A DNA stretch of 64,000 bases from Bryoerythrophyllum caledonicum (lineage: Eukaryota > Streptophyta > Bryopsida > Pottiales > Pottiaceae), in contig OZ020517.1 in assembly GCA_963971425.1 (NCBI GenBank), forward strand, positions 31,964,734 through 32,028,733, given 5' to 3'. Of this stretch, positions 1 through 64,000 are shown one piece after another. Made by a program: the position numbers and the translations under genes. The notes beneath the pieces are model-generated. The model did not search any database. It was not told the origin of the DNA and saw only the letters and a program-made list of their open reading frames with translations. Position 1 is the first letter of the stretch. Each line of letters starts with the position of its first letter.

Positions 1-1826
1 CTATCCGCCATAAAGCCTTTAAATTTCGGGTTTGAAATGCCATGCCTAGCCATGATGATGTTGAGATTCTTCCAAAATAGTATTTGGGCAGTAGCATCTT
101 CTGACTGCATATCACATACGGCAATAGTCATGACTTGACAGTATTGAGCGTCATAAACATGGCAAGCCATGGTAGTCCATCCTTTGACACGCTTAACGTG
201 GTCATACATGATCCATGCGTTCTCCAAGTCCCCTGCAGACTGCATCCGCTTTACAAGATCTACTCCACTCCCGAGGCCAACTTCAGACATTTTGAAAACG
301 AAGACTTTATCGGAGTCCGATCCTTGGCCAGGAAACTTGTTTTCTTGAACAAACGCCCACTTGCTAGATCCGTGAAGCTTAGTAATACTATCCATAACTC
401 CAAATCGACGCAAGTACCGAAAAGTGGTGACCTTGTTGCGAATGCTTGGCAAAGTCATGTGCTTGCAAGTATTAAGCACTGGTATAAGTTCCTTGAATGT
501 GAGAGTAGTTTGAGGTGCATCATCAGAGTGAAGCAATAACTCTCCGACTAGATCCTTGCTTGCCTCCATTATAATGGCAGAATTGGTGGCTGAAGGTGTC
601 CTCTCTACTTGCTCTCCTAGAATACTATCTGCCCTATCTGCAAATTCCCTATCAACTCCAATCTTCACAGGATGTGCATGTGAACCAAGGTGGATACAAG
701 CACGAGTCATATGATCTTTAGTAAGAACATAACAGATTTTTGCAGGACAGATGGCTAAGCAAGAGGGAGGAACTTTACACACCTTACAGACGACGGACGA
801 ACCTTTGGGATATTGAGATCCTACGTCAAAGGTGATAGAGCTGAACCCATCCCATTCAACTTCATTTGCCGCTGAGGTTCGGTGAACTCGTATCACATAA
901 TCACAGTTGACATTAAAACATTTGAGATGCCCCAAACAGGATGATGATCTGAATGTCAGCTCCATGTCGTTCTTAATATTGGATGTGATGGTTCGTGTCC
1001 ACGCATGTCCGTCGTGTCGTTTGTCCATCCCACGGAGGAGTTGAGCTTGAGAGTGCGTTGTTGAGGCGCCAATAGGGGGAAGTTCAAACACAACGTCTCC
1101 ATCAAAAGTGGGTGGCAAGAATTCGACCTTCTCTACTTTGATACGGTTGTAATCAATCTTGGTAACTACAGACTTCGACCCTTTCCTAGCTGATAACGTT
1201 TTAAGACAATCAAGGACACTCAACGAATTTGAGGCGCGTTGAGGAAGTGGAGGTTTGCCAATAGAACCCCGAAATGATTGAGAGGGTTGAGAGAGTGGAG
1301 AAGAGACAGGTTGGTCAACAAGACGAGGATGAGGAGGTACGGGAAGTGGAGAGTCATCATCGGAGTCATCACTAAGAAGATGGATAGGTTCAAGCCCAGG
1401 CTCTATCTTTATTGACCGGACAAGAGGTGTGTTGTGCGTGGAAGTAGATGACTCCCTTGGCGTGAGAAATTCAGTAGACCCATTAAGGAGAGAGTCAGAG
1501 AGACCATACAGTCTAAACCTCCCTGGCGTAAGGCGCCAGAACTTTACACCATCATTCATATAGGACAGTTGACCGATAGTATGTGTGAGCTCACCGGAGG
1601 CATTGTCAAAAATCTCTTGATCGATGTGAATGGTCTCCTCTTGGAACTAAAACCTAAGACTCAATCGAGAAGCTGTAACAATACAAAACCCTTCATCTCC
1701 AATAGGAAATGAGACAGGGATTCCGTGCCCATTCGCATGAATGAAGGCCATCATCAGAATGAGAATTGTGCAATCTAGTACTTGACAAAGAAGAGGCAAA
1801 TTATGGTGCTTGAAAACCAGTTGGAG
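1..1826 (-). pseudogene. MULE-like transposase-derived protein, N-terminal and central part, runs off left edge
   Basis: Reading the minus strand, one frame is open from base 1646 to base 1 (548 codons) and continues past the left edge. The first in-frame ATG is at 1559. The same frame is also coherent upstream, from 1826 to 1650, so a single TAG at 1649-1647 interrupts it. The N-terminal third is acidic and rich in Ser and Pro. A cysteine/histidine stretch follows (CKVC, then CIHLGSHAHP), which resembles the zinc fingers of the WRKY-GCM1/FLYWCH type found in MULE proteins. The last ~60 residues contain WTTMACHVYDAQYC, VMTIAVCDMQSEDA and FKGFMAD, the layout of the first catalytic part of an MULE DDE domain. 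The rest of the catalytic domain would lie outside the window. The family call is pattern recognition. The stop could be C to T of CAG. Confidence 0.6.
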
Positions 1827-2843
1827 TCATTATAAACGCCATGAATGCCAAGCACGGTACATTCAAGTCAACTCTGTAAAAGGTGGAGTAAATTGAACAT
1901 AATTATTCATTGTAATAAAAATGCATTTAACAAAAGAAAACAGCGGTGCAAATAAATATATAGCATATGGAAGACGGCGGAATTCAAGAATAACAAAAAA
2001 AATTGTATATTATTGAAGGAGACAACAGAATGCCAAGATAAGTAAAATGTTGTTGATTTTTAGATCAAAAGAATAAAGAGATCTTTAGCATAGGATAAAT
2101 ATTGCCCCTATTGGGCAGCCGATAACGCATTACATTGTAATACTCGGACAATGCTCGGCGAAGTAGTTTTTGAAATATACATGAATCACTGGCTCAAGCA
2201 TTTAATAGACTAGAATCACAACTATATGATCCAATAAATTTAGAAAGAACCGGACAAGCAAAAAGTGGCATGACAATGCATGTAATTAAGTAATGACTAA
2301 AGGTCACCAAAATAATGGAGATGGTAGGTGATACGATAATTTTTGAACTATCGAATTATAGTTGTTCAAAAAGTCGAGGAATGGCAATCCTCTCTATTAC
2401 ATAAAATTCTGTAAATAAGTCGTCCACCTGAAAATAAGGTGGGCGATCAATAATAATAGAATGGGAGGATGAGTGTAAGATGTTTTGGATTTGAAATAGA
2501 GCCAAGGAAGGAGGGGCAAAGATAAAGCAAATGAGGGATTTAGGCACATTACACATGGGTACTTGACTGCGGATTTAGCCACAAAGCATGAGAGCTTGAC
2601 ACCACATTACATCTCATGTCGGCACAATTCATGTAAGTAGATGCGGCGTGATTAACTTACCTCAATGTAAATTTTTCGACTAAATCTTACCCTCTCGATT
2701 ATTTGGATTCTAGATAGGTATCCCCAGATTTGTGCTTGACAAACACTATCGACTAGACTCAGCATAGCCATCCTTTCTTCCTTCAACTTGCAGGAATACT
2801 CATAGGTGAGAGTTTTGATGTCATTTGAGAGTTGCAGATCCAG
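1827..2843. other. AT-rich stretch without a recognised gene
   Basis: This interval holds only short overlapping frames with no recognisable protein. It probably contains the 5' flank of the transposase-like frame on its left and the promoter or 5' UTR of the spliced gene that begins at 2844. A possible splice acceptor (gagagttgcag) ends at about 2836, so an upstream non-coding exon is possible. Confidence 0.4.
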
Positions 2844-4750
2844 ATGCCAGAGGAGAGAGAGGAGTTGTTATGTTTGGCAACTGCACAGAAGAAGAAACGT
2901 AGGAGGCGTGATTTGCGCTTCTCTAGTACGAAGCAACTAAAGAGGTATAGGATGAGCAAGAGAGTTGCTCCGAGGGTAGACTGTGATGTGGGGGACACTG
3001 CACGCGTGCTATCATTTGACACTGAGAATTGCAGAATCAAGGGCAGTTTAAGAATTGTTATCGAAGTGCAAGGAAGCCTGCCATCAGACCTTGTGCGGAG
3101 TGGTGGTGCTCGGAGCGGTAATCCTGGAAGCGGTGACTCGGAGGGGCGGAGGCAAGGGATGAATCGAGGAGCCGAGGTGGAGGCAAACGAGATGGAAGAA
3201 GAGAAGCCACTTTTAGAGTTAGGTACAAGTGAAGCGCCTTCAAGTCAATCTGAGGAGCATGATGATTTATTGAACAGTCAAAGCAGTGAAGAACCAAAGA
3301 AGAGAAAGGTAAGATCTGACTTGCTTTGCTTGGAACTTTTTGGACTTTTCATGTGTGTTTAAGAAAGTGAGTTTAAGATGCAAGTCTTCTTAGGTCAAAT
3401 ATTATTGATTAGGAATGCTCATGGAATGGTGGCAAGGAATTGGAAGATATTGAGCTCGGTAGGCTTCGGGGCCGAAGCTTCATTTGGGCAACCGTTGGGC
3501 CTTGTCTATACATATTCTTTTTAGGGAAATTGACCATTATACTCTTGGAGTACATAGTCGTTGGACCAAAAAGTATATTTGAAAGTCAAAAATTTCTATC
3601 ATCATGAAAGTATTTGATTGTAAATTACTTCCACTATCATTCATCCAACTCATCTCAAACAGACTGGTCAAATATTTACCAACTTTGGCTTTCTGTTAGA
3701 TGTAAAACTTCATTTAGTATACATTAGTATTAGAGAACAAATAAGAGTATAATACCCTCAACATGTGGGTCACATTTTGATCAGGTATTGATGCCATTAT
3801 CAACAACTTCAAATACATTTGGTCCTTTAGAAGGTAGAATAGTAACTGAGCTTCAGTGATTAGACTTCATACCATTATTTTTGACACAATTTGTCAAATG
3901 TCGAACCCATTAATTATATTAATTGTAATGTTAAATTCAAAAGAGAGGGACAAACTGTTTGTCACAAATTGAATGTCCGTGGGGCTAAATTATCATAATG
4001 AAGAATAAAAGTTGATAAAAAATCAAATCATAATCATTCAATTATGTCTGTTCAATATATTACAATTTCGATGAGAGACTTCAACTGTAATGTATCTTCT
4101 TCCATCAATACATGTCTCCAAGTGTACATTTTCAGTGTTCATTTCCAGAGATCAGATTCTAGACAAGGTCTAAGGAGTCCTTGGGGAAAGCAAGTTTGTT
4201 ACACAAGTTACACAAGATATATGGTATGGGAGGAGTCAAGACTGTGTACTGTATATGGTCGGTGAACGTGTGAACCTTTCTGACGCTTGTCTCATGCTTT
4301 TGTCCTCAACTGCTTGTTATTTACCGCTAGCACAGAAGAAGAATTTTCAGAATCATCGCATTGGGAGCCAGCTTCTTCTGTCCTTGATATGCCACAGCTG
4401 TAATCTCACGTCGTCGTAATCCTCGATTCGCACTCCAAGATGGGATTTTAGCCTTGTGTACAATGAGAGACATCAAGTACACATTACCACTAATACATGT
4501 CTCTCATGTGAAGAATAAAGTAATTTGTAGATTTGAAGTCTAAAATGTCTCTGCTGTCTAGATTTCTTCGCAACGATGTTCCTGTGAAGTGTAGATGATG
4601 ACTATTCTGTGCACGATATTCCTATGCATGTACCTTCACCTATTCTAGATCTGGAGGTCTGCATGTACCTTCACTTGTTCTTGATCTGGAGATCACAGAT
4701 CCCAACTCTGACGGAGTGCCGGCAGAAACGGATTCGCCGGTTCAGTCTCG

Positions 4751-4853
4751 CAGGATTCGTCACAGAAGTTTGCAGGATTTGTCACAGAAGTTTGCAGGAT
4801 TCGTCACAGAAGTTTGCAGGATTCATCACAGAAGTTTGCAAGATTCGTCACAG
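4751..4853. repeat. 22-bp tandem repeat, about 5 copies
   Basis: The unit caggattcgtcacagaagtttg is repeated head-to-tail, starting at 4751, 4773, 4795, 4817 and 4839 with one or two changes per copy; the last copy is partial. It lies inside intron 1 of the ParB/methyltransferase-like gene. Confidence 0.9.
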
Positions 4854-4898
4854 TCTTGGTGAGAAGTTTGCTGGATTTGTTGTTGGATTCGTCGCGTA

Positions 4899-4984
4899 TG
4901 TGGTGATTGTCGTGTGTGCTGGATTCGTCGTAGTTGAAACATGTGGTGATTGTCGTGTGTGCTGGATTCGTCGTAGTTGAAACT
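4899..4984. repeat. 43-bp tandem duplication
   Basis: Two adjacent 43-bp units (4899-4941 and 4942-4984) beginning tgtggtgattgtcgtgtgtg are identical except near the last base. They follow directly after the 22-bp array and share its ggattcgtc core, which suggests a common origin by slippage. Confidence 0.9.
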
Positions 4985-5810
4985 TGTGGTTGTTGGCGTA
5001 CTGTGGTTGTGTCCTAGTGCAAACGCTAGATCGATTATGGGTCTTGTTAGGTCTCGAAGGTTTCCGTTAGGTCTCGTTAGGTCTCGAAGTGCGACGTTAG
5101 GTTCCAACAACTTAAATTAATTAGCATATTTGTGAGCTGCTCGGAGGATGATTGAGCTTCGAGAGGAGGAGGCTTCGGCGCCGAAGCCTTCTTGATGCGC
5201 AGAACGCAGTATCTCCGCCGACATCCTGGCGACAAGACCTCGACCTCCCAGCGCCGAATTTTAGGCACCACAGGATAGTTCCCATCGAGACAGCCAATGG
5301 CCAGACACGCAGCAGGACTCTTCGCCGCGGAACACAATGCCGGGACTAGCATCGAGACTCGCACCTGGACCTGCAGCGAGATTTGCACCTGGAAACTTCG
5401 CAGCCAGTGCCGGAATTGCAGCACGACACTCCGCAACGGGACACCCAGGGCCGGGACTCGCACAATGTCACCAACAGTGAGGACTTCTTCCGTGTAGGTC
5501 GTTCAATTTGATAAGTGTTGTGGGGGACTTTGGCTAGTGATAGGAAGTTGAGAGAAGAACGATGCATGCCCCTCTCGGAGAGAGTTCGGCACCGAATCCT
5601 CCTGTTGTTACGAATGTAAGTCTTCCAGTTGATTACGGTTCTGGATATGTATCTCTACTGTATTTGCGCTTGGTGCGCTCGATGCGAAATGTTTTGAAAA
5701 CCTTACGGGATCGTTCAAGCTAAATCCAGATTCTCTTGTTGGTCACAGGACGTAGAGCTGCTGGAGCCTTCGGCCCCGAACCCTTGCATGGCGACCGAGG
5801 TATGCCTTAA

Positions 5811-5945
5811 CCCCTAAATTCGAAATCAACCAGAATGTTGTCGATCTGACTCTGGTCAGGCTCTCAGTTACTAAATTAAGATCATATGAAGTCATACTTT
5901 AGGAGATATTCACGGTCAAAGTTAGCAGGTCGAGATCTTCAAACG
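5811..5945 (+). mobile_element. truncated left end of a TTAA element
   Basis: After TTAA at 5807-5810 the sequence starts cccctaaattcgaaatcaac and carries the block catactttaggagatattcacggtcaaagtt. It matches the left end of the complete element at 6056 with many substitutions. No matching right end is seen before the next copy begins, so this is a truncated relative. Confidence 0.7.
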
Positions 5946-6055
5946 TAGCAGGTCGAGCAGCATCAACGCGTCGATGGTCTATGCATGCATATTCTCCACG
6001 TCAATGAAGCCCATGTACGTCTTGATCTCGAAGTACTCCCATAAGTCCTTGTTAA

Positions 6056-6826
6056 CCCCTAAAGTCGAAATCGACTTCTGGAAGGTTGTAGAGTTTTCCC
6101 ATACCTTTAAAATGACACCATTCATGCTTCAAAACTCCTCATACTTTAGGAGTTATTCACGGTCAAAGTTTGAAAACACTGTTAGGGCATGCTGAAATCT
6201 GTCCAAAACTGCGGTATATGCTCATTTATTCTCAAAATCTGCCCAAAATCAATCAGATCGCAGTAACTTCAAAAATTCACCAAAAATTGAGATTTTACAT
6301 TTTTTCAAATTTTGTTTTTTGTACATGTAAAAGGGGTAGTAAAGCATGATCTCACCGTTTGGATTTTCAATTCATTAATTAATTTCATGCCTGTATTGTT
6401 GAAAATAAGCTTTTGTATTTGTATTTCAGCATACCTCCATGTGAAAAATTAAGCATTTCTTAAGGTTTTATAGATCCTGAGATGGTAAAAATCATATGGA
6501 CATATTCCTTACTCACATAGGAACAAGAATTTGAAGAGCCTCATGTCAAATTTCCTTTCAAAAATGGTTTTTTTGGCCCCCAATACATTAGTTTTCCATT
6601 CTACAGCAAGGAAAAAATCGTGTTTTTCAACTTTGAACATTACGATCTCACAAATGGTGAGGAATTTGAATCTAAGATTCGGTATGCATGTACATGTATA
6701 AGTTAGGTACTAGATCTTACGGTTACATACTCGAAAATTTGTCAAAAGATAAAGCTTTTCACCTTGCATTGAAAGAGGGCAGTTTTGAGGGTTTTTGGCA
6801 GTTTAGAGGCCTTTCGACTTTAGGGG
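6056..6826. mobile_element. TTAA-flanked non-autonomous element (771 bp), piggyBac-like organisation
   Basis: The element is flanked by TTAA at 6052-6055 and 6827-6830. Its ends are inverted: cccctaaagtcgaaa on the left and tttcgactttagggg on the right, a perfect 15-bp terminal inverted repeat. The interior is AT-rich with no long frame, so it is non-autonomous. TTAA target duplication with CCC ends is typical of the piggyBac superfamily; that assignment is an inference from ends only. It sits in intron 1 of the ParB/methyltransferase-like gene. Confidence 0.85.
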
Positions 6827-9800
6827 TTAATATTCTGCCTGAATTGTGCACATTGTCCATACTATAATTATGTTTATATGGACGTAAGTGTTGTGCTCCT
6901 GTTCGATTTGAAATAATGTCAATTAAATTGGACTTTTCATGGAAATTATCATGTGCTCATATTTCATGCCCCATGTTTAATGTGCCGCATGTGTTAACCC
7001 TGACTATTTTGATATGTATTGAGACCACTCTACTTTCATGATATGTGTGTTACCTTGATTTGTTTTCTTGAAAGCTTTGGCATTATCTAGTATTGCTATG
7101 ATTTAGTGAATTCTTTAATATTTGGATACAGGTCTCTGATTCGGTGGATTCAGTTGCCGACTCCGACGACTGCACAACGGTGAAGTGTCCACCAAATTGC
7201 CACGATGCTAAAGAAGGGGAGCGATTGCGGCGCAAGTTGGAGAAGCGAGACTATCACTCCGTTTTAAATAGCATGCGATCTTTGGATTCAGGGTTACGAA
7301 TCCCATTATGCAAGCTCTTACCTTTGCCACGAGTTAGACTAGTTCAAGAGGTGGATGTCCGACGCTTGGAGATTCTTTTTGAAGATTGTGATGGATATGA
7401 TGATGCAGATCGTGCTCTATACGTGTCCATCTACAATGATAAGGAGACCACTACTGACGTTGGAGACGAGCATCGGACTTCTTGGGGTCATCATTGGCAT
7501 GATGCAAATGACCGGTTTGACGCCCAGCTTGAGTCTTCACCTTTATACGCTCATCTGAGAGGTAAGATGTTCTATGTTTGGGATGGCAATCACAGATTCT
7601 CCGCTTGGTGGCGCAAAATCAACATCGATCACTCTGAGGAGGCTCGTTGGCATTTCTCAGTCATCTGCATCGTCTTGGACCCCCGAGGCTGCATTGGACC
7701 TCTTTTGAATGCAATGAACGACGTTAATTGGTATGTCTTTGAAATTTCTATTTATTCAAATTCCATTTTTTCATTTATTTTCTTTAACCACTCTCAAATT
7801 AGGTCCACTCAAAATGATCATGTCAAGACTAGTCTCCCTGCTCGATTGACACGGATGCGATATTTTGGAGCACTTTCATTGGAGGACTTTCGTGACTTGC
7901 TGACTCCCACTTAGTACAAAACTTGTGGAAAAATCAAAAAGAGTAGGCCGACGTGGTTCCCTCTCACGGTTGATGTCTTCATCTCCTTTTTGTATCGGGT
8001 ACGTTTTCTTTTATCACATTTGAGATTTCAAGATTATTTCACTCAATATTTAATAAATACTTCGTTGCTGATAATAGAAACTTATCCCCAGGCTGACATA
8101 TCCCGTGCTTCTGATGAGGCTGTCCGTGAGTTCAATGATCGTACTCAGGAGAAGAATAGGACTGTGGAGGCCGTGTGGGGGGTCATGCAGGCTGCTTCAG
8201 AAAAAGCCATTAAAGTCATTAAGCAGAAGGACTTTCTGAAGTACTTGATTGTGGCGAATCCTAGAAATGGGGAGGATTTCTTCAATCAGGTTAGAGCATT
8301 TCAACTCTATTTCTACTTTCATGTCATTTACATATACTGTCTTTCATGACTTTTCATATTTTATTTATTCTCATTTATCATAAATATTTTTTATGGGCAA
8401 CAGATCAATTTGCACTATAGTACAAATTCCAAGCCGGAGATGACAATTGAGAAGCTTCAAAAGATTGTAACATCTGTGGTGGAGCCAGAATTCAAAGCCA
8501 AATGGCTTCGGTGGTGGAATTCAGGCACTATGCGGCGAGCCGCCTACCGCTTCCTTCCTGCCAATTTTAAGGAGGCAGACCTTGATACTTGGCTCAACAA
8601 AACCACATTTTGGGCTCAGGTAATGTGATTTCCTTGCATTCATTCTTCTTCTTCTGTAACTTCATTTAATTCCACTCCTTGATTATATATCTTCATTGCA
8701 GATCGAAGACCGTATTGTCAAGCAGTTCAATGAGATTTCTGGTGATGAATTGGGTAATATTGATTGGAGTGCATCTGGAGGCATCAAAAAGCCCTCAGAT
8801 TTTGTGGAGTCTTGGAGAATTTTGCTTTGGGACAAAGCGTTCCAAACTTTTCTCCACCCAAATGCTATCCCTCCTTTTATGAAGGGATCTATATTTGATG
8901 ATCATCCTGGAGCTCAATTGGCACAGAGACGGATGTTATATCGGTATTTTTTGAACCTTAACTTATATATTTATAATTGTCTCCTTTTACTACATTGAAT
9001 TTTTTGAGCTTACTAAATATTTTTCTTTTGGCAGATATATGATGCGGGAGCTCATTACTAAACATGCCATTCCATCTCAATCTTTCCCACCCTATGTTGA
9101 AGCTTGGATTAAGCTTTCCTCCGACCTTTGCATGTATACTCCAGTGCAACAAAAGAGGTACGCAGCCAATCACCTCCAAGCTGGGTGTTGATATCTTGAT
9201 TGTTCACCAAACTATACTCCGGACGATGAGGTACACATTAGGAATAGCCTTGATGCTGCTTATGTGTCTCCTATTGGAGCTACCGATGTTGTCGACCTTT
9301 TTGAGGAAGACTCCATTCAACCAATTCATGTTCGTGGCGACGGTTCTTCTCAGAAGAAGAAATCTTTGACCAAAGCCCAGAATGAGGCGGTAGACAAGGT
9401 TGCACAAGTGAAGGAGGTAGGAGATGCCACTACTGCTGCGGCCTCTAGTCTTCCTACATTCTCAGTATTACCTAGCAATATCACTGCCCCAACAAGTGAC
9501 CAACATGGTATGTTACCACACTTTTCATCTCAGTTCCCTACCACTTCAAGTGTTGCACAAGCCACAGAGGAGCTCCTTGGGCAACGGAAAGTCCGCCAAC
9601 TGCCCTGTGCTTCAATCTCTGTTGCACAGATACATCCTTTGGAGGTGATGTTGGAAAATGCGTCCCTTTTTGCGGTAATGGAGACTCTCGGTAGGCCAGT
9701 AGGCCCTGATCAATTATAGGAGAAGCTTCATCAATTTATTACCCAGGTATTTTTTCATATTTATTACCTATTTAGGTTCTTTAGACTATTCATCAGATTA

Positions 9801-11110
9801 TTCATCATTTCATCTCATTTCTTATTGTTTCATGCAGGTTGGTTCTAGTCAAACACGTCGTGTGTCTTCTCCACATTGTAAGAACACCGCTCTGGATCTC
9901 ATCATCGCCAACATTCCAGAGAATCTGCTAGTGTCTGGCATTTCAACACCGCCTTCGACAATTCCACAATAGAATTCACGACCTGAACGGTATATAGAGT
10001 CCATTTCTGAGTTTGGTGATGCATATTTGCATGATGACGCCACCATTCTTCTTTTCCACTGCGATGATCGTGCACTCTGCTCCGAAGTTAAAGAAGTTGC
10101 GGAGCAATATAGCTTCCACCTTTGTAAAGATTGGTGGGGAATTAATGATATTGCCTTGGCATCTCCAAAGTTCCCCTCGACCACGGTACAATATATTTTC
10201 CAATTCCATTGTCTCTTTTGGAATTTTTTTTATCATTTGTGATTTTTAATGGATTGGATCTATTGCAGTCGCATCGCTTTTGGATCCAGCTCTTTGTCCG
10301 TGATGAACCCATTCAATCACAGTTCTCTATCATAGAGAATCGCAAGCTTTCGGATGTGGGTCTCGAAGTTGAGCAGACTGACACTTCTTTCAATCTCACC
10401 ACCGTCAAGAACCAGCTCATGCGAGGGAGTTTGCCATGGCGTGGTGCACGGGAAAAAGATCCCCGTTTCATGCAAGTCTTGATTGAGTCCTTCACAAAAC
10501 CTGGTGACATCGTGTTGGATTGGAAGGCCTCCACTCGTACCTTTCATGAATTCTTTATTTATTTTTGCAATTTGATTTCTTGTTAACCATTATCATATGA
10601 TTACTTATATGTTTTCTAATTCTTGCAGATGCCTCTATTCGTGCCTGCCAAGCCACTGGTAGGCACATTGTTGCATTTGAAGATGATCTGGATATCTTCA
10701 CTACAATCCTACAGCCTTTGGTTGCTAAGCCTTCTCCTCCTCCGGCGGTTGCCAGGAAGGCTGTCAGGAAGGCTAGCTAGCCTCTTTTAGAGGAGCACCC
10801 ATCAAAGAAGCCAAAACGCAATCGATTTGCCTGTGCGTAAGTTTTTTTTTATTTATCCATTCTAAAATATTTGTAATCCATATACTCTACTTGTTAGCGG
10901 ATCACTAACTATATGTTATGCAGAGCTTTTCGTTCGAGCCTTCTAGAGGCTTTCACGCTTCCAAGCTATGCCGAAGATATGGCTATTGCATATGCACACA
11001 CTCCTTCTCTAGCTCCTTCTCCTCCCCGCCGCGCATTCCATTCCAGTGTGGAACAATTTATGGATGTTGAGGCTTCGGAAGAGGATGTTAGTGAGGGATA
11101 TAGTAGTTAG

Positions 11111-12191
11111 GAAGGGTCTTCACTTGTAGCCCGTGATTTTACTAGTATTTGTATTTTCAGTGTCATTGACTTGTGAGTCCGACATGCATATTTTTTATGT
11201 GCAATTTGGCTAACAATCATTACATGTGTTTCTATATATTTATTTTATATATTATCTATTTTGTATATGGCCTACTACTATTCATAGTTTTATTTGTGGG
11301 CCATAAATAGTAACTAATGTATTAAATATAATGAAGTAAATAAATTGGTAGAATTTATGAGAATTTACCTTTAGCTAGTCAATTAGATGTGTGTATATGA
11401 TTAGCAAAGATATTTCACTCAAATTTGAATTTCTAGTTTAGCAAGGATTGTATTTATCAAAGTCATTTTGTATTAGTGGGTAACGGTGACTTATCTAGAG
11501 AAATGATATGGATGGAAGTTGTACTGGTTATCACTAACCAGTATTAAAGCTTGAGGTTTCTCATTGCAAAAAATATATTTTTAAATAATTGAAAATAAAA
11601 ATATAGACAGAGAAGGAGAAGAAAAAGAAAATGAAGATAAAATTTTAAACAAGAAAAAATAGAAGAAGAAAAAAAGGTAAAAACATTATTAAAAATAAAA
11701 AATAAATATAAATATATAAAAGAAGAAAAGAAGAAAATGAAGAAGAGAAAAAATGGAAATGAAGAAGAAGAAGAGAATAAATTTAAAAGAAAATTATAAG
11801 AAAATAATGGAAAGAGAAAAAGAAAAAGAAAAGAGAATGAAGAAAAAAAACAAAGAAGAAGAAAAAGAAGATGAATGGAGATGAAGAACAACAACAACAA
11901 CAATATAAAACAAAATCAAATCAAATCAAATCCTCCTACCATTTTGTTTGCTCTTTTTTTCTCAAAATTTCAATACAACAGATATAATGTCAAAATGCCC
12001 CACTCACTTTAAACAAATCCCACGGTTATAGAACCTCTAATTACTAAAAAAATCCATTCAACCTCTGATAATCCACGGTAATAAATCCCTAATATCTAAA
12101 TTTTTGGAACTTTCATCTCGTCGTCGCTTAAAATTCTCTGCTCACCGCTCACAGCTCACCGCTCTACGCTCACATAATAGCATTCCCCGTT
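11111..12191. other. AT-rich DNA with a purine-rich tract
   Basis: The first part is the 3' flank of the upstream gene. From about 11570 to 11905 the plus strand is almost entirely A and G (gaagaaga-type tracts), which yields a meaningless Phe/Leu-rich frame on the other strand. No gene is supported. Confidence 0.7.
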
Positions 12192-12767
12192 ATGCGCTCA
12201 CGGACTCCACTTGTGGGAGTCACTGCTTGCCATTCCCCTTCAGATGTCACCACACAGGTACAGAGCGTGAGGAAGGAGCGCACAAGTGCCACGATGGAGC
12301 CTCCGCGCACGGCTCTTCCTCGCCAGTTTTCCCTTGGAGACCCCGGTCGCACCACATCGACCGTTGTCCCTTTGCAGGGTATGTCTCCTTTTGGGAAGAC
12401 CACTAGTGAGAGTTCCGCTTACTTGCACCTTCCAGTACGGACTGAGGGCAAGTTGGGACACACCTCCGTTCAGGAGGTCTTCATTGGGACTCCGAGCCAG
12501 GTACCGGTCCCTCCGGCCCGGTCTGAGCCCCACCAGGGCACTACTTCCGTGTTACTCACTCTGGCTGGCCTGGATGCCTCGTTGACTTCGATGGAGGCCG
12601 TGCCTTGGCCATCCATGGCCGGATTGGCACCCTCTTCATCTGCAGATTTGTTATTCCCTCTTGGGACGCTCGTGACGGCCGCGAGTCACCCGACTTCGAG
12701 GAAGAGTGCGAAGAAGCGGAAGAGGAGGGAAGAGAAGAGAAGACCTGAGGAGTTGACCCGGAAGTAG
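12192..12767 (+). CDS. uncharacterised 191-codon Pro/Ser/Thr-rich ORF
   Basis: A complete ATG-to-TAG frame sits in a locally GC-richer block. The protein is rich in Pro, Ser and Thr and ends in a strongly basic tail (KSAKKRKRREEKRR). There is no recognised domain, signal peptide or membrane segment. It is followed by a region that resembles a retroelement terminus, so it may be a fragment of a mobile element rather than a host gene. Whether it is translated is not known. Confidence 0.25.
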   Translation: MRSRTPLVGVTACHSPSDVTTQVQSVRKERTSATMEPPRTALPRQFSLGDPGRTTSTVVPLQGMSPFGKTTSESSAYLHLPVRTEGKLGHTSVQEVFIGTPSQVPVPPARSEPHQGTTSVLLTLAGLDASLTSMEAVPWPSMAGLAPSSSADLLFPLGTLVTAASHPTSRKSAKKRKRREEKRRPEELTRK

Positions 12768-13179
12768 GGTCAGAATCTTAGTTTGTAGGTCACTGTTCAC
12801 TCTTGGACTTGGCCCCAAGTTGAACGTGGATTTGATTTGGTTTTGCCTTGGGATTTGTGTTTAGATGCCTTTGACTTTGCACATAGAGTTGGTGGGACGT
12901 TGGATGTGCCGTCAAGGGTAGTTAATGCTGTCAAGGGTAGTCAAGTTTAGTAGAAGGCATCCTTTGTGTTTGGACGCTTGTGTGTGTTTGTTGCAGTATA
13001 AGTGAGGAGCCTCAAGGCACCTCTCTTCACTGCTTGTTGTGTGTATTTTGCTTTCAGTTTAATTCTAAACCTACGCTCTCTAAAAACCTTCTATGGTTGG
13101 GAGAGCTCGGATTCTATATGACTGTGAGTACCATTTCAAGTAGTCCACTCCTCAAGTCCATACTAACTGTCGAAGTCGT

Positions 13180-13332
13180 TGTTTCCTTGTTCCATCAAGT
13201 AGGATAGTCCGGGTGGATGGGAATAACAGGTGAGGCGGATAGATGGTTAGTTGGGCGTGACTCTAACTCTGACCCCTTGTGATTGTTTCCTTGTTCCATC
13301 AAGTAGGATAGTCCGGGTGGATGGGAATAACA
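13180..13332. repeat. pair of 49-bp direct repeats
   Basis: The block starting tgtttccttgttccatcaag and ending atgggaataaca occurs at 13180-13228 and again, identical, at 13284-13332, with 55 bp between. Exact identity implies a recent local duplication. Confidence 0.9.
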
Positions 13333-13797
13333 TGTGAGATTACAAGTGTTTAGGGGAAGACGAGGGGGGAGTGACGGATGTGTAAGGGTCCTAGCGAGTC
13401 TTGAGTGACCTTCTGGCGTCAGATTGGCGTCGGTTGTGAGGGCTCGGGTTGATCCGTGAAACATCTTACCTCCAGCCGCATCGGATGTGGAGGGAGACTA
13501 GGAGGAGGATAGATAGTGGGCGGGTAGGCCCCTTGCTCACTTACATTACACACCTCGTAGTTTCGGAAACATGGGTCTAACACCCCTTCGGGGGTATCTC
13601 AATGAAACCACCACCATCCCAAGTTAGTGAGTAGTAGTGACGGGAGAGACCGTGAGGAAGAATTGTTGTTATCCATGCAAATACTAAAATCTCTTTGAGT
13701 CCATGAACCCTCGTTCATGGTGAAAAACGTTCTCTTGATACTAAAGTACCTGGATGTCCATAGTGTACATAGTGTAAAGTCATGCCCGTCCAACCCC

Positions 13798-13868
13798 AGT
13801 GAGGACCACAGTGAGGACCGCAGTGAGGACCGCAGTGAGGAACCGCAGTGAGGACCGTAGTGAGGATA
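13798..13868. repeat. 12-13-bp minisatellite
   Basis: The unit cagtgaggaccg is repeated about six times with single-base variants. No protein reading is supported. Confidence 0.85.
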
Positions 13869-14102
13869 CCTCCCTCCCTTTTGGTAACGGGGAATGAAGA
13901 TCTGGTGTAACTCAGTCTAACCCTTGTGGTTTATCTTTCTTTCTCTATCTTGTTATGTAATTATGGTGGTATGTATAGTGTTGTATAGTTATAGACTTGT
14001 TGTTAGTCGTTGTAGTTCACGAGGATTCTCTGTGGGAACGAATACCTTAGGGTATCTTTTGTGTTTAAGATGTGAATACTTGCCAACGCGTACTACGACA
14101 AT

Positions 14103-15510
14103 AGTCACCCGGACAAAACTATCCTCACATCTATGGTTGCAATGCTCCAGAACCGCACACAAATCACTACACTCCACAAAGTCCGAGCTCATGCTAATAT
14201 CGCCGGCAATGAACAAGCCGACAAATTAGCAAAGGAAGGAAGAGAAAAAACCCACAAGAATGCCGAACACCCATACAAACACGCCCATGCCACCCCATAT
14301 TACTTTCATAGATATGAATGGCCCTCTATGGGCGAAACTCCCGATAAAGGTCCTATACGATTCTTAGACAAATACCTCAAAAAACATGATCTTGTAAATA
14401 ACCTGGGAAAATTCACAGAAAATTTTCCCAATATTGATAAATGGACCGGCAATCCAAACATTCACAACGCACTATTCAACAGTTTTGGAAAAACCCCATA
14501 ATTACGGACCCACAAATCACATGCCTAATCAAATTCCGCACCGGACAATACATGGGAAATGCCCGCAAACAACTCTTCTTCGGAATAGAAAGATTTCCTA
14601 CAATAACATGTCCAATTTGCAACACCACAGACCCGGACACATGGCTACATGTCCTACTCAAGTGCCAAAACCCCCATATACACTCACTAATTGTCAAAAG
14701 ACATAACAAAGCCGTATCGGCTATTCGTAAACTACTTGTATCATCATCCAAATCCCGGTGCTTCATTCTCATGAATGCCGGAACCTTTAATGACAACCCA
14801 TAAGAAAACACGGTCCCGCCTTGGCTATTACCATGCATATGTTGTACTCAAAGATGCCACTGTAATGCAAGACTCAAACCGGACCTACTATGTGTTAGAG
14901 GATTATCATATAAAGATCCCCCACCAAACCATATAGACTCTAGCCTCACTATCCAATTTATTGAATTCACATATTGCAATGATAGATTCTCTCCGGACAC
15001 TATTGCAAACAAAACAAATAAATACAAACCACTTCCTGACGATATTCAAGCACTAGGATGGAAAGTAGACCCCCTCTTAGTCATCACCGCGGGTGCTAGA
15101 GCCACCACCTTCATTCCCTCAATGACAATCCTTGAAGAAACATTTAAAATTCCCATCACTTCAATCAAAAACATTTTTTCAAATATTAACATCATTGCAA
15201 TTCAACATGCTATGTCGATACTCCTGAATAAACGAAAACTTGAAAACAACCAACCCCTTCCCGACGCTTCGAACCCCCTTCCATAGATTGCTTGCATTTC
15301 ACCATACACGCCCTCCCTCTTGAAGACTTTTGGGACCTATGGTCTTTTGTTCTTGGCTACTTGTTTCTGGGTGCATAGTGTCTACATTAAAAAGGGGGAA
15401 GTAGTTCCATAGTACTAACCCATGTCCGGTGGTCATGGACTTAGTGGTGGAATGAACGGACATTTTATTTACGCCGACCCCCTCTGGAGACCAGAGTTCT
15501 TCTTCTTCTG
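14103..15510 (+). mobile_element. 5'-truncated LINE copy (RNase H, zinc motif and 3' end)
   Basis: This is a second copy of the LINE family described at 16239-29263, in the opposite orientation. It starts inside the RNase H domain (cacccggacaaaact corresponds to the SHPDQN region of the long copy). It then carries HKVRAHANIAGNEQADKLA, the zinc segment CPICNTTDPDTWLHVLLKC and the 3' untranslated part. It ends in a ttcttcttcttct tail at about 15510, as the long copy does. The frame changes at about 14495 and again later, and stops interrupt it, so it is dead. A 5' truncation is usual for target-primed reverse transcription. No clear target-site duplication was found. Confidence 0.88.
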
Positions 15511-16084
15511 CCAACCTCCAAGATCACAACTCCATCTTCACAACTTTTTTACTCCAAGTTTACAACTCATCATTTACAATTCAATCTTTTAGTGTTTAAC
15601 TAAAAAAAAAATTGAACGTCAAATTTGAAATCAAGAGCACAAATTGCAACACACAAATGCAAATTTGTCACACCCAAAAACTCAAGCTAATGTTTTGCAA
15701 TGCATGAGTCCAATTATTTTAATGTACTTTTATATATTACACACTATATTAATAAAAAAGTAACATGATTCACTACGCGGTTGGCTGCACAATTAACTGC
15801 GCGGTTGACTATATCGCTCCTATAATTCATTGCACGGTTGACTGCGCGATTTATTGCTACGTGGTTCACTGCGAGGATTATGATTTTAGTAGTATGATGC
15901 AATAAGTCATTGATTTTGAAATTGAAGGTTCTTCAATCATATCAAAGCTACCTCAAATGATCACTCTTTATTCCTAGGATATATCAAATTCCTACGGTTG
16001 GACAATAGGACTCCAAATTTATTTGAAATTTAACTATAGATTTCTAAAAGGAAAAAATGTGCAATTGATGAAGAATTTATAATC
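15511..16084. other. AT-rich spacer between two tail-to-tail LINE copies
   Basis: No gene is recognised. A short run near 15770-15870 repeats variants of cgcggttgactgc. The interval separates the 3' ends of the truncated plus-strand LINE and the long minus-strand LINE. Confidence 0.6.
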
Positions 16085-16238
16085 ATTGATTATCATTACC
16101 ATACCTAGTGGTCGCTTCAACACCTCTAAGTCAAAAGAATTATTTTCCTTTGTCCCAATGATTTGGACACAGTGGATTTCACCTAAGTATTACATGGATA
16201 TCACCTATGCATTAAAGGGGTAGCACCTTAACATTACA
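16085..16238 (-). repeat. left half of a dispersed repeat split by the LINE
   Basis: Read on the minus strand it contains ggtgttgaagcgaccactagg and ggtgatatccatgtaatac, which match the repeats at 40912-41190 and 59965-60230. The right half continues at 29264. Joining the two halves across one copy of the 13-bp duplication restores the order seen in the other copies, so the LINE landed inside this repeat. Confidence 0.8.
16226..16238. repeat. LINE target-site duplication, left copy
   Basis: The 13-bp sequence ccttaacattaca directly precedes the aagaagaag tail of the minus-strand LINE and is repeated exactly at 29264-29276. Confidence 0.9.
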
Positions 16239-16517
16239 AGAAGAAGAACGCCGGTACCGAAGGGACCGGCATGAATAAAGTGTCTGTTCGTTCCACTACT
16301 AAGACCATGCCCACCGGACAAGGAATTAGTAAGTAGGAACTACTTCCCCCTCTCGAGGGTAGACACTATGTAACGGGTAGCCAAAGACCCGCCAAGCAAA
16401 CACCCAACCAACTAAACATCCATCAAACCAAACAAGTAGCCAAAAACACAAACAAACAAGCAGGAAGCCATGAACCCCAAGACCAACGAGTCAAGAAAAA
16501 TCAAAGTGGGGGAAAAG

Positions 16518-19250
16518 TCAAGGAAGGTCTTGTGTATCGGGAAGGGCTTGATTGTTTTCAATTTTGCGTTTGTGTAGTAAAATAGACATGGCATATTGAG
16601 TAGCGATGGTGTTAATGTTTTTAAAGATGTTTTTAATTGTATCAATGGGTATTCTGAAGGTATCTTCTAGAGTCTTTATAGATGGCATAAAGGTGGTGGC
16701 ACGAGCGCCGGATGTGATTACAATAAGGGGGTCCACATTCCATCCGAGGGCGATGATGTCGTCAATAAGGGGTTGGTATTTATCTATTTTATTTTGGATT
16801 GTTTCCGGGGAAAATCTATCGTTGCAATATGTGAATTCAATGAATTGAATGGTGTAGTCTTGGTTGATGTTATCGGGTGGTGGGTCATTGTATGGTAAGC
16901 CTTTAACACAGAGGATGTCTGGTTTGAGCCTAGAGTTGCAATGACATCTTTGGGTCATACACGAGCATGGGAGTAGCCAAGGGGGGACCGTATTCTCTTG
17001 TGGATTATTATTATAAGTACCGGCGTTCATTAGTATAAAACATCTTGATTCATTGTAGGAGGTGATTAGCTTTCGGATTTCCCATACCGCTTTATTATGT
17101 CTTTTAACAATTAGAGAGTGTATGTGGTGGTTTTGGCATTTGAGTAGGACATGGAGCCATGTGTCGGGGTCCGTTGAGGGGCATATGGGACATGTTATGG
17201 ATGGGAATCTTTCTATACCAAAGAAGAGTAGTTTGGGAGCATTTCCCATATACTGACCCGTACGGAATTTGATGAGGCAAGTTATTTGCGAGTCTGAGAT
17301 GATGGGGTTTTTCCAAAAATTTGTAGAGAGTTCATTGTCTATGTCGTTATTGTTAGTCCATTTTTCTATGTTAGGAATATTTTCTGAAATTGTGTCAAGG
17401 TTGTTGTAGAGGTCTTGTTTTTTGAGATATTTGCCCAAAAATCTAATTGGGCCTTTGTCAAGGGTATCTTTCTTGTAAGGCCAATCTTCTTTTTGAAAGT
17501 AGTATGGGGTAGCATGGGCATGTTCGTGTGGATCTTTGGCAATTTTGTGTGTTTTTTCTCGGCCTTCTTTTGCTAGTTTGTCTGCTTGTTCGTTGCCATC
17601 AATGTTGGCATGTGCTCTCACTTTATGCAGGGTTGTGATTTGTGTACAGTTTTGTAACATTTGGACCATTGATGTTAATATGTTTTGGTCGGGGTGGCTA
17701 TTGTGAAGGGTAGGGTGTGTTATTTGAGTGTTAAGTAGGTAGAGTGCATTTATACAATCGGTGAATATATGTGCGGGTTCATCATTGTATTTTGTTGTGA
17801 TGATTTGTAGTGTTTTGTGGATGGCCATGAGTTCTGCTCTGAGGATATTTTGTAGTCCATGTAGTCTTTTGGCTAGTTTAATTTCTTTGGTAGAATTATA
17901 TATGCCATAGCCAGCTTTTTCTCTGCGCCAAGAGCCCGGGCTAATTTGTTCTGGTGGTTTAAAGGAGCCGTCGGTGTAATAACTGTATGTGGGGTTAAAT
18001 TTTGGTGTGGTATGGGTTTGGTAGTCTGGAAGAGGGGGAGGTATGGCGGAGTAGTTTAATGTGTTGTTGACATAGTTTAGTTTTGACCAGTTTTTACTTT
18101 TTTTTACAAGGGTTTGTATGGGTGTTGGTGGGGCCAATTTTGTGTATAGTCGGTGTATGCTTAGATTGTCTGTTATGGAGGTAAGTTCCGCAAGTTGTTC
18201 TAGGGAACCAAGGATTTTATTTTGATGATGGACGCATAGTATTTGTAATGTAGATGGCGCTATTCGGGGTTTTTTTAGCTTGGGTGGAATAGTAGGTTCT
18301 TCGTATGGTATTGTGTCTGCTTCAAATAGTGCAATGATATGGGAATTTGGGAATGGGTTTGGATGTTGGTTGTTGTTTTGGTACCAGTTATTGTTCGGTG
18401 TGATGATGATTGTTTTTGTATTATTTGGATCGTGTTTGGCGGCAAGTCTAGCCCAATGTATGGCTTGTTCCATGTCCTTCTCGTTGTGGGGGTGGGCTAT
18501 GCCATTACCGGTTCATTTGTAGTCAAAGGCCTTTCCTAGGGATCCAAATATTTTGTCTTTTTCATTAGGTGAGTAGAATTTTTTTAGTTTGATAGAACAT
18601 GTGACCGGGGAAGAAAAATATGATTGCTCGATATTAAAGGATGAGATCAGTGAGTCTAAAATGGGAGTGGGTATTGTGTATTGGGCATTTTTGAGGGGGT
18701 CAATTTTTGGTATTCGGTATTTATACCTTTGGTAGAGCCATATTAGTTCGGTTTCAAAGGGTTGGGTCATTGGTTCGATGTTTGTAGGAGTTTGTAACTT
18801 TGTATTATATTGATTCCATAGCCATTGGAGTCGGGTAACGGGGATGGTGTGTAAATGTCGGCCGTTCTCTTCGTATAGATGTCCTTGATTGTTATCTATT
18901 TGAATTGTGTTTGAGGATGTAAGGATATCATTTTCGGGGTTGCATTCTGTTGTGTAGATGTTTAAGAGTGGGATAATTATGGGTGGTGTTACGGATCTTG
19001 AGTCCGAGAATTGTTCTTGTGGATGATGGGCAAGGATGATATCTAAGTATATTTTGTTTTGGATCTTTTGGTAGTATTGTTTTAATTTTTCGGTGTTATG
19101 TGTGGAGGTATTGGTGTCGTGCCGTGGAAAAAGGTCTCTTTGGGGGAGCCATTTATTGTATGTATTATCATTGTGTTGCCATTGGCATAGATATTTTGTG
19201 TAGGTAGTTTGTATGTTATTTGTGTCTGTGTGTTGGATATGTTTATGATT
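16518..19250 (-). pseudogene. LINE ORF2 C-terminal part: RNase H and zinc motif
   Basis: One frame runs from upstream of 18770 down to 16518 and is broken only by TGA at 18515-18513; from the ATG at 18473 it is open for 651 codons. RNase HI residues are visible: YTDGS (near 17970), RAELMAI, FTDCINAL, and HANIDGNEQADKLA. A zinc-like segment follows, CPICPSTDPDTWLHVLLKC with a nearby His (about 17110-17200). This is typical of the C-terminus of LINEs that carry RNase H. RNase H removes the RNA strand after reverse transcription. The 19210-19550 stretch is in another frame, so at least one shift separates it from the RT. Confidence 0.88.
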
Positions 19251-19581
19251 TACGATATTATTAATGGGATATGTGGTAGGGTTTTTGGAGATGTATGTTG
19301 GGGGACGGGGGTGGTATGTATGTGGGGGTTAGGGGGATTGGTTGGTGTGGGAATATTTCTTGGGATGATGTTATTGTTGAGGGTGATGAATGGATCTTTA
19401 AGTGTATGAGAGTATGGATGTGTGTTGCAAGGAGTATGACATATAGTGGGGCATGATGGGTGGCAAAATAGTTGTATAGCAACATTTAGGGCACTTTTTA
19501 TTAGTTTAGATGGGGTGAAGTGGTAGGTTTTGAAGTCTACATTGTTCATGATGTGTGTACCGTTGGGTAAAGTAATTTGGT

Positions 19582-21621
19582 TTAGTTCAAAATATTTTTT
19601 GAGAGGAGTTTTTGTAGAAGCTTTTGGGAGAGTTGGGCATTGAGTGTGTTATGATTTAATGTTTCTTGGCGCCATAGTATTTCTAGTGTTGTTGGATTAG
19701 TGAGGAAGTTCGGGAGCGTACTTTTAAGGTGGGCTTTAGCTATATGTTTTAATAAGAAGAATGTTCGTGTTATTGGTGATCTTATGCAGTCACTTTTTTT
19801 AATTCTTGGTATGTCTTCGGCGCCACCATATTGGGCAAGGACATAGTGAGTTAATCCATTATATATTTTTCCAAGCCTTCCTTTATCGTTTATAGCATTT
19901 TGCAGTTGTTCGCCTATACATCGGAGGTATGCGTTTTTGAGGGAGAAAGCTTCAAGTCCAAATAGGTTATGTGGTAGTTGAGTTATTGCGTTTGACATAC
20001 ATTTTGGTAATCCACATATGGCTTTTTCTATGGCTATTATTTTTTTATCAAGTTTTTTGATAGCTGGCATAGAGTATGGTACACCGTAGAAACTGTATGC
20101 CACACCTAGGCGTAGTACGGTATCAACCATTTTTATTTTTTGTTTCATGGTGGTTGGACATGTTAGTTCTTTGCATTGTTTGAAGAGTTTCGTCGTTGTG
20201 GTGTGGATTTGGATTTTCCATTTTAGTGAGGGAACAAGGTTTGTGCCTAAGTATATGTATGGTTCATTTTGGTGTAGTATGGGGATTGGTTGATTGCGGT
20301 AATTGATGTTCGAGGCTTGCATTAGGGCTTTGAAAGTGGTTGGATTCAATTTGGATTTGTTTGGGCATCCGGTAGCGGCACATTTTGGGACACCTACGTC
20401 CATACCGGCCCATTTACAATATCTATCAATTTTGTTTAGTTGTATTTGGATTGATTTGATTTTGTTAGTTATGGTGGCTAGGTCATCCACGTATGCGGCA
20501 GAGTTTATTATGACTTGTGATGTGCCAAAAGTGTACCCGTAATTGCCTCTTTCTAGCCATCTGAGTAGTGGTTCTAGAAATATAATGAATAGGTATGGGG
20601 TGAGAGTGTCCCCTTGTATAGTTCCTCTTTGGATGGGAATAGGTTTTGTTTTCCCAAAGTGTTCACCGGTATAACAAGTAGATGATTTAGAATAGATGTT
20701 TCCAACAAGTGTGGTTGCATCTTTTGGGTAAGCTAGGTCCATCATTATTGTTAGAAGTCGGGCATGGTCTATTGAGCCAAAGGCATTTTTGAAGTCCACG
20801 TATAGTATGTATATATGTTGGTTAGTAAACTTTGCGTCCTCTAGTGCGGCTATTATAGTTTGTATTTGTCGTGCGGTACTTCTCTTTGCTCTAAATCCTT
20901 CTTGACTATCATGTAGGATTTTGAATTTTTCGCCGTATGAGGATAGTATGGAGGTGAGTGTACTGGTAAAGAGTTTGTATATTGTGTTAGCTAGTGCAAT
21001 TGGTCTATGATTGGGTAGCATGGATGGATCGCCTTTTTTGTATAATAGGATTGTTGTACTCAATTTCCATGAGTTTGGTATCTGTTTTTGTTTATAGCAG
21101 TGGGAGAAGAATAGAAATAATAGCTTATGAAATCTTGGAGGCATGTTTTTGAGTATTGAGTTTGATATGCGGTCTGGGCCTGGAGCTTTATTATTTCCAA
21201 GATTTTGAAGGCATGTGTCGTATGTGGCTCTGTTGAGGTATTTATGTAGTGGAATTTCTGGTTCACCCCGTTTGTCAAGGGTATATCCGTCCAGGTCGTG
21301 CCATGGGTATTGGCGTACTGCACATGTGCATTCTATTGTATGTTGTGGTTGGTAATTACATGTTGGTATTGTTGGTCTATTGGTTTTTGTTTGTTGGTTA
21401 AATATTTCATTCGCAATATCTTCGGGGCTAGTTAGAATATTATTATATTGATCTGTGATACAATCCATTGGTGGGGATTCAAGGTTTTTAAAGACTATTT
21501 TGTTAATTTTTTTGGGGGTCATTTCATATAGTTGTCTATATTTTGAGATGGCTTTTTTAATGTTTTCTTTGGTATATTTTGTGATTATTTTCCGGGCTTG
21601 TATGTTGACATTTTTTTGCAA
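19582..21621 (-). pseudogene. LINE ORF2 central part: reverse transcriptase
   Basis: An open frame of 679 codons starts within an A run at 21621, one base out of phase with the endonuclease frame. It contains standard non-LTR RT blocks: NKAPGPDRISNSILK, NHRPIALANTIYKL, DSQEGFRAKRSTARQ, YVDFKNAFGSIDH (motif A), QRGTIQGDTLTPYLF (motif B) and AAYVDDLATI (motif C, bases 20482-20493). All catalytic aspartates are present. The one-base shift in the run of seven A at about 21613-21619 looks like slippage: removing one A would give a continuous phase. This domain primes cDNA synthesis from nicked target DNA. Confidence 0.93.
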
Positions 21622-22905
21622 TTAGCGCGATATCTTTTATCCATATATCGTGGGGAAGGTCCAGAGGTGGCGGGGTAGGGATTTGGATGTGTTGTAGAGT
21701 TAGTAGTTCATTGTTTATGGGGTGGTTTCGCCATTGAGGGTTGTTTTTTACAATTCTAATGGTTTTGCGTATGGTATGGTATGTGATTAGGTGTTGTTTC
21801 CAAGTTTTAGAAAGTTTGCGGGGTAGGTATCCGCCTTGTTGAGAAGTTCTACTTGTCATTTGGGGTATTGGATGTGCTCTACAGGTTTGTTCTAGTGTAT
21901 CGGAGATTTTATTGATGAGTTTGTCTAGGGTGTGGCATGCTTCTTGCCATTGAGCTTGTGTTAATTGACTATTGTTTTCAAGAGTGTCTATGAGGGAGTC
22001 TATTTGTACGGAGTTTTCTTTGAAGAATTTTGTGTTGAATTTTTCTATGTTGGTTTTTGGGATGGGGTTGAGTATGCGTATAGTGTCTTTGTTTAGGATT
22101 ATAGGAGTTCTACTAATTAGTGTGTTATTTGGGATGTGCAATTGTACGGGTGAATGGTCCGAGTTGAGAATAATATCTTTGTTTGTTGTGGAGGTGTATT
22201 GTGTATTGTTGTTTGTATTTATATAGAATCCATCTATTAGACTCCAATCGCTATAATTATAGCCACCTTGTCTAGAGAATTGTTTATCGGTATTGATATA
22301 AGTGAAGTTTAAGTGTTCTGTGAAGCGACGCCATTGGTAATCAATGTTTTGAGGGGGGGTGTGCTGGTTTCCATTTTGGCGGCCAATTAACGCTATGTCT
22401 CTGTTGAAGTCTTCGCATAATAGGTATGTATGATTGGGATTATTATTAATTTGGGATGTAATAGTGTTTTGTATATCTAAGAGAAATCTAGTATCATCGG
22501 GGTGGGATGGCATATACATGTGAAAGATTAACCACGGTTGTAGTGGGTGGTTAGTGATTTTAATTATTTGAATGTATGGTGATATGTGCATTGGGGTAGG
22601 AATTTTATTGATGTTGCCTGGGAATGTATATTTTTTGTGTATTAATGTGAGTAGGCCACCTCGGCCCGGAGTGTATGGTCTCCGTTGTTGCATGCATCTT
22701 GTAAGTGTATGTGTATTGTTAAAGATGAGTTTATAGTTTTGAAATATATTTTGTATATATTTTGTGGATTTTGTGGCGGTTAGTTTTGTTTCTTGTATAA
22801 CTATGAGGGCCGGTGGTGTGTCTGTGTTTGTGACTAATGTTTGTAAGCTAGGAAGGGAAGTGTTTAATGAGGAGGCATTCTATGTGATTATGTATGTTTT
22901 TTCTT
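21557..22905 (-). pseudogene. LINE ORF2: APE-type endonuclease
   Basis: The frame from about 22905 to 21557 is continuous with the upstream 2A-containing frame except for a TAG at 22881-22879, which stands where many APE domains have Trp (TYIIT-stop-NASSLN). Visible APE signatures are IVIQETKLT (metal-binding Glu), CEDFNRDIA, SLIDGFYIN and LNSDHSPVQLHI (terminal Asp-His). The region between the endonuclease core and the RT is a ~150-residue linker. The family function is nicking of target DNA. Confidence 0.88.
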
Positions 22906-24270
22906 GGTTTGATCTAATGTTTTGATTTTGAGGAGGGATGTAGGGAAGAGGTGGGGGTGGATGGGTGTATTCTAGTATAGGATCTAGACATTTTAGTGAT
23001 TCATTTATGAGGTTGTTAGGGAGGTAAGGGAATTTTAGTTTTATTGTATCATTTGAGGGTGGTATATCTTGACTATGTAAGAAGTCGTATAATCTTTTAT
23101 GTATTGAGTTCTCGTGGTTTATAATATTTTGATCGTCTACTAGGAATTTAGTATAGGGGTGTGGAGTGTAAATGTGTCGTTCTGGTGGGTTTTGTAAGTT
23201 TAGTAGAGTTTGTAGAAGTGTATTGGTCCATGCTATTGTGTGCATATTTTGTGGATTTAGTAGATGATTACATTCATCTATGTTTGGATGAGTAGTGATT
23301 ATGAGTGCATAAAGAATGTGGGGTGGTGGGTGCGTATTTTTTTGTTGTATGTATTGGGCAATGTTTAGGTGTGTAGTGTTATGTGTATGGTGTAATGTAT
23401 GTGTGTTTTTAAAAAAAGGTGCAAAGGGTTTTGCAATGTGTCCATATTCCGGTTGTAGTTTTATGGTATTAGGTATAAAGTATACTTTGGCATTTTTCTT
23501 ATGTGATGTAGGGTGTCTTTTTAGTATATTTGGCATGGGTCCAGGGTTGGTTTCTATGTCTCCGCCTAGGAGTAGTAGTAGTTTGTGATATGTATGTTTA
23601 GTGTTGTATTTTAGAGTTTTTATTTTTTGTATAGTAAATATTTGGGGTATTGTTATGTTATTGAAGATTTGTTTGTTTGAGGAGGAGTGGGTGTTGATAT
23701 TTTGTATGTGGATAATGTGTTTTATTTTTATAGTGGATGTATTTGTATTTGTCCTTATCATTTTTTGTGTCCATGTGTTTATTTGCGTATTTATTTTTGT
23801 TTTATTAATGTTGTATAGGTGTGTGTATGTTTGTTTGGATACTTTTTTGGTAGTGTATGTGCGTGTATGTGTGTTTGGTTTTATGTTGGTGTTCATACTT
23901 AGTATTATTGTTTTGTGGTAGATGGGTTTTTCGTTGGGCATGGGTCTCGGGTTGGTTTCTACATCTCCGCTTAACATTAATAAGTTTTTATAGTGTAAGG
24001 GTTTGTAGTGTTGATTTTGTGTTGTTGATTTGTGTGTGTATTGGAGTTTGTCAATAAGTTGTTGATGTGATATGAGTGTGATTCTAAGAAGAGGGGCAAA
24101 TTTTTGGGTGGTGTGTTCGTATTCGGGTTGTAGTTTTACGGTATTTGGTATGAAATGTGTTTTGGCCTTCTTTTTGTGCAAAGTGGAGTGTCTTTTTAAT
24201 ACGTTTGGCATTGGTCCCGGGTTAGTCTCTATGTCCCCTCCAAATCTTATTTTGTAGTAGGTGGGTTTTT
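22880..24270 (-). CDS. LINE ORF2 N-terminal part with three tandem 2A-like motifs
   Basis: This frame is in phase with the endonuclease. It contains GGDIETNPGP (24241-24212), SGDVETNPRP (23971-23942) and GGDIETNPGP (23566-23537). The consensus of 2A/CHYSEL ribosome-skipping peptides is D(V/I)ExNPGP after a hydrophobic stretch, which the second and third have (LLMLS, LLLLLG). The first and third motifs are each followed by a related segment (MPN(V/I)LKRH..., FIPNT(V/I)KLQPEY), 675 bp apart, so a module was duplicated. The middle motif has NPRP and is expected to be inactive. If functional, skipping would release short Thr/Lys/His-rich peptides ahead of the endonuclease-RT. 2A peptides are known at LINE ORF N-termini in trypanosomes and some animals. 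Confidence 0.8.
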
Positions 24271-25231
24271 TTGTTTTGTTTCGGAATTTTTTGTTTTTGT
24301 ATGTGGTTTTGGTATTGAATTTTTTGTTTAATTGGTTGTATGTATTTGCCTTTGTATGTGTGTGTGTATGTGTGTATTTCTTTGATGGCGTATGGTTATC
24401 TTTGTATATGTGTGTGTTTGTGCAATTTTATTTGATTTTGTATGTTCTTTTATTTTGGTTTTTGTATCTATATTCGTGTCAATATTTGTGGTATTATGTT
24501 TATCAATATTTGTACTATTGTTCGTATTAGTATTTATATCGGTTTTTTTTAATTTATGTTTGTATTAGTATTGGTATAAGTATTCGTTTTAGTATGCTTG
24601 TCTGTGTACGTACCAGTATATATACCAATATATGTACAAGTATAAGTATCAATATACATACTAGTATAAGTATCAATATACGTATCGAGGTACGTATCAG
24701 TATATGTGCCAACATACGTGCCAGTATACGTACTAGTGTATTTATTAGTATATGTATTAGTGTTTGTAATAGTATTTGAACCAGTAGAAATACTAGTATA
24801 TGCGGCAGCGTATGTACTAATATTTGTACTAGTATGTGTGTTATATTTTGTACTAAATGTTGTATAGTATAGCAATAATTTAAGTTTTGTGTATAATTTA
24901 CAATGTATTCTTTTGTTGGAGGTGTGTTTTATTTTATGAAAGGTACAATAATTTTTGGTATAGTATTGAGTATAATCTTTGAGGTATTTGGTATAGTATT
25001 TGTATTGAATGTAGTATTGAATACAGTATTTGTATTTTGTATAGTTCCATACAGGGTGTTTTCTATATATTCTAATAAGGTGTATGTATTGTGTACGGTG
25101 TGCTAGTTTTGTATTTGTATATTTGTATGCTATTATGTATTTGACTAAATTTCTATATGAATACTCTACTCTGTACCGTATTTTGTAGTAAGTTATGAAA
25201 TGGATATGTTTTGCTATGTGGTCCTTGGAGC
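24271..25231 (-). repeat. low-complexity linker between LINE ORF1 and ORF2, with 12-bp repeats
   Basis: From about 24590 to 24800 the plus strand repeats variants of a 12-bp unit such as agtatatgtacc, giving a Thr/Tyr-rich open frame (25235-24549) on the LINE strand. That frame starts one base before the ORF1 stop and has no ATG start, so it may be only a by-product of the repeat. T-rich plus-strand sequence with no domain fills the remainder. Confidence 0.65.
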
Positions 25232-26653
25232 TCACATGTTTGGCTGGTTTTCTTCAATCCTTGCATTGTTGACTCTTCCCGTGAATGCTCTCATACTTTG
25301 GAGGGTGGCTAGCATTGATTCTTGGATGCACTCCATTTGTGTCTTCAATTCGTCATGTAGTTTGTCGGTGTACTCCTTGTTCTCTTGCCTTAGTTTCTTG
25401 TTGTTCTCCTCCAATAACTCCACTATGTCCTTCTTGGTGATGTGCTCGTTCTTCTCTTGCATGTTGAACGTGGTGATGGTGTTGACAATTGCGGTGTTGA
25501 TGTCTTCAAACCCAAACTCTTTGACTTGTTCGGCGGTAGGAGGGTCCACCCCCTCTAGGCTCCTTCTATGTGGTGCGAAGTCCACAAAGCTTCCTCCAAT
25601 TTCGTGAGTCTTCTTCTCAAAAGTCCTATATACTATGGGGTTAGCACAAAGGACATTGGCACTACCATTGTGGTGAGTGCCATTGTCCCGGTGGAACCAA
25701 ATAGATCGAACATTAGTACCTCCCATGACTTTGTATATAGCATGGGTAGTGTTTGCAAGGTCTAAGCGGATAGGAAGAGGAGATAAGGTGAGTGTTAGAG
25801 CATCCTTTCTAGACTTAGTTTCGAAAATACCTTTTGGTCCTTTGATGTCAAGGACTTGTCTTGCTTGCAAGACTTCACTTCGCATGGTGATGTGATGTGC
25901 TAGTATCTTCTTCATTTGTTGAGGAGTGGTGGCAATAACAAAGGCGTGTGAATCACCCTTCCCTTTTTGGACGCCCGAAATCTCAAACTTGTGGCCGCCG
26001 TGGAAGCTATTGTCAAGTATCTCCTTAAAGAGTACTTGAGCGGATACTCCTATCAAAGTGTCACACTTGATCTTCACGGAAAAGTTAGATCCTTTGGCAA
26101 TACTATGGTAAGACTTGCACACTTTCCCAACTACACATTCATCATCGATGGTTAGAATAAAGGGTCTAAGGCCCTTGAGTAGCATTAGTCCATCAATCTT
26201 TGGTTTAAGGAGATGTAACTTAATGTTTCCGGCCCAAACCCCTTTGGTTTTCCCATTCTTAATACTTAAGTATTGTATGGCAATTGGATCAATGAGGTCC
26301 ACTCCTAGTGCAATGTCCATTTTCTTAAGTCTCTCTTCAACCATTTTTTTTACTACATCATGCATGAGTGGGTTTTTAGGTGTTTCAAAGAAGATGGCAA
26401 TGTGAAAGTCAAGGGAGAGGCCAGAATTCTCACAAGTTTCTATGTCAAAGGGAACCTGGGTGATGTTGAAATGTTGGCCCGTTCCATCGCTTGTTGCCAT
26501 AGGGTAGAGTAGTTGTGGGATTCGGGGGAAGGACACCCTTGCCTTGCATACCTCCATAGCCTCATCCGTCTTCATACCCCGTGTGACCATGTCCTCTATG
26601 GATTCGCCGCTATACAATTTGTCGGCATCGTCTTCCACCGCTAATGTCTCCAT
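25232..26653 (-). CDS. LINE ORF1, putative RNA-binding coiled-coil protein (473 aa)
   Basis: An intact frame starts at ATG 26653 (an in-frame TAA at 26701-26699 lies just upstream) and ends at TGA 25234-25232. It lies on the LINE strand upstream of ORF2, where ORF1 is expected. Residues ~310-375 (IYKVMGGTNVRSIWFHR ... GSANVLC ... FVDFAPH) could be an RRM-like fold. Residues ~390-455 (KKDIVELLEENNKKLRQENKEY) form a convincing coiled coil, as in many ORF1 proteins that trimerise and bind LINE RNA. No zinc knuckle is seen. It is undamaged, unlike ORF2. The RNA-binding role is inferred from position and layout. Confidence 0.72.
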   Translation of the reverse strand: METLAVEDDADKLYSGESIEDMVTRGMKTDEAMEVCKARVSFPRIPQLLYPMATSDGTGQHFNITQVPFDIETCENSGLSLDFHIAIFFETPKNPLMHDVVKKMVEERLKKMDIALGVDLIDPIAIQYLSIKNGKTKGVWAGNIKLHLLKPKIDGLMLLKGLRPFILTIDDECVVGKVCKSYHSIAKGSNFSVKIKCDTLIGVSAQVLFKEILDNSFHGGHKFEISGVQKGKGDSHAFVIATTPQQMKKILAHHITMRSEVLQARQVLDIKGPKGIFETKSRKDALTLTLSPLPIRLDLANTTHAIYKVMGGTNVRSIWFHRDNGTHHNGSANVLCANPIVYRTFEKKTHEIGGSFVDFAPHRRSLEGVDPPTAEQVKEFGFEDINTAIVNTITTFNMQEKNEHITKKDIVELLEENNKKLRQENKEYTDKLHDELKTQMECIQESMLATLQSMRAFTGRVNNARIEENQPNM

Positions 26654-29263
26654 GTCTTGAAAACCCAACCAAAATTTAAACTTCGCAAATTTTGGTTCTT
26701 AGAGTGGCTTACTTTTATTTGTGAGCGAGATTTTGCTCTTCTTGTGGCTGTTGGCTTCTGCTGTGCCCTTCTGTGGTGCTCTAATGGGACTTTCTTCTAC
26801 GCCCTCCATATCTTCGTTGCTGTAGCTAGTCCTCCTAGAATTCCTTGTCATGGTTGGGCTAAAGCAAGTTGGGGGGTCTTTGGGGCTGTGTGGGAGGTCG
26901 TAGTGGCAGCTTGAGGGGTCGTTATAGCACTCAGGGGGGTCGTTGGAGCACTTCGGAGGGTCGCTGGGGCACTTTGGGGGGTCGTTGTAGGGAGTAGGGG
27001 GGTTGCAAGCGGGGTTTGTGGTGTCGCAGGTGAGTTTTGCAGGTTCTAAGTGGGGGGTCGTAAGTCTACGTCGTGCAGTACCTGTGAGGGGTCTGTTGGT
27101 TGAAGGCTGGAAGGGGAAGTGTGGGAGGGGACGTGGGTCTTGTTGAGAGAGTAGAGGAGAGGGGCAGAGGGAGAGGGAGGCCTAAGGGTTATGAGGCGGG
27201 GGTGGAGAGGGGTAGTCTGGGTGGCCTGTTGAGACGCTGCGAGGGGGAGGAGAGGAGCGGGGGAAGAGTGAGGTCTGTAGGTTGCTAGGTGGGGGTGGAG
27301 AGGGGAAGTCTGGGGTGAGCTGCTGGGTTGCTGCGGGGAGGAGGGGAGAGGAGCAAGGGGAGAAGGAGGCCTGCGGGTTGTGAGGTAGGGGTGGAGAGGG
27401 GAAGTCCGGGGTGATTAACTGCGTTGCTGCGATGGGGTTGAGGAGGGTGGTCTGCTGTGATGTTGTGGGGGGGTTGGGGTGTGAAGACGAGATCGGGGGA
27501 ATAGTCGATAGAGTCGATGGGGGGGAGTCGGAGGGGAGGGGGGGAGTCTGTTGTGTGTCTATGGGTGAGTCGGGGTGGGGGGGCGATGTCGGAGAATTGG
27601 GATCAGGAGGGAGGGTGGGGGTTCTTTGTGTTTCTACGAGGTCCGCAGTCAATGTTGGGGGGTCTAGATCTAGAGGAAGGGAGGTATTTTGTACCATTTC
27701 TGCGAGGGAGTCTGAGAGCGAGGTCGGGGAGTTTGGGGAGGTCTGCTTCGTCTCTATTGGAAGGCTGGGAAGCAAGGTCGGGGGATCAGGATCAAGGGGG
27801 AGGGAGGGAGTACGTTGTGTCTCTGCGGGGAGGTCTACGAACAAGGTCGGGGGGTCGGGATTGGGAGAAAGGGGGGGGGGTTTGCTGTGTTTCAACTGCG
27901 GAGTCTGAGGGTAAGGTCGGGGGGTCGGGATCAGGAGGGAGGGCGTTGAAGATCTGGGGAGAGGATAGATAGGGTTGGGGAGTCGGGAGGAGGAGGGAAG
28001 ATCTGCTGTATCTCTGTGGGGGAGAACGGCGTGTGTAGGCTGAGCATGTTAGGGTTTTGGGGCAGTGTGTGTGTAGGGGTGGGCGTGAGGGGATTCTGGG
28101 GGAAAGCTCTGCTAGGATTTGGGGGTGTTATAGGGAAGTTCTGCGGGGAGTCTCCGCGAGGGATCTAATCTGCTGCAGGGAGGTTCTACCTAGAGGTTCT
28201 GCACGGCAGGTTTTTGTTTGGCTCAGGTACGTGCATTCCTCTCTATCTTTTTTTCTCACGGGTTTTTTTCTGTGGATTTTATAGTGGTGCGGGGGGGGGG
28301 TCTACAGGGAGGTTTTGCGGAGGTTGCTGTCTGGTTGGGGTTTGGTTTATCAGGCACTATTGGAAGATTCTGCGGGGAGGTTCTAATGATGATGGTAAGT
28401 GGGAGAGAGGTGGAGGTTTTTGTGCTAAGGGTGGACTTGCTAATGGAACATAAACGGAAATGAGAATGTAGATTGGCAAGAGGCGTACCTGGATCCGGTA
28501 GAGTTGATGTTCCTTGTTGCTTGCGCAGATATGATGTCGTGCGTGATGAACTCCACGACTTGGAAGCGGCAGCTGATGTTGTGCGTGATGAACTCCACGA
28601 CTTGGGAGCGGCAAGTGGTGTGCGTGGTGTGCTTCGCGGTATTTTGATAGTAGCAGCTGCTTCACATCTTCGAAAGGCAGCTCTGTTGTTGTTACAACTA
28701 AGTTTTTTAATAAAGCACAGAGATTTGCATACACGATTGCATGATGTGGTAATAAAATCAGATCCTAATAACAAGAGATTGTATGTACTAGAAGGGTGAG
28801 GGGTAGTCTCTAATGGTGCGTTGGAGCTGCATAGCAGCAGTGCTAGGAGATGCCTTCGTGCAATCTTGATACTTGAGATCCTTAGTGAGGGAGGGGAGAC
28901 TTGGAGAGGAGGGATTCAGATCTGGTCCCGGTGCTCCAGATCTAGGATGGGTTGTTTTCTGTCTAGACTAAGTGGTTGCAGATTTGTCCCCAACACTAAG
29001 TTCCCCGCTTCAGAGCATACTTGCACAAATCTGTACCTTCTTAGGTCAGATACAAACTACCCTCCTCAGATCTGGTGTTGAGCCATCCAACATATGTTTT
29101 GCATCTAAAATCTCTCCAAACTACCACAGATCTGCTTACTACGAGGGCTCACAATAGAGCTAGCCAACTCCTATTGCACGCAATTTTGCAGTCACAGGCT
29201 AAGTCCCCACCTCCCTCACTAGGAAAAACGGAGCTCACTCACTCATTCTGAGACAACTTGTTT
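26654..29263 (-). other. LINE 5' leader with G/C-skewed minisatellites
   Basis: The plus strand is extremely G-rich (C-rich on the LINE strand). About 26910-27000 repeats a ~27-bp gggtcgttggagcactt unit, and 27180-27960 holds diverged ~66-75-bp units that would read as Pro-rich peptide without an ATG. A 42-bp duplication (gtgcgtgatgaactccacga) lies at about 28537-28620. The 5' end is fixed by the target-site duplication at 29264. An unusually long leader of 2.6 kb may hold the internal promoter. No coding function is claimed. Confidence 0.7.
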
Positions 29264-29276
29264 CCTTAACATTACA
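29264..29276. repeat. LINE target-site duplication, right copy
   Basis: The 13-bp ccttaacattaca is identical to 16226-16238. The sequence after it (tggataatcacctgg, then ttatatgaattatgtac) continues the dispersed repeat interrupted by the LINE. Confidence 0.9.
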
Positions 29277-31000
29277 TGGATAATCACCTGGACAAAAAGT
29301 TTATACTTTCATCCATTTTATATGAATTATGTACAAAAGCAACCACATTACATTGTTTTGGTCAAATTCAACAAACAATTTCCATTATTTGAATTATCTA
29401 TATCATGATTTTTATTTTATTTCAACACATTTGATTGTACTATTGATAAATGAAAATATAAATAAAGTTAAACTTGTTGTACACTTCTTTTTAAAGGTCA
29501 TCTTTTAAATCCAAAGAGTCATTAATAATTGCCATTTTGTTAGTTGAATATTTTTAAAAGATTAATCATTGAATATCTAAAATATAATTTTAAAAATACA
29601 TTAAAATATTTAAAAAATATAATAGAAGCTTGATCACTAAGTATAAATTCTATGGATTAAATGTTACACATAGAATTGATAGTTATTCGCTTAAGATTTT
29701 GAAAATAAACTTTAACACTGAATATCTTTGAATGAATGATATTAGCCTGATGAACCTCCAAGTATTTAATTTCTATCAATTGACTCTACCAATATTTATA
29801 AATATATATCATATCATAATTTATCTCTATATATAATAATTTTCACTATATACTTGATGAAGCCAAAACCTAGATGATACCCACATAGGGTCCCTCGCTC
29901 AGACAAGATATTACAATGGAGAACAATATTGATACAAAGAACATGTCGATAATTATTGAAGAATTTGATAGTTTTTTATTCTTTTAATTGTCTTTAGATA
30001 TTATCAATGAAGTCAAAGTCAAATTTATATTGAGTTAACACCAAGGGTGTTGGAGCATTTTGAAATATTAAAATGGACATGTAAGCTTGTCGTTAACATA
30101 CTAGGTGAACTACGTACTATGGTTGTTGATGAACAAGAATTAAAAAAATAAAAATTATTGATGCAAATCTAATTCTCAAATTAATTTTGTAAACATGTAT
30201 AGCACTCTACGGTTGAAACAGGGGAGGCCTTAGAGGATACTCTACCATAGTTTTTCAACCGGAGTACTAGTGGTTTTCAATGGAAAATATTGATACGAGT
30301 ATAGTTCTAGATAATGAACTTTAGTTTTTTAAACAAATGTTTTTACATATGCATGTGATCTTTTGACCCTTATTCATGTCGGAGAAAAGATAGTAGAAAA
30401 TACTTGTGTATAATATGTAACGCATGAATTTTGTGTGAAAGAATGCATATGTAAGGTAGTACCGTTTGCAATAAAGGAAAGAGTGATGGAACCAAACTTT
30501 TGCAAGTGCGCAAAGTTACACATCAACTTGCAATATGTTTGAATGACATTAAAAAACATTGCGATCATAACTTTTTGAAGGCACTCAAACTTATGTCCAT
30601 AGTGGCAACAATTGCATAATGTTGCGATCAAAGGATACGGATGCGCTATTAGAGCCGACACCAAAAAACTTATAAATTGACTCTATAGGAACTTCCAAAA
30701 ATTCTTAGAATCCTTTGAGGGGACTCTTGGGCCTTTGGGGTCAAAGATGATTTGAATTATAAAACACATAAATTAATAATAGCAAGTGAATCAATATCGC
30801 ATGAGACAAGATCATCTTGCAAAGTCAACTCAAGGAGTAAATATTAATTCATAACAAATGAGATGAAGTAGTGACTTTTTAAATCTTATCTTTAGGTGAT
30901 ATGTAATGAATTTTCTTAAATCAATACCAAGGCACAATTCAATTTTGATACGATAAACAATCTTATAGAAAGGACATTTTGATTCAGTGGTAATCTCGAT
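29277..31000. other. AT-rich intergenic DNA
   Basis: The first ~90 bases are the right half of the interrupted dispersed repeat. The remainder is very AT-rich with only short random frames. No gene, RNA or element boundary is recognised. Confidence 0.6.
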
Positions 31001-31003
31001 GCT

Positions 31004-31260
31004 AATCTAAACCCTAATCCTAAACCCCAAACACTAAACCCTAAAACCCTAAATCCTAATCTTTAAATCATTAAACCTAAACAATAAACTATAAATCCTA
31101 AACTCTAAAAACTAAACCCTTAAACCTAAACCCTAAACCCAAATCCATAAATCTAATTTTAGAATTGTCTAGTCCAAAACCCTAAACCCTATAATTTACA
31201 CTTCATAACATGGACTTGCAATCCTAAACCTTAAATCCTAAACCCTAAATGTCAAAATGT
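31004..31260 (+). repeat. degenerate plant telomere-like repeats (CCCTAAA)
   Basis: Many copies of ccctaaa, aaaccctaa and aatcctaaacc occur with interruptions. They match the complement of the Arabidopsis-type TTTAGGG telomere repeat. The degeneracy and the internal position indicate an interstitial tract rather than a chromosome end. Confidence 0.8.
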
Positions 31261-31632
31261 AATTTGAACCCTAAACCTAAATCTTTACTTTTATAATCTA
31301 GTCATAATCAATATCCTTAATATGGAAATAAATGACCGTAATCAAATACCCATAACCCAAATTGATAACCTTAAATTGATACATAATTCTATACCTTAAA
31401 TTTAAATTGATTCTTGCAGATTTAAATTGATACCCATAACCCCAATCGATAACCTTAAATTGATCATGTAAATAGAAACTTCCATTACATCGAGATATGA
31501 GGAGAAACTTATGTGGTTGTTAATTTTTTGGTCAATTTTGGAAGATGCTTTATTTAGAATAGCTCCTCCCCGCCAAACGTGATGTCATTTCCGCTCTTTT
31601 CTTGACGGCAACTTGTTCGACGTGGTCAATAC

Positions 31633-31743
<111 letters not shown>

Positions 31744-32117
31744 TTGCACCTTTCTAATACTCCGCAAGCCTTCGTGAATCTATATTGTCTCGAAGTATGC
31801 CTACAGCTAGAGGATACGCGAATGCAGTGCATTCGCGTACACACAACTACACGATTTAACAAAGGGAGCTACACCGGTGTATATTCGTAGTTAGCGAATG
31901 CACGTTTTATCGGCGAATGCACGTTATTATTTTTTCTCGTCCTTCACCTTAAAATTCAGAGTCCTAAGGTATTTTTATAATTTTAATCCAATACATAACC
32001 AATGAGTTATCCAAGGATGAAGTTCAGGATTAAACTTCATCTATAGATATCTCCTCGGATTCGTTTCGGATGATCTAGTATAATATATTTTTGGAAAGCT
32101 CTTTCAACGATCTAGAG

Positions 32118-32185
32118 CGTGGTTTAGGGTTTAGGGTTTAGAATTTAGGGTTTTAGGGTTTAGGATTTAGGGTTTAGGATTTACA
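32118..32185 (+). repeat. telomere-like repeats in TTTAGGG orientation
   Basis: Repeats of gtttaggg, gaatttaggg and gatttaggg lie about 860 bp from the CCCTAAA tract, in the opposite orientation. The (CT)n tract lies between the two. Confidence 0.8.
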
Positions 32186-32279
32186 TCCTAAGGGTGTAAG
32201 TCTTGCAACAATCTAAGGGTGTAAGTCTTGCCAAAGGTAATTACATTTTCTCTATTCTACAAAGTAAAATACGGTTCTC

Positions 32280-32575
32280 AAGTGCCCTTCAAAGGTTAAG
32301 GCCAGGAGACCATTACATGGTCTATGGCGGTTAAAATCGTACTGTAGTATTGAATTTAGGAAGCATGGTCCAAACAAGTCTTCAGAACGGACGCGCAACA
32401 AGCTACGGCGACCTTAATGAGACCATTGGTGTGCAAATCGATGTCAAGAACTGATGGTTAGCCTCATTTCCGCAAAGTGGGCAGCAATAAGATGTATCCT
32501 TCCCATAGATGATGATCTTCATGATCTATTACACTTGTAGACTCTTTCTACATCTCTAGAGGTCTCATGCCTTAT
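32280..32575 (-). repeat. decayed relative of the 281-bp TTAA element
   Basis: Read on the minus strand, tagatcatgaagatcatcatct and gaaatgaggctaac match the interior of the element at 40584-40864. The ends are diverged, so this is an older copy without clear borders. Confidence 0.6.
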
Positions 32576-33164
32576 AGAATTAAGTGTATATTATCACCCA
32601 AATACTCCACCAATGTGACAATGTCAAAACAAAATTTATTCAAAACATTTGTGACCATCCTTGATATCACAATTCTAAGGATATGCTTTGAAAGTGGTAT
32701 CATGGGTGACATAAAAGAGGAGAGAGTGAATGACACTATCTGAAAAACACATGTGGTATATTTGGGGTTCTATGCTGCTGTAGGTACCTCTAGGATAGGC
32801 ACAAGAAGAACTTCATCGGTGGAATGGGGAACATTTTCTCCATCACTGGAGTGATTAGATTCTTTGGAAAAAGCTATACAGATTCGCTACGGCAACCCCA
32901 CCTTTCGATCCAGTCACTGACACGCTGCCACCGATGATTGTTGACAAGCAAGTAAAACGCAAAAATGACCGCAAAGTCGACACAGATATGTGAGATTCAG
33001 AAACAACGTCGCAATCATCGGAGGAAAGACTGGCATCAATCACAACCTCTACATCACCGGAGTTTACATGATAACTCCACGACCTACTATTTAAGCACTC
33101 ATGAAACTAGACTATAATGGCGAGAATCTCGATTACAAGACTAGAAAACTATTGGTGTTGACAC
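32576..33164. other. intergenic DNA without recognised gene
   Basis: Only a short frame (32855-33043, minus) is present, with no recognisable domain. Nothing else is supported. Confidence 0.5.
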
Positions 33165-33270
33165 AGAACGTCATATATCATCGCTACTAAATGCACCCCA
33201 CACCATCATTGACATACGACCATACTTGAGCGATAGCCGCTTTACAATCCCATGTATATCTTTCATGTGA
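33165..33270 (-). pseudogene. fragment of a second Tc1-like transposase
   Basis: The minus strand reads LKYGRMSMMVWGAFSSDDI, matching the KYGGGSVMVWGxFS block of Tc1 transposases. The neighbouring decayed transposase has its own version of this block (KHGGGSLML-stop-SCMTRKG), so this is a separate fragment lying beyond its 3' end. Confidence 0.55.
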
Positions 33271-33690
33271 TATTTGTCATACTCTAATTTGCTTACCAAT
33301 TTCAAATGATGACTCTTCTGACCTTTTAAACTTTTAAACTTCTGACCTTTCAGTTTAAAATGGGCAAGCATGAAACATTCATGACTCTACTTTAATGTCT
33401 TTACATTTCATCACACCCTCACGCACCCGCACGATACAACTCTTCTTCTCAAACCTCAATACTCTATACATCATGGATGTTGTTTGATCTACAGTGACCT
33501 CAAGAAATTTGTTTATGTGGATGGCTGTATCATAAAAGTGACAATGTTGTGAGCATGAATGATCAAAGTAGAAAATGTTGAATACCAAAGTTGTAGAACA
33601 TGAAGTAATACACAATGTGAAGAGAAATGAATTTCAATTGCCCGATACTTGTCAAAATACATAAATCCAAAGTAGACTATGTACATAGAC

Positions 33691-34689
33691 TCATTTTTTG
33701 AGGCCATATGTAAAAAGTAATAAAAAATTTGTCCACTTGCCATGAGTAGCCAAAACTGTTGCAATTCGATCCGGCATTTTAGCATACAATCTTTCACACT
33801 CATTTGTAGTAGTGGTACAGAAACTCTTCTCCACACGCTCCCATAATTGAAGAAGACCGGTAGGAGGAGTTGAATAGGAATTCAAACGATGTTTGAGAAT
33901 AGCCCAAACATGTTCAATGGGATTGAGGTCTAGAGGTTATGCTCGCCACTCTAAAGTACTAAATGATTGCTCTGAAAGCCATTTTAGAAATATCTTCGCT
34001 TTATGTATAGGAGCATTATCATGTTGGAAAATGACTTTGTCAAGATTGAAGTACCCTAATCTCTCCAAACTCAAGTACAAATCCCCTTGTAAAATTCCAA
34101 TATAGTCTTTAGCATTCATACGCCCTTTCACCCTTTGTAAATCACCAAGACCTTTTCTTGTCATGCAACTCTACAACATTAGAGACCCTCCACCATGCTT
34201 CGCAGTTTGTTTTACATCACAATCATGGACACTTTCCTTGTCATTATTCAACACCAAGACCTTCCATGAGCATTGAAACAATTAATCTATGTCTTGACAC
34301 TAAACACCACTCTTTTCCAATCTTCTACACTCCAATCTTTGTGAATCATTGTAAAACAAACATTGCCCTCAATCCTACATTTTTCAAAGCATTTCGTAGT
34401 GTGTTGTCGTAGAATCCTACTTCTCTATCCAATCTCAACACCTTTGTTGCCTTAGTTGTTGTTTCCAGCCCTCCAACAGTGACCAAGCGCACTGCAAGTC
34501 GTTTTTTGAAGGAGTAAGAATCTCTCGGCGACCTCATTGTGGCAATTATAGGCTACTACAATATTTCCTCCTCACTCTATTCACTGTGGATTGTAAGAAA
34601 TCCAAAGATTTTGCAACCTCTCTTGTACTTTTGCCTTTGATCAACAGTGCAACAACGTTTATTTTAGCCTCTCTTGAAATCGGCTTCAT
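33691..34689 (-). pseudogene. decayed Tc1/mariner-type transposase
   Basis: The span is about 333 codons, normal for Tc1. From the ATG at 34689 the N-terminus is a helix-turn-helix (REAKINVVALLIKGKSTREVAKSL). Later come KHGGGSLML-stop-SC, GRMNAKDYIGIL, VIFQHDNAPIHKAK (second catalytic Asp) and PLDLNPIEHVWAILK (the DxE/D region), then a C-terminal helix. Stops are TAG in several places, including one that replaces the Trp of the MVWG block, and there are frame changes. A plain DNA transposon, long inactive. Terminal inverted repeats were not located. Confidence 0.85.
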
Positions 34690-35615
34690 CTTGCCAATGC
34701 TACCTCTAAAACTTCACTAAACATTCTACAAGAATGTAGGAAAGAGAACCCACAAAGAATTTTAACAAAAAACAAGAATTTGCTAACTCAATCTGCTCAT
34801 CAGAGGTTACTTGAACCTTGCCTCAACAAATGAATCTCTGAGGATGCACTCTCTCTTTAAATCCCAACTCAAATTCTAGATACTTTTTGAGAAGAACTGC
34901 CACGTCATGTGGATCTATAGTTCATTGGGCTTTGTACATGATTTTTATTTTTAAAATAGTACATTCTTCTTCCACATATGTCTGAAGTTGGCAGATACAT
35001 GCATTGACTCATTTGTTGAGGTCACTATAGCTAACACCATATTCATCATATTGGAAGATTTCGAGGACTTTGAAAGGTATGAATGGTTTTTCCTGTAGTA
35101 ATTTTTCGTGCACATTTAGGTCAACTTGAGCTGAATATGTACCCTTATTGTAGATATTGGAAAAATTGCATTGTGCAAATTTACTAAACATTTGCATGTT
35201 TAGGTCAACTCAAGCTTTAAATATTATTTTAAGAGGCTCCCAATCTCCCAATATAATGAATATGGTGTTAGCTTTTATACAATCCGTCAAGTGAAAGACC
35301 AATGAAAGTCCTACAATGCGAACTAATAGCAAAGAAGACAACTCACTTCGTGTCATATTGCTCACTGAAGTGCAATGACATATCATGTTCCACTGTTTGG
35401 GCATTTAAACCTCAAGGTGCCACATTATTCTATGTGTCATATTTAAACATGATAAGGTTGAAATATTGAAATGACCTCCAAATGAAAGATTTTAGTTGAT
35501 GAATCTTCAATCCAAAGGTGTAAGTCTTGCGAAGTCTTGTAATACCTTATTTTGCATTCTATATAGTAAAGTACATGCATGTATATATGGTTTCCGACTG
35601 ACGTTTAAGAGTTGA
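34690..35615. repeat. repeat-rich AT DNA related to the 42.4-kb element
   Basis: Read on the minus strand, 35430-35530 (cacctttggattgaagattcat, atttggaggtcatttcaatat) matches the interior of the TTAA element at 42406-42812. Short duplications inside the stretch (taggtcaactcaagct and taggtcaacttgagct) suggest an older rearranged copy. No gene is recognised. Confidence 0.6.
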
Positions 35616-36320
35616 CCCTTTAGCGCCCAGGTATGTTTCAAGGAAAACCAAGTCTTATGCTGATTTTTTTCTTTTATTAAATTTGATGCAAATGTAATGC
35701 CTAATTTTAGTATCCAACCTTACAAAATCAAACTCAAACCATGACCTCAACTTGGGGAGAATTTGCACAACATTGAACGGTAGATGGAATAGATTATAGG
35801 CGTTTAGAGTTACTGTATATTTGGACGGTGTACTACTTTAACCATCAATAGATTCTTACAAGATTTTTTTTACCTTAATTTGAAGTGGTCCACATGTGCA
35901 CTAGGTCAATAGCTTCGCATTGACATAACATATGTGAAGAAAAAATTTATACACGATTAATGGTGAACTTTTTCGCATCTGTCTACTTGATTCTATACAA
36001 AAATGTTCCAAAATTATATAGATCAAAACGGAAGTTTTGTATGTGAGGAGAGAGACCAACAATCAAAGAACAATAAAGAATTTCTTCAAGACAAAGTTCA
36101 ATCAAAATTTAAATCCAAAATCAATGTACATATGTGTGAAATACAACATAGTATGTGGCGTGATATTCATTGTTTTCACTGTATTTTAGTGTATTTGACG
36201 TATTTTGTGTTGTATTCCTAGCTTTTCCAAGAGTTCTACAACTCCAAATCATGATCTGATCAATCCCATGAATTTGAGCACCCCAATCGACCCATTTTGG
36301 GCTTCCTGGGCGCTAAAGGG
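35616..36320. mobile_element. TTAA-type non-autonomous element (705 bp)
   Basis: The ends are ccctttagcgcccagg (left) and cctgggcgctaaaggg (right), a perfect 16-bp terminal inverted repeat. TTAA follows on the right (36321-36324); on the left the tetranucleotide is TTGA, one base changed. The interior has no transposase frame. Confidence 0.85.
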
Positions 36321-36809
36321 TTAAACTCCCTCCTTGCCTTCGGCAGCTCGTGCAAACAGCTTCCCATTGCCTCACATTCGTCACGTGGCCTCCAACTCTC
36401 TTTAGATTACTGCCCAATGATGAGACTTCAGGATCAACAGTTTGGAAATTGCTTGCAAGAAGCAAGCATTCCAGAAAACTTTGAACTTTTCAGATTCCTA
36501 GGCAATGGTCTGAAACATAGAAGCCTTTCATGAATAAAAGCAGGCAGGGGGGTCTTGACTCTGGACTAGAAGGTGGGCACAGAACAAGGGCGGCAGGTGA
36601 GCATCTCACCTTGACCGACTTGCTAGATCCAGAACTTGGAGCATACCACGAGGTGAGCAACAAGTTCAATGTTCACCATCGTCTTTCCGAGCCCGAGACT
36701 TCTCCAAAAGCAGTGCTGCAATTCGTTCTCGCTTCACCGCATTCGCAGAAGGCTCAATCACCCTCGAAGGTCCTTTCAAGGGGGATCCGGTGCTCTCCAC
36801 ACGGCTCCA

Positions 36810-37678
36810 TTACAAGATCGCTCCAAACAGCACGCAGCCCATTGCTAACCCTAGTCCCCAAACCGTCACGGCCGTTTGGTTGAACGGCCTCACAGATCCT
36901 GGAAGAACAACGAAAGATGAGAGAAGGAAACCTCCCAAATCCAGGTATGAGCACATGCAGACATGCACTCACCTGGGCGAACTCGCATGCCAGGATTGTA
37001 CCGAGCAGTTGGTCTTCGAGCTGGGGCCACATGAGTCACGTTCTTGTTGAGAAGCCTCTGGTACGCGGCTGAAATTCGCAGGAATTCCGCGCCGTCCTTC
37101 GTGTTCTTCGTGTTCAAGTCAGGATGGCTGAAACGACAGAACAAGCCTGAATCAACTGCTGAAGGCATCACCCTCAACCTAGCACTGACCTAACATCACA
37201 TGCTTCGAAGAGGAAAGCTTTCCGGACCTACAACAGAAACAGGGCCATTCAATTTCTCAATCCACGAGCATCTCTTCAGGGTTCCAAAGGTCCAACTATC
37301 AATTGGTGTGACTATCAATCAACTGATAAGTGCATCAGCCTTGACCTAGCTTTAACCTAACATCACATGCTAAGAAGAGGAAACAGAGCCTTTCGTATTC
37401 TCAATCCCCAAGCATCTCTTTGTTGCCAAATTAAGGTTCCAACTGAACTCTGAACAGACAGAGAGATCACAAGCGAAGACAAATCGAAAGATAACGACTC
37501 ACCACTTGAGCGCGAGGCGGCGATATGCAGCTTTGACGCTGTCCATGCTCGCTCCGGGCTCCAAATTAAGCGCGCGGTAAGCAGACTCAACCGACATGGT
37601 CGAGTGCGAGCTCCGACTGTCGGTGCCGTAATTGCAGCGCTGCTGGAGCCGCAACAGAATTTCGGGATACATCATCAT
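36810..37678 (-). CDS. small tail-anchored J-domain (DnaJ-like) protein
   Basis: Three exons (37678-37503, 37127-36973, 36898-36810) have GT-AG borders and join in phase into 139 residues from ATG 37678; ATG 37597 (112 residues) is an alternative start. The J domain has AYRALNLEPGASMDSVKAAYRRLAL, then CHPDLN across the first splice and EFLRISAAYQRLL, so the HPD motif that activates Hsp70 is intact. The protein ends in a hydrophobic stretch (AVTVWGLGLAMGCVLFGAIL) that could be a C-terminal membrane anchor. After the TAA at 36812 the same frame stays open for 47 more codons with charged, protein-like content (VIEPSANAVKRERIAALLLEK), so the stop may be recent (CAA to TAA). It is transcribed divergently from CCDC103. 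Confidence 0.78.
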
Positions 37679-37714
37679 CTCGAGAGTTTCGCAACCGCAC
37701 CAAGACCATGACAA

Positions 37715-38155
37715 AGAATTCGAGGGATAATCAGAACTCCTGACCTGCGACAGAGGAATTCTAAGAAACCCTGACCAAACGAGTCACGCTCGACAGCAAT
37801 TCTAGCAATCAAAACCAGGGCGGGAGGTTGGTGAATGAATCAAACAACTCGTGTGGTGCAACACCACCACGTCGACTCGGTATTGAAAGCGTGGCATTGT
37901 CTCTGGTTGGGTAACCTCAACCCCATCTGCTTTCTTACTGAGCTTTTTCTATTTCTGGTATCTTTACAAAAGAAAATCAATCAATTCTCATCAGAAACCA
38001 ACATCTTTTCCATTGAATTCCCAGCAACGATCTGATGAAATTATTCTCCATGACTGATGGAGCAGAGGCCGTTATCTTCTGTGGATGGATGATATGAAGT
38101 TCATGAAACCTGGTCTCATAGATCTGTAACCGTTCGACTTCACCATTTGCAAGCG
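37715..38155. promoter_or_regulatory. probable bidirectional promoter between J-protein gene and CCDC103
   Basis: About 480 bp separate the two divergent start codons, so both 5' UTRs and promoters must lie here unless further upstream exons exist. No specific motif is claimed. The assignment rests on gene geometry. Confidence 0.4.
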
Positions 38156-39066
38156 ATGGCAGACACAAACACCAAGCCTGGCGACGAGGTCACATTCCCG
38201 AAGCACCTGTGTGACAAAGAGAGCAGGGAGCTCCGCACCGCCATCTACGACGACTGGAAGCGAAAAGCAATCAACGACGCCAAGTTCTGCGCATGCGACC
38301 AGCATGTCGACTATCCAACATTCGCAAACCTGGTATGCCCAAGTCCCAGATCTCTCGTGTGCAAACAACAGAGCTCGGATACTAACGATCGTCATGCTTT
38401 AAGGTTTCTGTGGCGCATCTGAAGCCGGTGGAGCGGAAGACACCAGGCGAAGAGTTTGCCGAAGGGGCGCACGTCTACAAAGGAACCGCAGAGCCGTCAT
38501 GGTCATTCGATGGTGCAGGCGCGGAGAAGGAGGAGGAAGATGGAATCCCGGCATTGCTAGGGTTGGGGAAACCTGGCGCATTTCCGGAGAGGAAGCTCAC
38601 AGACACGGAGTTTGCGAAGCACTGGCGGCGCCTGAACGAGGACGTGTTTCTGCAGATGGCGTTTCTGACTGGAATCGACCCGGCAGACTTCTCCGAGATG
38701 TTCAAGGTGGAGGTTCCACCGAACCTGCTTGCGGAGATGCTGGCCACCATCTGCACGTGCTTACGCGCGGGAGAGAACGCGCGCGCGAATACGGACCGGC
38801 AGCGCCTCCTGCGCGCGGCGTGCGCTCGGGACGTGGACGAGAATTGGGCCGTGAACATGCTGGAAGCCATGTCGCAGTGCGGCCGCTTCTCTCTCGCGAT
38901 CGGATTCATTGGCGAGCAGACTCGCGCCATGGTGCGCGCGCTCCTCTCGCACCTCGTCGACTCGCCGTGGTGCGCTGCAGATGGGGAAACCGTCGTCTCC
39001 TCCTCTCGCCTCTCACGCATCCAGAAAATCAGAGAAGTGTACAGATTGCAAGCTAAACCTTCATAA
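38156..39066 (+). CDS. CCDC103: CCDC103 / DNAAF19, axonemal dynein arm assembly factor
   Basis: Two exons (38156-38332 and 38404-39066), split by a 71-bp GT-AG intron in phase 0, encode 279 residues. The N-terminal helix ends in FANLVSVAHLKPVERK, which matches the ASHLKPLERK hallmark of animal CCDC103. The C-terminal half (FAKHWRRL, PPNLLAEMLATICTCL, VNMLEAMSQCGRFSLAI) matches the helical RPAP3_C-like domain of that family. In animals the protein is an oligomeric, microtubule-binding factor needed for dynein arm attachment; mutations cause immotile cilia. Its presence suggests the host makes motile flagella, probably sperm. The coding sequence is intact and GC-rich compared with the surroundings. 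Confidence 0.92.
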
Positions 39067-39244
39067 CTCTCATCATCAGAGATACATGCACACCGTCATT
39101 GTGAATGCTCTAGATGCAGGTTTATTGACAGTAGGAGATTTTTTACATTGCTAGCTAGACACTAAACCAATCACCTGCATTTTTCGCTCCTGTTTCTGTA
39201 AACAACTGGTGTAAAGTAGGAGGAAAGACAACCGACTGTGTACT

Positions 39245-39936
39245 TCACGTAGAAGCTCGGTTGTCTTCGTCCTGTAAAGTTGTTCCCAGCGCAGGCCTTG
39301 GCAACCCCAGCAGTGACTCATTTATCAGAGCAGCCTCCGCATGCTCATGCGCCATGCGACCGGCTTCATAGTACATGTGGTTGATTAGTGCGCGGGCAGC
39401 CCTGCCAAACATCCACTTTCAGAAGGATAACTGGTAAAAAGAACTTCCATAGCTTGACCGAAATGATGCAAATGGTCTTTTCTGAACATATTTCTCAGAA
39501 CTGCAATAAGAGAAAAGCACACCCACATAGCAAGATGAACATCTTCCATTCGGCGCACATGACAAGAGAACTTACGCTTCCTTCTGCGCTTCGACTTTTC
39601 CAGGGTCAGTCTCGTGCATGTTCCGTCTAAACTGGTCCCGTACAAGCGATTTCAGAACCTCACTGTTTGAACCATACTGCCCACAAGCACTTGAAGTTAG
39701 CAACGGAGGAATAAAGATAGCAGAATTCTCAAAGCTCCCGGAATGTGGCTATGAAGACAATAAGTCCTAAGCACTCTCTTCGATATGAACTCTACACTTC
39801 CGTTAAGCCTGGAAATGCCAGTCATACAGCACCGTTCAGGATTCACCGGGAAACGTAAGCAACCAAACCTAAATTCAGAGATAGGTCGCACCTGACACCC
39901 TCAATAATCTGCCCGTCGCAAACATTCCCGAAACAA
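39245..39936 (-). CDS. LYR-motif mitochondrial assembly protein, C-terminal exons
   Basis: Exons 39936-39892, 39676-39576 and 39401-39245 (minus) have GT-AG borders and fit in phase. They read LFRECLRRADY (an LYR-type motif with Phe), then LKSLVRDQFRRNMHETDPGKVEAQKEA and AARALINHMYYEAGRMAHEHAEAAL, ending in TGA at 39245. The Arg/Phe-rich helix followed by an Asp-Pro turn is typical of Complex1_LYR proteins, which bind acyl-ACP/Fe-S assembly partners and help build respiratory complexes. A TGA (39903-39901) directly after LFRECLRRADY is in frame; it could be CGA to TGA, or the exon border may be misjudged. The first exon, with the start and targeting peptide, was not identified; it probably lies between 39950 and 40500. 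Confidence 0.65.
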
Positions 39937-40055
39937 CTGCACAGAAGCACAATCCACTACTTTCAGTACAAAATAACACAAAGACGAGTACCAACATCCC
40001 AAATTCATGTCAATCCTGAAACAGCACCCCACATTCAGAAACTCGACCGTGATTC

Positions 40056-40184
40056 ACATCCAGAAACTCAACCCTAATTCACATCCAGAAACTCAAGCCT
40101 CATTCACATCCAGAAAACTCAAGCCTCAATCACATCCAGAAACTCAAACCGAATTCACATCCAGAAATTCAACCCCAATTCACG
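40056..40184. repeat. 24-25-bp minisatellite
   Basis: About five copies of attcacatccagaaactcaa plus four or five variable bases run head-to-tail. They probably lie in the first intron or 5' region of the LYR gene. Confidence 0.85.
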
Positions 40185-40240
40185 TCAATTCTCAATCATC
40201 ACCATACATCAGAACTCCAGAAACAACTTCAAAAACAACT

Positions 40241-40390
40241 TCAAACGAAGAATCTATGGCGTGACTCCGATTGAGGATACCAAAACCGTAACATGAACCC
40301 TAAATTGGTGGCATTTGAGTAGAATTGGCGTACACAGCGGGAGCTTTGAGCGATGTAAGCAGGGATGCCGTGTTGCATGGTGATGGAGGT
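40241..40390 (-). repeat. ~140-bp sequence duplicated at 55745-55885
   Basis: On the minus strand it reads acggcatccctgcttacatc, then ctcccgctgtgtacgccaat, and matches 55745-55885 (plus) at clearly related DNA and peptide level (YIAxxSRCVxQF, ANNLG/ATNLGxML). A polypyrimidine tract and cag directly upstream suggest an exon near the start of the LYR gene, but no complete frame was confirmed. Confidence 0.6.
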
Positions 40391-40583
40391 GGAGATGGCG
40401 CGAGCGAGAGATGGCTGCAAACACCAACCGATGATGGACTGCAACGGTGCCTGCAAAAAACTGAAGCTTGCTCCACGAGTGAGGAAAACACCCTAAAGCG
40501 GTATTGTCTGGATTAGAGGATGTCGGGTTTAGGTGACTATTGGTTTGAAATGTTGGTTCTCTCTAGGGCCGGTTCTATGTCAA

Positions 40584-40864
40584 CCCTTTAGAGCCTGAGC
40601 CCTCTTGTTGTACGGCTAGATTCTAGGAGTGTACTAGATCATGAAGAGCATCATCTACATAGTGGGTACATTTCATCGCAAATATAGTCCACAGAAATGA
40701 GGCTAACTGATAATCCTCAAGGCCGATTAGCATGCAAACGGTCTCTTTAGAATCTTTGTAACCTCTTGCACGCCTGTTGTGATCGCTACGGTGCTCAATT
40801 CATTTCTACGGTGCGATTTTATCCCTTCCGAAGGCCACGTTTGGGCCTTTCGGACTCTAAAGGG
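40584..40864. mobile_element. TTAA-type non-autonomous element (281 bp)
   Basis: Ends are ccctttagag and ctctaaaggg (10-bp inverted repeat). Right flank is TTAA (40865-40868); left flank is TCAA. The interior also occurs, decayed, at 32280-32575. Confidence 0.75.
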
Positions 40865-40911
40865 TTAACTTTAAAATACCGAAGTATCCTTATATAGAAT
40901 TGGACCTCAAA

Positions 40912-41190
40912 TGATCCACACCATACCCTACACCATGATCAATTTCATACATAATTAATTCAAAATGGGGTGTTGTCCAAAATTTTGGAAATTTCAAGAG
41001 TATTTTGGCTAGGCAATACCCATGTAATATTAGGGTGACACCCGTACAATATCTAGGTGATATCCGTCCAATATTTAAGTGATGCCATGTGATACCTATA
41101 TTGTCCGAAACACCTACGTGGTTGAAAATAATTATTTCGCAGGCAGGTGTTGAAAGCGACCACTAGGTACGGTAGCCGGGTTGTCACCTT
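40912..41190 (+). repeat. dispersed repeat, copy 2
   Basis: The block from attaattcaaaatgggg through gatacccatgtaata, ggtgatatccgtccaat and tgtccgaaacacc to gttgaaagcgaccactaggt is shared with 59965-60230 (plus) and with 16085-16238 plus 29264-29360 (minus, split by the LINE). No coding capacity is seen. The family is unknown. Confidence 0.8.
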
Positions 41191-41283
41191 TGAGACAAGT
41201 ACTTTTTCTTATGGAAGAATTATATGAGCCACCGATTTTTTTTTTGAAAATACCTTCAACTAGCTTAGAAATATCATAATACT

Positions 41284-41510
41284 GCTAAAAGTACACTAAA
41301 ATTGATATTCAATGTTATGCACTGTAAATGACTCGTGGATGCTATAAGTTTTTACTCTTGATGAATATTTTTACCACCTATGTTTACTCTTCTTTGAATA
41401 GTATAGATTGTTGTGCTCTTAGTAAAACCAAAATCAAAAGTAAAAATCTATAGCATTTACAAGTCACTTACGATGCATAACACAAAATATCAATTGTAGT
41501 GTAGTTATTT
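41284..41510. repeat. foldback element with ~78-bp inverted arms
   Basis: The left arm (41284-41362) and the reverse complement of the right arm (41433-41510) share attgatatt, gttatgca, aaatg/aagtgact and atgctata..tttttact.ttgat; I estimate roughly 80% identity. The loop is ~70 bp. It would form a long imperfect hairpin if transcribed. It resembles a MITE; a small-RNA precursor is also possible. Confidence 0.75.
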
Positions 41511-42405
41511 ATTTGATTGATTTCTCTTATTTATTTCTTTGATTCTTGTAAATTCCTGTTCTTTTAATTCCTTTTTATTAGATTTATTTATTGACAAACT
41601 TGCTATGTTGCAATGGTATGAACAATATCTCTAATTATGTCTAATTATTTGTCATCAAATGAAAAAAAATAAAAATCCTTGAATTTTTTTGGAAAGGATT
41701 TATCTTCTTGCAGCTTATATGTGGAGGTGTTTCAGGTATCTTTATTAACTTTCTATTGGAAGATATTAAATCTTGAGGTATTGATTTTCATTTTATTCCC
41801 AAAGGAAGGCCAAATGTGCTTTGATGAGCTTTTTGGAGGTTTTTTCAGGTTCCTATGATGTGGTTTTCAATATTCTTCTTTGAGATTTGTAATGTAGATG
41901 TGCTTCACAAAACCTTTGTGGAAGTATAAATTTTTCTTAAATCCAGCATTTAATAAAAATGAGGAAAATTGAATTTCAAATGAGAAGAGGGGGCACAATG
42001 GACAACTCCAAAACCTTTTTCTAAAACGCTTAATTAATTCTAAGATTCTAATAAAATTAGAAAGTAATATTATTTCCTTTCGTATTGACAAAAACAATAC
42101 TTATCTTTTGTGAAAATAACACATTGTCAGACATTGTTGGGCAAGGTTTCACAAAAACTTCTTCTTTCCTACATAAAACTTAGAGATCTTTATATATTTT
42201 ACTTTTTATTTTTTCCATAACAACATGTGGTGTAAAATTTCTTGTTGACCATTTGAATTATCATTTAAGATATCTAAATTTGCAAAAAAATTATACATGA
42301 ATTGGCAGATTTTAAACCTTCACTCCTTGCACAATTGTTTCAAGTATGCTACATCCCTTTTCTACCTCTAAAATTTGGTGTCCAAGGAACTAATGTCATG
42401 CATAA
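41511..42405. other. AT-rich intergenic DNA
   Basis: Only short random frames are seen. No gene or element border was recognised. Confidence 0.6.
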
Positions 42406-42812
42406 CCCTTAAAGGTCAGTGCGGGACCATACATACAATCATGTATTTAACTCTTACCATTCAAAAAATGCACTAAAATTTAGCAGGACATACACCTTTG
42501 GATTGAAGATTCTTCAACTAATATCTTTTATTTGGAGGGCATTTCAATATCAAGACCTTATCATGCTCAAATACGACACCATACATGTAGAATACATGAC
42601 CATTCTGCAACTTCTCAAGCATGTAGTAGGTGCAATAATGATATAAGTTAAAATTGTCATGTATCAATGGTCCGAACTCAACACAGATACAAAACTTTTG
42701 TAAATATAGTATACATGTAAATATAGTATACATCAGCTCTTATAACTTGTATGTCAAATACACAGAAAACATCATGTTGCAACCCAAATGTGGCTTCTTA
42801 GACCTTTAAGGG
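42406..42812. mobile_element. TTAA-type non-autonomous element (407 bp)
   Basis: Ends are cccttaaaggtc and gacctttaaggg, a perfect 12-bp inverted repeat. Right flank is TTAA (42813-42816); left flank is ATAA. The interior matches 35430-35530 on the other strand. Confidence 0.82.
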
Positions 42813-43724
42813 TTAACATGATGGTACTTAATTTAGACCTTCTGTAGTACAAAAACTTAACACCACTGTGAAGTCAAAGTCTTCTAATTGCCTCAACATG
42901 AAGAAGAAGGAGACCCTATCTTTAATCCAAACACTATCATCTATCTTTCAATCTATACCGTCAAATTCTATGACATTTTGTGAGTATATTGGTTAATAAG
43001 TTCTATTGAGATCTTAGAGCTAATATTCACAATACGCTTGCACTCGAATCATCATCAATGTGATATACCTCATTGTTTTGGAGGGTTCTCCGACAGACTC
43101 CCCCAGCTCTTTCATTTACCTCCAAGCGGCCATAAGTCAACATTGCGCCTTGAACACGCAATTAAGCAATTATGCACTTGGCCATATAAAAGTGCACTTG
43201 GGTACAACGGCGGCCATTGCGAACAAAAGTGGCAAAATTGCAAAAAAAAAAAAAAAAACAATGAAAAAAAATGATTTCCAAAGAAAAAAAATTGAGCTTC
43301 TACAACAATATTACGTACAATCATGGTTGTTAATATTGGAAGCGGTTTTTTGGCATTTTCAACTAATTTTTGGTGGCCCCTCGTTAATACTAGATAAATC
43401 TGTATTTAATATAGTTTCACAATATTTCAAAGATAGATTTGAAGGATTGTAGTATACAAACCGGCGTAATCACATAAAAACATAGTTTATGCAAGGGTTG
43501 GCAGTTGATTAAAAGATATTCTACGTAGTATATAATGCATACAATGGTGGAAATTAAATATAGATTCTTCTACATCTGGACTTAGCACCAATAGTAAAAT
43601 TACCTTCACTCTATAGGATTAATGACATAACGTCTTACATCACCCTTAGAATATACTACTCTTACACGTACACTATATATCAATTACCATACACAACTAG
43701 TATACTCTCATAAAGGCACACTAT
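42813..43724. other. AT-rich 3' flank of the DDE-like gene
   Basis: A poly(A) run lies near 43240-43258. No gene is recognised. A terminal repeat for the neighbouring transposase-like gene was looked for and not seen. Confidence 0.5.
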
Positions 43725-46700
43725 CTACTCCACAGAATTTAAGGCTGCTTGCAAACGGTCGTCATCGATAGCTTCGGTTTGCATTGCAATATATTGTAGT
43801 ATGTGAGCCTTTGCCGATTGAAGAATGCGAATCCTGCTTTCAACTTGCACTCCAAATACATTGCGCTTTCTCCACCCGCTCGCCCCAGACATGGTTCTTT
43901 CCAGTGTGTCTACCCATGAAAAAATGCATGCATCTTTCTCTACCCAACTATGGCTCTCCCCAGATGGCTCCCAGAATGAATCCATGCAATTTGCATATCG
44001 TTGTGCAGAAGACCCATGTCCATCAGCAACCCCCCTTTGGATGATGGGCCAATACCAACAAACCTTAATCTTAAGTCTCCATCGGTTTTTTCCTTCCTCA
44101 ATCACTTTCCCCACATAGAATGGTACACCGCCTTCTATCTCTGCTTGATCAACACTCAAGGCTACAAACTGTCCACAACGGATATCAGATTGTGGATTAA
44201 ATGGTGGAAATGGGTCGTGATTACCTTCATACATTGCTCCTTCTTCGGCGCGTTCCTCAACATAGTTACGCTCTGTTTGTTGTGCCCTACGCACTGCTTG
44301 ATTAGAGGGTCTTCCTCTACGATGACCAAAGTATCCTCGAGCCTCGGCATTTGGAAGCATGGCCACTACCTGCTCTACAACATCTATCTCGCGATTTTCT
44401 TCACTTGCACCATCCATTACATCCAAAGATGTGCTCCCTGTAGGTCCGGTGTTGGAGAACTCTGAAGGCCAAAACGGTGAGGAACGATGCTCATTGCTAC
44501 GGTCTTTATGTGGAAATTCAGCTAAATAGAGTTTCAATCTTTCAGCCTCTATTTTTGCCTCACGATTCTTGTCCTCATGCTGCAACCTTTGGATGCACCT
44601 TTCTTTATATACAATGAAGTCATCCAACGCCTTCAACTCCCGTTCATCCGCTCCAAATACTTCCGCAAACGCTGGTCGTTCATCCCTACTTGGCAACGAC
44701 CTCAAAGTTTTCGTCCCTGCCTCCGGTCCCCATGGATCCTTGCAATAATGCTTGTGTTGTACTCGAACCACACGAGTCCCTTCTCGATTGTCCATATAGA
44801 ATCGCATGTGGTGCGGAAATGTTATGCCCACCAATGAATCCTGACCTGTCAGTAAGTGAGGAGTTATAAACAATTTCCAATCCCATACATTCTCTAGCAG
44901 CCGGGCGCTAACAAATGCCTCTGTAGGGGATGTTCCTCGTTCTATAAGACTCATCATTTCCTTCAACGAATCCACGTCCGACCTCTTCAACGTATTTGAT
45001 ATACAACTGAAGCGTTGATCAATATCTTCGTGTGTATGGCCCACTATAAGAAAAGATAGTTCCACCTCCTGAAAAAACCCCAATCCCACCAATGTAGCAC
45101 ATAGAGCAAACATATAAATGTTTTTGTTCTCACGCGTGCAGTTGTCGGCCTGAATCCGCAATGTTGGTGGCAAAAAGCCCCTCCTCCGCAGCACATCTCC
45201 TATCACGTACAACAATGTACTCACGACTTGGTTGCTATCGTGTTTGTGGTGAGCCCCGAACCACACGTCGCAATATAAACCAATCCCATGTACAAGAGCA
45301 CCACACAAATGGGTCTTCACAAACCGGTGTTCAATGTTCTTCACAGTCTGACGCATCCTCGGTACCATAGTCGTGTTTTGATCCATGCCATCCACTATGA
45401 TGCACATGTACAACTCAGGGCTAATATAACACGACCTCTTGAATATCCAATAATGCCTACGTTCTTCCATTTGGTTGCGTAGATGCAACATAAACAACTC
45501 CTTTATCTTTATCCTTGCATCCGCATTGGTGGTTCCCTCCATGGCACATTTATACTCCCAACAATGATAACACTTTGAGAATCTCGAGAATGGAGGTACC
45601 TGAACGTGGGGATACTTGATGCGCCACATCCTCCGAAACGAACTCATAGAAATGGTTTCTCCAATACAAATTCTCTTGACCTCCTCGTTCACGTAATTGA
45701 ATACATCAAATTTGGCTGTATTCATAGGAAGGAGAATGAGAGGCACCACTTCGTTGTCACTCTTACGGCGAATACAACGATGAGGTTGAGGACAACCAGC
45801 TTCATCGACAAACGATTTAAAGCAAGCCTCTGCTGCAGACATTCTAGTACTCTCTCTTATCGGATCTGAAAGGGTATTGCCGTGAATTGATGTCACTCTT
45901 CCATATATTAGACAGTCCTTCTTCAATTGCTTAAAGCGCCTCTGTGAATATCCAACCCCAAGAGCGTAGCAAGCATTGCAAACTTCTTTCCCATCTAACT
46001 TTGTTACAAACTTGTCTCGACGAGTTCCTTCCGTCCTTGTGTAAAAAGAAACCAGCATCTGTCTCATCCACGTACTTCGAACTGAAAACTCACTACCCCA
46101 TGCATTATATCGCATGTCCAATAGATACCTTGCTGGAACATCCCTCAAACAATTGCGTTTGCATCCTCCTTGTGCCATTGCAATTTGCACGCTTCTAAGC
46201 GATACCTTAGATGGTGCAGCTTCTGTCAATGATGGCTCCCTTGAATCTCTCCTTCTCCTATTTTGCATAGAATATGGACGTCGTGCTGGTCTAACATAAG
46301 CAAATCCATCTACATGGGGCAAATCTTGGATATTTGAGGGAGTAGATTGGGAAAACGGCGAATTTTCATCTATGGCGTTTGAAGCATGACTACTGCGTCG
46401 AGACCTCTGGGTGGATCCTGGTGTGTTGATGAACTCAGGAAAATCAAATTCTGGGGCCATCACTTCTACAGGCGCTATCTGTGATCCAACGTCACCATGG
46501 ACACTTGTGATATCAGGTTCTACAGCCACTACACGTAGCAAAGATCGATGCCAACGAATGATCAAGCCCACACACATGCCAAGGCGTTCTCCTACAATCT
46601 CTCCGGTCCAATGCAATGCATCATCTACCCTAATGATACGCACCGCCACCTCGAATGGGAACAACTTCGATCCATTCAATTCCATGCCACTTTTGAATGC

Positions 46701-46916
46701 ATGCTCCCTGGTTGCTAAGCCCACCACATCTCCTCTTTCTGAAAGCAATTCTACTGCCCTTTCCAATTCAGAAGTCATGATCCCAACAGATCTCTGTTGA
46801 ATTCGCCTTGCACGTGCTGCTCGTACTAATCGGGCCCCCACAGAGCTATTAGAAGGCATATTGTCCCTTTCGATGTGTGGCCGTATCAAAGGAGTCTGAA
46901 TCGTGCGGCTCTCCAT
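43725..46916 (-). CDS. DUF7869-type DDE transposase-like protein, intact
   Basis: A single uninterrupted frame encodes 1063 residues from ATG 46916; an earlier ATG at 46955 would add 13, but a tttttcaatag acceptor-like sequence lies between. In the 1076-residue numbering, a basic N-terminal half holds GKEVCNACYALGVGYSQRRFKQLKKD (~322-347) and a CYHCWEYKC zinc-like motif (462-470). The core has IIVDGMDQN (519-527), RIQADNCTRENKN (600-612) and VGHTHEDIDQRF (638-649). These Asp/Glu positions look like a DDE/RNase H-fold triad. I know this layout as a widespread uncharacterised family in bryophytes, charophytes and some animals. It is intronless and undamaged, so it is either a recently active transposon or a kept host gene. 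The C-terminal ~200 residues include a GQFVALSVDQ/ KVIEEG small beta-rich region. Confidence 0.75.
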   Translation of the reverse strand: MESRTIQTPLIRPHIERDNMPSNSSVGARLVRAARARRIQQRSVGIMTSELERAVELLSERGDVVGLATREHAFKSGMELNGSKLFPFEVAVRIIRVDDALHWTGEIVGERLGMCVGLIIRWHRSLLRVVAVEPDITSVHGDVGSQIAPVEVMAPEFDFPEFINTPGSTQRSRRSSHASNAIDENSPFSQSTPSNIQDLPHVDGFAYVRPARRPYSMQNRRRRDSREPSLTEAAPSKVSLRSVQIAMAQGGCKRNCLRDVPARYLLDMRYNAWGSEFSVRSTWMRQMLVSFYTRTEGTRRDKFVTKLDGKEVCNACYALGVGYSQRRFKQLKKDCLIYGRVTSIHGNTLSDPIRESTRMSAAEACFKSFVDEAGCPQPHRCIRRKSDNEVVPLILLPMNTAKFDVFNYVNEEVKRICIGETISMSSFRRMWRIKYPHVQVPPFSRFSKCYHCWEYKCAMEGTTNADARIKIKELFMLHLRNQMEERRHYWIFKRSCYISPELYMCIIVDGMDQNTTMVPRMRQTVKNIEHRFVKTHLCGALVHGIGLYCDVWFGAHHKHDSNQVVSTLLYVIGDVLRRRGFLPPTLRIQADNCTRENKNIYMFALCATLVGLGFFQEVELSFLIVGHTHEDIDQRFSCISNTLKRSDVDSLKEMMSLIERGTSPTEAFVSARLLENVWDWKLFITPHLLTGQDSLVGITFPHHMRFYMDNREGTRVVRVQHKHYCKDPWGPEAGTKTLRSLPSRDERPAFAEVFGADERELKALDDFIVYKERCIQRLQHEDKNREAKIEAERLKLYLAEFPHKDRSNEHRSSPFWPSEFSNTGPTGSTSLDVMDGASEENREIDVVEQVVAMLPNAEARGYFGHRRGRPSNQAVRRAQQTERNYVEERAEEGAMYEGNHDPFPPFNPQSDIRCGQFVALSVDQAEIEGGVPFYVGKVIEEGKNRWRLKIKVCWYWPIIQRGVADGHGSSAQRYANCMDSFWEPSGESHSWVEKDACIFSWVDTLERTMSGASGWRKRNVFGVQVESRIRILQSAKAHILQYIAMQTEAIDDDRLQAALNSVE

Positions 46917-47138
46917 TATCACTATTGAAAAAATAGGAACATTATGGCTGCACATTAGTCAAAATACATGTATTAATTGTTAACCTTCAAATCACCATTC
47001 ATCTGATAAAAGGTATGTTTCTAAACACATATTTACTGTTCAAAATATGATGATGATATTGTATCTTTTGATAAAACTGCTTTGAAATGAGAAAATTAAG
47101 AATTTTTAGAACATGAACTCTTTGCACGGAGTCTTTAA

Positions 47139-48076
47139 CCCTGAAGGTACAATGATAGTGTACACCAAAAACACTTCTAAATTGTTGGATTCCAGTGCAA
47201 CGAACAAAAAATGAAACAAAAACTTTTATTTCTAGTTTTCACCGTAGTTTCTCAATTACGACTTACTAATTAATAATTAAAAAAACATTCATAAACTTTG
47301 ACCGCACGGATTGAAAGATTATAGTGTTTGAAGTGAAGCTTATGGTTCATTTACTTCCCTGCATGTTGTGGATCAGCAGACTTTGACTTCACTTCGTGTC
47401 AAATTTATTTTTACAGAAGGTCTAAATCCTTAACCATCTTGTTAAGCATGATGTTTGTTCCTTGTACACCAATTTTTAGAGGGAGAAAAAAGGTGTAGCA
47501 TATTCAAAACAACTGTGCAAAGAGTCGAAGTTCGGAATTTGTTAATTCACACTGTAATTTTTTGTGAACTTAATATGTTTTAGACTGGTAATTGAAATGG
47601 TCAATAAGAAGGTTTACATCACATATTGTAGTGGAAAAAAAAAGTGAAAAATAAAAAGATATCTAGGTTTTATTTGGAAAACAAGAAGTTTTTTGGTACC
47701 TTGCCCATCACTGACTGACAATGTGTGAAAATGTTTGATTTGGGTTGGTATGCTATTTTTCAATAAAGACAAGAACTTATTTTGACAACATCAAGGGAAA
47801 TAATTTTACTTTTGAGTACAAAAAATCTCACATTCAACAGAGTGTCCTAGCAAAAGTTTTTGGAGGTGCCCAACTTATTTGCTCTCTCCATTTTAAATTT
47901 ATAACCCTATAACTTTTTGATCAAATGTCCAATTTACGTAAAAATCATTTTCCCACTAAGGTTTTGGTAATGCCTTTCTATAGTAAAATTTACAAAGAGG
48001 AATGTTGGACATTGACACCATAGAAACCTGACCAAACATTCAACAAGCCAATTTTTGACACTTTATCTATTAGGGG
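47139..48076. mobile_element. TTAA-type element, ~930-bp family, copy A
   Basis: Flanked by TTAA at 47135-47138 and 48077-48080. It starts ccctgaaggtacaatg and ends tctattagggg, so its right end has drifted from the inverted repeat of copy B. It shares its interior with copies at 48375 and 61688 (for example gtgtagcatattcaaaacaa and ggttcattt.cttccctgc). No coding frame. Confidence 0.82.
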
Positions 48077-48374
48077 TTAAATATGCTACACCTCTTTTGC
48101 ATTCCTAAACATTGGTGAATAATGGAACTAATCAATCTTCACATGATGATAATGAACCTAGATCATGTGTGATGCAATCTTTTGAATCCAAGTGAACTGA
48201 AACGAAGGGAATTCACTGAACCTAAGGAAGAAAATGAACCATGTTGTCTACTTGCTATTATTGACACCATTGGAACTTGTTACAATCGCTAATTAAATAA
48301 TGGATTTGTACGTCCACATAAAGGTTATTCTACAAACAACATAGTACAAAAGATCAATCAAGAATCAATCTTAA
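48077..48374. other. spacer between two elements of the same family
   Basis: About 300 bp of AT-rich DNA lies between the TTAA borders of two directly repeated ~940-bp elements. No gene is seen. Confidence 0.6.
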
Positions 48375-49318
48375 CCCCTAAGGTATCGTGACAGTTTTAC
48401 ACCAAAAACACTTCAAACTAAATGGATTCTAGTGCAACGAATAAATAAGGAAACAAAAACTTTGATTTTTAGTTCTGACTGTAGGATCTCAATAAAAGCT
48501 TATTAAGTAATACATATACAAAATTTCAAAAACTTTGTCCCCACGGATTAAAAAATTATAGTGTTTGAAGTCAACCAAATGGTTCATTTTCTTCCCTGCG
48601 TTTAGTGGATCAATAGACGTTGACTTCAGTTGGTGTCAAAAAATTTCACTACAAAAGGTCTAAATCTATTACCATCTTGATAAGCATGATGTGAGCTCCT
48701 TACACACCATTTTTTAGAGGTAGAAACCGGGTGTAGCATATTCAAAACAAGTGTGCAAGGAGTGGAGGCTTGAAATTTGTTAATTCACATTTTAATTTTT
48801 TTTTAACTTAATATGTTTTTGATTGACAATCCGAATGGTTAATATGAATGTTTACATTACATATTGATGTGGAAAAAATAAAAAGTGAAAAATATGAAAA
48901 TATATAGGTTTTATTTGGAAAACAAGAAGTTTTTTTGGTACCTTGCCCGACAATGAGTGACAATGTGTGAAAATGTTTGACTTGGGTTGGAATGCTATTT
49001 TTCACTAAAGACAAGAATTTTTTTTGGACAATATGAAGGGAAATAATATTACTTGCAAGTAATGAAAATCTCACTTTCAATAGAGTGTCCTATCAAAAGT
49101 TTTTGGAGGTGCCCGAGGTGCCCGCTCTTCCCATTAACATTCAAAACCCTATAACTTTTTCATCAAATGTCCAATTTAGGTACAAATTGTTTTCCTACTA
49201 AGGTCTTGGTAATGTCTTTTTATTGTAAAAATTTCAAAGAAGAATGTTGGAAATTGACACCATAGGAACCTGACCGAACTTTCAAAAAGCCCTTTTTGGA
49301 CACTTGGTACCTTAGGGG
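48375..49318. mobile_element. TTAA-type element, ~930-bp family, copy B
   Basis: Flanked by TTAA at 48371-48374 and 49319-49322, with ends cccctaaggtatc and ggtaccttagggg (about 11-bp inverted repeat). It lies in the same orientation as copy A and is clearly homologous over its length. No coding frame. Confidence 0.88.
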
Positions 49319-49322
49319 TTAA

Positions 49323-50147
49323 ACTTGTATAAAAATAAATGTTTACCTCAAGATACGTTGCAGGTGTTAGCGGTACACGCACTGATGCTTGATGGCGTTC
49401 AACATTATATCACCATTCTGTCGTTGTTGTTCGGCATGTTTCTCAACCCTTCCCCCTTTACCTGCAACACATGCATAAAGTTTATATGGTAAACTATGTG
49501 ATAAAAAATCTTATATGTATCTTCGTATTACATATAGCCCGAAAATTTATTATAATATATTGAAAAAATTAACATATGGAGAAACAAAGCAAAAGGTCCA
49601 AAGTTCTTAAAGTCAAACTTTTACTACTAAACTTGAGGCACAAGGTTCCAACATGGATAAAAGGTTTCTATGCAAACCTAGAGGTCATTTCTCTTCGCAG
49701 TTTCTAAGGTGGGTATTCTTGCAATCAAAACCTCAAGGCTATGTGCATTTTTTCTTCATTCACTAATTACTGTTAAATTTGTATACTGTGTAGATTGGAG
49801 GAAATTTGCACATCGAGGAGATTTTTGCGAACTTGGTAAGCTTCTAACTTTGTTTCAATTCTGAATGTGAGGAACTCAAGGGTTATGTTCATGATGATTG
49901 AAGTTCAGACAGAATTATGTTAGTGTTAGGTGAGTACCAAAGTTTGAATTCACAAATGAGAACACCAACTAAAATATGTACAAGATTGCAATTTCAACAA
50001 GAAAATATGATAGCAGTCAACAACTAGAGAGTGCAAGCATTGTTATACTGAAAAAATGACACCAAAACCTCATAAAGTGGTCAAAAGAGCAGCTCGTAGT
50101 ATTGCACAAAATCCTCAATATGGCACATCAGCGCACTACTTGAAACC
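49323..50147. other. intergenic DNA upstream of minisatellite
   Basis: No gene recognised. A short minus-strand run near 49380-49460 could be an upstream exon of the DDE-like gene, but no splice-consistent join was found. Confidence 0.4.
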
Positions 50148-50400
50148 CTAGCCTCTACACACAAGAACCTAAACCCTAGTTCCAAAACCCTAGCCGCCGT
50201 CACCAAACCCTAGCCACCACCACCAAATCCTAGCCACCACCTCCAAACCCTAGCCACCACCACCAAATCCTAGCCACCACCACCAAACCCTAGCCACCAC
50301 CACCAAACCCTAGCCACCACCATCAAACCCTAACCATCGCCGCCAAAACCTAACCGCCGCCATCAAACCCTAGCCGCCACAACCACGAATCCAAACCCTA
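50148..50400. repeat. CCACCACC-AAACCCTAG minisatellite
   Basis: A ~20-bp unit, ccctagccaccaccaccaaa, repeats about ten times with variants. The aaaccctag portion resembles the plant telo-box, which often occurs in promoters of growth genes, but here it is part of a repeat. Confidence 0.85.
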
Positions 50401-50773
50401 GTCAACATATTCGCGTGACGTGGAAATCGCGTGACGCCTCCCAAAGTAACCTTGAGCTAGAGCTGTGCGCGCGCACACCCCCTACTGCTGGTGCTCCTCC
50501 ACCAAGCTAATCCAAACACATCGAGGCGAAAATCAAAACAATAGCTTCCTCCGCGCTCAACTGTGGCAGTCAACCTCCTCGTTGCGCGGCTTCGCAGGTG
50601 CGACGCCTCCTTCCCATTTCATTGCCGCGGCCTCCAATCCTACCCTCACACCCTAAACCCTGTGAACGAAGCCCTGCTCGCAACTGCGCGAAGGCATAGG
50701 CGCTGCCGGCCCTGCCGCGCAGGCGCAGGCGGCCCTGCCGAGCAGCGGCCCTGCCGGCCCTGCCGAGCAGCGG

Positions 50774-50973
50774 NNNNNNNNNNNNNNNNNNNNNNNNNNN
50801 NNNNNNNNNNNNNNNNNNNNNNNNNNNNNNNNNNNNNNNNNNNNNNNNNNNNNNNNNNNNNNNNNNNNNNNNNNNNNNNNNNNNNNNNNNNNNNNNNNNN
50901 NNNNNNNNNNNNNNNNNNNNNNNNNNNNNNNNNNNNNNNNNNNNNNNNNNNNNNNNNNNNNNNNNNNNNNNNN
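50774..50973. other. assembly gap (200 N)
   Basis: Exactly 200 undetermined bases. The left edge is a GC-rich repeat of ggccctgccgagcagcgg-like units, which probably caused the gap. Confidence 1.
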
Positions 50974-53900
50974 GCATACTCATTCACATCGAACCCTAAA
51001 TCCCTGGTGGTCATCAGGAAGTTTTCTCGGAATCGTGATCCTTGGAGATTCTTGATTTAAACTAAAGCCTAGCACCAGTGTTAGGATGTTGAATTGGTCG
51101 TCTTTCTTTGGATGTGGAACCTATTGAGGCGGTGGTTTTGATATCATTAATCTTGGTATTGTTTTGAATTTGGCAGAGGCTGAGGTTTCTCGTAATTTTG
51201 GCGCGGAATCTGGATGAGTATTTCTGTGGGTGGATTGGAGCACTGGCGGGGGAGGAAGCTGCAGGTGTGGAGAATCTGATCAACGGTCAGCTGCACATGG
51301 CCTGGACTCATGAGTAGTAGCTTGGATCTGTTGCCAGGCACCATGTTGTTGGCTCATTGTGTGCTCATGGCTTGATGGAGGATATAATCCCTACACTTGT
51401 ACATCCTTTTTCAGCTGCAAGGAGGTGCGGTTGATGGTGGACGTGCAGATTGCTTGCTTGACGGAGGATGTTCCGCCAGCTCTCAAAATCAAGGAGATCA
51501 ATTTAGTTGTCTGCGATGAGCTTTGGCCGCATGAGAAGGATCTGGCCGCATGAGAAGGATCTGGCCGCATGAGAAGGATCGGGTACCTTTCTCTCAACAT
51601 GTCCTCTGCGCGTGTTACTGCCCTTATCACTGATAGTTGATAGTTGTTTGATATGTGGCTGCATTTGTTCAACTGGGGCTCTACTTCAGCTCATCCTTGG
51701 AGCCCATCTTGACTCCTTGGGCGGTGGATCCGGGACATGCATTTTCCCACATTGGCAACTTGACGTCGAGCATTGCGGTGGTGTGCTTCTTATCTTGGCA
51801 ATCTCTTCGATGCAAACAATGTGGCATGGGTAAGATCACAACTAGTATTGACCTAATGACGATTTGATTGATTTTGTAGGTGCTTAGAGGTCCTTATGAC
51901 GACGCTGTCCAATCTGTGATTGTTTCTGTGTCATCTAGGTTGGAGCTATAGAAGAGCTTCGCTCTTGCTGAGACACATGAGTATGTTTCTTATCTTCGGT
52001 TGCTCCCCCAAAAATTTCATTATTTTATCGAGGGAGCTTCATAGATTACGCGCACTGCATTGTATCTTCCAAGTGCAACGAGAATACATTAGTGTTGGTA
52101 GGGGCAATCATTATCGACGACTTGGATCTCCTTTTCGATGGGATGGAAATTAAGTCTGCATGCGTGTTCGAAATGCAGGTGTTGCTCAGAATGAGGAGGG
52201 AGCGGAAGACCTCTTGGAAATGATCACCGAAGAGGTTTGGAAAAGATGATTTGCATTGTTTTTCATTACAATCGGAGTGATGCAATTACCTTTTGCACAT
52301 GATTCCAGATATATTGAACTCGCCTGAACGAGATGAGGGAACTTCCGTTCGCTCCTTTTTTGCGACATGCCTCTTGAAGTGGTTCGGTGGCTGACATTGG
52401 AGTTGGGCCTTAGTGGTCAAGATCATGTCTACACTATCTATGGGCCCATCGCCTTTGGGAGGTGAGAATGCTATCCTTGGGCACTTACGTCCACAATGCC
52501 AGATTGATCGGCAATACCTAGCTCTGGTTTATCACGACTCGATAGATTAGTTTGGCAGGGCAAGGAAATAAGTGTAATGTGAGGCAAGGACACCATAAGT
52601 TTGGACCTCTTTTCTCATTTTTGACTATCCAAATAGCTCATTGTTGATCTTTGAACACCTCAAAGAAGGAAAGAGGCGACTAAGATTCATGACCTCTCTT
52701 TGTTCCTTCTCAGAAGTGGCTAAAACCACTTCCAACTCGAGCTTGGATCCTAGGACCGATTCTTCCACACTTCATAAGGACTCTACACCAAGGTCTTTCA
52801 TACCAAGGTCTTTCATCGAACTAATAGCTTTTGAGAGCAGTGTTACAAATCAAATGAGGTGTATCTTATTGAAACTTTGGGTGACTTTACGAGTCTCTTG
52901 ACAGAAACTCGTTGATGATGACAACTTGACTTGTTTGTGTCTACAGAACTGGATTCATTCCACTCAGTGGTGAGGTGAAACTCGTTGCTAGTAAACACGC
53001 CGGTGGACGGCGAAGACCCACCCTCCATTACGAGGTTAAGCCTACTTCGAAAATCCCTAAACTCTTTGTCGGTTTCATCATCTATTTTACCATTTTTATT
53101 GAGACCATGTTTGGAGGTTGATGTTTTTGAAGCCAGGAAGAGAGGGGATACTCTTCTTCGCCATCCTTACCGCGGTTTTATGAGAAGTACCCAGCACTTT
53201 GTAGAAGCAACGGCCAGTGCCTCGAAGGTACCAAATCATGCGTTGCTTTCGTGAGCTGAAGAATGGATTGCATTTCGGCATAGTGTTGAACTCTTGGGAG
53301 TTTTCTTGGAATGTCAGCTTGGAGCAATTGAGGCCACTCTGTATCGCACCAACAACGATAGCTCGGTCAAGATGTTTGAGTCAATCTTTATCTAATGGTT
53401 GCAATTTCTTTTTTTGGCTTTCGGTGGAGGTGATCAATTTGTAACGGTCGTAAGACCTACGACCTAGGATTACTGTGGATGTTTAGATATTTTGAGAGGA
53501 TTCAAATATTTTGAAACGAGGTTTGAGGTATAAAATCGATTACTACCTTTCAGATACGGTTTGTGTGAATGTTTCAGTCTTTGTTTGAACACGTGGGGGC
53601 TTAAGTATACGAATGATAGACCAGGTTGGGTATAGTTTATGCTTTGGGTGCGGTGATCGACCAATCGAGATTCAACCCACGTACATCTCCTCCTCATTCG
53701 TAACTGAAGCATGCCCGTTCTCTTGGCTTGCAATGTATCGAATTCAAACCGTGATGGGTATTAACGTGCCTCTATTGATCCTTTTCTTGGAATGGTTTAC
53801 CAGCACCCAATCATGAAGGCAACTTTGTTTATGCACCATCCCCAGCATTTTGATAGGAGGTAGTCTTTTCGATGGTTTCTTTTTGGTGTCGGTCATTGAG

Positions 53901-54450
53901 CCACATTGGCCCATGCATGGACAGACTTCAACCTGGACCCTACCTTGGTGCACATGATTGAGCTGGAGTTCTAGTGGAAGAGACGATTTTATCGTGGATG
54001 CCAAGGTGTGTCATTCTCTATACCAGTGCCCACCACCTCTAGATTGTTACATTGGCATTAGTGTCGACGATGGTCCTTCTATCGATAGTGGTCCTTCTGT
54101 TCCCATGGGACATCGTGGCTTATTGAAATTTAAAGGAAGTGGTTGGTGGATTTTTCTAGACGGGGATTTTGAATTGAGAAACTCGTGTATTCTGCTAATT
54201 TAAGAAGCAAACTACTCTTTGGGTTTGGTGCCTCTTCTGCATTTAGAAGGAGATGGCTCCCAAAAGTCCATTTCCACTAGATCAGAACAACATCTCTCCA
54301 CTTTGAATGAGAGAGGTCACTATGATTTTCCAACATGCTGGGGTTTGTAGCATTTTCTTCGAGAATTCTAGCTTAGGGTTTAAGTTCGTGTGAAGCATTT
54401 CCTTTGAGAATTAGGGGTCAGGGTTTAAGTAATGAAAGTGTCGCAGTTTG
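50974..54450. other. 3.5-kb stretch without a recognised gene
   Basis: Frames are short and none shows a known domain. The region is less AT-rich than other spacers and may include host exons or an old mobile element that cannot be identified by eye. One local repeat is annotated separately at 51524-51580. Confidence 0.5.
51524..51580. repeat. 19-bp tandem repeat, 3 copies
   Basis: The unit tggccgcatgagaaggatc occurs three times head-to-tail with no differences. Confidence 0.93.
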
Positions 54451-54454
54451 AAAA

Positions 54455-54815
54455 AACATGAAGAGAAATTCAATCACATTGAGGAATCCAGAAATTAGGG
54501 TTTCGGGTTTAGGGTTAATGGGTTTAGATGCGTAGAGCACCCAAAATCAGGGATCGACTACAAGTCAGATCCAAAAGAGTTCTCTATTAATCAGGGTTTA
54601 GGGTTTTAAGTTCAGAACTCCACATGAAGAGACACTCAATCACACGGAAGTACCCAGACGCGAAATCCTCGCAATGGACCGGAAACATGTGTTGAGAACC
54701 GAATTATAGAGATTAGGGTTTCGAGTAGAGGACATGAAAGTGTTTTAGGGTTTAGAATGCTGCCGCTACAACGTGAAATATGAAGAGAATTTCAATCACA
54801 TGGAGGAATCCAGAC
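54455..54815 (+). repeat. three spaced copies of a ~35-bp leader sequence
   Basis: Variants of atgaagagaaattcaatcacattgagg followed by aatccaga occur at about 54459, 54624 and 54780, roughly 160 bp apart, each preceded by gggtttagg-type sequence. The last copy overlaps the start codon of the LRR exon, so the 5' region of that gene was duplicated in tandem. Confidence 0.7.
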
Positions 54816-55201
54816 AGAGAAACCCGAAGCGCCCTCGCCGCGCCGAAGCGCCTCCATCTCTCTTGACGCTCTGCACACATCAAGCCACCCGCGCCCTCCC
54901 AGAGCTCTCCCGCGCCCTCTACACGCTCCCAGACTCCCTCTCCGTGCCTCTCCTGCAGGCCTTTCTCTCACGGGCGCCCCCAGTCGCCGACCTCCGGCAA
55001 CTCTGCGAGGGCGTCGCGTGGGCGCCGCAGCAACTCAGCCTGTGCGGCCTTGCCTTGCCCGCTCGCTTCTTCCAGGAAATGGTGGTGCTGCTGGGGAAAC
55101 TCGTCAGGCTGGACCTGCGGGGCTGCGTTTGGGTCCCCTCGAGCCTCGCGTTTCTGCCCGCGTTGCGGCGCTTGGATTGTCTGCGCTTGGGCGGGTGCTA
55201 G
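54800..55201 (+). CDS. leucine-rich-repeat protein, first exon or fragment
   Basis: The ATG at 54800 opens a 133-codon frame ending TAG. A basic start (RNPKRPRR) suggests nuclear targeting. PPSLLTLCTHQATRALPELSRALYTLPDSL resembles the BC-box/Cul2-box-like helical start of LRR adaptor proteins such as ZYG11/ZER1. Two or three LRR-like repeats follow (LSLCGLALPARFFQEM, LVRLDLRGCVWVPSSLAFL, LRRLDCLRLGGC). Known LRR adaptors are much longer, so this is either a first exon with a donor just before the stop, or a truncated gene. The sequence is much more GC-rich than its surroundings, as in the CCDC103 gene. Confidence 0.5.
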   Translation: MEESRQRNPKRPRRAEAPPSLLTLCTHQATRALPELSRALYTLPDSLSVPLLQAFLSRAPPVADLRQLCEGVAWAPQQLSLCGLALPARFFQEMVVLLGKLVRLDLRGCVWVPSSLAFLPALRRLDCLRLGGC

Positions 55202-55204
55202 CGA

Positions 55205-56563
55205 GTGAGCGCTCACGAGCTCGCGCGTAATCGAGGTATGGTTGATCTCTCTTGAGGTGCTGGAGCTGCTATGTGTCTGTTGGTGTGACTTCATCGGGGG
55301 AACTTGGTGGGTTTGAGCGGGAAGGCGGCATCGAGGGGGAGTGCCAGCGAAAGGTACGGGCCGGTTTCAGTCAAGAGCCGTGCCGCTGCGGAGCCCGTGC
55401 CGGGACAGGGCTAGAAAATTTTGGAGCGGGCAGATCTCCCATTCATCACGATCATCCAGGACCCCACGCGAGGTAAGTCCCAGCGTGGGGACGTCCTGTC
55501 CGCGCCCGACCGACCCTGGGTCTGTGTATGAAAGCCAAGGTCAACAAGGGCCGTTTCTGAGGCTCTAGACCAATCAAATTGCGATTAGCAATGTGCCTTT
55601 AGACACTTGGTCGGTGTGTGAAACCATAATTCATTGAGGCCTAAACCAGTTTGTCTCTTCAAACCCCAATCGAGGACCCCGCGTGTGTAGCAACATTACC
55701 GGGTTCAGCACCAAATGAAGGACATCTAGTCTCATATGCGTGACCTTCCTACACATGGCATCCCCGTACATCGCCCATAACTCCCGCTGTGTATGCCAGT
55801 TCTTCTCAATTGCCAACAATTTAGGGTCTATGTTGGGGTTTGGTATCGTTAACCGGAGTTACGCCATAGAGTTTTTGCTAGAACTTGTTTCTGGATGTGG
55901 ATATGGAGGTCATCGTTCTGATGTGGAGTGACGTTTGAGACTTGACCTGTGGGAGGGGTTTGGGTCAGAATTCTGGATGTGCAGTTGGAGGTCGTCGATC
56001 TGATTCGTGCTGTTTCAGATTCGGCGGAAGCTTTGAACTTGTCTCTAACGAAATTAGTTTAGGTTGTGTGCAGGGCTGCTGTCGAGGACTGGGACAGAAG
56101 GAGAAGAATCTTCTTAACAAGGTGTCTCGGAGGTAGGCGAAGAGAGCCGACTTCACTAACTAGATCCTCAACGGGTGGTACGTTATGTTTCTTGGGGTAG
56201 TCTCATCGCCGTCTCATAGTCAACTCAAACGCAGTCAGCTATTTGAAGCGAAGGGTATCTGTTGTGCAGCAAAATCCTGGTTTTCGATTGTTCTGATCAA
56301 CATTGTTTGTTATTTTGGGGAACCAGGGTTTGGGCTCAAGTTCTATCAACCTCAAGTTGTTGGAGCTAACTATCATCCGAAGTTGTACGTTCGTGACTCT
56401 TTCAGCTTCATACGTGAGGAACAATATATGGATACGAGACTACAGGGCTTTGCCTCGGACATCTTTTCTGTTATTATGGCACTGCTTGTCCTTACGGGTC
56501 TCTTCATCCTCTCAACCCGTTGTAATGTGTGGGTGGCTTGAATAGTCGAACTTCCGAGGCGCA
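55205..56563. other. spacer between LRR exon and small two-exon gene
   Basis: No gene was recognised. The stretch 55745-55885 is a duplicate of 40241-40390 (annotated there). The last few hundred bases are likely the promoter and 5' UTR of the gene at 56564. Confidence 0.5.
55745..55885 (+). repeat. ~140-bp sequence duplicated from/to 40241-40390
   Basis: It starts cacatggcatccccgtacatc and matches the minus strand of 40241-40390. It may be a copied piece of the 5' region of the LYR gene. Confidence 0.6.
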
Positions 56564-57156
56564 ATGTCGAACTGCACTGTGTTAACTAATCAGTCCGGCG
56601 GCCCCTTGGAGGTGAAAGAAGGAACTGCGGGAGTTTGGCGAAACCTGAAAATTCTTAAAAACAATGAGGTATACAACATCAATGTTGATCCGAACGCAAC
56701 GTATTGTGAATATTGGTGTGCGGTGAAAGAGAATGGACCTGGTGAGTTGTACATCAGTTCGGTTGACTGTCAGGAGTGCGGGTCGGTCATAGTCCAGAGA
56801 CAGAACGGGACATACCATCTTGTGAAAAATCGACGGAACGATACAGGAAATGACGCTGTTCAGAAAGCAAATGACGCCAAGACACAGGATGGCTTTTTTG
56901 CGAAGGCGAAGAAGATTCTTATATCCAAGCTCTATAAAGGTAATGGATGGTTTGGCAACACTTGGCAATCTCATTCAGAGCCTTGTTACTTGGAGCGATT
57001 CTGTAAATCCAGGCTGATCATCTGGGTCTTAAGAGATGATTACATTTCATTGTCATTGTGGAGCTGACTATGATGTTCGTGTTCTTGGTTCTAGGGTCAA
57101 CTTCCACGAAGTCCACAGAAAATCAGGAATCTGGCTTTTTCAATGATCTAAAGTGA
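56564..57156 (+). CDS. small two-exon protein with VDPNATY motif (DUF7748-like)
   Basis: Exon 1 (56564-56939) and exon 2 (57095-57156) have GT-AG borders and join in phase; the product is 145 residues. The N-terminal domain reads SNCTVLTNQSGGPLEVKEG, then NVDPNATYCEYWCAV and ISSVDCQECGSVIVQ, a compact beta-rich pattern that I associate with a small uncharacterised plant family (DUF7748). The C-terminal third is Lys/Asn-rich and polar. There is no signal peptide or membrane segment. The coding sequence is intact. The function is unknown. Confidence 0.65.
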
Positions 57157-58879
57157 AGTCTGGACTCAGCTGGCGGCAGCTGCCGCTTATCGGACTCTGC
57201 ACAAGTATCAGGACTCTACCCTGGTAGCTTTATATTCTAGAAGAATGTCTTACTTGTGATACTGAATGTGTTTTGAATTTCTAGGTAGTGATAGTACACA
57301 GGTATTGTTTGGGAAATATTTGGTAGATGTATTTAGGGAAGTTGGAGGAGCGTTTTCTTCAGAAAATTTCTGTCTTGGTGGCCAGTGCTGCCATCGGTTT
57401 ATTCCCCAAGCTCCCGCACCGTTACTATGCGAGAGTTTGTACCTATGTCTCTTTCGAATATGATCATTTCTCAAGTTTGTGATTGAATGTATCATACTTT
57501 GTATAGAATGGAGAGTGTGTGTGCCAGTATTGCAATGCTGTTGGTGAGCGTGCAAGCACTTGTGTCTTCATGTGCGACAGAAAGCCATAGATGCATGTTT
57601 CCATAAACAGACCACGTTCACTGCCAGTTCCACAAACACAGAATTACGCCCATTCCTGATTGTCAGAGGGCAAAAGATTAATTTGTGAAGTCAAGCTGAG
57701 AAACCAAGAGTTACCCCTTTTCGTCAATTTTAATCAGTAAAATTAGTATTATGATTGCAATAATCAGATCGAGCTAAAATTCATGGTACTTGATATGTCC
57801 TCTACTTCGTTCTCAAAGGTGGCATGAACTACTTCTAAATTGAGTTTGGAGACCACCAGACTCTTCTACGCTCAAGGAGGATACTTGGTAGAGGCAACAC
57901 CAGAATGCGCTTCTAGAATACGAAACCAGATCGCCGTATAATTTGCAGAATTATGCAGCAAGATCTGAAATCAGTACTGAACCGCCCATCAGTGGCAGAA
58001 TTTGTTTCTGAGAAGTCGCTGAACAAGAGAAAGGCCACTGCTCCGGCAAAGTCAGGTTGTATGGGTACCCAAAAAGCCCTTGGGAGATGATATGTCGGTT
58101 TGGAGCTTGAAGATGCGTGCCATTTTGAAGCAAAAGGGCAAGGGCAAAGACGGAAGCTAAAAGACTCCCAAGAGTTTCCCACCCACAATCGACGGCGAAT
58201 CTTTGACCGAGATACAATTTGGAAGAATGTTATGGCATGTTGATTATTTTTGCTACCTATGTCTGATGATTTGGTGGATATTGCTGTAGAGCACACTGAT
58301 CTAGCACAAGCATGGAAGGCGCTGAAGGACCAGTTCTTGTTTTTGCGGGAGTTCTGTTTGGAGTTGTTTCACTCGGCCCTTGATATGTACTCTCAGTGCT
58401 AACTTCCATAGCCTCGTCAGTTAGTGATTCCAATCCTCCATGAATTTGATTGAGAAAAGACACCAACAGCTGGAGATAAAATCACATTTGATAACGGAGG
58501 CTATATAAGATACTAGCATATTGAACTGATTGAAGAGTGATCAAGCAATCAGCGAAACATTGCCACAGACTCTCGTCACTAAGACAATTGGCAACACTAA
58601 ATCAAGAACATCGAAAATGATCTCATCTCTATTCTATTAGAGCAGGCAATCAAACAACAAGATCCTCCAATTCGCATCCTTAGATGACTCCTCGCTTATT
58701 ATGCTCAAGCTCCAATCTCATTTTCTACAACAAAATCGTGCCACTATGGTATCCATCTTTCCGAACCCAAACCCTTGTAACACAATCCAAAACCACACAC
58801 TCTTCCTACAATCCAAGATATCTACAATCCGCTAGCGCACATAGACATAGCATGTCTGCTAAATTTAATTTGCACTTAA
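57157..58879. other. intergenic DNA without recognised gene
   Basis: The first part is the 3' UTR and flank of the preceding gene. Frames at 57913-58296 (minus) show no domain and overlap in two phases. Nothing else is supported. Confidence 0.5.
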
Positions 58880-59179
58880 CCCTTTAGCATCGATAGCGCC
58901 ATTTCAGGGTCGGTGTGGCCTATTTTTCGTCCTTTATGAAGAATTCATAACTCTTCTTGCTTTCTGGTCTTCTACGCGTTTGTTGCCCCATTGATCATGC
59001 TTCAACTCCCACAAATAGCATCTTGATTGGTGCAAGCATCACCAAATTATAATGATTTCAGTGAAACAAAATCGTAGATTTCTTCGCTGAAATGTACTCG
59101 GGGCGTAGATGAAAATTTGTGTCATCTAGAACAGCTGTAGATATTCTCCAACCAGAATACCCTTATTGGCCTTAAAGGG
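58880..59179. mobile_element. TTAA-type non-autonomous element (300 bp)
   Basis: Flanked by TTAA at 58876-58879 and 59180-59183. It starts ccctttagca and ends ccttaaaggg; the inverted match is eight bases with drift. No coding frame. Confidence 0.68.
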
Positions 59180-59183
59180 TTAA

Positions 59184-59964
59184 TAATGCCAATTAATTCG
59201 CACCTCATAAAAAGACCAAAAGAAGCACACAAACGAGAACAAGAAATCTTTGTAGAAGCATTTAACAACACCTCAAGCACAAGCACTTCTCACAACTGCC
59301 AAAATGCACAATAGTTAATGCCTCCATCACCTCGCCGAAATTCCTGTACTCCTCACTACACACATTCACAATGCACTCAAGAGTATCCAAAGCACAAACA
59401 AATTCTCATCTCCACACCAAATCCACTCCGGAAAGCAACTCAAATAGAAACTCTGATAAATCCAGCATTACCTAGTGCTACGGATCGCAACAGGGATTGA
59501 ATGCAGCGCACACTGTACCAGAGCAAAACGTGGAGAGCTTAGGGACACTTCACACCAAATCCACGGTCGAGAGTCCATTGATTTCCACCAATGAGATTGC
59601 TCAAATGGCCAAAATCTGACCTCTTGGTCTTCACATCAAAGGCCAAAGTCCACAGGCCTTCGTCCTCCATGTGCCTAGTACTTGGCAAACACTTACAAAG
59701 AGTTTTGGCGCTAAAGTGACGGCCTCTCAAGTGCAAACTCGGGTCGCCGTTTTTGGCCAACCCAAATTTCCTTCAAGAGTCCGTCAACTTCCTTCAATTC
59801 ATATTATTTAATATATTTTTCTAGCCAAAAATTTTGGCCTCTCACCATTGTTTGGGCTGAAATTTGACAGACGGACTCTCAACTCCGCCTGGTGTGAAGT
59901 AGCCCTTTAAATGTAGCCATCCAATACTACGTCCACCTGGTCAGAAAGATATTCGTATAGTATG
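59184..59964. other. intergenic DNA
   Basis: No recognised gene. The sequence is composed of short random frames. Confidence 0.5.
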
Positions 59965-60230
59965 GCCAAAAGAAAAAGCACAACACCCTACGCCATGGTC
60001 GCTTTCGTACATAATCAATTCAAAATGGGGAGTTGTTCAAAATTTTGGACAAGATTTTTGGCTAGGCGATACCCATGTAATACCAAGGTGACATCCATGT
60101 TATATCTAGGTGATATCCTCCCAATATCTATGTGATACCCATTTTGTCCGAAACACCCGTGTGGTGAAAACTAATTATTTTGACAAACGGGTGTTGAAAG
60201 TGAACACTTGGTACAGTATACAACTCCCTC
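59965..60230 (+). repeat. dispersed repeat, copy 3
   Basis: Homologous to 40912-41190 in the same orientation (aattcaaaatgggg, ggctaggcgatacccatgtaata, gtgatatcc, ttgtccgaaacacc, ggtgttgaaagtgaac). Confidence 0.8.
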
Positions 60231-61687
60231 ACCCTCTAAAAATTTCCTCTTTAGTTAATTTCTACCATATTTTGGACCGATGGTGATAAACTTAACATAT
60301 TCATTGGAAGCGGATAAACTTAACATACGTGATAAACTTAACATATTCACTTAACACCACTTCCTTACAAGTGTCATGTTCCGCCCCCAAATCTAGCCAT
60401 GTTCCGCATACCGGTATTCACTGACTGCCAAGAGGAGTTGAATTTCCTTACCTCGTTGATCTGTTAAAAAGCCTTGTTTTTAGTTTCCACAAATTCTTTC
60501 TTCTCGTCCTTTACTTTAGAAAAAGCATGTTCAACCGTTGTTTTTATTAAGATTAAGATTCTGTCGACTGACTACCATTTGTTAAGCGCTTCCTCGTGGG
60601 TTGAATTGAAAGTCTCAACCGAAGTATCTAAAAGGAACCAATGATCTATTTGCACTTGGAGGTTTGCACATCCTTCAAAGTTCCCTATATCTATGTATGG
60701 AAACTGGGTAAATTGAAAATCTTTTCGCACTGGAGGATAGAAAAATATGCAAGAAGTTAAGGTTCTTGAAAGTAGGAAATTGTACGTACCACCAAACCAT
60801 TTTACAAATAAGCTAAAGTACCACTACTGTACTTGCATAGTGCCTTCCATATATTTGTCATTATGGCATTGACTTGTAGATACTAAGGGTACATATGTTC
60901 ATGTTCAAAAGAATTGTGACGTTCCAAGCATTTGCGCAGATAATTTCTACCTCCATCCATACCTCCCGGTGCAAACATACCTCAACCCTTACATGTTGGA
61001 GCCTATGACCGTGGAAAATTCCCAAATGTCATTCAATAGTGTGCTTTAATTTTCATTCAATATTTGTGTTAATTTTAATATTTCATTTTTCAAAGATGCA
61101 ATCACATGTTCTCATAGTGTCACAAAAATCTCAGATTTTTTTTGTGGAAATTTGAAATTATTGTGATTTCCTTTAGAAAAAAGTGAAGAAAACTCATATT
61201 AAATAGAAACTGTGCTTTAAAATTCTGAAATCTCTCTAGACGTGCACATCATAGTGCCAAAACTTGTGGTGTAAATGAAACTTCCGTTTTTAGCTAAAAA
61301 CTGGAAACTAGTTATAGGTCCAAATTCAAAATGCAATAACTTAGTCAATTTTACGTATTTTTCAAAATTTCAAATTGACATGGAAACTAGACTTCATAAA
61401 CTTCATTTCACTAGTTGGATTCAAGTTCAAAAAAATCTATTGAATGTATCAAATTCAGATTTAGAGCTAAAACAAAAAGTTTCTCAAATCAATTACATTG
61501 AGATCCGTGTCACAAACATTTTCTTTCTTAGATAAAACATGATTACCTCAATGAGGCAAGTTTCATCATCATCTAATGCCTATACATTGAATAAATTCTA
61601 AAAAAAAAAAATTGGATAAAAAACGACCATTTATGTCATCCGAGAAGCCAATTTCGTAAGCCAGAAATTGGCTGCTCCAGCGTTTAA
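60231..61687. other. AT-rich intergenic DNA
   Basis: No gene recognised; the longest frame (61275-61535, plus) is AT-rich and has no domain. Confidence 0.6.
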
Positions 61688-62612
61688 CCCCTAAAGGACC
61701 ACGACCTAATTCGCTCTAAAATCAGTCCAAAACTGCCACTGTCAAAAAGAGACATGAAAATCACATTTTAAAGTTAATTTTGGGTTTTCAACCGTAAGAT
61801 CTTAAAATAGACTTCCATATAAACATGCCATCAAATTTTGGTTGCAATCCACCGCACGGATTGATAGATTTTAGTGTTTAAAGTCAAAACAATGGTTCAT
61901 TTTCATCCCTGCGTTGAGTAGATCAGCTGACTTTGACTTCATTTTGTATCAAATTTTTGCATTGTACAAGGTCTAAATCTTTTACCATTGTCTTAAGCAT
62001 GATGTTATTTCCCAACACACCAATTTTTAGAGGTAAAAAAGAGGTGTAGCATATTCAAAACAAGTGTGCAAGGAGTGGAGGTTCAAAAATTGCCATTTCA
62101 CGTTTTATTTTTTTGTGAACTACGTATGTTTTCAAATGATAATCCAAACGGTCAATAAGAAGGTTTTCACCATATATTGTTGTTGAAAAATAACAAAGTG
62201 AAAAATATGAAGATCTCTAGGTTTTATGTAGAAAAGATGAAGTTTTTTTCCCCCGTTGCCTGACAATGTGTGAAAATGTTTGACTTGGAATAAAATGCCT
62301 TTTTACACTAAAGACAAGAACTTATTTTGAAAATTTCTAGAAAAGGAAATATTCTTTATATGTGTGAAAAATCTCAATGTCAATAGAAACTTTTGTCAAA
62401 ATTTTTGGAGGTGCCCGAAGTCCCACTTTTGGCTTTAAGTGGTACTAACTTTCAAACCACAAATCCAAAAAAAAAATTTAAAAAAATTCCATGAAGCTCT
62501 TATCAGATCCTATCTTGAAAAAAAAATTCAATGAAAAAGGGTTTTTTTTCGAATTGTAGGTACATGCCCAAAATCCAAAATGACCCCGGGGGGACGTTTG
62601 GTCCTTTAGGGG
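61688..62612. mobile_element. TTAA-type element, ~930-bp family, copy C
   Basis: Flanked by TTAA at 61684-61687 and 62613-62616, with perfect 13-bp inverted ends cccctaaaggacc and ggtcctttagggg. The interior is homologous to copies A and B. It sits directly beside a LINE 3' tail. Confidence 0.9.
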
Positions 62613-62623
62613 TTAAGGGTAAA

Positions 62624-62850
62624 GAAGAAGGACTGCAGCTTCGGAGGGAGGTCGGCGTGAACACCGTGTCTGTACGTTTCCACCACGAAGTCGGAGGGAG
62701 GCCGGCTTGATCAGAGTGTCTGTACGTTTCCACCACGAAGTCGGAGGGAGGCCGACTTGATCAGAGTGTCTGTACGTTTCCACCACTAAGTCGATTAGTA
62801 GTATGGAACTACTTCCTCTCTCGAGGATAGACACTGTCTCTACAAGTAGT
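62624..62850 (-). mobile_element. LINE 3' tail fragment with 50-bp triplication
   Basis: On the plus strand it begins aagaagaag (the complement of the LINE (ctt)n tail) and includes gtgtctgtacgtttccaccac and ggaactacttcctctctcgagg, matching 16262-16375, the 3' UTR of the long LINE. A 50-bp unit is repeated three times (62641-62690, 62691-62740, 62741-62790). The homology ends near 62850; no LINE coding sequence follows. Confidence 0.82.
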
Positions 62851-62899
62851 CCTAAGACAAGAGGAGAAGATGCAATAACTTAGAGCCAAACTCTCCGAG

Positions 62900-64000
62900 A
62901 TGGCCCCCAAGGTTCGAGGTGTAGCGGAGAAGCTTCGAGTTGTAGCAGAGAGTTTTCATGAGTCTGTAATGCGGAATTCTCTTGCTGCTTTTACCTCCGG
63001 GAACGTGGGGCAGCTTCAAGCTGCTCTAGATGAGCTTGTAGAAATATTAGACGTCAAGGTTTCACCTCAAAGTACGGCGGAGCCTGGTGTCTCTATTGTT
63101 GTGAATATTTTGCCTGAAGATGTCCCTCAGGTTGATGCAAATGAGCCTGTAGATGTCCGTAAGGTTGTTGTGGATGTTATGCGAGCTGTAGATGAAGTCC
63201 TTCAGTGTGTGAAGAATAGTCCTGCTGATCTAGTAAGTAGGGCTGCAGGATATGTTACAGCTTTTGCTTTGCATAAAAACAAGATTCTGTACGTCGCCCA
63301 GGTTGTAGCTGCACAGGCTGCTGCTACGTGTCTTGAGCAGGTTGCACTCAGGTTGCAGGGTTACAGGTCTGTGGAAGTGGTGGCAAAACTCCGGGTTGCC
63401 ACGGAGAAGGTTTCAGATGCTACGAAGAAGGTTTTAGGTGTCCTGGATGACGTTCCTGCAGATCCCACAGCTACCGTGCCACACGTCGACGCGAGCGCGG
63501 CCATAGCGGATGTTATAAAAGCTGCACAAGAGTTTCAGAGTCTTGGAGCTCAGGCTTCGAACAATGTCGACGTGACTGTCAAGGGAAAGCAGTACCTGCT
63601 ATGTGCTGTCACCGAACTTCGAGTTGCGACACACAAGGCTCAACTTTACGTCAAGGTCGAGATTGCGAAATCTCTTTCGCAGGAGGTTCAGAATGCTGCG
63701 ACAGAGTTCAGCGATTCGGTAAATCAAAAAGGTCTTGCTGCTGCATACACGGACATAGGCATAAGCAGGCTCCGATCTGCTACGAGCAGCCTTCTAGCCG
63801 GTCTTAACCTTCCAGCTGCTGCCACAGAGCTTACGTATGATGCAGTCAACATTTTAAGTGCTCTAGATGAGATAAAATGTGCTGCAAGTGGATTTCACTC
63901 TGTTAGATCGGATGAGGAGTTTCCAGGTCTGCTGGTGCGTATTCGCGCTGCTACAGATACGGTTTTACTTGGCAACAAGATTCTAGGTGCTGCACAGGAA
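62900..64000 (+). CDS. uncharacterised Ala/Val-rich helical repeat protein, runs off right edge
   Basis: From ATG 62900 one frame is open for 367 codons to the last base of the window with no stop, while other frames are broken; this is far beyond chance. The protein is Ala-, Val- and Leu-rich and predicted mostly helical. A short motif recurs at the start of helical blocks: LRVVAES (residues 12-18), MRAVDEV (94-100), LRVATEK (164-170), LRVATHK (240-246), LRSATSS (291-297) and IRAATDT (348-354), spaced about 50-80 residues apart. There is no signal peptide, membrane segment or known domain that I recognise. It starts ~50 bp after a LINE tail that points the other way, so it may belong to an element or to a host gene. 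Confidence 0.7.
   Translation, partial: MAPKVRGVAEKLRVVAESFHESVMRNSLAAFTSGNVGQLQAALDELVEILDVKVSPQSTAEPGVSIVVNILPEDVPQVDANEPVDVRKVVVDVMRAVDEVLQCVKNSPADLVSRAAGYVTAFALHKNKILYVAQVVAAQAAATCLEQVALRLQGYRSVEVVAKLRVATEKVSDATKKVLGVLDDVPADPTATVPHVDASAAIADVIKAAQEFQSLGAQASNNVDVTVKGKQYLLCAVTELRVATHKAQLYVKVEIAKSLSQEVQNAATEFSDSVNQKGLAAAYTDIGISRLRSATSSLLAGLNLPAAATELTYDAVNILSALDEIKCAASGFHSVRSDEEFPGLLVRIRAATDTVLLGNKILGAAQE

Follow-up and report, generated by a model that had tools for sequence, protein, structure and literature searches.

Organization of the element in the window

The window, i.e. the whole 64-kb stretch of DNA that was analysed, harbors a LINE on its minus strand. Furthest upstream of the parts identified is an ORF1-like open frame of 488 codons (25232..26698), for which no Pfam family scored above the cut-off. 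The end of ORF1 is overlapped by a leader segment of ORF2 (24549..25253), an open frame of 234 codons rich in Tyr, Thr and Asn that contains 12-nt periodic repeats (24592..24843; repeat family D1, spacing 12). All three 2A-like motifs are located in a 515-codon open frame (22880..24427), which in this copy differs in frame from the leader segment and is closed by an in-frame stop just ahead of the APE-type endonuclease block (21557..22879). The latter gave a weak match below the cut-off (PF14529, E=0.0057), while the endonuclease of the open relatives L012 and L025 was assigned to PF03372 above the cut-off. The reverse transcriptase (RT) block (19582..21621; PF00078, E=1.2e-25) lies in another frame in the window copy; RNase H and a C-terminal domain occupy positions 16518..18512 (PF00075, E=1.4e-13). 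Since PF03372 and PF00078 were both found above the cut-off in L025, APE endonuclease and RT are combined in one ORF, as is typical of a LINE. Due to the in-frame stop before the endonuclease and the position of RT and leader segment in other frames, the window copy has to be regarded as damaged. Within the overall explanation given below, whose likelihood it shares, there is good reason to believe that the element is a degenerate member of a LINE family that is very abundant and was active recently, and that comprises APE endonuclease, RT, RNase H and the C-terminal domain.

In the C-terminal domain, a CCHC-like stretch and a PD...E motif were read by eye (16818..17192). This stretch is a candidate restriction-like endonuclease, as judged from the motifs; the PDB provided no support for such a domain, and a profile built from two copies matched no R2 chain there. 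Beside the main element, an inverted piece of a second copy of the LINE C-terminal domain, 74% identical, was detected at 14804-15283 on the plus strand.

The three 2A-like motifs

In the six-frame translation of the 64 kb, the D.E.NP.P motif turned up exactly three times. The three occurrences share one frame of the minus strand and are spaced 270 and 405 nt apart (675 nt in total). The original prediction of two GGDIETNPGP motifs and one SGDVETNPRP motif in the same LINE frame upstream of the endonuclease was thereby confirmed. Motif 1 (KIRFGG-DIETNPGP, core 24212-24235) possesses an intact octamer but has lost the leucine-rich context of its relatives, and its module is akin to another subfamily. 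In motif 2 (LLMLSG-DVETNPRP, core 23942-23965), Arg replaces the essential Gly and the motif is predicted to be dead. Motif 3 (LLLLGG-DIETNPGP-MPN, core 23537-23560) is proximal to the endonuclease and represents the conserved site of the family.

According to PMC12846837, the StopGo octamer (D/G/C/N)(V/I)ExNPGP is accompanied by a set of upstream classes, one of which is L-rich, ends with (A/S/C)G and has D at p12. The paper also states that changing the characteristic upstream residues abolished activity almost completely in nearly every case tested. Motifs 1 and 3 agree with the core octamer, whereas motif 2 (NPRP) does not; the L-rich hexapeptide is present in motif 3 (LLLLGG, together with D at p12) and motif 2 (LLMLSG) and absent from motif 1 (KIRFGG). 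Probably only the last of the three signals in the window works. With the L-rich class (LLLLSG-like, motifs 2/6 of PMC12846837), the 2A described here shares the octamer D(V/I)ExNPGP, G at p11, the L-rich hexapeptide and the location in an open frame, the difference being that it is carried by a LINE and that the genome is plant-like.

Two further loci, L002 and L003, carry the triple arrangement. In the order window, L002 and L003, motif 1 reads NPGP, NLGP and NPGP, motif 2 reads NPRP, NSGP and NPGP, and motif 3 reads NPGP throughout. A single open frame of 658 codons spans the leader through all three motifs in the sister L003. Its three octamers are intact, yet two of the motifs have Arg at p11.

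Abundance of the family

The 437-Mb host genome was searched with a degenerate motif pattern that lets certain dead forms through as well, e.g. NPRP. It matched at 1,086 + 1,011 (2,097) places, compared to 2 + 0 for the reversed pattern used as control. Chance as the source of the motifs was therefore rejected. Among the first 100 matches listed, 85 showed an intact NPGP, written with 41 different DNA spellings, and nine tandem pairs were found, eight of them with a dead upstream DMETNPRP and one with both motifs intact. A single motif was also the usual state in 20 loci corresponding to the first matches on contig C1; four of them (L012, L021, L023 and L024) contained two. The proposed tandem set, with its 2A-like motifs sharing a single open frame of a LINE, probably of the plant lineage, does exist at this locus, but it is not the rule for the family, since most sampled loci have a single motif.

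For the single-2A subfamily represented by L025, 40 matches were scored, and 36 of them (query included) reached the score of the identical query over 885 nt. A protein search with the C-terminus yielded 8,900 first-look candidates, 144 of which were scored, all with 92-100% identity; 15 of these 144 have the same uninterrupted frame of 2,809 codons. High copy number together with near-identical copies, as expected for a LINE, is thus a property of the family. No relative was found when viral contigs were scanned with the RT.

Conservation of the endonuclease-proximal motif

From the 144 C-terminal matches, 20 open copies were taken by their C-terminus and long open frame, not by the motif. 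LLLLGG-DIETNPGP-MPN occurred in 20/20 of them within two codons of the predicted position, a count to which the selection for long frames contributes in part and which does not represent independent events, as the sites are related by descent. Four open copies (L064, L065, L012 and L025), the first two of which had been identified independently of the motif, were compared pairwise. For core plus MPN, pN was 0.000 in 6/6 pairs, while pS amounted to 0.43-0.71 in five pairs and to 0 in the sixth. The pN/pS ratios of these copies were 0.08-0.20 in the endonuclease and 0.02-0.09 in the RT. For the 20 residues ahead of the core they ranged from 0.22 to 0.99, indicating weak constraint in some pairs.

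A similar picture emerged from 19 representative proximal sites obtained by collapsing 30 sequences at 95%. MPN is invariant, and the Gly is present in 19/19 sites, where it is written with three codons. pN/pS was 0.02 in the core, a value biased to some extent by the fact that the motif had served to find most loci. In the three core columns less affected by this bias it was 0.07, and in the following MPN 0. It was 0.46 in the six residues before the core, 0.68 further upstream and 0.42 downstream. By these substitution patterns, the proximal motif is under purifying selection. The expectation that NPGP would be kept at positions 1 and 3 with synonymous drift is thus borne out for the proximal site, whose amino acids are conserved while synonymous positions drift, and failed for position 1, where one of the three copies of the triple family has NLGP.

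The leader of ORF2

In L064, the frame of ORF2 starts to overlap with the last part of ORF1 and continues for 460 codons to SGDIETNPGP, which is followed by 2,342 codons of enzyme; the first in-frame AUG is situated approximately 155 nt past the ORF1 stop. The ORF2 leader of L065 (219-4467) exceeds 1,400 codons and contains several in-frame copies of a repeat of roughly 37 residues. In all four open copies, the coding frame of the leader is free of stops (0), whereas the other two sense frames contain 13-137. In second-order Markov sequences of matching composition (200 simulations each), the minimum over frames was at least 1, 55, 27 and 10 stops for L064, L065, L012 and L025, respectively. 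When reading this comparison, it should be considered that open frames were one reason for choosing these copies, which accounts for part of the leader openness, and that repeats cut the number of independent codons. The leader evolves rapidly, pN/pS being 0.54-0.76 in five pairs and 2.1 in the closest pair. The open frames suggest that the leader is probably translated.

As a lead only, an AUG overlapping the ORF1 stop (AUGA) and possibly serving as a site of ORF2 reinitiation was noticed in L009, L014 and L028. Coupling of this kind (UAAUG/AUGA) was not seen in the other loci compared.

Origin of the array and fate of the upstream motifs

To explain the array, a duplication of a module of approximately 675 bp within one element had been suggested. 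A repeat at 675-nt spacing indeed exists, and the octamers of motifs 1 and 3 are identical. However, the module around motif 1 (24063..24302) and that around motif 3 (23388..23632), both on the minus strand, are only 71% identical over 246 nt, while module 1 is 83-86% identical to the single-2A modules of L028, L014, L013 and L009. In a tree of 58 modules, module 3 was placed inside a clade of 29 rows (support 96/95) and module 1 outside of it, together with the L009 type (88/66, a weak support). Module 2 grouped with L016, L017, L018 and L020 (98/97). Because of these identities and the differing tree groups, the array is better described as a mosaic, and a simple tandem duplication is very improbable. 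It looks like leader segments of different subfamilies have been joined in frame, as far as can be judged from the modules. Recombination of subfamilies is also suggested by pS, which shifts abruptly along open copies; between L064 and L065, synonymous divergence falls from 0.55 in the linker to 0.09 in the RT. The clearest case is L077, whose upstream 314 nt have matches of 88-95% identity at 38 other places. Of 40 places scored, two showed the joined form with two 2As, namely L077 itself and its sister L086, and an upstream-type module like that of L077 resides in L087, a single-2A element. A true local duplication was found in L034, where it is out of frame.

A different question is how many of the stacked motifs are active. 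Two or more 2As per ORF might each mediate skipping and give rise to additional short leader proteins, as in picornaviruses, for which multiple 2As per polyprotein are established (PMC11512398). This reading can draw on the fact that not every array decays. L077 has an open frame of 2857 codons with two intact, in-frame motifs in L-rich context, 324 nt apart, and both octamers are kept in L086, which shares the join. L043 contains two intact motifs 510 nt apart, and the three octamers of L003 have been mentioned. On the other hand, the L077 join is restricted to the two places given above, and L003 has the Arg residues at p11. Among 20 loci collected for their DNA similarity to the window segment, with the window itself counted as one, the octamer was intact in 16/20 proximal and 5/16 recognisable upstream sites (Fisher p=0.006, with loci that are related by descent and hence not independent events); in L040, the intact proximal octamer is followed by a frameshift. 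In an amplified two-motif subfamily with 40 full-length matches of 98-100% identity, the motifs are 510 nt apart with no stops between them. Of 20 copies inspected, 19 have DMETNPRP and one DMETNSRP upstream, so that this site is dead in 20/20, a form representing one inherited event, whereas the proximal DIETNPGP is present in 20/20. The form of L043 with both motifs intact is likely the older state of this subfamily. In view of the mostly degenerate upstream sites, a serial functional array is unlikely. It is slightly less doubtful, but still rather unlikely, that in certain copies (L077 and L086, L043, the progenitor of the triple family) two or three functional 2As act one after the other. 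ORF2 would then yield several leader proteins plus the enzyme, and the 2A would be a modular N-terminal insulator allowing 5′ leaders to be swapped and stacked. At the other extreme, the motifs may be passive, i.e. a conserved peptide with another role (e.g. nucleic-acid binding or a localisation signal) that does not cause skipping. Such a peptide would suit the conservation of MPN beyond the core, since these residues are not known to be required for 2A activity, but the invariant residues are those of the StopGo octamer, accompanied by G at p11 and the L-rich hexapeptide described in the literature, and there is hardly any likelihood left for this interpretation.

Proposed function and comparison with known systems

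The explanation that we consider quite likely, on the basis of the sequence comparisons, is that a single proximal 2A frees the enzyme from the leader and that the stacked upstream 2As are relics of leader joins. In open copies, ORF2 would consist of a long, repeat-rich and fast-evolving leader, one 2A (StopGo) and approximately 2,340 residues of enzyme. The ribosome would read the leader, skip the Gly-Pro bond at the proximal 2A and release an enzyme with N-terminal Pro-Met-Pro-Asn. Because skipping resets the N-terminus of the enzyme, the leader would be free to change. Leaders of other subfamilies, each equipped with its own 2A, may have been joined repeatedly in frame at the 5′ side, possibly by recombination or template switching, whereupon the upstream 2As would be redundant and decay. 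For the stack in the window, module 1 would stem from one subfamily and module 2 from another, while module 3 would be the native site. Both the skipping at the proximal 2A and the translation of the leader in a plant are inferred here.

2A-bearing non-LTR retrotransposons include L1Tc/ingi of trypanosomes and APE-type elements of animals, the latter reportedly treated by Odon et al. in 2013. Like in these elements, the 2A of the window family is in frame with and upstream of the APE endonuclease-RT. What separates the family from them is the long, repeat-rich leader before the 2A (approximately 460 to more than 1,400 codons in L064 and L065) and the tandem mosaic 2As. The Dualen/RandI LINEs of green algae possess APE, RT, RNase H and a restriction-like endonuclease. 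The window family resembles them by its APE, its RT and the RNase H following the RT, and the C-terminal CCHC and PD...E motifs look similar by eye. Among PDB chains, its RT scored best with R2. A 2A is not known from Dualen.

Both the occurrence of 2As in non-LTR elements and that of tandem 2As in picornaviruses are documented (PMC4981915 and PMC11512398). Multiple-2A picornaviruses also have several 2As per ORF, whose number varies by insertion and deletion. They differ in that the 2As belong to viral polyproteins and several are active in vitro, while the upstream copies described here are mostly degenerate. Seven putative 2As are reportedly described in PMC13149134. Natural use of 2A by plant viruses is not reported in the relevant sections of PMC12846837. 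A literature search restricted to CC-licensed PMC papers retrieved no report of a 2A in a plant LINE, and none of a LINE in a plant-like genome that combines a 2A with a long leader and mosaic 2A stacks; such elements may already be included in the work of Rao et al. 2025, which deals with eukaryotic 2As.

The data suggest a large-scale natural use of ribosome skipping in a genome of the plant lineage. A conceivable reason for skipping is the separation of a hypervariable leader from the enzymes, and the stacked dead 2As would then be a record of past leader captures. With its open, near-identical copies and natural pairs of intact and dead motifs, the family constitutes a ready test set for the context rules of StopGo in plant ribosomes.

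Other features of the window and the assembly

Apart from the LINE, a 1077-codon open frame on the minus strand (43725-46958) matched DUF7869 (E=1.3e-50) and probably encodes another mobile-element protein. On the plus strand, an open frame at 56546-57067 matched DUF7748 (E=5.3e-20), and an RPAP3_C domain (E=4.6e-14) is contained in an open frame at 38386-39066. Three plastid-type rbcL frames are present in the assembly (contigs C821, C590 and C894), which makes a host of the green lineage likely. The rbcL frames L041 and L042 (contigs C821 and C590) differ at several residues, pointing to two plastid genomes or a mixed sample.
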